Source: Lophium mytilinum (Eukaryota > Ascomycota > Dothideomycetes > Mytilinidiales > Mytilinidiaceae). Taken from it: a DNA stretch of 64,000 nucleotides. How positions within the stretch are numbered: position 1 is the stretch's first letter; the number at the start of each line of letters is the position of its first letter. The notes under the pieces were generated by a model. It did not search any database and had not been told where the DNA came from. It worked only from the letters and a program-made list of their open reading frames with translations. The stretch covers positions 1,233,832 through 1,297,831 of the forward strand of contig MU004191.1 in the NCBI GenBank assembly GCA_010093605.1, read 5' to 3'. The position numbers were made by a program, and so were the translations under genes. This document shows positions 1-64,000 of this stretch, piece by piece.

Positions 1-11
1 ACCACCACCAT

Positions 12-99
12 TCTACTCTACTCTACTCTACTCTACTCTACTCTACTCTACTCTACTCTACTCTACTCTACTCTACTCTACTCTACTCTACTCTACTCT
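12..99. repeat. CTCTA pentanucleotide microsatellite
   Basis: About 17 near-perfect tandem copies of the 5-nt unit CTCTA. The array ends about 40 bases before the start codon of the small gene at 142, so it lies in its 5' leader or core promoter. As written it is a pyrimidine-rich strand, a composition often found in fungal promoters. Confidence 0.95.
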
Positions 100-141
100 T
101 GCTTCGGCTCCGCCCACCATCTATACACCATCTCCGAAACC

Positions 142-461
142 ATGCCCAACCTCAGCAACATCATCACCTGCATCGCGACCGCCTTCCGGGCTGTATCTGA
201 GCGCCACCCGCCTCGTCTGGAGACCATCGAACGAGCCATCAAAGCGTCCGCGATGTTCAATACGGCCAAGGCTGAAGCAAAAGCAGTGGCCAAAGCAGCG
301 CGCAAGGCCGAGGGCGATGCCGTCTACAAAGGTATATGTAATTCACCATATTCGGTTAGCAGGTACTAACTGAAGTAGCTTGGATGGAGCACTTGAGACG
401 CAACGCCGGCAACCTCGACCCGCGGAATAGCCCTCATCAACGATTCGGTCCCCCTTGGTGA
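142..461 (+). CDS. small spliced gene, unknown function (89 aa)
   Basis: Two exons, 142-331 and 379-461, joined over a 47-nt intron (GTATAT donor, TACTAAC branch, TAG acceptor). The join gives 89 residues ending in GPPW. The middle third is rich in alanine and lysine (residues about 43-62) and looks like one amphipathic helix. There is no signal peptide, membrane segment or cysteine. I do not recognise a family. The intron signals are strong, and without splicing the frame would end shortly inside the intron, which favours a real gene. The start is the first ATG after the microsatellite. It could encode a small nuclear or mitochondrial protein, but nothing in the sequence decides this. Confidence 0.5.
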
Positions 462-2136
462 TAAGTCAGAGTAGGGACTGGAAGGTTCTCTTTCATCAGG
501 GAATGAGGCTCTCACTCATACGGAAACGAAGCTCTTCTTCATCACGGCGTTTCAAGCGATATACCCGGATTTGGAGTTTTCACGCTAGCGGCTTCTGGAC
601 GAACACGACTATATCTAGATGGCTTGCTGCATATGGTCTATACATAAGGGCTGTTTCCCAAATGGCGAATCGGCATGTCGGGGCAGGGCTCTAGCTGGTC
701 AGAATTTGATGACGACTTCACAATTTCAAACATTGCATCTTGTGTCCAGGGTGGCCTGCTCGTCCAATATCTTGTCATAGATCCATGTGCACCGTCTTAC
801 CACAGTCATGGGTCCCTCAATACGCCTCCTATAATCCAAATACGACGGGAAATCATCATGTTGCACAGCCGGTGAGCCTTTTAGGCCGCCTCGGACGGCA
901 GTATATGAGTGGTAGAGTATTACAGCGTTCCAGGTCTTGGATAGTGCGCTGAAGTACCACATGGAGTAGCAGAACAGTGTACAGAGATCTGTAATGATGT
1001 ACGGTACTGTATTGATCCTGAAAGTCTTGGAATCCACAAACAATGCCATATCCAACTGCTACAATTCGTCCGCGAAAATTCTCTCAAACAGGAACTCCAA
1101 CCCAGTTTCCAGTAAATACTCCCCCTCTAGTTTCACAAAGGCGCCTCGTCGTCAGTGCACCACACGCTACAGGGTCCTCCCAAGCCCTCCAATGCAACCG
1201 CGCCTCCTTCCTATGTCGATATAGCGCTACCATCCACGCAAAACGTGGCCAGACGCACCTCACTGACACGACAGAAACACCCAGCGCCACAATATCACCG
1301 CCCTCGTGGCATCTGAGCCGCCCGCCACCAACTCTAGCCCCTCCATCCTGCGTCACTCTATCCTGCACGCTGCATACTTGCATCAACCATGCAATCTCAA
1401 AGATTAAAAAACTCACACCCTTGCATAGGGTCGGCCATCCCTCCACCCGCATCACCATTACCCCCTCTGCCTTGACCACGAATCCCACCGCCCCGGCCAC
1501 CATCCCGCCCGCGCCACACCCTCACTGTCTCACCGTCCTGCCGTCGTTCGACCCAATAAATCCCGCTCTCCCGCTGCCCGGCCGTCCCTCCTCGACCCGC
1601 CCCGCGTGACGGTTCTGGTTTTTGCGCATCACGCATATGACACTCCGTGGGCCGCTGCTGCTGGGGAATCTAGACTCGACACGGCAGGTGACGATCTCGC
1701 CCTCCATCTCTATGCAAGATCCCGCTACGCGACGTCGTATGCACGCGCAGCCCACATGCGAGGCGGAGCGGAGGGGGGGCAGCGATTCGCGAGGGGAGGA
1801 GGGGGGGGGGCATAACCCGGTGCTGCGGCCCTGGGCGGCTGAAAGCCAGGCGCTCGGGAAGTGGGATCGGGATGACGGGGCGGCGCTGGCGGCGGCGGTA
1901 GGGTTCTGCCAAGCCCCGCGAAACGAACGTCGGGTGGGTGGTGTGAGAGGGGCGGGGTATGGTGTAATTCCGCTAAGTCATTAACTACCTATTTTTTGTC
2001 AACACACTAGAAGGCAAAGCCAGAGGCGTGTGACTGACTACTGCACTGTCTCAATTCCTCGCCGCTCTAGAGGCTTTTTTACTTTTGTGGGAGTTCTTTT
2101 TCTAACATCTGTCGAAAGTTTGTTAGCGGCGGAAAC
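462..2136. other. intergenic, no supported gene
   Basis: About 1.7 kb without a convincing gene. Several overlapping open frames exist on both strands between 1040 and 1980 but they are low-complexity and have no splice or family support. There is a C-rich stretch at 1260-1600 and a G-run of 11 at about 1800-1810. The last 150 bases are presumably the promoter of the oxygenase gene at 2137. Confidence 0.5.
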
Positions 2137-3653
2137 ATGTCGTTCTCGCACATCCCTATCCTCCCGCTCAGCGCGGCGCGCGACGAGGCGACGAAGCCCC
2201 GGTTCCTCGCCGACCTGCGCGACGCGCTGCTGAATGTCGGCTTTCTGTATCTCTCTGAGACGGGGCTGCCGGCAGGGCTGGTGGCGGATGTGGTGCGGGA
2301 GTGTCGGGATTTCTTCGAGACGCTGTCACTGGAAGAGAAGGAGGCCATTGAGATGAAGAATGAGAAGAGCTTTCTGGGGTGGAGTCGGGTGAGTGGTGAT
2401 GTTCTCTGTTTAGTCTTGTTTTCGTTATGTTTATGCATTGGATTGTGTCTGAGAGTTTGGTTTGTTGGGAGTCCATGATCACGTGTAGGAAAAGGAGAGA
2501 AGAAGATGGGAATGAAGGTTGATACAATATTTGTACAATCTAGTATATGCTGTCGTTCTATCATAAATGCGTTAGAGTTCATCACTATGTACTGGTATCC
2601 CCCAACTTCCTCCACCTCATTACTCTATAATACTTCTTCTGCCATACCATCGCTTTTCTCGCGTCTCTTCTAATGCAACGCAATGCCTTTTGTTCAATCT
2701 CCTGACCTCAAATTAGGTCGACAACGAGACTACAGCCCACAACCCAGACCACCGCGAGCAACTCGACCTCTCAACGCCCCAGCCCATCCCCTCGCCGACC
2801 GCGCCACTCTACCACAACCTCCTCGGGCCGAACCAGTGGCCCTCGCCCACACATCTCCCGGCGTTCCGCCCCGTCTTTGAAGACTACATGCGCCGCATGG
2901 CTTCTATCAGCACCTTCTTCACCTCGCTGATCGCCGAAGCCATTGGCCTCCCCGCGACGTCCTTCGACGGCTTCTTCGACGCCGATCAGCAGCACAAGCT
3001 CAAGATCGTAAAGTACCCCGAAGTCGCCATCCCGCCGCTGGGCCCATCCGCAACTGCCGAAGAGAAGCGGAACGAGGACATCGCGCGCCAGGGCGTCGGG
3101 CCGCACAAGGACTCCATGCTGACGAGCTACCTGCTGCAAGCGTCGCCGCAGGCCGGACTGCAAGCGCAGAACGCGCGCGGCGAGTGGGTAGACTGCCCGC
3201 CGATCGACGGCACGCTGGTGGTTGCAATCGGGCAGGGCATGGAGGCGCTGACAGACGGCGTGTGTGCGAGCACGACGCACCGAGTGCTGTCACCTCGCGA
3301 GGGCGAGGGGCCGCGATACAGCGTGCCGTTCTTCCAAGGCGTGAGCTACGACGCGCAGTTTGAAGCGATGGATGTGCCGAGTGCGGTGCTGAAGCTGAGG
3401 GACGAGGCGCGGAAAGGGAGGAAAGACGATGTTGAGTTTACGTTTGTGAAGGGGCGGTGGGGCCATCTCGGAGAGGCGACCTTGATGAATAGGATCAAGA
3501 GCCATCCTGATGTTGGCGAGAGATGGGTAGGTGCTAATCTTGGATGGATCTGTCGTACGACTATTGCTAACGGTAACACAGTATCCAGAGCAACTGGCCC
3601 AGATCCGCGCGCAACAGGCTCGAGAAGCTCAGGCTAAAAGCAAGGCTGCCTAG
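2137..3653 (+). CDS. 2-oxoglutarate/Fe(II)-dependent oxygenase (IPNS-like)
   Basis: Three exons (2137-2388, 2717-3526, 3582-3653) give 377 residues. The family (isopenicillin N synthase/DIOX) uses Fe(II), oxygen and usually 2-oxoglutarate to hydroxylate or desaturate small molecules in the cytosol. The N-terminal DIOX_N region covers residues about 5-120. The core carries the iron ligands H-x-D in GPHKDSML and the distal His in TTHRVLSP, followed by the R-x-S co-substrate motif (RYS). The first intron is 328 nt, long for this window; the second is 55 nt. The short last exon encodes a Gln/Ala/Lys-rich tail. No tailoring-enzyme cluster is beside it, only the bZIP gene converging from the right. 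The substrate cannot be told. Confidence 0.88.
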
Positions 3654-4064
3654 TGGCTGAATACTGCATGGGGGCTTGCGAGAGCCCCGCCGATACGTCG
3701 CTTCAGCCGTGTAGGTTTAGGATATCCTAGGATAGCGGACTTCTCTAAGTTGACTTCAGCTCTGGCGGTATGGTGTCCATGGTCTTGTTGACATGCAACG
3801 CTCTAGTGATATCATAGAAGTCTTCTTTTGGCAAGTCAGCCGAACGGCCAAATTGGCCGTCATATCGGGGATTTTTCGGCGCTTCAAGCACCGGCCGTGA
3901 TAGACAGGTGCTTGGCTGCAGCGGCCTCTGGGGAGCGCTAGTCGTATTGTTGTCGCTCGGACGATAGAAAATGGATGATGACAGGCCCACTTTTCCGTAA
4001 GCAGCCGTTGAACAATAGATGTGACCAAATGGAATCCAAATGTAGCCAAGGGTGTCTCGCGTGC

Positions 4065-5487
4065 TCAATGTTGTTCAACTTTCATGTTCGGGCCCATATG
4101 GTACATGATTTGCCCTTGTTCGCCCATCATGGGCTGAGGCATCATCTGTTGCATCTCTCCGGGATGGCTAGCGTTTGGAATGTACTGCTGGTGCCCTGGG
4201 TGGCTCGGATACGGAGGGTATTGGGCTTGCTGTGGTTGCTGAGCCATCTGCACGTTCATGTGTCGACGATACTCTTCGGGATGTGGGGAGTGGTTTGACG
4301 TCGGAGTTCCGTAACCCGCCATGGGCTGCATTGGCTGCTGGGCCATTGGCGCATTTTCCATGGGGTACATTGGCCGTCCGGTCGCGTCCATCACGTACGA
4401 GTACGGCATGTGGGAAGATTCGACCGGGTGGAGTGAGCTGTCTGGAACGCCAGGAACGGCGCCAGGATGCTGGTGCTGGTGGGAATGCGCGTGGTCGTTC
4501 CATCGAACGGCTTCTGAAGATCCAGAGACTTCTGCGAGGTTCCCTCCCGCTTCAAGAGACGAGGAGACAGAAGGAGGGTAGGAGGAATGCTGCGCCTGCC
4601 ACTGGTCGGCTTGCGAAACGGGCTGCTGGTTGGACACAGAATGCACGCTCCTGGCGGTGGATGTTGACGAGGGGCGCGGTTGGCTAAGCATTTGGATCCT
4701 GTCGGTTGGGGACGGGGCGTTTGCAGAGAGCATGTTGTTTTCTGCACTGCCCATCACGTTGCCTAAAATAAGAAATCCTGTCAGCACTGATTCAACGCGG
4801 CTTCTTGCAACTGAAATGGAGCTACCGTGTAAACTTCAGGAAAAGCAAAACTCGAGCGAACATGAGGGGAACGGTGGAAAAGGGAGTCTGTGGGTCGCGG
4901 AAGCCGTGCCCTGGGAGCCAAAAAAGCAAGAAAGACAGCCACAGGCGTTGAAATGAGGGATAGTGGGGATTCGATAGGGATTGGATCTGCACTCGCAACA
5001 ACGCACCTCCAGATGAATCTGCGCAGCCCAGAGAAGCGAGGGCATGGCTCAGCCGCGTCCGCAGCACGGCGTTCTCGTTCTCTAGCTCCTCGTTCCGCCG
5101 TAGGATCTCGGTGAGCCTCGAGGTGCTGCCGGTGTCCTGCTGGGACGAGAGCTCGGCAATCCGGCGCTCGAGAGATTCGATGTGGTCCTTGGTCCGCTGG
5201 CGGATGGCGCGCTGGGCCTCGCGGTCGTTGGCGCGCTTGCGTTCTAGCTGGGCGGCGGTGAGAGTGGTGACGCTACGGGTGCCTGCCCTCGAGGGCCGAC
5301 GCTTCGCCCCGGCCATACTCGAGGACTTCCTGCTGTCGGAGCCGGAGGAGTAGCCCTCGTGGGAGGGCGACTTCTTCATGCTCGCCATATGCGGCGAGGC
5401 GATGTAGCTGTTCGTACTCATCGGGCTTAGGGGGTAGGCGTGGCGGTAGTCGATGGGGGTAGAGCCGAGATGTCTGAGGGAAGTCAT
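4065..5487 (-). CDS. bZIP transcription factor
   Basis: Two exons on the minus strand, 5487-5007 and 4762-4065, joined over a 244-nt intron, give 392 residues. The basic region (about residues 70-95, ERKRANDREAQRAIRQR) is followed by a coiled-coil leucine zipper with the heptad ending NEELENENAVL. The rest is disordered: a Ser-rich N-terminus and a Gln/Met/Pro/His-rich C-terminus typical of activation regions. In the fungal NxxAQxxFR alignment the DNA-contacting Asn is Asp (DREAQRAIR), a variant I recall from other fungal bZIP proteins. An upstream in-frame ATG at 5586 would add 33 residues. The gene converges with the oxygenase, 411 bp apart. Targets are unknown. Confidence 0.88.
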
Positions 5488-5802
5488 GGAGGTTCGCGAG
5501 AGGGGCGGTGACGGGCAGCCAGCAAGATATGTCAGCGTGGGAGTGGGAGAGTGGGCAGCAACAATAACAGTGCACGGCGAAATCAAGATGACGACGAGAG
5601 CAGTGACGGGGGATGAGGCAGGGTCTCTGCACGGGGAGCGGTGTGGTGCGTGGACTTGGGCCAGCAGGCAGCGCGCTGGGACGGTTGATGAAGGAAATTG
5701 AGTGGCCTCGGGGTGGGTTCGTCAACGAGGCGCGCAGCAGGGCCTCGCAGTCTAATACCCATCAGGTGAGGCCAGGAGAGAGGCTGCTGGTGGGCCGGTG
5801 CC

Positions 5803-5835
5803 GCCATCAGGGAGCCATCAGGGAGCCATCAGGGA
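5803..5835. repeat. 3 x 11-bp tandem repeat
   Basis: Three perfect head-to-tail copies of GCCATCAGGGA. They lie about 320 bp upstream of the bZIP start codon, so possibly in its promoter or 5' leader. Confidence 0.9.
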
Positions 5836-6947
5836 GCATGCCACACTGCTACTCCCACCTGCATGGCCGCCATGGGTACCACTCTCTGCAGGGCCGCGTG
5901 CAGACGCCGCGGTCGGACCGCAAGCCGCCCAGTCCTCGAGTGCAGCATGCAGCGTGGCCGAACGTTGGAGAGCGTGGCCAGCCAAGCGTCTCCGGCATAC
6001 CGGTACACACGTGCGTTGCGGGGAAGGGGCCTCGTGGTTTCACCTTCAAACTTTGGAGACGAGCAGGCTCAGCGTGGCCAGTGTGCCCTCTGCCCTCTCA
6101 TCCTCGCCGCCCAACGCCGGCATCCTCACAGCTGCCGACCCCCCGTTCATACGCCGACCACACTGCTGCCCGTCGCCCGACTGTCTGTGTGAGTGCTGCC
6201 CCATCTACTACGGCACCAGCCGGCTGCGACAGGCTCCCCAACGGCCGTCGTACTGCCCGTGGTGCTGCCGTGCTGCTGCCCATAGTGCCCAGCGGCGATG
6301 CCGTGTCGAGAGATGAAGAACATCGCATCGCGGCGAGAACGCCGTCATCGGCACGCCCTGGACCCAGCACCCCCGGCCATGGAAGCGAGGGAAGTGCTTC
6401 CACCGACGTGGGACATCCCGGCACCCACACCAGTGACACCAATAACCACAGGCCACCACCACGATCAAGGCGTCGGCCTTATCATGCTGCCTGCCTTCGC
6501 GAGCCGCTGTCTGTCGGTCGGCAGTAGCCCTTCAGCTGGCTCGGCGGCAGAGCTACGGGCGTGCGTGGCGCAATCCCACAGCATCCTCAGCGTTGTTCCG
6601 TGTTCGACGACAGCTTCTGCGCTTCTGCGCGCGCAGGTGCTGGTCCCGGGTCTGTGCCGGCCGGCCGCGAGAATTTCCATGCGTGCTTAGCGCAGCGCTT
6701 TGGGGACTTCTGCCGCCCTCGGAACCAACCACCACCGGTCCACGCACGTGGAGCGCCAGGGGCAGGCCCAGTCCGCCAAACTCTGTAAAGCGGGGCCATC
6801 TCAGAATATTCTACGCCCACTCGACAGCCACCAGGGGCCACGCCCTGTCGTCCGCTTGCTCGCGTGTTGCGCCGTCGGTGCGCCTTGGGGGACGGCCTCG
6901 CTGCATCTCCCGACTCTGGTGTCCGGCATATGGCGCCCTGCTTTTCT

Positions 6948-7028
6948 AGTCGGCCCTCGAGGCATTCCAGTCGGCCCTCGCTGCATTCTAGTCGGTCCTC
7001 GCTGCCTTCTAGTCGGCCCTCGTCGCAT
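6948..7028. repeat. about 4 x 20-21 bp minisatellite
   Basis: Four imperfect copies of a unit built around AGTCGGCCCTCG. Because the unit is 21 nt (7 codons), one forward frame shows a 7-residue periodic VGPR pattern. No gene structure supports translation. Confidence 0.85.
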
Positions 7029-7469
7029 TAAATGACGGTAGGCGCCGTTGTCGTCGACGTCGACGACAAAGGAGGCGCTGGGGGATGCGTCCAAGGCACT
7101 GCAGGGGCGCAATATGGCGCAACTATCTGTACCAGGTCTACCAGGAGCGCCGGTGGACTGCTCCCTGTGGTGGCCCTGTATACGGAACATTCCTGGCATT
7201 GTTGCTTGATTGGGAATCTCGCTTCAAGCGCGCCTACGCCGCTTCAGGCAGTCATCCCTACGGCCCGCTGCGCTATATCGTCGCTCTGCAGGCGACGAGA
7301 AGGGTCAGCCCTCGTGGAAACATTCGCGCTGCACACCCATTCGGCCTCCCCTCGCAGGGCTGCTCCAATCCCAGTTCATCCGCGCACAGGCATTTGCTGG
7401 CTTGCTGAAAGTTTAAAACATCAAATCGCGGACTGACATCAGCAGAAATTCGACCGGAACGCCCCCAAC

Positions 7470-7906
7470 CTAACCAGGCTGCCTGCTCGCTGCCACAGCG
7501 TCGCTAATAAGGTTTTCAAGCCCCTCACGCAAAGCATTGCACGTTGTGCATTCCCGTTCGTCCGCCGTAGGCTGCTCGTCGAGGACCTGGAGGATGTGCA
7601 GCAGGCTTGGGAGCCGCATGAGGGGCTTGAGGGGCAAGTGGACACACGGGGGAGTGATGCGGATGGGATCGGAGACGGGACAAGCCCCGACCGGACGCCG
7701 CGCTGGCCTTGTGGCCCTGTCATGCACCCAGCGATGGCGGTTCTTTTGCTTTTGACGGGAGGCTTGCGATGACTTGGGACGGCTCGTGGAGGTGATGGAG
7801 TGGTGCTGGACCGTTCGGGCAAAGGTTGTGCCTCCGCGATCTCATCAGAGGCACGACGTCTGGTTCGGGTCAAGTCCGCCGCTTTAGAACCCGAGGAAGA
7901 GGACAT
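7470..7906 (-). pseudogene. possible degraded gene, unknown family
   Basis: An ATG at 7906 opens a frame with a Ser/Arg-rich start, and a second frame ending at 7470 reads like ordinary protein, with a Leu-rich helical stretch (LPSLLHILQVLDEQP) and a C-x2-C pair (CTTCNA). The two pieces lie in different frames and I see no convincing intron between them, so this is either a broken gene or a coding exon whose partners I missed. I do not recognise the family. It is the only stretch in the 5.5-9.9 kb region with protein-like composition. Confidence 0.25.
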
Positions 7907-8506
7907 CCCCACGCCCAATCACCCAGCGTAAGCGCCCTATTCCTAAGAGGCGATCACGCCGCTAGCTTGGTGTCAGTCGCCGTCGCTTGCTGTTCTAGTC
8001 CCTGCACGCGCGCTCATCCCACCAAATTTCAAAACTCCTAGGGTTCGCCAGAAGTAGTATTGACGATAGACAGATGAGATATTGGCCGATAGCACTTGCC
8101 ACTCTTTGCACCGTCCGACCGTCCGCACTGAGAATTCAGCAGACAGACTTTGATCGTGCGTCCGGGGTGCCCGCCAGCCGTCTTCCGCCACCGCAGAATC
8201 CTTCGGTTGCCCTGGTTGGAGACGGGAACGGGACAGAGAAAACCTTCGACGCAGTGTGGCACGCATGAAGACGGTGAGAGACGCCCGCGTATAGGTTGCA
8301 GACTTCGGCCAAATTGTTGCAGATTTCGACCTCGGCATTGACCGAGATAGACCGAATCTCCACCGCACACAGAGTTATGACCGGTGAAAGGGCGCCATTT
8401 TGTACTGGAGGTTGCATAAGCCGTTCTCCCATGCTTCTGGGATGCACCTAATGATCGTGAGCATGTGAAGCAAGTCTAGCAGAGTTCTGTATCAATCGGT
8501 ATCACT

Positions 8507-8553
8507 GCGGACATCAAACGCCGCACCACGGCGGACATCAAAGACCGCACCAC
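8507..8553. repeat. 2 x 23-bp direct repeat
   Basis: Two copies of a 23-bp unit beginning GCGGACATCAAA and ending CCGCACCAC, separated by one base and differing at two positions. Confidence 0.85.
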
Positions 8554-9889
8554 CACGGCTACCATTCGTGGAACATCTAAGCAAAGCTTTTTCAGCGTCG
8601 TCACCGCGCGCAAAACGCATGGTCTGGCACGAGAGCGGTGTGGCTGGCGGCCAGCAGAGCACACACACCTCGAGGCAACTGGTGCTTGCTCGGCGAAGGC
8701 CGCTAAACGGCCGTAGAAGCTTGGAAGACGCTCAAGTGGCCTAAGGCACGTCAGCCGCGAGCCGTGCGGGACCTGGGGTACTGCTGCGAGCGACGTCGCG
8801 ACGCGCACCACGTCCCTTCGGATCGTGAGGCCGCTTCAGGCACTGCATTGCGATCCGCGACTGGGCCAATAGTTCGCCATAGCAACCACATGGAGCTGCA
8901 GAGAATGAAAATGAGGCGTACGAGGATACGAGGCGCGCTGATGAACCGCGGATGGCGATCGAGGGGTCTGACAGTTTGATGCTGTGGGGGGCATACCCCG
9001 TCGGCGCGTATAGTCCGTCGGAATAGGTGTGATGGTGGTGAGCAATTTTCAGCAAAAGTTCGCGATGCTACTGCGGGCGATCGTCCAACCACGAGGCTGC
9101 ACGCAGTAGCGGCCGTGCTGAGACCGTGAGAACTTCTCGAAGCTTGCATCATGCAGGCGGAGCTGTTTCTGGATAGCCAGCTGTGTGGCGGTAGGCTAGC
9201 AGCACGATGCGCCCATGGGCGTTGAAACACGGAGGGGGTCGGCTAGATTGGCGGCCACGAGGCGCATCCCAATCCTGAAACCGGGGGACGATTGCGCTGA
9301 CACAATAGACTTTGCGCCCACCCTCCCTTGCCATGAGTCGTCCCACCACAAACGCCTGCTGTTAGCTTTCACAGAAGATGAAGGGGTGTGTGCCTCGCAA
9401 TGGTGCCTAATCCAGCCTAAGCGTTAGGGCTCCCTCGTGGCGTCCCGGACCCGCGACCGCGCTAAAACATTGCACATCAAAAGGGATGTTGGATGCCGTC
9501 ATGTCAGTGGCCAGCGGCCTCATGCACCGAAAAATTGCTTGCCGTCGGTCATTCGGGAAACGGGAAATCCCGTAGGCCTAACAGCGAATCACCCGGCGTG
9601 CCAAGTGCGTGTCTAAACAGATCCATATGGCCTCGTTGGTAGTCGACTATCTAGCGCCGATTCCAAATTCAACACCAAGATGGGCAATCTCGTCCTCGAT
9701 GCCCAGCCCAGATCTCGGTAAAAGCCCTGATAACATCGAAGACTCGTCGAACAATGCAGGAACATTCCCCGCTAGCCCGGGGAGCCACACGCTCTGCATT
9801 GATGACGCCGACGTCGGGAGCTGAGGAAGGTGGCGGACACTACGCCGGCTAGCAGACTACATTTCATGTACGACCGTCCGACTCACCGC

Positions 9890-11672
<1,783 letters not shown>

Positions 11673-12704
11673 TTTGATTCCGGTGAAATCTGGCAGGTCT
11701 GGGGGAAGTGGGACAAGTGTTTCAAGGGCAACAGGTGAAGTGACGGGAGCAATGAGGCATGCTGATGTTCAAATAGTCGCAGCGATGTTCCTTTCTGGGC
11801 CCCCGGAGGACGACCTCCCGCGGCTGTTCAAGTACAGGCGTCGCAGCATCGAGACGTGCGGGTGGTTAGCATCAAACTATAGAGACGCCGCACGAGGACG
11901 AAGTGCTCAATGGCAAGCAGGCGGTTGAACGTCGGTCTCTTAATCAGACGGGATGAGGCTTGGTGTCGCATTCTGCCAGAGCGCGATGGCGGATGGGACG
12001 GGCGGTGGAAGGAAGCGCGGGCCGTGATAGCAGCTCGGTGGGACATGGACTGGAAACATTGCGAGTGGGGTGGTGGGGTGAGGGCTCCCGGTCACCGTAC
12101 TTCGTGCCTAGGTATGTACAATGTTTTAGCTGGAACGCGCATCCTGGGCCTGTATCGGCTTTTGCTCCTTCGGCTTATGACAGAACAACCGACAATGGCT
12201 ATTGAGGCTGTGATCGACATCGGTGAGCGTTGGCGGGGATGTACGAAAAGTGGTGGCAGTCGGAAACGTTGGCTACCTTCAGAACGTCTGAACATGCACC
12301 GAAAACGCCCCGATCGCCTGCAAACTCCGCAAGTCGCCTCAGCATGCATCAAGAGCAGCTGATCATTAGCTGTTCGGCTCGAAGCTACATGGTGCGGTAT
12401 TGAACTGCATTTTCTGCAGTGTGAAGGCGACCCAATGCACCAGCATTTCAAAAAGCTCCGCAGAGCAAATCACTGGGAGTACCCAGGTAGCCGGCAGTGC
12501 TAGCGGGCACTATACTCGTTTGAGAAACGGATGCGCGCTTCCCCAAACGAACTCTGTCCGCGACTTCATGCCGCTCCCTCCGCGCGACCATCCCGCATTG
12601 TGCAGTGTACAGTTCTGTATATAATGCCTTACCGTATAGACCGCCTTGCTGTATCCGCGCGGGATTGACACGCTATCCCTCTCTCGGTTTCCTCCGCTGG
12701 TGTC
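11673..12704. other. divergent promoter region of GH1 and DUF1479 genes
   Basis: About 1 kb between two start codons pointing away from each other. Open frames inside (for example 11910-12362) have no family or splice support. It contains the paired GTGGGG motifs listed separately. Confidence 0.6.
12065..12078 (+). promoter_or_regulatory. two adjacent CreA-like sites
   Basis: Two copies of GTGGGG, matching the known CreA consensus SYGGRG, at 12065-12070 and 12073-12078. They are about 400 bp upstream of the beta-glucosidase start and about 630 bp upstream of the DUF1479 start. Paired CreA sites are the usual functional arrangement, so glucose repression of the beta-glucosidase is a reasonable inference; the motif is short and could occur by chance. 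Confidence 0.4.
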
Positions 12705-14333
12705 ATGCATAAGGTAACCATGCAATCCGCTTTGAGAGCCTCCCGACCCGTCGTCACCAGAGCGCTCGCAGTAATGAACGCACGGGCAGTTGCAACCCAG
12801 GCTCAGAAGAGGGCCGGCGACATCTCCGATGCCTTTGTCTCACTCTCTGGGCAGCAATTCACCCCACTCGCTCCGGAATACGCCCATCTCAAAGGCCGCC
12901 TCATCAAGGGTCATGAAGAAGCGCTGCGTCGCTCTTGGGAACGCTTACTGCGAGATCTACGCCAAGAAATCCCAAGCATTCTGGAGCTTGGCTCGAAAGT
13001 CATTCCCGAAATTGACTTCAAAGACATTGGCAATGCCTCAGAAACCTTCAAGCAAGAGCATAGGAAACGTGGTGTGGCTGTGATTAGGGGTGTAGTTCCA
13101 GAGAAGGAGGCTCTGCAATGGAAGGAAGACTTGCGGGACTACATTGCACGAAACCCACATACGAAGGGTGCGTATATTCATTCTCAATCTTGTGTAGAGC
13201 ATGTCTCAAACATCAGCATCAATTAGCCAAATATGTGACTAAGATTCCCCACAGCTTTTCCCCCTGAAAAGCCTCAAGTGTTCGAGCTCTACTGGTCACC
13301 AACCCAATTGCGTGCCCGTGCTCACCCAAATCTTCTCGAAACCCATCGTTTCTTGATGTCATTTTGGAAGAGCAAGGACCCCGCAGCTGCAATTTCGACT
13401 TCCAGCCCAACCAGCTACGCTGACCGCCTCCGTATGCGTCTCCCCGGGGACGCCAAGTTCGCTCTCGGGCCCCATGTCGATGGAGGGAGCGTCGAGCGCT
13501 GGGATGAGCAAGGCTACGGGCGCGGCAGCGTATACGACTCCGTCTGGAGTGGGGAATGGGAGAAGTTTGACCCCTGGGAGTCGAGCTGCCGATTGCCCGT
13601 TGTCTCTGATCTGCATTCGGGCGTCGGTTCGTGCAGCATGTTCCGAATGTATCAGGGTTGGCTATCCATGTCAACGTGTGGGCCGTTCGAAGGCACCTTG
13701 CTGGTCAATCCACTCCTGGCAAAGGCCACAGCGTACTACCTTCTACGACCGTTCTTCTCTCCCCGAAAGGGCGTGGAGCTCGGTGCGCAGACGGCGACCG
13801 AGAATGTGACAGCATCCTCGGAGTTCCTCGCCTCGGATAACTGGGTTCTTGACCCGACACCGTCGTCGTGGCTGCAAGGTGCCACCCCAGGCCATGGTCA
13901 GGAGCTATCGCCGCTGTTGCATCCTCACCTCGACCTCAACCATACCATGGTGCACATGCCGACCGTGCGGCCAGGTGACTATGTGGCCTGGCATTGCGAC
14001 ACCATCCATGCAGTGGACAAGATCCATGCGGGCACTTCAGACTCCAGTGTTCTCTATATACCCGCTTGTCCATTGACGGAGGAGAATGCGAAGTATCTGG
14101 CCCGACAGCGCGATACGTTCGTCAAAGGTGAGCCTTCACCAGACTTTGGAGGCGGTGAGGGAGAGAGTAAAAATGTGGGCCGGATATGGCCTGAACATAT
14201 GGAGACCCTAGTTGGGGAGGAAGGGTGCAGGGCGATGGGCTTGAAAGAGTGGGATAGCAGCGCAGAAGGGCTAAGTGCTGGGGAGAGAGAGGTAATGGAT
14301 CGGGCTAACAAGGCTCTGGGCTTCTACACGTAG
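12705..14333 (+). CDS. DUF1479 family protein (2OG-oxygenase fold)
   Basis: Two exons, 12705-13167 and 13255-14333, give 513 residues (508 from the alternative ATG at 12720). The family (bacterial YbiU and fungal relatives) has the double-stranded beta-helix of Fe(II)/2-oxoglutarate oxygenases; its substrate is not established. Visible ligands are H-x-D in LGPHVDGGSVERW and a distal His in VAWHCDTIHAVDKI. The Arg/Ala-rich N-terminus (residues about 6-35, with RASRPVVTRALAV) has no acidic residue and resembles a mitochondrial presequence. The 87-nt intron interrupts the region after IARNPHTK. The gene shares a promoter region with the beta-glucosidase. Confidence 0.88.
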
Positions 14334-14557
14334 TTCTTCTGAACACCAAAAGTTGATTCACTTAATATAGGAACTGTGCTAGCAAAACAGAACGATCATG
14401 CGTCATGCAAGAAGACTTGAGATATAAGCTTCATTTTGTACACGATTGCTATCAAACCATTTCCTGACATAAAGACAACATGCGTTTTAACACCGTGTAA
14501 ATCCCCGGAGGCTATGCAAAGGCTTTTAGGAAGAGACACAGTAGGCCGGATCGTAGC

Positions 14558-17230
14558 TTAGACAACTGTTCCTCGGCTAACTGTCCTCTCCATCCGTATC
14601 TGGGCGTCCTCCTCCTCTGCCTGATGTAGTCCTTCTCCAGGCAAAAGGACTGCCTTGTCAATCGCGACAGGTAATCCCCTGTGTCTCCCTCTAATCATGA
14701 CAGCACAAAGGATAAGTTTGCTGAGTGTATGCCAGCTGCCGCAGAAACTATACGCCTCGTTCGGCAAGCCGACAGAAATACCCACACAGCCATAGCCCGA
14801 GACGACTTCAAAAATGACATTGAAGACGCTGAATGTAGCCGGATTCCGCTCGAACTGGGAGCCCTCGACGATCATGATGAGGAAAATAGCGAGTACGATC
14901 CACCACGCATCGTGCGCGAGCTGGGCGCGGAGTTGCTGTCGGACGAAGTATGAGGTTTTTTGCTCCCATGGTTTACCGGTTATGGTACGGCGAAGCTTGC
15001 TGAAGAACGATGAGGACTCGTTAGCAGGGGCGTATCCAGGGTCGTCGGAGTAGATGCCCAGGCTGCGCTCTTCATATACTGCAGCCAGAATTAGTGGGTT
15101 GTCTTCCGCATGTTTGAAGGGAGATGAAGCGCTCACCATTGGAGTTTCGCATCGTAATTACAACTGGGTACACACTTATGTACATCATCTGTATCAATTA
15201 GCGGCGCCAGCCATTTTATGCAGAATACCTCTTACCACAACGTAAAGAACCTGTAAACTGATTCGGACGTTCGGGATAGGTACGACGTAGAAGCCCCCGC
15301 TGCGAACTGCGAGGGCCTGGAAGAGCCCGTCGATGACCTCCATGCCAGCTGGGAGTGAAGTAATGGCGTCATTGCCAATCTATGGATCGTTGGTATTAGT
15401 TCTAGAGATCCTCTTCGCAGTGTAAACACGCCGACCACGACGCCCGCAGCTTATGTACGGCTTCGTGGCAAAACCTAAGTATGACTTACATTCAAAACTT
15501 CAAAAGCGAGCCAATCTATCCCATTCAACGCGACGACGGAGACGAGCAACCACCAAGTGTGTTGCGAAGGAAAAAGATTCGTGTAGCACCTTCTTGGATG
15601 ATCCAATAGGAATTTCAATGTTTTGCGGGTCTCGCTCCAGCTCTCACCGTTCGGGACAAGTTTGTAAAATACCCATACAATCAATCGGAGGAAGATCGGA
15701 TAGCAGGTATTCCCCGCTAGAATGAGAAGACCCATCGTTATAAGCATGTAGATCGATGTTTGGAAGGCGACCATATTTGCATCAAGCAAGCTCATTCCCG
15801 AGTTGTTGAAAGCAGACACTGCGTTGAAACTACCCACCCACCATGGATTCAGTCCGTTCCTTTCGGTCACGCTAGCTTTGTTGTGGGCTACATAAGCACC
15901 AATGCCCAAACAACCAAGGAGCTGGAACAAGACGAAGTACAGAGGCACCACCCAAGACAAAAGTCGAATTGCTCGGTACTCGCAGCCGCCTAGGTGGTCT
16001 CTCTGTGCTTCGCTGAGCCCATGAAATTGGGAGTTACGCGATACGCTGCCAGAAGCTGTGAATGGGATGTATTTTCTTGCTCGTAATCCGAATGGTTCTG
16101 GAACGACTTCTGGGCGCACGCCTGTTTGAGAATTCGATCTTAATTTGATGCTGGCGTCCGAATGAGCGCCCACACCCTGCATGGACAAGATGCGGTGATG
16201 TCGTGCTGTGCCTGAGTCCGAAGGAAACGTTCTGAAAAGCGTATCAGGCCTGAACGAAATATGATCAGGAGAGGCATCATCCGTGGATCCATATTCAAAA
16301 GTGGAGGGCGAATTCACCCCGGATTGCCTCCGAAATAAAGTAGTAGGGACAGAACTGCCGCTCTGGTCTACGCCAGTATCACTCGCAATCGCAGGCAATT
16401 TGGAGGTCTCCGCCGCTGGCTGAACCGATCCGGGCTGACTTTCCACTGCTGAGGAGCGCCCAGTCAAACCGGTCTGCGTTGCTGAAGGTTTATCCTGTAT
16501 TTGTGGGCTCAGCCCATCCCTATCAGGCTGAAAGTTTGAGTCCGTCTCCAGCGCACTCAAGTTATCCAATGCGCCGGAGGCCTTTTCTTGTGTGATTGAA
16601 TCCTCATCTTCCGTAGTCGGTATACTCTTCCCTGTAACACCAATTCTATTATCGGATCGTGCGAAGCTCATCGATAAACGTCGGACCAGTGATTTTGACC
16701 TGCTGTGACCCGAGTTCTTTGCCCTTTCACGTCTCTGCCGATCCCTTTCGACTACTACTGCAAATTTATGTTCAAACGCTCTCTTCCGTACATGGACTAC
16801 GAACGCAGATACGAATATGGCAGAACCAAGCATTATCAGGAAGAAGAGCTCAATTTGCTGGAAGGTGTTCAATGTGGAGAGGTTGACCGTGTTCAGACCC
16901 CTGGAGAGTGTCAGCAAGCACAGGATGAGTTCATAGATGGACAAGAAAGCATAGTTGACGTACGCTAAGGTCATAGCACTAACACACAGGAACAGCGCGT
17001 CGATGAACCTCACACTCTTCGAAGGTGTTGAAGCGCCCCAGAATATGAGGGCGGACAGTAGGCATGTTCCAACAAAACTGTGAGGAACAGAAATCAGTTA
17101 AGTCAGGGTCGCCGGAAGCCTGGACAGCTTACTATATGTAGTGTATCGTGATGAAGTTGATAGGAGGCAGATTTCGACGGACGGTGCGAGTGACTCGGCG
17201 AAGAACTGACGGCGATCTGATCCACGCCAT
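14558..17230 (-). CDS. trk1: TRK-type potassium transporter
   Basis: Six exons (17230-17133, 17077-16964, 16900-15490, 15379-15236, 15188-15137, 15078-14558) give 779 residues. Fungal Trk proteins import K+ across the plasma membrane and have four membrane-pore-membrane repeats. The four pore-loop signatures can be read in order: AGLNTVNLS, AFNNSGMSLLDANM, AVRSGGFYVVP and SGYGCVGISVGLPN. Between repeats 1 and 2 lies a long hydrophilic loop (about residues 130-360) rich in Ser, Thr and Asp, as usual for Trk. Introns are 47-110 nt. The start at 17230 follows the usual short basic N-terminus before the first helix; there is no better upstream ATG. The protein is shorter than yeast Trk1 because the loop is smaller. 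Confidence 0.93.
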
Positions 17231-18167
17231 GCCGGCTGGGACTTCGAATACTTCGGAGAGGTCGAGTATGTAAGGAAGTACTGAGGCGTCTAGGGACTGC
17301 CGGGGCCGAAGAGGTAGGGGAATGAGCGCAGAGATGCGCAAGGTATAGCGGGCTTGCGTTTGCGATGCGGCAGATCGTAGCTCATGGTTGCAGCATTGCC
17401 GGTTCTATGTTGAGGTCGATGAAGAAGGGCGAGTGATTCGTTTCGTGACAAAGGTACGTCGACGATGTGGCTAGAGCAACAGCTCCCATGCGATGCGACT
17501 ACTGCAGGAAAGTCGGATCAAGCCAAGAGGGGCTCGTTGTAGGCTGGACAACTATCAGGTAGAAACAAGCCATGTTGGGGCTCAGAAAAGATGATGTTGG
17601 ACTAATAATTCCAGGTACCGCAGTGGGTCAAGCCAGGTTCGGCAGTCGGGACGTGCGGTATTCTGCATGGTGTCACTGATATTCAAATGAACCTTACCCC
17701 TACGGATGTACGTTCGCGATATTACAAGAGCAATACCTATTCACGTCGGTCACTTCTCAAATAACAGTCTTTCATGAAGGCACGGGACATCGAGTGAGTT
17801 TGAAGCAGTGGTAGAATAGCCTCGCCACATAGAATCAATAAAGCCCCATCTTTTCCCCCAGGAAGCTCAGTGCACGCTGTGTTTCGACCTCTAATCCTGC
17901 TCCTCGTCCCAAAATACTGGCTGAAGTCATTAGCTGTTTGCTTTGATACGGCATGATCACACTATGTAAGTGTAGTATATGCGGGGGGGTGTCGATGAAT
18001 ACTGATCTAGAGGAATATGTCGTATTCATGACGCACACTAGGCTAGTTGTGTAGTTATGGTCATACAAAAGGTTTCCTGTCAAAGGGCTCTTCAGAATTT
18101 TGCTCTGTACCAAACCCTTCTGCCAGAACTCTCGAAATTATCATCACCAAACATCAATCAAAACACA
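17231..18167. other. intergenic, shared upstream region
   Basis: About 0.94 kb between the divergent TRK and small-protein genes. I see no supported gene; a minus open frame at 17835-18113 lacks any family or splice evidence. A G-run occurs near 17983. Confidence 0.5.
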
Positions 18168-18569
18168 ATGGCCCCGACAGACCCACATCAGGGTGGCTCG
18201 TTGAGCGATATGGCTGTGGATGGCACCAAGATTCCTAACGACGCCGGAGTTCAACGCCTCATTCCTTCAGTCCCTCGGCCAGACCAGCAAGATCCAGGCA
18301 ACGAGTTCAGCCACACAAATCCTGCCTCTGCTGTCGACAATGCTACAGATATTCCCCGTGGGCCACGAGACCAAGGGGAGACGGCAGAGGTGATCACCGG
18401 AACTGGCGATCAGCTTCCTTCATCGGTAGAGAAAAAGAACCTAGATGATGCGGGAATGGACCCAAGAGCCAAGGGGCATGATCGATATGCCAAGCATGCA
18501 AAACAAAGGAATACGTTCGATTTGGCCGATGATGGCATAGAGGATGTGCCTGGCCTAGATAGGCGTTGA
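18168..18569 (+). CDS. small hydrophilic disordered protein (133 aa)
   Basis: A single-exon frame of 133 residues starting at an ATG with A at -3. It is rich in Asp, Gly, Pro and Thr, has no Cys, no membrane segment and no signal peptide, and ends with basic and acidic clusters (HDRYAKHAKQRNTFDLADDG). The composition is that of an intrinsically disordered protein, like many stress-induced fungal proteins, but I cannot name a family. It converges with the aldolase gene, with 109 bp between stop codons. The frame could be longer from non-ATG codons upstream, which I did not use. Confidence 0.6.
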   Translation: MAPTDPHQGGSLSDMAVDGTKIPNDAGVQRLIPSVPRPDQQDPGNEFSHTNPASAVDNATDIPRGPRDQGETAEVITGTGDQLPSSVEKKNLDDAGMDPRAKGHDRYAKHAKQRNTFDLADDGIEDVPGLDRR

Positions 18570-18678
18570 ACCTAGTCTGCTAGGTCTCACATCGCTTTAT
18601 GTATCTTAGCACATACAATCCAGTCTCTCTCGAAATTGACATGAGTTTTCGTTGAGGTAAAATGTTTAGCCTTCGTAT

Positions 18679-20235
18679 TCAATCGAGGAACATTGCTGTG
18701 TCGAATTGTTTGAAGTCACCGTGGCTCATAGCCTCTTCGTAGTCGTAATCGGGCTGAAAATTTGCGTAAAGTCTCTCCTATTGCACTGAATGTGAGTCCT
18801 CGCAGTTAACAAATAACAGGGATCCTTACCGGGTCACTGGTCAACTTGAAATTGTGTGCAGCCTCGTGTTCGCCAATGAGATTCTTAGGTTTCCCAGCAG
18901 CAGTGGCAGCGTCAGCTAAAAGCTGCACTTGACAACATCGCTCCATGAGCCCGAGAAGGTACGCTGCCTCGTCCACAGTCCCGCCAGTAGTGAGCAGTCC
19001 ATGATTCATGAGAAGACAAGCTTTGTTTCGTCCAAGAGCTGATGTGATGTTACGGCTTTCTTCTTCACCTAGCACGACGCCTCCGTAATTTGTATATACG
19101 CTGTGGGCTTTGTAGAAGTTGCATGCGTCTTCCGTAATCATCTCCAGTGGCTTCCCTAACGCGGAGTATGCGCCCCCGTGAATGGTGTGAGCGAGACATA
19201 CAGCGTTGACATCTCCCCTAGCAAGATGGATGAACTTGTGTATCTGGAATCCTGCGGCGTTTGCAGGGCGCGACTGGACATTAACAGGTCAGATATGGAG
19301 CTTGAAAGCTGTGTTGACTGTAGTCGAGACTCACTCTATTACCGCCCAGTACCATACCAGTATCCATGTCGAGAAGTATCATATCACCTGCTTTCAAAAG
19401 GCCAAAATGAATCCCTAGGGGATTGATCCAAAAAGCATTTGTGTACTCTGGATCACGAACACTGATATGCCCCGATATGCCTTCGATGTAGCCACGACGA
19501 TTGAAATATCGGAAAGCTGCCGCCATATGATTGAGCTGCCAATTCCGTTTCTCCGCGAACGACGGGAATTCAGGTATTCCTATAAGCTCCTGAGCATTCA
19601 ACCGGCCGAAGAGTAGGAGGATAAGAATTACCTTTGAGGGGCATAGTACCATGGGATATCTGTTGCAAGGAAGTAGACAGTCCAGGTATAAACATAGGCA
19701 AATCAGGCACTGTTTCTTGCCCCTTTCCGCACGTTTGACATTGCTTGAGTAGAGCAAGAGTTTCTTGGCGCGTAGGCCCATAGTATCGTTCCATAAGAGC
19801 AGTAGCAGTGTTCTGGTGCCCCCTCGGCCCATGTATATCGTGTTCATAGACAATCGTCTTGAATAAGTCTTCCTCTACAATGACTCTGCGTTCGCGTGTG
19901 TGTTTTCGGGTTGGCAATGCAAAGAGACATTTCTCGATTGGGCAAAATCGGAAAGTATGCTTCCACCAATGGCGATCACTCTGGTCTTTCGCAGTCGGAC
20001 ATGCTCGGGACGGGTTCGTAAACCAGAGAATCCCCCTTTTCACTTCTTCGGCAGAGCGCCGCCGGCGACCTGGTTTGGAGGTCACCGTGATTAGCTTGTA
20101 GAATGTAGCTTGCGCGTCCGCCGGAAACGCAGCTATCGCGCGTTGATGATCGTACGCGCGAGTTCCAGGACGTGGACCTGGTGGTTCTGTTATGGGTGCC
20201 ACTTGAAATGGTGATGGATATATTGGCATGGCCAT
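18679..20235 (-). CDS. class II aldolase/adducin protein with N-terminal H2C2 zinc-finger region
   Basis: Exons 20235-19632, 19579-19335, 19273-18830 and 18777-18679 give 463 residues as one continuous frame. Residues about 200-463 are a class II aldolase/adducin domain, a Zn-dependent fold of sugar-phosphate aldolases and epimerases: substrate loop EGISGHISVRDP, metal His pair in CLAHTIHGGAY, later His in LLMNHGLLTTGG. Residues about 130-170 form an integrase-type H2C2 finger (EHDIHGPRGHQNT ... QCQTC), as in yeast Spt10, preceded by a basic stretch. An internal ATG at 19695 would give a plain 283-residue aldolase. So this is a true fusion, or two overlapping transcription units, the zinc-finger gene having lost its own 3' part. 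Introns are 52, 61 and 52 nt. Confidence 0.8.
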
Positions 20236-20569
20236 GATGAAACACGCAATGATTTGGTGAAGTGAATAATGGTATGGAATGGCTGATAGTCTCGGAGATC
20301 CTGTCTTTCCTACGTCAGACGGTCACAAGATGGTGCGTGAATGCCCGGCGAATATCAAGATGTAATACCTCTCTTCTTGGTAGGAGAGTATCCGGCTTCC
20401 TGGCGTTGACAGAAGAGGATGCAGATTTGGACGTCGTGGTTTGGCAGAAAACCGTGGCCATTTGAGCGACCGCACCCCGCCACAAATTCGCCCGTGCTGA
20501 ACTCGAGCTTCACAACCTCGCCCACCACATCGTCTCGAAACTGCTGCCATATCAAGGGCTAACGCAGAC
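20236..20569. other. divergent promoter, 334 bp
   Basis: Short region between the divergent zinc-finger/aldolase gene and the CCDC25 homologue. No gene and no clear motif seen. Confidence 0.5.
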
Positions 20570-21527
20570 ATGGTTTACTACTTCACGAGCAACACGGTAT
20601 CCCCGGCTGCCTTCATTTACGTTGGCAAGGACAAGGTTGAAAGTGAGATACTTAGCCGTCAGACCGTGTGAACGATCTACTCACTCAATTTAGACGAAGA
20701 ATTGATCAAATATGGACTAGATGAGGACGTCTGGTAAGTGTCTAAAAAAATTAAGCCGCTTCTGATCTGTTATCTAATCGTCCTATTAAGGGTACTGATT
20801 TGTTGAAGGACTGCTCCGAGCTCTAAATAACACCTTCCAGTTCCATGTCGACAACCTTTCCAGCGCTCACGTATACCTTCGAATGAACGAGGGAGACTCA
20901 TGGGACTCGATACCGTCAGATCTTCTCACAGACTGCGCACAGCTGACGAAGGCCAATTCGATTGAGGGTCTAACTATCTGAGCCCTTCCTTAGCTAAATG
21001 CACTGACACTCGGCAAGGCAACAAGAAGGATAACATCACTGTCATCTACACGCCATGGTCCAACCTCAAAAAGGATGGCAGTATGGCAGTTGGCCAAGTG
21101 AGCTTCAAAGATCAGCGCAAGGTATGCTAGCTAGATCTTGAAGCCCAACGTACAATAGTCTAAACCCGAGGCAGGTCAAGAAAATCCATGTTGCTCAACG
21201 AGAAAATGTCATCGTGAATCGTCTTAATAAGACAAAAATCGAGAAGTTTCCCGACCTTCGACAAGAGAAGGAAACGCGACAGAAGGAGCTGAGGCATCGC
21301 GACAAAGCTACCCAACTTGCCCGGGTAAGCAGCTCTGATCATCAGCCATTTGGCTCAACGCTAATCTCTGTTCTGCACAGCAAAAGGAAGAGGCTAGAGT
21401 AGCTAAAGAGCGCAAGGAGAAGGCTTGGCAGAGGGATCATGCCTACGACGATCTGCTCTCTGAAGACGCAGTCGCATCTTCGAGCAACCAAGACCGGGAT
21501 CCAGACTTCGAAGACGACTTCATGTGA
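20570..21527 (+). CDS. CCDC25/Jlp2 family protein (NFACT-R domain)
   Basis: Coding segments 20570-20642, 20694-20733, 20791, 20841-20967, 21018-21121, 21175-21324 and 21381-21527 give 213 residues, the family length. The product matches human CCDC25 and yeast Jlp2 throughout: start [20 protein letters not shown], then [33 protein letters not shown] and a charged coiled-coil C-terminus ending DFEDDFM. The NFACT-R (DUF814) domain covers residues about 1-115. Human CCDC25 has been reported as a membrane DNA sensor; the fungal role is not known. To keep the conserved Trp-Phe (DVWFHVD), a single G at 20791 must be an exon between introns of 57 and 49 nt. Introns are otherwise 50-56 nt. Confidence 0.92.
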
Positions 21528-21708
21528 ACTCTTACTGAATCTATGCCGATGAGATCGCTGAAGGGGAGATTCTTGCGTACGCTGTCGCGCAGTTCAAGAT
21601 CTCTTCTCCAGCGTCTTGACCCTTAACGTCAATCTGCCCACTTATTACCCGTGTCGGTTGCCGTGAGGATCCAGGATCGAATTGATGGAACGGAACAGGT
21701 TCGGCTAT

Positions 21709-22158
21709 TCAGTAGTCAAGCAGCGGTGGCTGGGACATTGGCAGACACATTCCCATACTCTCGTTCAACATTCGGATGTTATGGTTCCACGGGTCATAGG
21801 CTGTGTATCTCGTCCAATTCTGGTCGGCATCACTAAGAAGTAATCAACACGTAGCCATATGCTCCACTAGAAAGCAAATTTACTTTTTGTTCCTGGGCAT
21901 CCTCGGTCTCCCCTGGTGGAACCATACATGGAGAAAGCTCTTGAGGAGGCGATGTTCTAACCCTGTCTCCCGTGTGGCGCCCTTGAGAAACTCAATTGTG
22001 TTGTCGATCTTGGACTGGCTAAATTCGAGTGGATCGCCCGTTCGAAAGGCGAGGCGGAGACGATCACGCAGCGTATATCGAGCAGGCGTTGAGAATTGTA
22101 CAGCGCGAAGGCCGTGGCGGTAGAGGTGCCGATAGGCATGCACTATTTTGGAGGACAT
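21709..22158 (-). CDS. small LYR-like mitochondrial-type protein (DUF1763-like)
   Basis: Two exons, 22158-21884 and 21832-21709, joined over a 51-nt intron (GTAAAT donor) give 132 residues. The N-terminus (HAYRHLYRHGLRAVQ) has the LYR-type signature of small mitochondrial assembly or ribosomal proteins, followed by RDRLRLAFRTGDP; the second exon adds the motif IRMLNESMGMCLP, which I recall as conserved in a fungal family of unknown function (DUF1763). The protein is basic and lacks a membrane segment. Reading through the intron would stop two codons later, so the spliced form is preferred. It converges with the CCDC25 gene, 181 bp between stops. Function inferred only at the level of a mitochondrial matrix role. 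Confidence 0.72.
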
Positions 22159-22785
22159 GCTAAGGACGGAGGCAAAGACTTGATACTGCTGGGGAGCTAA
22201 GTCGAAGAGGATCAGATACAGATGCACACATGACAAGACACAAGGAGCACAGCAAGAGGCACACATATCGAAGAGCTATAGGGCTGAGAGATGCGACGGG
22301 GTGCGGAACTTGCCGGGGCTAGCGACAAAGCTTGGCGCCGCCCATTTCCCGTCTGTCAACAACCTCGTCCCGCTCCGCTTCACCACCCGTCCTGTCAACA
22401 TCGTGCTTCAACCCTGGAGCCCTGGGATCGCTCTTCGACCCGCGAAGTTGAAGCCGTGGATCTCTTGAGTGTTGAGTCGATGACAGCGACAACCTTGACG
22501 ACAGGCAACTAGCAGTTAGCGACAGACAACAGCTGAGCTGCTACCCATTGTGGTTGCGAACCTGGGATTGTGTTCGCCGTCCGATGAGACGGCGCGTGAC
22601 TCTTACACAACAGCGTTTGGAATAGCGGAGAGGAAGACGAAAGCCCCTGAGGAGCAGCTAGCAGTGCGGACGAACGAAGCACGCTCGAGGGCACGGCGAA
22701 GCACTAACCGATAGTCATCTAGATTTTCTTTAGGTCCTCCCGCCGAATCTTCAAAACACACTCAACGGAGTGGGTCAAGCACGCC
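22159..22785. other. divergent intergenic region, 627 bp
   Basis: Lies between the LYR-like and DUF2293 genes, which point away from each other. Open frames inside have no support. No clear repeat or motif seen. Confidence 0.5.
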
Positions 22786-25655
22786 ATGACGAGATTGAAT
22801 CATCGAGCACCAGCCGGTGCAGCCGAAGGAACGCGCGCTGCCGGTATTCTCGCAGCGCGAAAGAAAGATGAGGAAAAAAAGAAAATCCCAATCCACAAAG
22901 TGGTATTCGAGATGGTGAAGACGAAGAAAAAGGAATTCAGGTGCCAGGTGTGTTGTACCTCCCGTTCAGACGAAACGAAGCTCATGCGTCACCATCTAGC
23001 ATACATTCGGCGTCAAATCTCCTGCAGGCTACACTTATGTTCCTGCCGGCACGCCGGACCTTACAGAGCGTTGTAAAGAACTCTGCATGCGGGAAGACTT
23101 GTTAGCATATCTTGTTTCGGTGGGCGTCTCTTCCAATATTTCATGTCCGTTTCTGCTAACACATAGTCAGGATAAGCCTACTAGGGATGCCCAACGCGAC
23201 CCTACAAGGATTGCTTATTACGTTCACCGAGTTGGGTTTCACTTTCCTTCCAGAGTTGTAGACATGGCATGCGAGTATCATGGCTATGTCACTCACCCTA
23301 ATGGAGGCTACTTTCGGCCAAGAGATCGTAATGAATGCAACTGGATCGCCCGCAGCCTCAAACAACATGGTAAACGCATCGGCAATGGCCGTGACCTGAC
23401 GTTACAAGAGACGAAGGATCAGATCAAAGCAGCCATGCTCGATTTGTTCCCGAAGATTCCGGACGAGGATATGAAAGAGGTCATTCGGCGCGCTTTTGGC
23501 CAGGTAATATGCGACCTGTCACTCATTCTTTTGTGGTGGTGTTAACGATACTTAGGACGAGGCCACAGTTGGCAATAGCGAAGAATCCCTACCCCGCCGT
23601 GTGCAGCTTGCGGTGGGCGCTCACATTCGCCACCAGTACACAGACTATGACAAACTCCTGAGACAGTCTGTACGGCGGCCCGTAGCCAGACAGATTGTTG
23701 AGGAGATCTGTGTAAAGATCATGGTGAACTGGCGCGGTGAAGATCCCGAGCAAATGGAGGAGGTTTTCCGCGAGGTGATAATTCTCGACGATGACGACGA
23801 AGAGGATGGCGACCGCCACGTCAATAACCAAAATAGCAGGTCTGAGGGCGATGAGGAAGACGATGAAATCGAGATCACCCTAAGCGAAGCTGGACCCCAA
23901 GATCTCCTGCCTTATCAACGCGATACCATGAACGCTCATCAGTTCGAGACTCGCCGCACTGCCCGCGCTCACGAACCAGCCTATGTTGTGCGTCCCACCG
24001 CTTCGCGCAATGGCTCAAACCTACCGGCTTTTTCCTTACCTCGCACTGCTCTGCAGACATCCATCGACCAGGATCATCGCCGTCCTCGTTTCGAGTCCCG
24101 TCCGGAACAGCTCGTCGTTGCTGGCACGGCCCGTATGCGCTTATCTGATCATCGTCCTGGTCGTTTACCCGCCGCAGAGCCCAACCGAGGGTATCTACCG
24201 GCTACTAACAGGTGAGATCTCATCACTTTGGCTCACGGAAAATTGCTCATTTGTCTCAGGCCCACCGCTCCATCCTTGATCTCGCCCCGGCAGAACGCGC
24301 CAATGCAAGGAAGAGATGCCCATGGGCGGCTTTTCAATGTAAGTGCTCAATACCTTGCGATCTTGCCATCTTGCAATAGCCATGTCTCTTTCCACCTTTG
24401 CATACTCATCATAACTAGCTGCAACCGGTAGAGGACGAACCATTCGAACCTATTCCAGTACGTTCTAACGCGGTACGACATCGCGATCCCTTATATGCTG
24501 CACCTAACCCAGTACATGTCCGCCTTGACCCACAGCGTGTCCGGACACATGCTGAGGCGGGAGGCCAGCAACTCCCTCATATGACTGACATGCACACTCC
24601 ACTGCCGAGAGACGCACACCTCAGGCTTCCAAGGACGGTAGATCATGAGCATGATAGGCCCATTCCTTCTATTGAACGAGATATGGCTCCGCTAGACTAT
24701 GGGTTCACTCATCCGAAGGTGACTCCTACGCATGACGAAGCACGATACAATTTGAGGAACAGAGTTCGCCCTCCACCCATCGCATCTCGCTTTGGGATCC
24801 CAGGTAACTTATCGCAAAACTCAATTGACGCTTCTGTTGGAATTGCTGCTAAAGGCCATGGACTCAGCCAAGCGTCTAAACGGCAAGATTTGGTATGTTC
24901 GCCAAGTACCAATGGCATGAACTTCTCCGCGCTAAAATTCATTTCCTATCAGCGCCACCAGGTCGTCAAACACTCCTGGGCCTAGTCACACCTCCGAAAC
25001 CATACCTGGACGCCTGTCGACGTTGAAAGGTCTCCGATATCTTCGGATGTCGACTGCCCTAGACAACTCCGAACTTTTGGCTGCAATGCAGACCATGACT
25101 CTGACTAATTTACCTTCATGCTCGAACCTATCTGAAGCCCCAGCGAATGGAGTGGAATCTTCCGCTGAGAATCATCTCGTCCTTCACGCAGCTAGCACAT
25201 CAATGCTGCCAACCACTAATTCTCTTTCTTCTCACCAATCGGTAGAACGTACCGACATTGAGAAACCCCCTCTCTCTCATTTAGCCAGTCCATCAACGTC
25301 CATGAAAGTTCTTCCTAGTCACTCTTGTCAATCCCATCTGCCGGTAAAGCCTATCACTGTTGAGGAACTTCCTAGCTCTCCTGTTCTGCGTTCCAGCCTT
25401 GTTTTCAAGATCCACCCAGATCACGGAAAGCCACAGTGGCGGCTTGAACAGAAAGCCTTGGGATTGTTATCTTTCGAGGATGATCTCGAGCTTGAAGATC
25501 AGGCGTTCGAAGAATCGGAAGCAAAAAAGCGCCGTAAGAACGACGAGAAAGACGAGAAAAGGAGAGCGTCCTTCAAGAGTTTTCTGATGTACTTCCCTGA
25601 GGCATCGGCGCGCGAGCGCCACAGAAAGTATGGGCGGGTAGGCAGAAGGATGTGA
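22786..25655 (+). CDS. DUF2293 domain protein
   Basis: Eight exons: 22786-22947, 23000-23119, 23171-23503, 23556-24211, 24260-24338, 24419-24803, 24868-24892 and 24953-25655, giving 820 residues. The conserved DUF2293 region spans about residues 175-290: LTLQETKDQIKAAMLDLFP, then RRVQLAVGAHIRHQYTDYD and LRQSVRRPVARQIVEEIC. It is preceded by a conserved N-terminal segment with DLTERCKELCMREDLLAYL and a His-Arg-Val-Gly motif. The remaining 500 residues are disordered, with an acidic patch (DDDDEEDGD) and a Lys/Arg/Glu helix near the C-terminus. The role is unknown; the basic and acidic tails suggest a nuclear protein. Exon 7 is only 25 nt. Introns are 48-80 nt; all phases close. Confidence 0.82.
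24868..24892 (+). other. 25-nt microexon of the DUF2293 gene
   Basis: Needed to link the frame of exon 6 (ending at 24803) to that of exon 8 (starting at 24953). It is flanked by a CAG acceptor and a GTATGT donor; flanking introns are 64 and 60 nt and contain GCTAAA branch-like sites. It encodes about eight residues (AKRLNGKI). Confidence 0.55.
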
Positions 25656-26135
25656 AGGAACATCATCTTGAAAAAGCTCGAGGCTGATCGGTCATCAACT
25701 TAATCCTAACGATGACATATGGGCTACAGGCTTTTTGGCGGGATTGATGTGCAGCGGGATTCTAATGGTGCTGGGGCTTTCTTTCTTGTTTCTATGCATA
25801 GCGTGGTGCGGCTGAGGCCTCTCATTTTCTTTGCTATGCATGGACACGACGGATCAATGCATGCTTATACCCCGAGGGATTTCTTGGAGTTGTGGGATGA
25901 GAGGACTGGTGGGTGGAATGCAGCCAGGACTTGAAAGGACATCCGGATACGACTAATTGAGAACAAAAGCACTGTAATATAAATATTCTGCCGACTTTCA
26001 ATTCCTTTTCAAGGTCTTTTAACAACGTCGGTGAACGTTTGCTTCATGTTCTAAATCAGGCCATCAAGTTGTGATTCTGAAATAGTAGACAGTGTCTGCC
26101 TAGCCATGGATTTGATGGCAGTGATATAGTACTAT
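25656..26135. other. 3' flank of the DUF2293 gene
   Basis: About 0.5 kb with no gene. A 71-codon open frame at 25719-25934 is most simply 3' untranslated sequence. AATATAAATATT at 25976-25987 is AT-rich and could be a polyadenylation region. Confidence 0.4.
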
Positions 26136-26472
26136 GCCATAAGTCTGGCACACAGGTCTGTCACTGTTGGCTTCACTGTTGCACACTTGACACTACTGTA
26201 AGGGGCAGCCCCACTAGTCAGTGACCACCGTGTCAAGAGGTAGTCTGATCATTATTGCATTAACTATCACATCTAATGTCGCATATTTAACTGAAGAAGC
26301 TTTAGTCCTATTAAAGCAATACTGCTGTAAGGGGTAGCCTAACTGCAAAGGAGATGCTCAGTCAGGAGACAGTCTAATCTGCACGGCTTGAACCTTTACA
26401 TCGCCTTTGAATCTTCGAAGCATATAGGGGGTGCCCCAAGCAGTGGTCAACCGGTGTGCCCAGACTTATGGC
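26136..26472. mobile_element. MITE-like element with terminal inverted repeats
   Basis: The left end GCCATAAGTCTGG-CACAC and the reverse complement of the right end GCCATAAGTCTGGGCACAC match, and the similarity runs inward for about 35 bases with a few mismatches (26136-26170 against 26436-26472). The 337-bp interior has no open frame but contains two or three degenerate copies of a CTGTAAGGGG(C/T)AGCC motif. This is the layout of a short non-autonomous DNA transposon. I could not see a clear target-site duplication, so the exact ends are uncertain. Confidence 0.55.
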
Positions 26473-26744
26473 CTGTCGCAGTAAAAGGTCTTGAACCAGG
26501 CTCTAACCCGAGCAGGCATGGCCCCAAGGCCTTCTGATTATATTACTAAGTTTTTATAATGACGGCCTGCAGTGAGCCTTTCGCTGGAGATAACGAGATC
26601 TGTACTGCCCGTATGAGAAGGTGGGTGCCCTTTCCCCGATACGGGACGTTAATTTTCACGACGAGCTCGGACCACATAAATAAATTACCAAATCTACTCA
26701 GAGAGTTTGTCTTCTTGACAGCATGAAACAACGGCGACGACGAC
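26473..26744. other. promoter region of the TYW2 gene
   Basis: 272 bp between the MITE-like element and the Tyw2 start codon, so the element inserted close to this promoter. No further features seen. Confidence 0.4.
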
Positions 26745-28217
26745 ATGGTCCAGCATCTGTTATCCCTCGTGGTCCCTCAGAAGCACGTAAAGCTCGTAAA
26801 AACAGCGTTAGAACAGCAAGGCAAGCTCAATCGAGCTGCGAAAATCCGGTCAATCTCAGACGACAATGCTAGTCTCGGATCTGGGGGGAGGTGTAGTATA
26901 CCAACTACTATATCAACCGGAGAGTATACACATTTCAAGGAAAACAGTAGCACTGCTTTAGAGGATATCTTGGGGGACATTCTCCGTGACCTCGATATCG
27001 GAACGGCTATCAGAAATATCTCTGTTACTATCTCTGATGCGGAAACACAAGAAGAACATCCCATCAACCGCAACCCGCTCATAGCAGGGATAGAAACATG
27101 GCTCTCTGGACTACCGCCAGACCTTCTTTCGTCTCTCGCTCTTACACCTTCTCCTCTCCTCTCTTCTTTCCCAGGCACCTACTCCGTCTACCCACCTCTC
27201 TTACTCTTCCCAGCACACGCATTCGCCTCACCACACTGGCAAACCCTCCTCGCCGCCCTCCAAACCCACCCGAGCCAGCTAAACCACCTCTACGCCTCCC
27301 TTGCCGCATCCGTCAACACAACCCACATCGCCCTCAACGCCCCCATCCCTCCACAGAACCAAGGCCAACTAACCTCCAACATCCTCCGCAGCCCCGTCTC
27401 CCTCACCCCTCTCTACAACTCATTCGGCCCCGCGCCAACCCCCTCTACCCAAACGGTCCCATCCCCTGCGGACTTCGAGGACGCGTTCTGGTGCTCCGCG
27501 CGCCAGAATGGCATCGCGCAGACGTGGGCGCCGCTGTACACGATGTTCTCGCGGGGCAACGTGTCGGAGAAAGCGCGGGTGCTGCGCCTCCCGTCCGTCC
27601 GCTCCGCTGTGGAAGACGGTAGCTGTGGGGAGGGGGGCACGGGAAGGGGATGCACGGCGGTCGATATGTACACGGGGATTGGGTATTTCGCGTTCAGCTA
27701 CCGGAAGGCTGGGATGGCGAGGGTGCTGTGCTGGGAGCTGAATCCGTGGAGTGTGGAAGGGTTGGTGAGAGGGTGTGGGATTAATAGGTGGAGTGTGGAG
27801 AGGATGGTTCTCGCCCCCGATGAGGAAGGGGAGGAGCGGGGAGAAGTTCCGGAGGCGGAGTTCTTAGTCTTTCAGGAGTCGAATGAGCATGCCGGTGGGA
27901 GGATTAGGCGGTTGAGAGATAGGCTACCGCCGATACGGCATGTGAACTGTGGGTTGTTGCCGACTTCGAGGGGGAGCTGGAGGACGGCGGTTGTGGCTGT
28001 GGATCCATCATTTGGAGGTTGGGTACATTTGCATGAGAATATGGCTGTGGGTGAGATTGGGAAGAAGGCGGAACAGGTTACGAGGGAGATTGAGCAGATA
28101 TCGAGGGATGAAGGCAGAGGAGACGTCAAGCTGGAGCATATGGAGAAAGTAAAGACATATGCGCCTGGAGTCATGCACTGTGTGTTAGATATTTGGATAG
28201 GTCCGAGGCAAGACTAA
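26745..28217 (+). CDS. TRM12: tRNA wybutosine-synthesizing protein 2
   Basis: A single exon of 490 residues. Tyw2/Trm12 transfers the 3-amino-3-carboxypropyl group of S-adenosylmethionine to 4-demethylwyosine-37 of tRNA-Phe in the cytosol. The SAM-binding core is visible: MFSRGNVSEKAR, then AVDMYTGIGYFAFSY (motif I) and CWELNPWSVEGLVRG (acidic ribose-binding residue in WELNPWS). The later part contains HVNCGLLPTSRGSW and VVAVDPSFGGWVHLHENM, also typical of the family. Residues about 1-250 form the variable N-terminal domain, with a Pro/Ser-rich stretch. The start codon is preceded by a purine-rich context, and there is no upstream in-frame ATG. No intron is needed. The nearest gene downstream is the arabinitol dehydrogenase, same strand. 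Confidence 0.92.
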   Translation: MVQHLLSLVVPQKHVKLVKTALEQQGKLNRAAKIRSISDDNASLGSGGRCSIPTTISTGEYTHFKENSSTALEDILGDILRDLDIGTAIRNISVTISDAETQEEHPINRNPLIAGIETWLSGLPPDLLSSLALTPSPLLSSFPGTYSVYPPLLLFPAHAFASPHWQTLLAALQTHPSQLNHLYASLAASVNTTHIALNAPIPPQNQGQLTSNILRSPVSLTPLYNSFGPAPTPSTQTVPSPADFEDAFWCSARQNGIAQTWAPLYTMFSRGNVSEKARVLRLPSVRSAVEDGSCGEGGTGRGCTAVDMYTGIGYFAFSYRKAGMARVLCWELNPWSVEGLVRGCGINRWSVERMVLAPDEEGEERGEVPEAEFLVFQESNEHAGGRIRRLRDRLPPIRHVNCGLLPTSRGSWRTAVVAVDPSFGGWVHLHENMAVGEIGKKAEQVTREIEQISRDEGRGDVKLEHMEKVKTYAPGVMHCVLDIWIGPRQD

Positions 28218-28910
28218 TAAGATATCAAGTGTTTTCGTCCAACTTGGTGACATCTGAGGGCTTTCTACTAGCTATCTTAGCTACCCCTGACTACGGTATC
28301 ATGCAAAAAAAGGTGAAGCTATGTAAAGGTATATCTGTGTCTGCTATTTAGAACATCTATACAAAATTTAGTAGTTAACAGTCCGTATTGGCATGAGCTT
28401 GGGAGTGTTTGATGTAGAAAGGGATGGTATATCATGGAGATATTTTTCCAGGCGGTTTCTTCACTTAGCATGGTTGTTTCTTGCCTACATACTCCAACAA
28501 CGATGACACGGGTTGTGATAGTCACGTGAAACACGACTCGGGGTGAAATTCTCCGCCAACTCGACCTAAGCGTCCCCTCCAGCCAACCCACATCGCGACC
28601 CGTTGCTTTTTGCCTTCTGGCGTCGCTGTCCCACGGAGAAATTATGTACCAGGCCCGCCTTCGGCATACCTGCCCCACCATAACCGAGAGATTTTGACAC
28701 GGGATCCCTAAAGCAGACGTAAACTTCGTACCACATCCCACCATCGTGAACCCCTCGTTGGCGTCCACTTTACCCGCATATAAGTGCCCAACGCAGATTG
28801 GCAACATGGACCAGCTGTCATATAGCCGCCCTCTGTCCCGTGCAGGTCGCGAGCGTGACAAAGATCTTTTTCATCCTTCCTGAGTACTCTTTCCTAAGAC
28901 CAGTGCAAAA
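28218..28910. other. promoter region of the arabinitol dehydrogenase gene
   Basis: About 0.69 kb. A minus open frame of 180 codons (28319-28861) begins at a non-ATG codon and has no family support, so it was not called. No XlnR-type or CreA-type site was clear enough to list. Confidence 0.45.
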
Positions 28911-30085
28911 ATGTCTACTACTCAGACCGTAACAGCTGTGAAGCCGTCGAAAGCAAACATCGGTGTATACACTAACCCTGAGCATGATCTCTGGGTTGCA
29001 GAAGCCGAACCCAGCCTGGAGTCAGTGCAAAAAGGCGAAGGTCTCAAACCAGGCGAAGTTACAATCAGCATCAAGAGCACTGGCATCTGCGGGTTCGCAT
29101 CCTCAGTCCCCACGGTGCCTTCTACGAAGCTAACACTCTCCCTACCAGCTCCGATGTCCACTTCTGGCACGCGGGCTGCATCGGGCCCATGATTGTCAAA
29201 GACACGCACATCCTGGGCCACGAATCCGCCGGGACAATCCTCGCCGTGCACCCCTCGGTCACAAGCCTCAAGCCCGGCGACCGCATCGCCATCGAGCCCA
29301 ACGTCATCTGCAACGCTTGCGAGCCCTGCCTGACAGGCCGCTACAATGGCTGCGAGAAAGTCGAGTTCCTCTCCACCCCCCCAATCCCGGGCCTCCTCCG
29401 CCGCTACGTCAACCACCCCGCCGTGTGGTGCCACAAGATCCCAGACAACATGACCTTCGAAGACGGCGCGATGCTGGAGCCGCTCTCGGTCGCGCTGGCA
29501 GGCATGCAGCGCGCGAAGATCGAGCTTGGTGACCCGGTCGTCGTGTGCGGCGCGGGGCCTATTGGGCTTGTCACGCTGCTGTGCTGCAAGGCGGCAGGAG
29601 CTTGTCCTCTCGTCATCACAGACATCGATGAGGGCAGGCTGAAATTCGCAAAGGAGCTCGTGCCCAGCGTGATCACGCACAAGGTCGAGTTTTCGCACTC
29701 ACCGGAGGATTTCGCAGCCGCTGTGGTGAAGGCCATGCACGGGACCGAGCCGGCCGTCGTGATGGAGTGCACGGGGGTGGAGAGCAGCATTGTGAGCGCT
29801 ATTCAGACGGTTAAGTTTGGTGGCAAGGTCTTTGTTATCGGCGTGGGCAAGAACGAGATGAAAATTCCGTTTATGAGGCTCAGCACGCGCGAAATCGACT
29901 TGCAGTTCCAGTATCGGTACGCCAATACGTGGCCGCGAGCGATTCGGTTGGTGAGCAGTGGAGTCATCGATATGAAGAAGCTGGTGACGCATCGGTATAA
30001 GTTGGAGGAGGCGGTGGAGGCGTTCAAGACGGCGGCGGATCCAAAGACAGGCGCTATCAAGGTGCAGATCCAGAGTCTGGATTGA
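28911..30085 (+). CDS. lad1: L-arabinitol 4-dehydrogenase
   Basis: Two exons, 28911-29092 and 29149-30085, give 372 residues. The enzyme is a zinc-dependent medium-chain dehydrogenase that oxidises L-arabinitol to L-xylulose with NAD+ in the cytosolic arabinose/pentitol pathway. The N-terminus [17 protein letters not shown] and the segment [15 protein letters not shown] are characteristic of fungal LAD rather than xylitol dehydrogenase. Catalytic-zinc residues Cys and GHE lie at CGSD and GHESAG; four cysteines of the structural zinc are in [15 protein letters not shown]; the NAD fold has CGAGPIGLV and an acidic residue in ITDID. The 56-nt intron has a slightly unusual GTTCGC donor. Sorbitol dehydrogenase activity is the main alternative. 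Confidence 0.93.
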
Positions 30086-31081
30086 TGGGTTGGTTCATTA
30101 GAAACTTTAGAGTATGTAATCTATGAGAATTTCAATTCCAGATTGTCCTCTCGGGTTGTTCGTCGAGGCACCTCTGGTGATGTGCAAATAACCTAGTCTA
30201 GCGCTGCGATCCCCGTCATCAATATCGACACTTTCCGCAGTCAAGATACAAGTTGATACATGCTGACCGTCAAATTCAACGTGACCCTGATTGGTTTAGT
30301 CACTAGATATCTCTGGTTTGCATTAACAGTAACGGTGACTGATGCTTAGAGCTCTAACGAACCCACGCCGCTTCACATAGCAGTCGGCTCCCCTCATTCT
30401 CGACAGCATATAGGCGCTGGAGTGCGGGGGATGGGCAATTTGGAGTGCTACAAAGAGGAGGGCGAGAATTTAACCCCTGGAAGACGCGCACAAGGCACTA
30501 TGTGGCGCTCAGATCGGCCACAACATGCGTCTAAATATGCCTCTAAACGAGGCCAACGAGGGTCTGCTGCAGCAATAGGCGGCGGCAGCCAATAGACGGA
30601 GTCCCCTCCTCCAACGGCAGAGTGGTCGAGAGGGTGCTGCGGGTGGACGCCGTTTGATAAGGACGCCGCTAGCAACACGTCGCCCGAGAAACAGACTCCT
30701 TTGCATCGCCATCATCGCCCCAGTGTGCTCCCTAGGTCCCGTTGCTTGCCTACTTGAATCTCTCGCCAGCACGCGTCCCCAACAAAGGCCCTCGGTGCCA
30801 ATTACGCTCGTTTCACCCGCCTGCCACGCTGCTCACCTCATCGAGTTCCCAGCGTGCTGCGTACTGTACAGCCTCAGGCGCCCCTGCCCCCCTCGTCTTC
30901 TCAGCCCGTCAGCATTGAGAAGCGCCTCCTGGCTGGCGAGCTTCCCTCATTTCATTGCTGCACGCCCCCGGGACTGGTCCCGACCATCAAGCCGCAAAAA
31001 GCTTCTTTCCATCTCCACCTTCGCTCCCGTCCTCGTCTGCTCCTTTCGACACCCTCACACTGACCCCCTTCGCCCTTCACA
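30086..31081. other. intergenic, 1 kb
   Basis: No gene seen. A plus open frame of 206 codons at 30654-31274 overlaps the first exon of the TM9 gene in another frame and was rejected. The last 250 bases are strongly C/T-rich (for example around 31010-31080), as is common just upstream of fungal start codons. Confidence 0.5.
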
Positions 31082-33428
31082 ATGCATTCCGACGTCCGGA
31101 GATGTGCGCTCTTCTGCTCATTCGTGGCTCTCACGCAAGCCTTCTATATACCGGGTACGTCCTAGGACTGTCATGGCTCCGGGAGTTCCACTGACGTACT
31201 GCAGGCTTCTCCATCAAAAGCTACCGGGAAGGCGACACGATCCCTCTTTTTTGGAACAAGGTCTACTCAGATAACACCGAACTACAATATGCCTACTCAG
31301 AGCTGCCCTTCGTCTGTCCCCCGACCGGACGGACACACACAGGGTCTGGTCTCATCAGCGGCGCTACCCTTTCTTTGAATCTGGGAGAGGTGCTTCGCGG
31401 CGATCGAATCATGGTGTCTGACTACGAACTCGTTATGGGCAACGATGAGGAAGCTCGATACCTCTGCAGTCACGAAATCGACCGGAATGGGCTGAAGAGG
31501 GCCAAGGAGGTCATACGGGATGGCTACGTAGCAGAATGGATTGTGGACAACCTCCCCGGCGCAACCAGCTTCGTCACTACGGATAAGTCGCGCAAATACT
31601 ATGCCGCCGGTTGGAAGCTCGGTGAGGAGTACTACTCTTCCCCCGACGCAGATCCGCAGTACTTTATCAACAATCACGTAACAATGGTCATTCGATACCA
31701 TCGAGCCCCCGGGAGGGACGGAGACCAAGGCAAGAAGGTCATTGTTGGTTTCGAAGTTTTTCCAAAGAGTATTGAGGCTGGCAATAGAAACGAAACTGGT
31801 CTTCCCGCGGACATTCTCGAACCGCAGTATGGAATGGAGCTCACCATCTCTCCGAACTCGACCTCTGTCGACGGCGACGTCCCCATAGAAGAAAACGGCG
31901 ACGACGGCGCCACCTTGACCATTCCTTACACATATTCGGTATACTTCCGGGAAGAGGAGCACCTCGAATGGCAAAATCGATGGGACATGTACTTCGTCGC
32001 TCAGGATGAAAGCTCCAATATCCATTGGCTCGCCATTGTCAATTCCCTCGTTATATGCGGACTCCTTACTACGGTTGTCGCCGTAATAGTAGCTCGCACC
32101 GTCCGTGGAGATATTAAGGGCTACACCAAGGATGGACTAGAAGACGGCAAAGCCAGGGTCAAGAGAACAAAGGGTACTAGGTCACCAAGGAAGAGCAACG
32201 AGAAGAATGGAGGTCTCCTTGACCAATTGGCCGACACAGAGGGAGACGCTGATATCTCTTCCGACGAAGAGTCTTTGATGGAAGACACAACAGGCTGGAA
32301 ACTGGTTCACGGCGATGTCTTCAGGCCACCACCGTATGGTGGTCTTCTTGCCCCTCTCGTTGGCTCTGGCATGCAGCTCGTCTTCATGGCGGCCGGTCTC
32401 TTAGTCCTTAGCTGCTTTGGAATTCTGAATCCCAGCTTCCGCGGCGGTTATGTCAGCGTTGGTATGGGCTTATTCGTCCTGGCGGGGTTATTCTCGGGCT
32501 ATTTCTCGTCTAGAGTGTACAAGACATTCGGCGGCCAACTCTGGCAAAAGAATGTCTTAGTGGTATGTGGGATCTCAACCCTTTCGGTCATAAAAACTCA
32601 CTAACGCTTCATTCAGACTGGAACGCTAATTCCTGGTCTTCTCTTCGCCACCGTTTTCATTTTGAACCTCTTTGTTTGGGCTCAAGCTTCCAGCACAGCC
32701 ATTCCCTTCGGAACTCTCGTTGGCCTTGTCGCCCTATGGCTCCTGATCCAGATGCCCCTCGTCTACGTAGGTGGTTGGTACGGCTTCGTCGTTGTAGGGC
32801 ATTGGACGCATCCCATCAAAGCGAACGTGATTCCCCGACAAATCCCTGTCCAGTCATGGTACACGAAGAGCGTCCAGGCGCTCCTTCTTGCAGGCTTCAT
32901 CCCTTTCGCCGTCATCTTTATCGAGTTGATGTTTGTCTTCAAGAGTCTTTGGCAAGATAAGAGCGGGTACTACTACGTCTTTGGATTTCTAGGTGTTGTA
33001 AGCACTATTTTGATCATCACGGTAATAGAGGTCACGATTGTGGCTACATATGTGCAGCTTTGCTCAGAGGTATGTATCTTAGCCACGGCCTGGTGCCATC
33101 CGACTAGCACTAACATCCCTGCCTTTAGAACTACCACTGGTGGTGGCAATCTTTCCTCGTTGGTGGCAGTTCTAGTATCTGGATCTTCGGCTACCTCACC
33201 TGGTACTACTTCACAAAGCTCCACATCTCAGGCTTCGTATCTAGCCTGCTCTTTTTTTGCTACGGCTTTCTGGCGTGTCTGGTCTACGGTCTGCTCACGG
33301 GCACGATTGGGTTCCTGTCGGCGTATGCGTTTGTGAGGAGGATTTACGGGTGAGTTTCCTAACATCCCCCAAATACCCGAAAACCAAGCTACTAACAACC
33401 CATCCCTAGCGCTATTAAAGCGGATTAG
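31082..33428 (+). CDS. transmembrane 9 superfamily (EMP70) protein
   Basis: Five exons (31082-31154, 31205-32562, 32617-33069, 33129-33349, 33410-33428) give 707 residues. TM9SF/Emp70 proteins are nine-helix membrane proteins of Golgi and endosomes. A signal peptide (residues 1-21, core CALFCSFVALTQA) ends before FYIPG; the luminal EMP70 domain runs to about residue 280; the first helix is WLAIVNSLVICGLLTTVVAV; a cytosolic loop and eight more helices follow. Hallmarks: WKLVHGDVFRPP, and YHWWWQSFLVGGSSS with the YLTWYYFTKL segment. The C-terminus AIKAD carries the K-x-D/E COPI-retrieval signal known for this family, encoded alone in the 19-nt last exon. Introns are 50-60 nt. Confidence 0.94.
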
Positions 33429-34129
33429 AGCATACTGTCCGCCGTATAATGAGACTCGTTCCTTCGCATCTGCCAGATTTCGAACAGTATACACACAAAA
33501 AACTCGAAAGCTTTCTTTCTCAAATCGAATATTGAACCACGCGCCGAATTGGCCCCCACATCGTCTTGTTACTACCTTTTTATGATCCTCGTAATATAGA
33601 TATCGCGACCTCACTTTTCCTTATTTTTTCAGGATCACGGGTTTCGGGTTGACGCTAATGCCGTTAGTGGCTGCTTTCTGCACGGCGCTTTGAGTTTGCA
33701 TAACGTTGGCGTAGCATGGGTCGATGCATGGAGCTGTAGCCGCGTTGGGAGGGGGAGACGGATGAGGATGATGAAGGTGGTGACCAAAAACGTGGTGGCG
33801 GCGACTTGAAAGTAGAGCTGCGGCTGTTGGAGTGAGCGAAAAGAATACATCGAGGAAGTAAGAACCGATTTCTGTCTCATCATCAAGGCTTCCATGTCAC
33901 GTGCTGAACTAGACGATCGACGCAGTGTGAACCTATTGACCGCAGGAATCACATCACGAATCCCACAGTTGGAGTAACAGTTATCTGGTAATAGGTATTC
34001 ATGGAAAGCGTTATCCTCCCCATCTACCTACCCATAGTATACTCTCCCATCCCAAAAGCCGTCCGCATATATACAATAAAATCACACTTTTGCCAGCATT
34101 GCAATCACACCCCCAACGCCCCCAGCTCT
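33429..34129. other. intergenic between converging genes, 0.7 kb
   Basis: A minus-strand ATG frame of about 86 codons within 33635-33900 could encode a peptide with one hydrophobic segment (FQVAATTFLVTTFIILI), but it has no splice or family support and was not called. Otherwise featureless. Confidence 0.4.
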
Positions 34130-35460
34130 CTACACCACCTCGACACTCTTATTCGTCGCCCCATCCTCTTTCCTGCTATCTCCGTCTTCAAACTCCACCA
34201 CCACATTCGTTGTCTGCTTGATCCCCCGCACATTCTGCATCCTAAACTCGTCCCCCAGAATACTCTCATCGCTCCCATTCGCCTTCGTCCGCCCGCTGCC
34301 TCCCACGCCCCCGAGCCCGCCGCCCACACTTGCCGCGCCCCCGGTCACCGTCACCCCATTCCCGTTCCCACTACGGTCATTCAGCGTATACATGCCCCCC
34401 GTCCCGCGCGTGCGCCTGCCACCCGTGCGGCCGCCGGTGGTGCTATCGCCCATGGACGACGCGAGGCCCTTGACGTAGCGGCGGTAGAGGGTGCGGGTGG
34501 CGGGGAGGCAGGTGCAGACGATGCTGACGGTGAGCTCGGTGCTGCTCCAGAGGACGGGCGCGGCGAACTGGTAGTTGCGGTCCGAGGCGGAGCCTAGGGC
34601 GACGAGTTGCTGCAGGCGCACGAGGCCGCAGATGCCGGCGAGGACGCCGGCGGAGAGCGAGAGGGTGATGGTGAGGCGCTCGCGGCGCTTGATTTGGAGG
34701 TTGCGCAGGAAGAACCAGGGGAGGGCGGCGAGGAAGAAGTCGAGGAAGGTGCCGTAGCCTAAGGGGTGGGGGGTTAGGGAAGGNNNNNNNNNNNNNNNNN
34801 NNNGGGCGTACCGGCTAGGGTGTAACCGACGGCGGTTACGTTGAAGTGGCAGACTTTGTCGGTTATGAAGGGGTTCCAGTTGGAGTAGACGGGGAAGCAT
34901 TGGACGAAGAGGCCGATGAACTCGAGGAGGCAGAGGATGGCGACGATGGCCATGGATGAGTAGATGATTATCTTGTGTCTGTGCATGCGAGATTGGTGAG
35001 AACGCGTGCGAAGTATGTGGGCGGTCTCGGTTTTACGCAGTACTCACGTCTTCTTTACCACGATCATGAGTAGGAAGGTTGCAACGGCAGCTTTGCTAGT
35101 GAGGACAGACAAGGGGAAGATGCAGGCGTAGGTGAACAATAGCTTGGACAGCTTTTTGATTTGTTCTACATCTGTCAATTTGTCGTTGTGTTGGCCTAGG
35201 CCTCGATATGCTCCCCCAATGGCTACCGCTGTAAAAGCAATGAGCATGACCTATTTGAGCGTCAGTGAGATAGATAAGGGTGGCGGTTTGCGGATAGGTT
35301 CAAGTACCATCGCTGCCCATAGCCAGTAATCATCCGCTCGCATGCCAGAAAACAGCCTTATACGTGCCCAGGTCCTCGTCGCAACGAATGCAAGCGCTAG
35401 GAACATTTCCAGGAGCGTAACGCCGACAACTGTCGGTCCCATGCCCCCGAGGCCCCCCAT
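34130..35460 (-). CDS. seven-helix integral membrane protein (fungal rhodopsin/Pth11-like)
   Basis: Four exons (35460-35308, 35250-35048, 34978-34812, 34758-34130) give 383 residues. The layout is that of the fungal rhodopsin-domain/Pth11-like family: short outer N-terminus, helix 1 (VVGVTLLEMFLALAFVATRT), the conserved ADDYWLWAA motif before helix 2, and further helices at about residues 90-110, 125-145, 175-195, 205-225 and 240-260. The cytosolic tail (about 110 residues) is Gly/Thr-rich. There is no N-terminal CFEM domain. Members are putative receptors at the plasma membrane with mostly unknown ligands. A 20-base assembly gap (34784-34803) falls inside the third intron, so the protein should be complete. 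Converges with the TM9 gene. Confidence 0.83.
34784..34803. other. assembly gap (20 N)
   Basis: The only undetermined bases in the window. The surrounding GTACGCCC donor and CCCTTAG acceptor place the gap within a short intron of the rhodopsin-like gene. Confidence 0.99.
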
Positions 35461-37407
35461 ACTGAATTAAAAAAGGAAAGCGAAGAGACAATACGACGAG
35501 AAGAGAATCGGAAACGACCAGGAGGCCGCGATGTACAGGCCGCGATTCATAGAATATGTAGACGAGGAAAGGAGACCAAGACCCAGCCGTGCCTAGAATT
35601 CGACATACATAATCTGATAGCGGTCATGATAACTGAGTTCAGGGTCCGAGTCAGGCGTCACCCCCATGGAGTTCTCTATGCCGTGTGCTAGCATATAAAC
35701 CTCGCCCTTCCAACAAAGATCGAGGCATAGCTGTGATCCGAGTTCCCCAGCCTATCAGAGTGTGCCCCTAGCTATGGGAGGATAGCGCCTCATGATGATA
35801 TCGCTGCACGTCATTCGTTGAAAGTATTTAGGTTTGGATTAGGTTTGCTGATGCGGGCAGGAATCTGGGATCGACGCCAGCTATGTCACACCACGGGCCG
35901 ACTACTGCCCACCATGGAGTCCCCATGGTTTCGCTACCGCAGGGCAGAGTTTGACAAACGACTTGGCGTGGAGTAGTGGGAGCATATCATTCCGAGATCT
36001 GATTCGTACTTGCAGCTGATTCTGCGGAGGGAAGCCTGTTCCATGCCTGGTATGATAGCAGGAAGGCTGCTGTTTTCAATATGCTGCGGCTCATCAGCTG
36101 CATTCATGGTGTTGAAGCTGGTGATCTCACGCCACGTTGATGACTGCCACGAGATTAGAAGGGCCTTCTACGTTTTTGTCTAATTGTAGTTTCAATTTAT
36201 TCCTCGGAGAAAACCACGAGTGTTAGTCCTGGAGGGAGGCGTCACCGGTGTGCCGGTAGCATCATTATGTGTATACCTAGCAGGTTTATGCAACTAGCTA
36301 CTGTGGCGTGTATGGATTCTGGGCCGGATGGTTTTGGAAGATTCACTCGCTACTCAGCAGATTTTACCTCTCGTGGCGAATTGGATGGAGGAGCAGCGAC
36401 GGAATGGCTAGAAATCTCAACACTCTTGGTTTCTTAGGGATGACTTCGTGGTTTACAGTAAGTGGAGATCGCAGCATTTTATTAACGTCGTGATCCTGTG
36501 CCATTGATATGGAATGTGTTCCCAGGAGCTAGAAGCAAAACTAGGCTCAACATTTACGTGATCATCATGACCCTTTTTTGAGATGAAGACATAGTGAAAC
36601 CAAGGCGTCGATTGTTGACAAAGGTCATCTTCATACACAAAACCTTAGCTAACTGCCAGGCCTGGCATTTCCCTCACTCTGAATGCCTGACGGGAGAGGC
36701 CCCCATTGCAGGATATGAATACCCGGCAAATACGTCGTCGTGTACAATGAGTCGCGGAAGACATTCTAGCCACGGCGAGTTGGGAGTGAGTGCGCTGTGC
36801 CTAAGCCTAGTTCATAGGACTTGAAATTCTCCGTAAAGTAAAATATTCTACTGGTAAAACACTTGGCCCAAGAATTAACGACGGCGAGATGCTCGCCTAT
36901 CGTGAAGGTCCTCGGACTCCTGTCTCTGCAGAAAGGCAATATATTTGTCTTCAGATAAAGGTAGATAGACGCGGAAGACTGATCAGATAGAGTGCATCTA
37001 CTCGATTTGTGAATATGGTACAACTTGAAAAACATGGTAAGAAGTCCGTATATCTGCTCAGCTTCACCAATCGCCCAGGTAGGGGTGTTTCTGGTCGCAA
37101 TACTATCATGTACTCCACGCGCGTTCTCCAAAGCAGACGAGTCTGTGAGAATACATGGTTCATGGCACAGGATGTCGTTAAAGAGAGGAAAATAACCAAG
37201 AGAGTCTTGAGTAGACCTTGAGCAGTACATGCAGCCTTCAAGTGTCGATTATATAGATCAAATCATAAGTATGTACATTTATGAGATTAGAACCTTTGCA
37301 AGGCGTCAAGTTCACGTCGACTTTTAGCCCATACGAAAGAATCCGTAAAGAGAACTTACACTCCCATGCAGCATCCACGAAGGACAACCTCATCCTAGCT
37401 CGAGTGT
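35461..37407. other. intergenic, 1.9 kb
   Basis: No supported gene. Frames such as 36766-37230 (minus) have no ATG/splice or family support. The sequence is of average composition, without clear repeats. It separates the receptor-like gene from the transporter and thus marks the left border of the 37-46 kb group. Confidence 0.5.
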
Positions 37408-39196
37408 CTATTCCTTGGCGGAGACCGACACTTCGTGCATCTCGTCACCATCCTTGCGATCTGATTGACTTCCAGCTGAGGCGACAGCTCCTTCGAAGTC
37501 CCACGTTCGCCTGAAGGAAGGCGATTTGTAGGCCTTGCTGCACTGCTGATACAGCTCGTCGACTTGCTCCAAGGATAACCCCTTGGTTTCATAGATAAAG
37601 TTCCAGACAAAGGCCACGGCGAGAAGGCAGAAAGCCATCCAGATGAAGAAAACCTTGCTCCCCAAGTCCGCATTGCCTTTACCCGAGTCGACCATGTAGG
37701 GCGTGATGAATCCCAGGATGAAGTTCCAGAGCCAGTTGCTAGCGGTAGTCATCGACAGGGCCTTGGCTCTGACGTGAACGGGGAACATTTCTCCAGTAAC
37801 GACCCATGCGCATCTTTTGCACCGTTAGTGACATATCTCATTGTGTTGAGGTAAGGGTCAAGGCTTACGGTCCCCAGGAAAACTCGAAGAAGAAAATGTA
37901 GATGCAGACCACGGCAATCAAGGCGTTCTGTCCCGCAGTCGAAGTAACTGTGATACCGAGCACAGCTAGGATCAATTGGCTGATAGCCATACCGGCAGCG
38001 CCAATGAGTAACAGGTTTCGTCTTCCCATTCTCTCAACGAGATACAAGCCGGGGATGGTCGAGACGAATGCAACGACGTTAACGATAATAGTCGCCAAGA
38101 ACGCGTCTTCAATCCCGACTGTGCGGAAGAATCGAGTGCCGTAGTAAATGATGAAGTTGACTGGTCTGGTGTTAGCTTGCTCGAGAAGGTCTAATAATCA
38201 AAGACACCATCTCTACGTACTTCCTGATAGTTGCTGTAGGGCCTGGAGCGCACACCCCGTAAGTTGTCGCTTCAAAATAGGGCTTTTCCAGCAGCTCAGA
38301 TATCCAACGCCTTCAGCGCGCTCTAGCTCTACATGGGTTTCAATCTCTCGAAGCTCCTGAAGCAGTGCCGGGTGATCGACTGGCAAGGAGTTGAGGAAAC
38401 TCAGAGAAGCCTTAGCTTCTTCCACTTTGCCAACTTGAAGAAGATAGCGAGGAGTCTCGGGCAGGAACAGCATTCCTCCAGCTAGAATTAAACCAAAGAG
38501 AATCTGGATCGCAACAGGGACACGATAAGAGCCGGAGTTATTTCTGTCGCCAGTGGAATAGTTTACACATGCGGCAAGAATCAAACCAAGATTCTGCGCG
38601 CCACCGTCAGTGAAATTTTAGATCTGATGTGTCCATATATACTGACAATGCATAGCTGATAACAGCCGACAATTGTTCCACGAACCCATTTTGGGGCGGA
38701 CTCGGATTGATAAAGTGGAACTGGAAACGACTGGTTAATGATGATCGTTTCCCAGCTTGAGAATAACAGGCTTACCCAACGCGGACACAATTCCAACTCC
38801 CAGGCCGGCCACCACCCGACCAACGACGAATAAGGGCAGAGCATGAGCTATCGTTTGTAAGACGACTCCGGTAATGAAGACACCACATGCCGCAACTAGA
38901 CCCAATCGGCGGCCGAAGCAATCTCCAGCAGGACCGGCAAGAAGTGCACCGACGAACGTTCCCACAGATAGAATCGATACCACAAGCGATGTCTGGGTAG
39001 TAGTGATAACAGGGTTGCCACTCGCATCCGTAGTTGTTGCCATAGTATCGACCCAGTAGTTCATGGTCAAGATCCCAGAGATTGACGCAGTATCATAGCC
39101 GAAAAGAATGCCGCCGATGGATGCGAAGATTCCAACCAAGATGGCAGGCCATAATGAGCCGTCCGGCCTCTCACTCTTCTTTGGCAAGTAGCCCAT
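37408..39196 (-). CDS. MFS sugar transporter (SP family)
   Basis: Five exons (39196-38776, 38720-38647, 38593-38221, 38160-37869, 37813-37408) give 521 residues with twelve predicted helices. It belongs to the sugar porter family of proton-coupled hexose/pentose transporters in the plasma membrane. Signatures: GILFGYDTASISGIL in helix 1, DCFGRRLGL (loop 2-3), VPLYQSESAPKWVRG after helix 4, LPETPRYLLQVGK (loop 6-7), QQLSGINFIIYYG in helix 7, ERMGRRNLL (loop 8-9) and YETKGLSLEQVDELY after helix 12. The C-terminal tail is hydrophilic. Introns are 53-60 nt. It is the left neighbour of the reductase gene (divergent, 735 bp). The substrate cannot be set from sequence alone. Confidence 0.93.
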
Positions 39197-39931
39197 GATG
39201 ATGAAATTGAGATTTGTGGAGAGAATAATAAGAAAGTGTGTATGATGAAGGCGTACTGAAACAGTAATCTGGGGTTTGCATCGTAATCCGGGGAACCTGC
39301 AGGCTTTATGCACATGTCTGGGGCTTCACGGGAGGCCACATAAGAAATTTTGTGGGGTTAGGAGGCTCTTCTGAACTGTGTCCCTCGAGATCGAGACCCA
39401 ACTTCTTCTTGCCGTTTTTAGGGTTCGGTTTCCGAGAGCGCCACCATCGCCTTGACTGGAATTAGCAAGTATGCGGGAGACCAATGCTAGCAAGTTGCAC
39501 TTTATCCTCCAGAATTATGTTGGCGAGGTCAAGCTGGAGGGATTGGAAGTCTCCTGAATCGCGAGTTCGTGACTACTACTAGAAAAAAAGTGAATTAGAA
39601 TAGGCGCACAACGGGTACCAATGACTCGCTGAAGTCACGCTATCATCTCGGTACGGGGCTGGGGCTTGAGCTAGCCGATTCCCGTAACTTGTAGAGGGCT
39701 ATCTTTTCTATCCAGACCTGCCGTTCTCGGAAAGTTTCCAGGTGTGGAAAGGTTGAAGATGGGTCCAGGCACCCCGGGAAACGCCACAGTGAGTTGCATT
39801 CACGGCGTATCATGTATCGAGTCTCATAATCGTCTCGAACAGCTCTGGGTTGTTGATAAATAAAGCCTTGTTTTTACTTTGGAAGAGGTGCATCGCAACA
39901 CTTTCAGCATTGACAACGAATATACACCACA
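39197..39931. other. divergent promoter of transporter and reductase genes
   Basis: 735 bp between two divergent start codons. No gene. An AT-rich motif TTGATAAATAAAGC lies about 80 bp upstream of the reductase start (39852-39865) and could serve as a TATA-like element. Confidence 0.4.
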
Positions 39932-42214
39932 ATGGACGCAGTGTCCACTTCGTACTTTCTTACCGTTGGCAGCGAGGATACCGTTCTGCTACTGTTGGTC
40001 ACCACGGTGCTGCTCTACTATGTAGCCCAAAGTCAGATTGGTCCGAAGCATGAGCGGTCTCGTCTTGAAGACCTGTTTAATATTCCTCAAAGACAATCGC
40101 ATCGGACCGGAGCTTCTCCAATTTCGCAAGGAAGAAGCCGTAATGTTTGCGATGTAATCGGGCCTTCGTCGGTAAGCACTTCGATTTTTCTTCGCATTTA
40201 TCAGTATACCTGTACATTATGGGAGTCGCGACTAACTAGAAAGCTGCAGGATGTTGGAGCGGTCGTCTTCTGGGCATCGCAAGGTGGCTCTGCGGAAGCC
40301 CTAGCATCTCGTTGCACCTCCGACCTCACGAAAGCTTTATCCAAACGGGTCATCACCGCCGACCTAGCGGATTATGATTTCAAGCATATGCCAGACGTAA
40401 AGTCTCAAGCACTGCTGATTTTTGTCGTGTCTACATATGGTGAAGGAGACCCGCCTGATAATGGCGTCGCCTTCCTCGAATCCCTTTGTGAGCTTCGCAA
40501 GCGGAGACGCCGGCTGAACAATGTCCGCTATACGATGTTTGGCTTAGGCAATTCCAACTATACGCATTACAATAAGTTTGCGTTTGATATCGACCGCCTC
40601 CTCGTGGAGTTGGGCGCCACCAAGATCGGTCCTCTTGGGCTGGGTGACGACCGCGAGGGCGGCACTGAGGAAAGCTTTGTGTCTTGGAAGAGCGACATGG
40701 GCCATCAGGTAGCAGAAACGCTACACCTACGTCCTGTTCAGAAAGGCTACTCACCTCGCATACGTATTTGTCCTCTAAAGGATAGCAGCGATGGCACGAT
40801 GCCTGGAGTCTCGTCAAACGTCTACCAAGGCGAGCCGGTACCTGTCTCAGCCACATCTAATTTGAGCAGCAACATTACTCTCCCAATCACAGGGGCTCGA
40901 CAACTCACTTCTGTGAAAGACGGTGGCGATGCTCAGATCTCCCGTCATTGTGTTCACCTGGAATTTAGCCTTGACGGCTGTCCGACGGTAACCTACGAGA
41001 CAGGGGACTATCTTCGCATCTGGCCCATCAACCCGGACTCGGAGGTTCAGGCACTGCTACATGTCTTGGGGGTCTGGGACGCACGCAAGGATGTGGTGGC
41101 AATTGTACCGATTGACGGGACCTCGCGCTCCAGTATTCGAATCCCGACTCCTGCGACTTTAGAAGCCCTGTTCCGCTACTGTCTTGACATCTGTGGACCC
41201 GTTTCGAGGGCATTCCTCGGTGGTCTATCAGAGTTCACTACGGATACGAATGTTCAAGATCGACTCGAAGCATTGACAGGCGACCGCAACGTGTTTTACG
41301 AAAAGGTCACATCGAAACGGTGGACCCTTGCCGCAGTATTGAAATTGGTAACGGCACAAAGCGAGAGTGGTCGAGGACAATCGAGTCTGGATATACCTCT
41401 ATCCTACGTTTTGGAGAACCTAAAGAAGCTTCAGCCCAGAAGTTACTCTATTTCTTCCTCTCCTCTCCTGGACCCACGAGCTATTGCCGTTACAGCATTG
41501 GCGGTAAGCGATTCTCTGAAAGAGGCATCGACAGATACTTACCTCTTCCGCGGAGTGACCAGCAACTATTTGTTGCAGTTACAACAAGAGTTTGGTCAAG
41601 TCTCGCCCGAGACGCAATCATCAACGGGTTCTTATTCCACTGCGGGGCCTTGTGATCTCCTTCAGGGGGGCAAGGTGTTCGCTCGCATCCGCCGAAGTAA
41701 CTTCAAACCGCCGACAGACCCGTCAACTCCTATTATAATGATCGGCTCTGGGACCGGCGTCGCGCCTTTCCGAGCCTTTGTTCAGGAGCGGATGAAGCTC
41801 AAGATGCAGGGTTCGCACGTCGGCAAAACAATGCTGCTAGTGGGACACCGGGATGCAGATGAAGATTATTACTACAGTGATCTGTGGCAAGAGGCTAACG
41901 AGTGTCTGGGCGAAGCGTTCGAATTATTCACGGCGTTTTCACGCGGAAACCAGAAACCTCGGCAGTACGTTCAAGATGTGTTAGCAACCAAGTCTGATAA
42001 AGTCCTCGACATCTTGGCTGCTAACCGTCCAGCTGGTGGCGCCATGTATATTTGCGGGTCGTCGCTCATGGCAAACGGAGTAAAGACCTGCCTTGCAGAA
42101 ATGTGGTCCCAGAGCTCACGGAAGTCGGCGAGCCTGCCAGGTGAAACTGCTGATGAGTGGATAAAGGGACTTAGTCGACTAAGGCGTTTGCAAGAGGATT
42201 CGTGGGGGAAGTAA
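39932..42214 (+). CDS. NADPH-cytochrome P450 reductase paralogue
   Basis: Two exons, 39932-40171 and 40250-42214, give 734 residues. It passes electrons from NADPH through FAD and FMN to microsomal P450s. Order: N-terminal anchor (residues about 18-35, LLLLVTTVLLYYVA); flavodoxin domain with SQGGSAE, STYGEGDPPDN and GLGNSNYTHYN; FAD domain with RSYSISSSP; NADPH domain with GSGTGVAPFRAFVQER; C-terminus LQEDSWGK. The phosphate loop reads SQGGSAE instead of the usual SQTGTAE, and the tail differs from the common EDVW end, so this looks like a specialised paralogue rather than the housekeeping enzyme. It sits between a sugar transporter and a regulator, and its last 44 nt overlap the end of the regulator gene on the other strand. 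Confidence 0.92.
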   Translation: MDAVSTSYFLTVGSEDTVLLLLVTTVLLYYVAQSQIGPKHERSRLEDLFNIPQRQSHRTGASPISQGRSRNVCDVIGPSSVSTSIFLRIYQYTCTLWESRLTRKLQDVGAVVFWASQGGSAEALASRCTSDLTKALSKRVITADLADYDFKHMPDVKSQALLIFVVSTYGEGDPPDNGVAFLESLCELRKRRRRLNNVRYTMFGLGNSNYTHYNKFAFDIDRLLVELGATKIGPLGLGDDREGGTEESFVSWKSDMGHQVAETLHLRPVQKGYSPRIRICPLKDSSDGTMPGVSSNVYQGEPVPVSATSNLSSNITLPITGARQLTSVKDGGDAQISRHCVHLEFSLDGCPTVTYETGDYLRIWPINPDSEVQALLHVLGVWDARKDVVAIVPIDGTSRSSIRIPTPATLEALFRYCLDICGPVSRAFLGGLSEFTTDTNVQDRLEALTGDRNVFYEKVTSKRWTLAAVLKLVTAQSESGRGQSSLDIPLSYVLENLKKLQPRSYSISSSPLLDPRAIAVTALAVSDSLKEASTDTYLFRGVTSNYLLQLQQEFGQVSPETQSSTGSYSTAGPCDLLQGGKVFARIRRSNFKPPTDPSTPIIMIGSGTGVAPFRAFVQERMKLKMQGSHVGKTMLLVGHRDADEDYYYSDLWQEANECLGEAFELFTAFSRGNQKPRQYVQDVLATKSDKVLDILAANRPAGGAMYICGSSLMANGVKTCLAEMWSQSSRKSASLPGETADEWIKGLSRLRRLQEDSWGK

Positions 42215-44196
42215 TAGAGTTTGGATGGGGGAGGCCCCAGATGAGTCGCAGGTGTTGTTCCAATGTATGATTTGGACAAGCATTTTCCTGCTTGCACTGC
42301 TCGAGAAGGTTTACTAGCTCCATTCTCTCCGTAGGATCATGGATCCACCTATAACCTACGCAAGTAAGTTGGAATTCTATGTGTATTGGGGCAGACATTC
42401 GAACCCAGACTGATAGTAAGGCATGCAATGACCTTGCCAATCGGGCATTTGTTGTGCTGCGCTACTCCACAAAGCACACGGACGTGATTCTGGACCTCAC
42501 TCTACGGTCGAATTAGGGTTGTTCTTTGAGAGGCTCAATTGTCCACTGACAGCAAAACATGAAACATACCTCCGTCTGTTTGTGCCGCTCGATAGCCTGA
42601 GGGCCAAGTATTAGGCTGCCCGGGTCGTACATAGCCAGGAGCAATTGCGCGAGTCGGCAATGAATGTAGCCCGTTACTAAATATCACGTCATTCTACACG
42701 CAATGAAAAAATCAATACATCATTTCGACTTACAACAGGCATTCACGGTGAATCGTATCTCGGGTAACATCCCGGCAGCCGTTAAACCACGTCCGGCTAA
42801 TGGTAGAGGTTGAAACGATGGCCATGTTTGTTCTGACCATTGTTTCAAGAGTCGCTGCAGCTGTTCAAATTGCTGCCCCCGAGGCTCCGTCTCATGCCCA
42901 AAACAGAAGTCCGCGGTTTGTCCTGCTAGCTTTTGCGCTCTCCTCGTCCACGAATGGACGTCGGACGAGTCTCCGGGATCCCAAAGTCGGGACTCATCAA
43001 CGCTGGTGCGTACCGGCTTCTGCCGAGAAATGGCATGGAAGATATCCTGCCGCTGGTGAACCCAAAACGCGGCCTGCGCTAACTTGGTTGCTGGCTGTCG
43101 GTCGTCACTGGCTATGGTAGCAGCGAAGACGTGTCCAGCTAAAAGATGTGACTCTGCATCCTGCCCATCTTGTCGGGCTGCCAGTAACAGTGTGTCAGTA
43201 TAAAACTTCTGGGACATTGGTAGCATAGAAGAGAGAAGGCGTTAGTCATCCGTGTAATCACAGAAAGCGTACCTTGAGACTCCTCATATAAGCGTAGAAT
43301 CACGACTGATGCGAGCCCAGACCCATCGGCTAGTCTAGACGGGTCGCGCATGAGCTTTGACAGTAGCGAAATGGACTTTTGGTGAAATGTGTCGGCTCGT
43401 CCATCGTCATGCCCCGTTTCTTTGCAATAATAAAACGCGGAAAGAGCTAATATAGAATAACAGAGAACAGGGCAACTAGGAGCGAGCCGGAGAGCCTCAA
43501 TGGTGAAGTCCGGGTGGGTATGATCAAACCTGCATCAACCAGGTTTCATAATGTCAATCATCTCAACATAAATGTCAAAGTTCTGCTAGGTTTAGGCTTA
43601 CCACGGGCGCCCGATGAAATCTCCGAAGTACTGTAAGAGGGATGCATCTTCAGAAGTAAGAGTGAACGGTGAGGACAACTGTTCAATATGATGGTCCTGT
43701 CTACAATCGCTTGAAACATGGCCGACGGTGATGCGGTGCTCTAACGGGGATTCGTGATCCGCTGGGGGAGCTTCAAACGGCCAACTCTGGGGTTCCGAAG
43801 ACCAACGCACCAGTCCAGACGGCTCCGGATCTGACTGGGGTGATTTCCCAGAATGTTCTCGAGGGTTCTCTGGGTCTGGTCTTGGGCTTGGGGAACTTGA
43901 AAGCCGGGGCGCGGTAGGTGACTGAGGTTTGGCCCGGGGGGTCCAGGCCCGGCGAGTTGAGAAGCGCACATTGAACCGCTGGGTACACGGGCGACCTGCT
44001 GCACGGCATCTAGAACACGAAGGTATCTCTCTGTCACCTGAGCATGTGGAAGTAAAAGTCAGCAAGCGAACAGACGCTTCAATTCACATCTTGCGGGAGG
44101 ACTGGGGAGGAAGGGGTGAGTGGGGCAGGACGTACAGGCAACGTGCCGTAAGCGGCAGGCTTGGCAGGTAGAGCCTTGAGTGCCCGACGGTGCCAT
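42171..44196 (-). CDS. Zn2Cys6 transcription factor
   Basis: Seven exons (44196-44136, 44037-43602, 43529-43273, 43177-42734, 42676-42570, 42501-42405, 42355-42171) give 528 residues. The zinc cluster at residues 11-38 is split by the first intron and reads CQACRLRHVAC, then C-x2-C-x6-C in the second exon, a perfect C-x2-C-x6-C-x6-C-x2-C-x6-C. A Ser/Pro-rich linker follows, then the fungal-specific regulatory region of ArcA-type factors (YFGDFIGRPW, SHLLAGHVFAA, YIHCRLAQLLLAMYDP, final HLRLIWGL). It is divergent from the CYP53-like P450 (486 bp) and converges with the reductase, so a pathway-specific role is likely. Introns are 49-98 nt. Its last coding bases overlap the reductase gene. Confidence 0.88.
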
Positions 44197-44682
44197 GTTT
44201 TAGGCAAGTTGGAAAATGAGAGACCAGATGAGAAAGCAAGTTGCTGAAATGGTGAGAGGGCACAAGGGGGTGAAGAAGTTGTCCCACTGAGAGGGAGAAA
44301 CTAGCCGCATTCGGCAACCTGCTATATCTGGCAAGTTTTTCCTTGCCCGAAGCCACTTCCCCACTCCCCACTCCCAACTCCCAACTCCCCCAGACCCCGC
44401 GACAAGCTAACATACAACTGCCTTCAAATCGTAATATGCACCCATCACAGCGCGGATTCTAATTTGCCCAAGTCACTAGCTTTCACCCAATTGGTAGCGG
44501 GGAAACGCCATTTGGAGTAATTCTGTCACGAGGTCATGGAGAGAAACTGTTGCTGAATCAAGCAACTTCCAGGGAATGCTGCCGAGCAGCAAAGATTGCT
44601 TGGCCATGAGGCCTGCTAAGATGCGTATTTGAATGCTTCTTCATCACTAGGATCATGTACCAAGCTCGACATAGGTGTCAAT
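44197..44682. other. divergent promoter of regulator and P450 genes
   Basis: 486 bp between two divergent start codons. It holds a candidate CGG-type palindrome, listed separately, and stretches of C-rich repeats (CACTCCC/CAACTCC) at 44360-44395. No gene. Confidence 0.5.
44305..44314. promoter_or_regulatory. CCG-N4-CGG palindrome, possible Zn2Cys6 site
   Basis: CCGCATTCGG between the divergent regulator and P450 genes. Dimeric Zn2Cys6 proteins bind CGG triplets in defined spacing and orientation, so this palindrome is a candidate site for the neighbouring regulator. A 10-bp motif like this can occur by chance. Confidence 0.25.
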
Positions 44683-46291
44683 ATGTTTTCCATCAGTCTT
44701 CTCGCAGCTTTTGCAGTCTTGACTCCCGTGGTGTACTTCTGCACTTGCTTCATCGTATACTTTTATGATAGAAAAGGCTTTCGCCGCTTCCATAATTTAA
44801 GTGCCATTTCGGGCGCAACCGACATTCCGTGGCTATGGGAGTCGATTCACGGTCGACGATACAAGACTCTCCATGCTGCCCATCAAAAATCCTCGATTGT
44901 CCGAATCGCTCCCAACATTATCTCTTTCAATGACCCGAGTGCTGCTGCTTCTATCTATGGGCACGGTACAAAAGCCACCAAGTCGCCCTTTTACGACGCT
45001 TCTGGAGCTCACTTCAAGAATGTTGCCGACACACGAGACAAGCAGGACCATGCCCGGAAGCGACGACTCCTTGCGACTGGCTATGCTCTCACCACTCTTT
45101 TACGATGGGAAGGCAAGGTCGCGAGCCGTGTCAATGCTCTGTTAGACCAGTACGATGCACGCTGTGTCTCGCCGGATGTTTCAAATCGCGCGGATGCTGT
45201 TCCAGTGGATCATCGACGCTGGATGGACCTCTTTACTATCGATACCATAAACGACATCGGCCTCAGCGCCAACCTAAGGATGATAGAGAAGGGTGATGAC
45301 TCGATCGAGGTCCAAAATTCGCGTGGCCAAACATATCGCTGTAACTTTCGCAAATCACTATGGGGGTGAGCTTCTCCTTTCCTTTCCTCGCATCGTTTTT
45401 TCCTTACCAGTGCGCGGTTGCTAACCGTCGGTTAGAGGCTTGAGAATTCACGCTTCCTTTGCTTGGGCCCCAAAGTGGTACAGTTCTCTCAAGAGACTCA
45501 CCTGGTGGGACTCGCGATGGCAGGATAGCGCCGCTTTCGACGACATCGTGACCACTCAGACCAAGCATCGCATACATCGCCATCTAGCGGGAGAGAAGCT
45601 AGATGACTTCTTCTCCTACCTCCTCGAAAACAAAGATGGAGCCCCAAACATGCTAACGCTAGGGGAGATGGTGGCCGAGTGCTCGGTGATGCTGAACGCT
45701 GGGAGTGAAACAACGGGCATCTCCCTAAGCAATCTTCTTTACCTGCTCATTGTCAATCCCAAAGCTCTTGAGCGACTACGGCAGGAAGTAGATGAGGCAC
45801 TGAGCGGACTTGAAGATGTAAAGGTCGCACCCTTCGACAGCATACGCTACTTGCCGTATCTGAAAGCCTGCATTGACGAGGGTTTGCGACTCCATCCTCC
45901 GAGCGTCACGACAACCCCTCGAATCACGGCGCCGTCGGGACAGGAGATCATGGGTCAATGGATTCCTGGAAACACCGAGGTGCTCTGCCCAACATACACT
46001 CTCCAAAGAAACCCAACGGTTTTCTCGAATCCCGAGTCATTCCAACCAGAGCGATGGCTCGGCGAGAATGCTAAAGTTTTGCAGTCGGCTTTTCTTCCAT
46101 TCAGTCTTGGACCAAGAGGGTGCATTGGGAGGAACATCACGTACATGGAGCAGCAGATGCTGATTGCCTCCCTAGTTCATCGCTACACGTTTGATTTGAT
46201 TTCTCCCGACTTCAAACCAACGTATGAGGAGGCTGTCACATGCTCACCTGGACCTATACCGATCTATCTAGCCAGACGTGCGAGGCCATGA
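44683..46291 (+). CDS. cytochrome P450, CYP53-like (benzoate hydroxylase type)
   Basis: Two exons, 44683-45365 and 45436-46291, give 512 residues. An N-terminal membrane anchor (LLAAFAVLTPVVYFCTCFIV) places it in the ER. P450 motifs in order: I-helix AGSETTG, K-helix EGLR (E-x-x-R), PERW region and haem loop FSLGPRGCIGRN with the Cys thiolate. The segments KSSIVRIAPNIISF and IYGHGTKATKSPFYDA resemble benzoate 4-hydroxylase (CYP53), which opens the degradation of benzoate. CYP53 enzymes often work with a particular reductase, and a reductase paralogue lies two genes away. The start is the ATG before the anchor; 70-nt intron. Another clan member with a different aromatic substrate is possible. 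Confidence 0.88.
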
Positions 46292-46564
46292 GGATCCATA
46301 GCTCATGCCATAGCTGCCACTAGTTTAGACAAATGAACCAATCCTTGATATAGCCACATTTAGCGCTCTTCTGCGCATTCCCAGACATCTGATGTTGCGT
46401 GGTCACTGCATTTGACTTATGAAACTCGGTAGACCGATGGCCAGGCATTTTTAGGAGTAATTCGAGTCTGCCTCGAACTTCCACAGGGGACTACCCCTTT
46501 ACCGGGAAGCCTTCTCGTCCAAAGTATTCCCCTTGATTCTCTACCGTCCAAAGCTACCCTTCTC

Positions 46565-47169
46565 TCACAGCTTAGTTCGTCCCCCAAACCCAGCATCCGC
46601 CTTCCTAGACTCCAACACATACCCGAACGCTACCGGGCTGACACCCTGCCCAGCGTTCTGCGGCAGAGGGAACGGCGGTTTACGTAACTGCTCGGTGAAG
46701 AAGACTGGATGCCTGACCGCGCTGTCATACGCGCTCGGCGAAAAGGCCGGGTTTCGGGTCTGAAGAGTTTGAAGGGTCTGGAGAGTTGGGGCGAAAGGCG
46801 ACATTGCTTCTATTTGGTTCCGGGGCTTCTTCTGCGGTATGGTGGAGCTTGGTGCGTTGGATATAGGAGGCGGGGGAGCAGAGGGGTGTTGTAGGGAGCG
46901 GGTTTGTTGGTGGAGGTAGCTAGGGCGGTGATCTTGCTGTGGGAGCTGGACTCGGGTTAGAACATTGCTGATGCTGGGAGGACATATTGACTACTTGCCT
47001 TTGGGCGCGACGGCTGCAATGCGGGGAGCATTGCGAGTTGGGTGTTGAAGATGCGTAGTGCAAGCTTCTCGAAAGTGGTGAAGGAAGATGCAGAGACCCA
47101 CATGCCGAGGTCTCGGGACCTGTCAAACGTCATGGCATTTTGTGGGGAAATTTTAATACGGACGACCAT
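46565..47169 (-). CDS. hypothetical protein with a GC-AG intron
   Basis: Two exons, 47169-46999 and 46945-46565, give 183 residues when joined over a 53-nt intron with a GC donor in the classic context AG|GCAAGT and a TTCTAAC branch. Without the splice the first frame stops after about 14 further codons. The middle is Pro/Ser/Gln-rich; the last 80 residues (RHPVFFTEQLRKPPFPLPQ and VSPVAFGYVLESRKADAGFG) look like a conserved fold. A second ATG at 47103 gives an N-terminus rich in Leu, Arg and Ser, possibly a mitochondrial presequence. I do not recognise the family. It is head-to-head with the ABC gene, 72 bp apart. Confidence 0.5.
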
Positions 47170-47241
47170 TGGTAGCTATAGCGCAGGTTCGCTACGGGAT
47201 GCCAGAAGACATATATAAACTTCCAAGCTCACCAATTCTCC
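47170..47241. promoter_or_regulatory. 72-bp divergent promoter with TATA-like box
   Basis: The space between two divergent start codons. ATATATAAAC at 47211-47220 is a TATA-like sequence only about 22-30 bp from the ABC start codon, which implies a very short leader or transcription start inside the first codons. Confidence 0.4.
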
Positions 47242-49444
47242 ATGACTCAAACACCACATCCACCGTCCACGATGAGAAGAACTACGCCCCTCTCGCTCTC
47301 CGCATCCAAAAACTACCGTTTGAACTCTCCCCCTATAGTGAAAATCACCAATGGCACATTCTACACCCGCCACCCTTCCTCCCGCCCATCCCTAGGCCAA
47401 GAACCCTCCAATCTCAATACCAATTCTTCCCCGAATCCCCCTCTATTCCCAAATCTCACCCTCTCTCTACCTTCTTTCTCCACCCCAAACGAGCACTGGG
47501 CCATCCTAAGTCCCTCCTCCACAATCCGCACCGCCTTCCTCCACATCCTCCGCGGCCAGCTCCTCTGCTTCCCCCCCACCGCGCGCTCCTACCCCTACCT
47601 CAGCACCCCCAACGCCTCCTTCAAGACCCGCACGCCCGACCGCGCCCTCGCCTACGTCGGCTTTGACGTCGAGCGGCGCGCATTCGGCGGCGCGTACCTC
47701 AGCGCACGGTACGAGTCGCACCGCGAAGCGGGGGACGTCTCGCTAGCGCGGTACCTGTCCGGGGTGACGGGGCTGAACGAGGGGGAGGAGTTTGTGCGCG
47801 ACCGGCTGCCGCCGGAGGAGGTGCTGGCGCGGGTGGTGAGGGATCTGGAGCTGGAGCGGTTTGTGCAGAAGCCGGTGAGCACGCTGAGCAATGGGCAGAG
47901 TCGGAGGGCCAGGATTGGGAAGGCGTTGTTGAGTGCGCCGGAGATGCTGTTGTTGGATGCGCCGTTTAGTATGTTTGGTTCTTTATTTCAAGTTAAAAAC
48001 ACATTCTCGAGAAATCCGGTGTGCCAGATCATGAGCTGCTTCTGCGTGTGTGTGGATGTGGATGTGTGTTGATGTAGCGCAGTCGGCCTTGACCCCTTCG
48101 TCTCGAAACATATATCTGAGGTCCTGCATCGGCTCGCCGAAGCAAACGCGCCGCGCGTAGTCCTTTCACTGCGTCCGCAAGATGTCGTTCCGGATTGGAT
48201 TACGCATATCGTCTATGCCGGCGAGGATGGCAAAGTCGATACGTTGGGTCCGAAGGCTGAAGTTTTCCACTACTTGAAGAACGAATATGAGACTGCTGAG
48301 CAGAAAGGAGCTGAGGGCATTGGACTCGATCCCAAACTGGTCGAGCTAAGAGAAGTCGGTCGTCACCTCTCCGAGAGGGGCGACTTCGAAGTAGGAAAAG
48401 ACGCTGGTGCAACTGGGTTGAGTAGAGATGGGTATGAGAGCAATGACGAAGCCCGTGTGCCGCTTGGTGATCCACTTGTTGAGATGCAAGGAGTGAGAAT
48501 CAAGTACGGGAGTAATTCTGTACTTGGAGATTGGCAGCAAGAAGTGGACGGCACGAAGAAAGATGGGTTGTGGTGGGAGGTTCGGCGAGGTCAACGATGG
48601 GGCATCTTTGGAGCGAATGGTGAGAAGATCAACAGGCATTCATTGACTAGCCACTTGCTTACGTCGTGCAGGATCTGGGAAGACCACCCTCCTCTCTCTC
48701 ATCACCTCTGACCATCCACAGACATACTCAGCTCCGGTACGAATCTTCCAGCGCTCGCGACTACCGTCCCCTGGTGTCCCTGGTATCTCCATCTTCGACA
48801 TTCAATCTCGCATGGGCCACTCATCTCCTGAAGTCCATGCACTCTTCCCCAAACATCTCACCCTTCGACGAATCCTTGAATCCGCATGGGCAGACACTCC
48901 CCTCACGAAACCTGCTCTTGACGACGAAGCATACAGCCGCATAGACGCATGCCTCCGTTGGTTCGAAGGTGATCTGAATCCCCAACCCGCTGAGACAACA
49001 TCGTCAAACCTCGAGTGGTCATCCAGCACCCTCTTCGGTGAGGTCTCGTACAGCGCCCAACGTGTTTTGCTCTTCCTCCGCGCTGTGATCCGCCATCCAG
49101 ACATCCTGATTCTTGACGAAGCTTTCAGCGGCATGGATGACCTCGTGCGAGACAAATGCTTGCTCTTCCTCACGCGGGGCGAAGGTATGACGCTGACCTA
49201 CACCGACAAAGGGAGTGTTCCAGTGCCCAGCGCCCAGGCAAAGAGCAATGAAGTCGTGGTGGAAGGGTTGCAGGACCATCAGGCAATGCTGTGCGTGAGC
49301 CACAGTCGGCAGGAAGTACCGGGCTGTGTGAGAGAGTGGGTGTGTTTACCGGAGCCAGGGACTGGGCAGCCGAGGTTTGGGAGGTTTTCCGGTCCAGTAG
49401 AGTCGAGCTATCGGCGGTGGGAAGAGATTTGGAAAAGGAGCTAA
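47242..49444 (+). CDS. soluble tandem-ABC ATPase (YDR061W-like)
   Basis: Three exons (47242-47968, 48083-48619, 48672-49444) give 678 residues with two nucleotide-binding domains and no membrane segment, as in the ModF-like yeast protein YDR061W. NBD1 (about residues 20-290) has signature-type LSNGQSRRARIGKALL and Walker B EMLLLDAPF, but where Walker A should be it reads AILSPSSTIRTAFL, with no GK(S/T). NBD2 has a full Walker A (GIFGANGSGKTTLL), a weak signature (SYSAQRVLLFLR) and Walker B (ILILDEAFSGMD). Only the second site therefore looks able to bind ATP normally. The Walker A is split by an intron. Role unknown. The 114-nt first intron lies just after the NBD1 Walker B. Confidence 0.87.
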
Positions 49445-49705
49445 AGATTTCGGCGGCCTACTAGATAGAGACATGAACTGGTTAGTTTCTGTGCTTGAGA
49501 GGTGCTTGTCGCAGGATCAGATATCTTACCCCGCTTGGTCGATAGACTCCTTCACTGATAGCCATATTAAGACGAATTTCCCAAGGCATGAGGACATTCA
49601 GCTGCCTGAGCGAGAGCAATGACCAGGAGATGATGAATTGTCGCAATGAGACCACGGTTCCAGGCTACAGGCTGGGTGTTCATGTCCATGCGAGAAGGCA
49701 TCCAC
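49445..49705. other. 3' flank of the ABC gene
   Basis: No features seen before the short tandem repeats begin. Confidence 0.4.
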
Positions 49706-49805
49706 CACGGTAGCCCATGATTACCATCGCAAATGACCGAACCGACACGCCGTGATTACCATCGCAAATGACTAGCGACAGCGCCCATGATTACCATCGC
49801 AGATG
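49706..49805. repeat. 3 x about 33-bp tandem repeat
   Basis: Three copies of a unit with the 19-base core TGATTACCATCGCARATGA, separated by variable bases, with periods of about 36 and 41. They lie at the 3' end of the orphan exon described next. Confidence 0.85.
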
Positions 49806-49988
49806 ACCAACATGACATCACGAGCCACCCGTAGGGACAGGGTAGTTCCGATGGCTGATGCGAAGAACGCGGGATTAGTAGCCGACATCCAGATGCGAGT
49901 CTTGTAGACTTTGAACAATCCTGTGACCAGTCCGTTGAAGTTGATGTACGCGTCGGCGTAATAGTAGAAGGTCAGCTTCTTGTAGTCA
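49772..49988 (-). pseudogene. orphan exon, unrecognised conserved-looking protein
   Basis: A minus-strand segment preceded by a strong intron end (TTTTCTAACCTTTTCGTAG) opens into a frame with ordinary protein composition, including YYYADAYINFNGLVTGLF and KVYKTRIWMSATNP, then runs into the short tandem repeats and stops. I do not recognise the family. No convincing upstream exon exists except the broken kinase, whose frame does not continue naturally into it. It looks like one exon of a gene whose other parts were lost or lie elsewhere. Confidence 0.35.
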
Positions 49989-50024
49989 CTACGAAAAGGT
50001 TAGAAAATGACACGCGGGAGTATA

Positions 50025-50471
50025 TCAGGTAGACCTACAGCTGACTTGGACATGGATGAGCAAGCTCTGCGGCTTCAAGTCGCGATGGAGAACTCGATTC
50101 CCATGGCAAAAGGCGATGCCCTGCAGCAGCTGGAACATGAAGGACTTGATGGTCGGCGGGTCGAGTTGGCCACGGTCGCCTCGGGAGTCCATATACTTCT
50201 TGAGGTCCTTGTCCATGTACTCGAAGACGAGCATCAGCTTGTTCTCGGTGTGGATGACATCGTACAGGGAGACGATGTTGACGTGCTTGAGCTCCTTCAT
50301 CAACGAGATCTGGCGGATTGCGGTGGACGGGGTGCCTTCTCGCGAAGGACCTGCACCTCGTGGTTCGCAGCGACACGAAGGGCTTGGAGCTGTTTCAATC
50401 GTCAGCATCATCATCAAGCAACGTAGACAGTCACTCTGATCTGCGGTGCCGCTGGCTGACGCTGACGACAT
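50025..50471 (-). pseudogene. truncated Pho85-type cyclin-dependent kinase fragment
   Basis: The frame contains the cyclin-binding helix [17 protein letters not shown], the hinge region [17 protein letters not shown] and the catalytic loop [10 protein letters not shown], so it is clearly derived from a Pho85-like CDK. The glycine-rich loop and the catalytic lysine segment expected before PSTAIR are missing or unrecognisable, the whole C-lobe after the catalytic loop is missing, the Mg-binding Asn of HRDLKPxN is Ser, and the frame ends nine residues later. This is a partial duplication of a kinase gene; an intact copy should exist elsewhere. The first 40 residues come from unrelated sequence. 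Confidence 0.75.
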
Positions 50472-51169
50472 GCAGCGAGAATCAGGAGCTCAGGCTGTCG
50501 GAGGTGAGCAGCATCATCGAGAACGAACGTACCTCCCGCGGCCCCAAGCCCTCCACAAAAGAAACAAACATGACGCGCTTGCCTGGCAGGTGTTGACCAC
50601 CTCAGGCTGAGAGGCCCGCGAAGGAGCACATCTCGTTGTTGAGGAAGAGGAAGAGCTCTGGGGCAAGACGAGCGAAGATTTTGTACCCCAACGGGGCTTG
50701 GCACCCGCTCCTGTTTCTGTCGTCACCGCCTTCTGCCCCAGCCACGCCCTGCGATTCGCCGCACCGATGTCGGGGCTCTGCTGCTGCTCAAGGTGCGTCA
50801 GGTATGTAACGTGATGCCAGCTAGGTGATCCAAGGGGGAGGGCAAAGCGGTGTCATTTGGGGCATGTCTGCGGTGCGATAGTACGCATCGTAGGAGGCTA
50901 GAGTCCGGGGGAGGATCCTACTGTTAGCGTGCTCATCAAAAAGATGATGGGAGTGGTGTGATTCCGGCCTGCCTTCCTCTGCACGTCGCTACGAGCTCCT
51001 CGTTCTGTAGCCGCGCAGAGACACAGTGAATGTGAGGCAATAGAGAACGCGTTAGCTATTACATCGTTACATGTTGCATTCGGTATACTATAGGGGCGGA
51101 AAGCTTTGGTATCATGTTGATCACACTCTCGTTGATTTCTGTTCAATCTGAAGGTGCTCTGCTTTAGGT
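50472..51169. other. unassigned, part of decayed island
   Basis: Frames on both strands are short and interrupted. The stretch 50510-50730 has some coding-like composition on the minus strand (Ser/Arg-rich) but no recognisable family. No gene called. Confidence 0.4.
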
Positions 51170-52130
51170 TAGCTGGGATTGCCCAAAACTTTATCATGGG
51201 CCCTGGAGTGGACATTGTACTCACACATACGCCCAAAACTAATGAGCTTAACCGTCAGTATTGAGCTCATTCTTTTGCGATGGAGCTTCGTAACCTAAAT
51301 TGCGACTTTGAATACTCATTCTTGAGAACGGCAACGTGGGCCCAGGGGTGGATATCATGCGCCCACATATGCCCAAATTTAACGAGATGAACCTTCAATT
51401 CCAAGCTCTTTCGTGTGGGTGGAATTGAACTTCCTGGTCTGGCCCTTCGAGTCGTTGACATCGTGAACGCGTCGGTCTTGACTAGCCCAGGGGGGTATTC
51501 CATACTTAACCCTATGCTCAAAATAAGCAAACATGTTCTTCAATTCCTAGCTCTTTTCATTTGATTTTATGTCTCAGGGATTGTAGTATAGAAGAGTTCG
51601 GAATTCAATAATATGCATATTCCTTTTGACCATACGAATAAGCGTTGAATACGCCCCTGAGCTAATCGAAAGCGACGCGTGCGCGATGTCAAAAGCTCAA
51701 GGGGCCAACTCAGAACGTCCAATGAAATGGAAAAGCGTAGCTTTCAGATAGCCTAGGGGTATATTGATTCCTTTAGTGTTTTAGGGGCCTAATCTAGCCC
51801 CTGGAGCTTTTGACATCGTGAAGGTGTTGCTGTTGAATAGGCCAGGGGGGTAATCACTCCTCCAGTGCTATGTGAAGCTGGACGTTCTAATCTAGCCTTT
51901 GGAGCTTTTGACATCGTGTAGGCGTCGATTTTGCATAGCCAAGGGGCGTATTCAACACGCCAGTGCTGTGTCAAAATAGTCACGTGAAGGGCTCCGATTC
52001 AAATACTTCAGTCCTTTACATCTTCCTTCAGATATTAGCACTGGTCATGGGGTGGTAGCCTTACTTACCTGTGTGCGCAACACAAGCAGACATAACCTCC
52101 AATTCCTAGCTCTTTCAGATAGTAACGTGG
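51170..52130. repeat. degenerate repeat family, direct and inverted copies
   Basis: Several diverged copies of one unit. Two recurring cores are visible: AGCTTTTGACATCGTG (forward near 51450, 51808 and 51904; inverted at about 51685-51700) and a second block ending TTCAATTCCWAGCTCTTTC (near 51230, 51398, 51540 and 52100). Between them runs AGCCCAGGGGGGTATTC or variants. Spacing of the second block is about 145-150 bp for the first three. The inverted copy at 51644-51720 includes the flanking word GGACGTTCT also found at 51881-51889. Copies differ by many substitutions, so the family is old. No open frame or terminal structure identifies its class. Confidence 0.7.
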
Positions 52131-52720
52131 CCGTGCAGTCCAGCTCATATATAGTCTTGCCAAGCACTCAGTATTAAGCATCACATCGCATCTCAAGAAA
52201 TTGTAGAGAATCAGGATGCCATTCTCAGTGTCAGCTACCTAGGTGCTGGTATCTCGCTCCATCGCCCTCGCTTTTGGCCCCTGTGATCATTAGCTGAAGG
52301 TCTTCAGACGGTCACAATATAAGATAACATACTTACGAGAATAGTCACACAGCAGTAGGTTATGGTCGAGGTAGAGTTCCTCAGCGGCTGATGTGGAGGT
52401 TTGAACGGCTGGTATTGTCAAAATCAGACCGCGGAGTCGACGTGTTGTGTTGTGTCACTGCTGGCGCGCAGGGACCTCCAGCGAGTGATCAAGGTGTGCA
52501 GGACGTTGAGCAGGTTGGGTTGATGTGTAGAGAGATGGAGGAAGCGGAGTGTGTGGTGGTTTGATGAGACTTGCTGCACGAACGAGAGGTGGAAGAAGGA
52601 CCGTGGAGTAGAAGGGATTGTGCGAAGGAGAAGCGGCCTGGAGATCACGGGGCGGCGGTGTTGTGATAAGTTGCGACAACAAAACACCATCACAGGGAGA
52701 GGAGCACGCACATACGGAGC
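52131..52720. other. unassigned, 0.6 kb
   Basis: No supported gene; minus frames at 52424-52711 have no family or splice support. Confidence 0.4.
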
Positions 52721-52898
52721 ATGGAGAGGGTCTCTGAAAGGTCTACAGGTGTACAGTAAGTAGTTTATGCACTATCACTGCCTTGATACCCACCGCAGAG
52801 TCGCAGACGTGCTGGTCACCACGCGCATGAAGAAGTCCACCGCTCCAGCATCTCCGCACCGCCAGCCCACCAAAGAAGCTTACAAGAAAAAGGGCTAA
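52721..52898 (+). CDS. tentative small spliced gene (44 aa)
   Basis: ATG at 52721, donor GTAAGT at 52756, acceptor CCGCAG ending at 52798, stop at 52898; the join yields 44 residues with a strongly basic C-terminus (PTKEAYKKKG). The 43-nt intron has a good donor and acceptor. I know no family, the peptide is very short and it ends only 33 bp from the stop of the acyltransferase gene on the other strand. It may instead be an exon of a longer transcript or chance. Confidence 0.25.
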
Positions 52899-52930
52899 CT
52901 CAAGAGAATGGGGGACTTGCTGAAGTACAG

Positions 52931-55900
52931 TTACAGTCTAGCACGATCGATGTTCAAGGCCTTCCGCTTCCTCTTCCCCTTGGCCTTCGCGACGCGGGCT
53001 TCATCTTTGTCGACGAGGCCCTCCCGGGACGCCGCATCCTCCCACAACTCCCTCCCGACCTTATCAGCGAGCGCCAATACACGATTCTGCACTGTGGCAC
53101 CATCGCGACGATTTTTCCTAGAGATGACGCAACGAGTCAGCGAGCCCCTGGGAGAAGCAAGAAGTATGGATGTAGGAGGCCGAAGCAAGCACAACGCAGC
53201 AAACGCCACGAACAACCACAGAAAAAGGGCGTTGCGGACGGGCAAGACCAGGGGGAAAGCGGATCAGACAACAAGAGGAAGGAAGGCGAAGACATGACAA
53301 GATGCCCCGTAGCAAAGACTCCCGGGCAGCGGCCTTGCGCGGAAGCCTGTGCCTTTACAGGACAGGGGCATGACTGCTATCCATTGGCACAGTATGGAAG
53401 CGAAATAAAGAACGGTTGAAGAAATGATGTAATAGAAAGGACAGACAAGACAGGACGCGCAGCCGCTCGACAAGAATTAGGAGTAGCGGCGGCGCGCGGA
53501 ATATAGGGGGCACCAAGCCTAATAAAGCAAGATTTGCGACGGCGAAACAAGAAAGGCTTATACAAGAGAGCTAGGGATGATGCTTGAATAGACAACAAGG
53601 TATACAAATGGGAGCGTTTGAGGATGGCCGCAAGGGCATACTCTCCCTGGGGGCAATACAAGGATAGGGATTTGTAGAGCCTAAAGAAAAGGCACGAATG
53701 GGAGGAAAAGGAAAAGGAAGAGGAAGACGGTAAGAGGAAGAGATAATGCCAAAGGAGAGAGTAGGCATTGAGAAGAGGTATGAGAAGAGTTGCAACGATC
53801 CGAGTATAACTTAGGCAATACCAAACAGCAATGAAAAAGCCCAAAGCAAGGAAGAAGGAAGGCACACGGCGGGAAAGGGGCATAAGACAGGCAAAGAGCC
53901 CTGCTGAAACACAGGAGGAGCATTGGCTATAACAAGGGGCAGAACACAGCGATTTGAAGGGTAATGAAACGAGACAAACATACCCTTCTCTCCGCGACAG
54001 CGAAACCAGCTCTGAAAAGGTCCAGAGCTTCCCCTTCGCCATGATTTTGCCCGTCTTTGTGCAACGGGAGGGTGTCCAGTCTTCTGCGAGTCGTACGGTG
54101 GATGGAACTTTCGCGTCTTTACTCTTTGCAACCACGATCATACCTTCTTCTTCGAAGCGCTGGTAAGCGTTCTTCAGAATTTCCTTGTTCACGGCTTCAA
54201 AATACGATAAGTCTCCTTGGTGATACAGAGTTTTTCCTAGCTTTACGTGTCGTCAGTAGTGTCTTCAGTCTTCAGTCAACTTATCTCTTCAATTTCCATT
54301 CCCATTTTCCTCTTATTCATATGATATCGTACCAACATACCAATTGCGCGCGATCCTGAACCTTTTTCATGTCCAGCCACGTTTCGCCTGTTTGTGTTAA
54401 TGGGGGCGTAAGCATTTGGAGAGACATTGCGCCAAGCCAGCTCGCTTCAACGAATGGCCATATCAAAAAGCAGTAGAAGTCGAAATTCTCCCGGCCGCAT
54501 TCTCTTTCAGCATCGCTCAGCTCGATGAAATCTATCTTGTTTGGGTCCTCGGAGTTCCTGGTTATCTGGACGACACTGTCCCGCTCCAGACCATCCAAGG
54601 CCTTTGTCAAGTTGACGTCGAGTCCTTCAGTCGGGAAAATGAACTCGCCTCGAAACAGCTTAATCCACGTCAGCAATCTGTGCTGTACACCTGGCATTTG
54701 AGTCAGAACCAACCTGAGATAAGAAATACACCTGATCATGGAGGTCCTCGAATGTGATCCTTTGGTTTTCGGGTCCGCCACCTTGCTTGATCTTTGTATA
54801 CATCGCTGCTGAGACAAGAGCCTGCAAGATAAAAAGGTGGATGGTCATGTTCCGGTAAAATGAAAGTTGAAATCTGGACTAATGTTAACTGCTGTTGCGG
54901 ATCAAACTTTCGGAAGATTTGTCTTACCTATCAACGGCGTAAAATGTCTCTTCAGGGAGGCCCTGAACAATACCAACTAGGCCAGGACCAAGAACCTCGA
55001 GTCCCCTTTCAACAACTACACTAGTCGGGAGACCAGCGAAGTGGGCCACTCGTCCACCTTGACTTCGAACACGGTCACTGAGCCACTCGACTCTTCTGAC
55101 TAACTCGGCTTTGCCGACACCTCGACCTCTCAGCGTTAGCAGCACAGTGCCAATCAGGGCTGTGGGCATCACGACTGAAACGTCGTTGATATCGGAAAGG
55201 ACCTTGTACCCCATGGTCCTCAGAATCCTCAACCTCATCTCTTTCGTGTCCAGCTGCTGAGGTAGCTGGGTGAACCTCTCCGTTTGCTGCTGGATGAAAC
55301 CACGGAGACTCCAAGGCTCATGGAATCGGACATCTACGCGGCCCAGTTTCAATGAAAGTACCGAGGATGCAGAAAGGAAATCCATAAGGTTTTCTTTTGG
55401 CTTCGGCTGTCCGAGAAGTTCGCTGATGTACGAACTATTCTATCTGTCAGCCCGACAGCCACACATAATGAGCCTCGACACTTACTCTACTTCAATCACC
55501 TTATCGTATTGAGTGCTGACTGGACATATTATTGCGTCGTTGACACGTCCAGATGCCACGCTGTCCAAAAGGAAATTGAGAATTCCAAACTTGGGCGGCA
55601 GAAGTTTACCAGTCCGGGACCTACCACCCTCTATGTCCTTCATTAGCACATCATCAAAAGCGGAATAAGACTGATATGCATCATACCGACAAAACATTCC
55701 AAGTTGAATCCGTTTTGGAGAAGCGTGTCGATGTATGCTTGCACAAGCGTGGTATACAGCTGATCGTCTCCAAAACTCCGGCGTATCCACATAGCACCTG
55801 TGTTGCATCAGCACGTTGTTTAGCCCATCCGGACCCTTTCTTAAATCAGACTATAGGGTCATCTCAGTGTTGACCAACCTGCGTGCTGCAAGAACGAACC

Positions 55901-56903
55901 CACGACAGGAAAATTCAGGTTATCACCCGCAACTACCGTCGGCAAGGCCAACCCGAGTCTATAGCAGATAATCTGCAAAGAAACGTAATCGACATGAGAT
56001 CGATGGCATGGAAGGAAGATTATGGATTGTTTATTCTTCTCTGCTTGCTCGGCGACGCCGCGGAGGCGGAGAACTTCTTCGCTCGAAACGTGGATACCTA
56101 TACGACCGAATTAGCAACGCATTTTGAGGTTTTCTCTACCTCCATCACCTCAGAGGACTAATATTGGATTCGGTTCATTTAAGGACGAAGAGCTCGTTCT
56201 GAAAAGGCATTCGAAATGCCCCTATTGCCAATAGCAAAGATGGTGAATCCAATACACTCCCCCTTCCGAGCGCCCTTGAACCCGACCAGACACAGTATAA
56301 CCAGAAACCACACTCACCCTGATGATACGCCCTCGTCAGCAGCTGTGTGCATAGATAATAGGCGCCCCTAATGAATCGCTGGCTCTCCATCTTGCAGATC
56401 ATATCATCCGTCAATTTATCTGCCACCTCCATCAACTGCTCCTCGATCTGGACCCTCCGCCGGTGTTTCCTCTCTTCTACCCCCAAGCTCCCTCCATCGT
56501 CCCCGGACACCTCCTTATCCGCGATTTCTGTCCCCAATCCGCCCTCACGCACCTCGACATCCACTCGCCGACTTGCTAGCTCCCGCACCTTCTCTCCAAG
56601 CTTCTCATTCTGGAGTACCATCCCCTTCATACGTTCGCTGAAGCCCGTATAGAAGATCGGCTGCCCAACCACGTCGTCATAGCTGCGCCAGCCAGTGCCG
56701 GACACGTGCAGTGAGATCTCACGTAGGAAGTCGAGCGGAGATTGCCGGAAGCGTGCCATGCTGCCTACGAGGTTGCGTTCATGCTCTGGAGGGTGGGAGG
56801 AGGTGTAGCCGGCGGTGTGGAGGTGGACAGCATCATCAGCCAGGATAGAGAGGTCGGGAGGTTCGGAGGTAGGCGAGGGCGGCGGTTTCGATTTAGGAGG
56901 CAT
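52931..56903 (-). CDS. PlsB/DHAPAT-type glycerone/glycerol-3-phosphate acyltransferase
   Basis: Nine exons (56903-56318, 56097-55879, 55797-55687, 55630-55486, 55434-54928, 54873-54714, 54658-54341, 54240-53984, 53117-52931) give 829 residues. The family acylates glycerol-3-phosphate or dihydroxyacetone phosphate at the start of glycerolipid or ether-lipid synthesis. Motif I is CHRSHVD (H-x4-D), motif II GAMWIRRSFG, motif III EGGRSRTGKLLPPKFG, motif IV ICPVSTQYDKV. The C-terminus is ...NIDRARL, and ARL fits the peroxisomal PTS1 consensus, so a peroxisomal DHAPAT-like enzyme is likely. Introns are 51-220 nt except the last, 866 nt, which stays open in frame for 202 codons. N-terminal 60 residues are Pro/Ser-rich. 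Confidence 0.9.
53118..53983 (-). other. 866-nt terminal intron of the acyltransferase gene, open in frame
   Basis: Bounded by a GTATGT donor and a CTCTAG acceptor. From the donor the reading frame of exon 8 continues without a stop to 53377, adding 202 residues rich in Ser, Leu, Phe and Cys with at least two membrane-length hydrophobic runs (FFLALGFFIAVWYCLSY; IVATLLIPLLNAYSLLWHYL). The strand is strongly pyrimidine-rich, which by itself favours Ser/Leu/Phe codons and few stops, so the open frame may be a by-product of composition. Confidence 0.7.
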
Positions 56904-57678
56904 TGTGGCGGTTTAGAAGCAGGACTTGGAGGTATGAGAGTGACTGTTGTCGAGGGATACTGAGGCCGTCCTAGTCCTTCTTCTCGAGATTGTCGAGGCT
57001 CGTATGGTATGGGTTGTGGTGTTGAAGGTGTTCGGTGTCGTGTCTAGCTCCGTGCAGTCCTTCAGCGCGCGTATTGTCGTCTCGCCATCGTCTGCTTAGA
57101 CCACAATCCTATGGGATCTGGTCGACGCGTGTGAGGCGTAGGTGAACGTCGATCGAGGTTGGGGGATGGAAGGCGAGACCCGTGTCGCCGTCCCATGGTT
57201 TCCTACCGAGCTTGTGCTCTTAGGAACTTCATGGGTTAGAACCGAGGGTTGATGTCGTGCACGGTTGCGGGGAAGACGACGCCACATTTATTATTGGATT
57301 GAGTCTATTAGCTCGACTGGTAGGTTCAAAAGAGTCGTCTTCATGCACAACGGAATAAATAGGCTAGAAAACTATTGGACCGATTTTGAGTACTTTCACA
57401 GCTTTACCAAAGCATAACATACCCAAAAGAGTAATCCTTCAGCTCTTGGCATGCAAAGCACTCCCGGGCGGTTCATACCATCCAATGGTAGCACGAGGCA
57501 CTTCAACAGGCCTCTCGAAGCCCCCTTGACGTTAACCTGTACAAGAGATATTTTTTTAAGACAAGCTGTTCTACATTTGGCTTTCCACAGTATGTATTCC
57601 AGGAAGAAAACCCGGGCAAAGGTAACCACTATGCTAATATTCTGTTACTAGGATTGCTGGTGGCTAATTTCACACAGT
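56904..57678. other. intergenic, 0.8 kb
   Basis: Upstream region of the acyltransferase gene and 3' flank of the flavin monooxygenase gene. No gene seen. Confidence 0.5.
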
Positions 57679-59436
57679 CTACCCATGAGCGGCGACCGTC
57701 GCCCTTGCTGGCAGAACCGCAGGCTCCGGCATCGACCCCTTTTCCTCCTCCACGACCTTCCTCACGTCAGGTACCACCACTTTCTCCTCTACTTTCACCT
57801 CTGGCTCCGGGATCTCCATGCCCCATCTGAAGGCACTCCCATAATGATCGTCTCTCAGCCCCTTCTGCCCAGCGCCATAGAGATTCTCCCTAAATGCACC
57901 GCCAGGTACCTCGTAATCATCCCAATACATACCTCGCTTCTGTAACTCAGGTATCAGCAAATCGATCGTGTCCTTCCAGCTGCCCGGGTTCGTCACACTC
58001 GCGATATTGAACCCATCACAATCCGCTTCGGTTGCCCATTCCTCAAACACATCTGCAACCTGCTGCACGCTGCCAACAGGACTTGGATGCAAGCCCCCAA
58101 GTGCCATCTTGATCCCCAGCCTTCGTGGTGTCCATGGGCCCGACGCCGACTCCGATGCCTCCAGAGCGCGGAAAACAGATTGGATCGCCATAGCCTGATT
58201 CGCTTTCGACAAATCGATGGGCTCGTCTAGCGGGTACTGCGACATATCAATACCTGTGTAGCCGGAGAACTGTCCCAAGCCAGCCACGGGGTCTGCGTGC
58301 TTCTTCGCATGTTCGTATTTCGCCTTGGCTTCTTCCTCCGTTCGTCCAATGAAGGGCACGATACAAGGGAAGAACTTAATGCTCTTCGGGTCACGGCCGC
58401 GAGCGGCAGCAGCAGCACGCGCGTCTGCAATGACCTTTTTCGCCTGCGCCACGGTGGAAGTGTTGAGGAAGAGAGCTTCGGCATGCTTGACGGCGAAGGC
58501 GGCGCCAGATTTGGATGTGCCGGCTTGGAAGAGCACGGGGGTGCGTTGAGGAGAAGGGTGCACTTGGTTGCGACCAGCCATACTGAAGTATTTGCCCTTG
58601 TGCGTGATCTTCTTGATTTTGGAGGCGTCAAAGGCCACACCTGTTGACTTGTTCCAGACGGCAGAGTCAGGGGCCCAGGATGATTCCCAGAGTCTGTGAT
58701 ATTCATGTTAGTGTGTCAATCCCAGTGGAAATACTTTGATTGTTTAAGAGAAGAAAGGGTTGAGACTTACTTGTATGTCACGTCCATGAAGTCGTCCGCC
58801 ATGTCGTATCGCTCGTCATGGGGTATTACGTTCTCTTGTCCCAAAGCATTCGCTGCACACTTCGACCAGCTAGTAACGATATTCCACGCACATCGCCCTT
58901 TCGTTAGGTGATCCAGAGTGCTGTACAGACGGGCTAGCACGTATGGGTTTTCGTAGCTGGTGCTCATCGTGACAGCAAAAGAAACCGACTTTGTCACTGC
59001 CGCCATTGCTGAAACTATGGGCAAAGGGTCGAGATGAGCAACTTGGTGTCCCGCTTGTAGCATAGCATCCATGCTACCGCCATATATCTCAAAGCCGCCG
59101 TACCAATCCGCAAAGAAGATAGCCTGAGGGGTGTTAGTAGGGGCGGTGTTATGATGGTAGCGGTGGTGATGCGGAGAGGGGGGTTGTATAGTGTGGATTT
59201 CGGTTGAACGTACGCTAACTTTCCCCTTCTCTGCTAATTTCGCAAGGTCCGTATAGTACTCCAACGTGTCTTTGGTACTTGAAACATCTTCGTCTGTTCT
59301 GCGGTGCTTACGTGTCAGTGTCTCGAGCTTCTTCAAAGTGTGCGGAGAGCTCATCATACTTCCACTGCCCAGCAGCCATGTAACCACCTGTACAACACGT
59401 TTCCAGGAAACAAATCTGGACCTTCTTTGGAGCCAT
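57679..59436 (-). CDS. flavin-dependent monooxygenase, NtaA/SnaA/DszA family
   Basis: Four exons (59436-59312, 59277-59214, 59123-58771, 58693-57679) give 518 residues. The bacterial luciferase-like (LLM) family uses FMNH2 supplied by a reductase; relatives oxidise nitrilotriacetate, dibenzothiophene sulfone or alkyl sulfonates. Recognisable segments: FFADWYGGFEIYGGSMDAML, SFAVTMSTSYENPYVLARL, CAWNIVTSWSKCAANALGQ, HDERYDMADDFMDVTYKLW, VLFQAGTSKSGAAFA and DGFNIASVTNPGSW. The C-terminal 45 residues are a Glu/Val/Lys-rich extension. The first intron, needed to keep the conserved TKDTLEYYTDLAKLAEKGK in frame, is only 34 nt. The gene is divergent from the CYP504-like P450, 510 bp apart. Substrate unknown. 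Confidence 0.9.
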
Positions 59437-59946
59437 TGTTGATCGGTGTAGAGAGAGAGAGACGAACGCTTAATTGGAGTGTAACAATTTAGTGATAGAA
59501 GAAGATTTGGAGGCTTTTTCAGGAACCAACAAACGTAACCCCACCTCACAACGCGGGACAATGAGGGGCAGCCGCATCTTGCCACGGTACTAGACTCGTC
59601 CATCTAAGTCGGACTACGAGCCTTGGCGCGGTGGTGTGGTGTTGCGGCTTGGGGTGAGGTCTCCGTCTCGAGGATCGCGGAAGCTAGCAATTATCCCGAT
59701 GCAAGCGATAACGCCGCCCTGGGATTCGGAGTGGGCGCCATGCGTCTCTAGTACCACAGTCGAATCGTAACTCAACGGGATGCACCTTTTGCTACCTTCA
59801 CGTCGGATAGAAACTGGCAACCCACGCCGGCCCCGCAGCGTATTGACATGCCCTTCAGCAAAAGAAACACAAATGTACAGCCTTCACTCTGCCCTTGAGC
59901 TTGTCACTGCGTAGAAACAAACCTCTCCAGAATTCAATCTACTACC
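59437..59946. other. divergent promoter of monooxygenase and P450 genes
   Basis: 510 bp between two divergent start codons. No gene and no clear site; frames here have no support. Confidence 0.5.
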
Positions 59947-61582
59947 ATGTCGTCACCTGACATGGTGCCCGAGCTCCAGCGCGTCCTGCTTTCAAAGGAG
60001 GGATTGGGTGTCTTTGCAGTATCCGTCGTCGGTCTAGTGATATTTCTTGCTGTATAGAACCCCTGGAAAAGTCCTTTTATAGCTCGTAATATTAACCGCT
60101 TTACAGGTGGAAGCATACAAAACCAATTTTCAGAAGATCGCCGGCATTCCAGAGGTCCCAAATGCATCACCGTTTATTGGGCACATGGGATCCCTAGGCG
60201 GTCGCTTAGATAAGAATGACGGTACCATCTATTCAGAATGGGCTACAGAAACCGGCTCAGACATCTACCAAATCCGCGTAGGCAATCAGCGGTCCGTGGT
60301 GGTGAACTCATGGGCACTGATGAAGGAATTCTGGATCAACCGCTCTAATACGCTCATCGACCGTCCCCACCAGCCCGGCTTCCTCGACAAGCTTGGGGTC
60401 GACTTGACCGGAATGCCTATGACGGACCAAATTCGAAGATGTCGGCAAGCTGCCATGAAGGCTCTCGGCAAGCCCATGTGGCCCAAGTATTACCATCTCG
60501 TGGAGCCCTCATCCGTTGGTTTGGTCAAATCGCTGTACACCAAGGGTCAAAACGGCGAGAAACCTATAGACGTGTACTACTACCTCCGCCAAGTAGTCTT
60601 CGATCTTGCGTTATCATTGACTTATGGTTCCCGATATGGAGCCGTAGACGATGAATTTATGAAGAATTTCATCAAGTCGATCAATGCTATCTCTGCGGTG
60701 CGGTCATCCACAGCGAATTTCCGTCACTACGTGCCTCTACTACGATTGATTCCAGAACGTATGAATGAGACTGTCAAAGCGGAAAGGACACGAGCCGCTC
60801 ATGTGGAGGTCCTTATGAAGTCCCTCAACGAGCGTATCGCAGCCGGCGAGGATATCGATTGTATTGTAACTTCTTTGGACGACGACAAGCTCTCAGAAGA
60901 GGAGATCCATGGAACCTGCATTTCGCTACTTCAAGCCGCTCCGGACACCGTGGCATCAGGAGTGTACCAGACAATTGCATGGCTTTGTACACCGTCGGGT
61001 CAGCCAACTCAAGCTAAAGTCGTTAAAGCTATTCTTGAAGCATATGGAGGAGACAGAGATTTGGCCTGGAGAATGGCATTCCGAGAGGAGAAAGTGCCGT
61101 TGCTCGTATCACTGTACAAGGAGACTCTTCGATATTACACCTTCGCGCCCTTCGCAACACCTCGTCGAACTGTGAAAGATATCCAGTACAAAGATATGTT
61201 CTTTCCGAAAGGGATCACCATGATCATGAATGCGCAGCAGGTCAACCATGATCCCGAGTTCTTCGGTGCAGATGCGATGGAATTCAAACCGGCACGTTTC
61301 GTTGGAAACGACAGCCCCCTTCCTCATGTTGCATTCGGTTCCGGTAGTAGAATCTGCCCCGCAGTAGCTATCAGTAATCGCCTCATATATGCTCTAGTGA
61401 TGCGATTGCTGCTGGCGTTCGAGATCAAAGAGATAGATGGGCCGGGTGTGAGGAGGCCCAACATAGACCCCATTCATTTCTCAGACGTCTATAACCAGCT
61501 AGTTGCTCATCCTCGTTTCTTTGACTCCTGCTTTGTTGCCAGAGATCCTGCATGGCTAGAGATAATCACCAGTGAGGTATGA
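59947..61582 (+). CDS. cytochrome P450, CYP504-like (phenylacetate hydroxylase type)
   Basis: Two exons, 59947-60051 and 60107-61582, give 526 residues. An N-terminal anchor (VFAVSVVGLVIFLAVEAY, about residues 21-38) puts it in the ER membrane. The K-helix motif is KETLR and the haem loop VAFGSGSRICPAVAISNRL with Cys ligand. The I-helix region reads LLQAAPDTVASG, lacking the usual A/G-G-x-D/E-T-T pattern but fitting what I recall for CYP504/phenylacetate hydroxylases. Segments such as SDIYQIRVGNQRSVVVNSW and LIDRPHQPGFLDKLGVDLTG also fit that group. CYP504 enzymes hydroxylate phenylacetate on the way to homogentisate. Intron 55 nt; the start is the ATG before the anchor. Confidence 0.87.
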
Positions 61583-62530
61583 AAGTTACGCAAACGGGCT
61601 GCAATACTTGCCATATGAGGAAGTTGGAAGACGAAAAGATGTTGTCGTAGCATAGATAGAATACCCATGCCTTTATGTCAATAATGACACATATGGAATA
61701 TAAAAGGACATACAGCAATTGCACAAACCTTGCATTTAACATAAGCATAGCTACCAGGCTTGCTTGACGTTGGACGTATTGACTTCTGGAATATCCGACG
61801 TCTAGTCACCTGATCAAGTTATGCCGCCGAACAAAACCGCCGGATTGCTAATCTTGACCTCGGGAAAACGAAGTCCTGCCATAACTCAACATCAAGGACT
61901 TGATAAGGAAGCAAGACTTTCTAAAACGTGTATGAAGCTGCATCTGAGGAGTGTAACGATCACTCTTCCTGCGGTTCACCCCGTCTCTTTCCGGCGATCT
62001 GGATATCAACCACATCCCGGTCGGAATGTCGAAGTGGTTGCGCCTTACGGCAGACGTTCCATTAGCAAGACGAAGATCTAGACTATAGTTGAATCTTCCG
62101 TACGGGATCCGACAGAGCGGCTTGCTGTGACCGATCCGGTCTTTAGCTTCGAATAGTCAGAGAGAGACTGCCAAAGTGTACATACAGATATGGGAATAGA
62201 TCGAGAATGCGGCAATGATAGTGGCACTCATAGCTTCTCGGCAGCCTTCTTACGCACTCCCAGTCGGAACGCGCGCCCACAAGCGCGACCGACCGCGTGG
62301 GCCGAGAAAGATACGGCGTTTGAGGGAGTGGATCGGGACCGCTCCCCTGCTTCCCGACTGTCTAGCCTCCCTGCTAGTCTTCACGGCCCATGCTATCGTC
62401 TATCGCCTCAAGCTCGAAACCACGAGCATGGAATTCAATCTGTACTTATGTATGGGTCCCAACGCCCCGTTACCAGATCCCAGTATCAGCATTAGATCTA
62501 ACATCGGCATCATTGTCAACCATTGTGAAG
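61583..62530. other. intergenic, 0.95 kb
   Basis: No gene supported; overlapping plus frames at 62190-62589 are in conflict with each other and lack splice or family evidence. Presumed promoter of the permease gene. Confidence 0.5.
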
Positions 62531-64000
62531 ATGAACTTCCTCTCCAAGATCGACAATGCTATGCAGGTCCGCTCGAAGGGGGTGTATGAGAACCAGCCTG
62601 CTCATCGATGGGGCAATAGGGATATCTACCCTATTCTCCCAAACCAGCGGACGTACACCATGAGAGCTTTCTTCGCGTATTGGTTGGTTTCTTCCCCAGA
62701 ACCGATTACCTAGACCGAAATTTCGATAAATTACTAACCAGTACAACAATATAGGTTCACAGCAGGAATCTGCATCACATGTGCGTATCCCGCCATTCTA
62801 AACCTCAAATCAGCTATTGTTATTGACATTCTGCTTTAGCATGGACTTTGGGCAGTAGTATGATAGGAATTGGACTCACGGCCGGCCAGGCGTGTGGTGC
62901 GGTTCTCGTGGGTGCATCATTTGCCGCTCTGCTTGGATTTCTGGCAGGACAGGCTGGTAAAGTCCACCACCTGAGGTAGCTCTCCCTTGATCTCTGATGT
63001 CGAACGCAGCTAACCGGTCAGCTTTACCATCATGGGACGGGCAGCTTTTGGAATGTATGGATCTTACTTTAGCATTATGCTATGCGTTTTCGAGTCTGTC
63101 ATTTACGTAAGTGTTATCTCGACCTTGAGCAAGCGTGTGCTCGAAAGCTGACCGGACAAAGTTTGGAATCCAATCGTTCTACGGCGGGCAAGCCGTCGTT
63201 GTCGTCTTGAACTCCATCTTCCCACAGTTCCTTCACTTGAAAAATACCTTGCCAGAGAGGTACGGCTCTTCCGATGGTTGTCCCTTTGTGCGCGGCTAAT
63301 CGTTTCGTAGTGCTGGAATCACCACCCAAGCTCTTCTTGGGTTCCTGCTCTACTTCGTTTTCTATGTCCCAACCCTCTTCATCGCCCCCAATAGGATTAA
63401 CAGGTTCTTGTATCCCAACTTTATTATTATCTGCGTAACCTTCGCCGGAATTCTTGGGTGGGCTATTCATAGCAACGGTGGCCCCGGTGACCTTGTCAAG
63501 CCTGTCATTGCCATCTCCAACAAGGAAGCCGCTTTCGCTATGATGTCTTCAATGTCTTCGGTAGCTGGAGCATACACCGGTGGCTCAGTAAGCTTTGTAT
63601 TGCAAGGATCTTTGAACTAAGAAGACTAACAGATCGAAAGGTTCGCATCAGCGATTGGACACGTTACTCCAAGACAAGAAATGCTTCGGTACTCCCAATG
63701 GCCATCTCCATGCCTTTGACCGTCACGCTTGGCGCGCTCATTGGCATACTCGTCACTTCGGCAACGAACAACATGTACGGCGTCGTCATCTGGAACCCGC
63801 TGCTTATGTTGCAATATGTCCAGGGCATCCAATATACTGCTGCATGCCGGGCAGGGACGTTCTTCGCTGGTTCGTTGGAAAATCCTAGCTTGTGACCACC
63901 GTATCACTTTGCTGATCCTAATTAGGTCTTGGCCTCCTCTCATCACAAGTTTTCGTAAATATTACACAGAACGGTATGAGCTCGGGTATGGACATTGCTG
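62531..64000 (+). CDS. NCS1 family permease (uracil/uridine/allantoin type), 3' end outside window
   Basis: Eight exons so far (62531-62682, 62755-62780, 62840-62975, 63022-63106, 63162-63259, 63311-63587, 63641-63869, 63926-64000), about 359 residues. NCS1 proteins are twelve-helix proton-coupled importers of nucleobases and related compounds. Visible: cytosolic start with HRWGNRDIYPILPNQRTYT, helix 1 (WFTAGICITSWTLGSSMIG), FTIMGRAAFGMYGSYFSIM, FGIQSFYGGQAV, and SDWTRYSKTRNASVL (the family's SD(W/F)TR motif). The acceptor at 63640 was chosen because it alone keeps this motif in frame. Introns are 46-72 nt. The permease follows the CYP504-like gene on the same strand. Substrate not determinable. 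Confidence 0.86.

Follow-up and report, generated by a model that had tools for sequence, protein, structure and literature searches.

A probable single-nucleotide exon between two adjacent short introns in a fungal CCDC25/Jlp2 gene

A conserved tryptophan codon of a fungal gene raises the question of whether a coding exon may be as short as one nucleotide. The gene in question, CCDC25/Jlp2 (Jlp2 being the name of CCDC25 in yeast), is found on the plus strand at positions 20570–21527 of a 64,000-nucleotide stretch of Lophium mytilinum DNA (contig MU004191.1), referred to here as the window. One of its exons ends in the TG of the Trp38 codon, and the third base of this codon, G20791, appears to stand alone between two introns. 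Our reading of the sequence is that CCDC25/Jlp2 probably (at a probability of roughly 0.78) carries G20791 as a single-nucleotide exon between two adjacent short introns.

Gene structure and the Trp38 junction

The match of the predicted protein to the Pfam family NFACT-R_1 (PF05670) scores 116.6 bits (cut-off 29.8) and covers profile positions 1–112 of 112. The protein also matches all three distinct CCDC25 sequences of the PDB, the best of them being 7eof_B (E 2.6e-60). The alignment with PDB CCDC25, at 55% identity, starts at residue 1 and is free of gaps at the disputed junction, where the PDB sequence reads DIWFHVD. The gene was parsed into seven exons, one of them consisting of a single base; with this base included, the coding sequence of 642 nt is in frame and gives 213 amino acids followed by a stop codon, and it shows no frame problem elsewhere. 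Exon 1 (20570–20642), which carries the ATG at 20570, is followed by intron 1 (20643–20693; 51 nt, GTGAGA...TAG) and exon 2 (20694–20733), whose 3′ end TG provides bases 1 and 2 of the Trp38 codon. Downstream of the disputed junction lie exon 4 (20841–20967), beginning TTC CAT GTC GAC, intron 4 (20968–21017; 50 nt, with the weak donor GTCTAA), exon 5 (21018–21121), intron 5 (21122–21174; 53 nt), exon 6 (21175–21324), intron 6 (21325–21380; 56 nt) and exon 7 (21381–21527), which includes the stop codon at 21525–21527.

At the junction itself the order is GAC GTC TG (ending at 20733), intron 2, G20791, intron 3 and TTC CAT GTC (starting at 20841). Direct parsing of the sequence confirmed the coordinates and lengths given in the original prediction, with intron 2 at 20734–20790 (57 nt, phase 2, GTAAGT...TTAAG), the proposed exon at 20791 and intron 3 at 20792–20840 (49 nt, phase 0, GTACTG...TTCCAG). 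Both introns are similar in length to the other four of the gene (51, 50, 53 and 56 nt). The single base between them has AG before it and GT after it, both dinucleotides being part of introns of a workable length, and TG+G+TTC reads Trp38-Phe39, with G20791 as the third base completing TGG.

All GT-AG and GC-AG introns of at least 35 nt in 20694–20967 were enumerated as single, paired and nested introns, the other introns of the gene being fixed as predicted. Six single introns of the enumerated set leave the frame open, so the earlier denial that a lone GT-AG intron could yield the frame was too broad, and it stands in the narrower sense that none of the six retains WFHVD, all of them deleting conserved residues. 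The two strongest contenders among the six are an intron at 20729–20840, which drops Val-Trp, and one at 20734–20863, which replaces WFHVDNLSS by Cys. WFHVD is retained in one of the 54 in-frame solutions with two introns, and the conserved motif is restored by two of 6,298 two-step paths (nested ones included), which are the two orders of removal of the pair formed by intron 2 and intron 3. GC donors, although allowed in the enumeration, never gave the conserved motif back. The assertion that DVWFHVD requires TG+G+TTC was thus borne out, this being the sole solution among the enumerated GT/GC-AG introns of at least 35 nt.

The failures expected of simpler splices were also found as predicted. 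Joining the outer donor to the outer acceptor omits G20791 and causes a frameshift with a stop after 15 new residues, and splicing out the first intron alone, with intron 3 retained, gives VWVLIC and then a stop; retention of intron 2 gives VW and then a stop. G20791 is needed both for the reading frame and for the conserved residue, and no other enumerated splicing solution supplies it.

Trp38, Asp36 and His40 are identical in 11 of 11 aligned sequences, which comprise the window protein, a PDB CCDC25 chain and nine bacterial sequences, namely Bacillus RqcH and the NFACT-R segments of eight out of 13 plasmid matches, with no other fungus among them. The sequences are partly non-independent, as one segment (L002, Bacillus velezensis) shares 89% identity with the RqcH query. 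The Pfam NFACT-R_1 score is 116.6 bits with G20791, as against 106.2 bits without Val-Trp and 84.6 bits without WFHVDNLSS. Two neighbouring introns one base apart, as originally proposed, are the best reading of the junction, because among the 6,298 paths this pair is the sole solution restoring the motif, together with a tryptophan found in every aligned sequence.

Splice-site strength and competing explanations

The donor of intron 2, GTAAGT, forms a U1 duplex of −11.0 kcal/mol (scored against the U1 end), a value equalled by 0.3% of the plus-strand GT sites. The best branch-point match of this intron is CTAAT, with its A about 13 nt upstream of the acceptor, and the AAG at 20790 is the first AG downstream. 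In intron 3, the best branch-point match is ATAAC, with its A about 10 nt upstream of the CAG acceptor, and the donor is GTACTG, whose U1 pairing amounts to −5.0 kcal/mol (14% of plus-strand GT sites are equally strong). A model trained on the window gives GTACTG a score of −1.77, and 46% of the GT sites of the window score as high or higher; a donor as low as this occurs in none of 37 high-scoring predicted introns, a set selected for high score. The weak donor of intron 3 is the main weakness of the one-base exon reading. Intron 4 of the same gene serves as an internal control: its donor GTCTAA scores −1.56 in the window-trained model (42% of GT sites are as good), agrees with the consensus at three of nine places and pairs with U1 at −3.5 kcal/mol, as against −5.0 for GTACTG. 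Intron 4 is bound to this donor, because the frame runs straight into a stop codon and the residues on either side are conserved.

The outer sites (GTAAGT and TTCCAG) reach 9.40 in the window-trained model when taken as one 107-nt intron, as compared with 7.97 and 3.49 for the two inner introns, and a gene finder blind to conservation omitted the one-base exon, its intron ending at 20863; therefore the spliceosome could skip G20791. An RNA fold bringing the outer sites together was looked for, and the stretch folds no more strongly than its shuffles, of which 155 in 200 did at least equally well (z 0.74). An argument from intron length against a single 107-nt intron was tried and dropped: among the 32 predicted introns with flanking exons of at least 100 nt, 17 measure 46–69 nt and 11 measure at least 100 nt, all in unverified gene models.

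Sequencing or assembly may have gained or lost one base at an outer junction and so masked an ordinary intron of about 107 nt, in which case the central AGGGT would be there by chance; the high score of the outer sites as a pair speaks for this. Such an error also agrees with the prediction of introns of at least 100 nt at other places in the window (11 of the 32 with long flanking exons, in unverified models) and with a gap of 20 N, which marks the window as draft sequence. However, when the 107-nt stretch was put through 20,000 dinucleotide shuffles with its ends fixed and both halves kept at 45 nt or more, AGGGT was suitably placed in just 0.7% of cases (AG-N-GT in 3.2%, and an exon of any frame-compatible length in 9.8%, irrespective of stop codons). 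The AGGGT is moreover accompanied by the CTAAT branch-point match at a proper distance, the two halves are sized like the other introns of the gene, and the remaining coding sequence is free of frame problems. We regard an error of this kind as unlikely, with a small but appreciable chance of being the correct explanation.

The same outer sites, which pair best, would also serve a locus that is drifting or regulated, where the 107-nt splice skipping G20791 dominates and leads to nonsense-mediated decay, either because the allele is dying or because unproductive splicing is used to adjust how much protein is made. The early stop reached on skipping of the G or on retention of either intron is in keeping with this possibility, which we nevertheless hold to be quite improbable: the coding sequence is intact elsewhere and 55% identical to PDB CCDC25, a decaying gene need not preserve a usable AGGGT, and no sign of regulation is seen in the data analysed. 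It is harder still to credit a single 112-nt intron (20729–20840, donor GTCTGG) yielding an in-frame protein without Val37-Trp38, since it would remove a tryptophan present in 11 of 11 rows, alter the fixed D-x-W-x-H spacing and lower the Pfam score by 10.4 bits. This intron is of the GT-AG type, is in frame and has an ordinary CAG acceptor; another GTC donor (GTCTAA of intron 4) is used in the same gene, and by plain consensus GTCTGG equals GTACTG, at four of nine places each. Yet GTCTGG scores −2.71 as against −1.77 for GTACTG and pairs with U1 at −3.6 as against −5.0 kcal/mol, and it sits 5 nt upstream of the near-consensus GTAAGT, which it must outcompete.

Intron removal, known systems and possible origin

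If G20791 is an exon, introns 2 and 3 presumably are of the U2 type and would be recognised by intron definition. Intron 2, with its near-consensus donor, its CTAAT match and the AAG at 20790, would probably be the first to leave, giving ...CTGG|GTACTG, and intron 3 would then be excised from the weak donor GTACTG in a reaction of its own. In the alternative order, removal of intron 3 first would give AAG|GTTCC and finally the same product. Simultaneous handling of both introns is hardly possible, because a single base separates the acceptor of intron 2 from the donor of intron 3. It is probably in this manner, and in the first of these orders, that the RNA is spliced.

Stepwise removal had been predicted together with a likeness to stwintrons, in which one splice signal of an external intron is split by an internal intron that has to be removed beforehand (PMC6616335). 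The locus resembles the stwintrons of Pezizomycotina in that two introns without the usual exon between them would be removed consecutively and in that splicing between the outermost sites changes the reading frame (PMC6616335, PMC9024468). In contrast to stwintrons, all splice signals are intact here and either order is possible on paper. No removal order is forced, because neither intron splits any signal of the other, and on paper the product is identical whichever of them goes first. A stwintron of the [D], [L] or [A] type was considered for this locus and rejected, as donors and acceptors are contiguous and no nested path among those enumerated restores the protein. The stepwise part of the prediction is likely to hold, and the stwintron-like part is not supported.

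G20791 belongs with the single-nucleotide exons, which are rare but already known, and is probably a further case of them. In Arabidopsis such an exon is described in APC11 (PMC4674806), and in land plants in VPS55 and APC11 (PMC8831610); as proposed here, these are one-base coding exons between two introns of conserved cellular genes, and for APC11 the removal of one intron after the other was proposed (PMC4674806). Unlike the present case, these exons belong to plant genes and are backed by cDNA or RT-PCR evidence, with mutant reporters in addition for APC11 (PMC4674806, PMC8831610). Mitochondrial cases, or mentions of them, concern Ophiostoma and other tree fungi as well as placozoans. A further parallel is offered by the CYP621A P450 genes of Fusarium, reported with RNA reads and described by their authors as the first case in a fungal gene (PMC12940212). 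As in CCDC25/Jlp2, a nuclear gene of a filamentous fungus there has an AG-G-GT core whose G completes a conserved codon, the frame being otherwise unjoinable (PMC12940212). The G of CYP621A occupies the middle of a Gly codon within a 139-nt intronic stretch (F. graminearum); the Fusarium exon is present in 20 orthologues (abstract) or 24 genes (discussion) and is supported by 18 SRA reads (PMC12940212). G20791, by contrast, takes the third place in a conserved Trp codon of another gene, and the proposed exon is seen in the DNA of one genome.

Among the titles and abstracts covered by the literature search, which took in few subscription papers, none reports a one-base exon in CCDC25/Jlp2, and none describes a further nuclear fungal case beyond CYP621A. 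The nuclear cases brought up by this search come from plants and from one Fusarium P450 subfamily. If true, the present exon might, as a tentative suggestion, be a second and independent fungal nuclear case after CYP621A; it could possibly also represent a natural intermediate of a one-base intron shift from phase 2 to phase 0. Each new case in another gene tests whether such exons are a freak or a regular by-product of intron gain beside existing introns, and also whether intron definition is sufficient for the removal of introns separated by a single base. The site can be checked across many genomes, because CCDC25 occurs in animals and, as Jlp2, in yeast.

Several origins would fit the sequence equally well. 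A new intron may have been gained one base downstream of an old phase-2 intron, as originally suggested, or one base ahead of a phase-0 intron that was already there, or the frame may have been rescued by a cryptic AGGGT, the scenario given for CYP621A (PMC12940212). Copying of one intron from another was looked for in 15 pairwise comparisons of the six introns of the gene, all of which were at shuffle level (lowest p 0.14, for introns 2 and 5; p 0.27 for introns 2 and 3), and the longest other match of any of the six introns within the window was 12 nt. Scans of genome_contigs and viral_contigs (prokaryotes and viruses) for CCDC25/Jlp2 homologues, with some patterns covering the N-terminus only and with limited reach, gave none, and a plasmid search with the whole window protein gave four weak bacterial matches.

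Other features of the window

We would also like to point out that two weak donors, GTACTG and GTCTAA, about equally far from the consensus, occur within one small gene. Elsewhere in the window, the gene finder placed a 120-nt intron at 10764–10883, which is possibly an intron that can be translated through: the open frame continues across it, but Glyco_hydro_1 is matched there in two stretches. The window contains 146 open frames of at least 110 amino acids, 30 of which were covered by the Pfam scan; matches among these 30 include a fungal rhodopsin domain, DUF2293, EMP70 and P450s, an assortment suggestive of a filamentous ascomycete. The fungal rhodopsin domain match belongs to the open frame 34133–35032 of the minus strand, which is broken by an assembly gap, the 20 N at 34784–34803. 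A flavodoxin/FAD/NAD-binding reductase, P450-reductase-like, occupies one long open frame at 39914–42211, and the P450 matches are located at 45425–46288 and 60083–61579. Finally, two minus-strand open frames at 57682–59603 match successive portions of Pfam Bac_luciferase, the luciferase-like monooxygenase family, and are probably one gene split by an intron.
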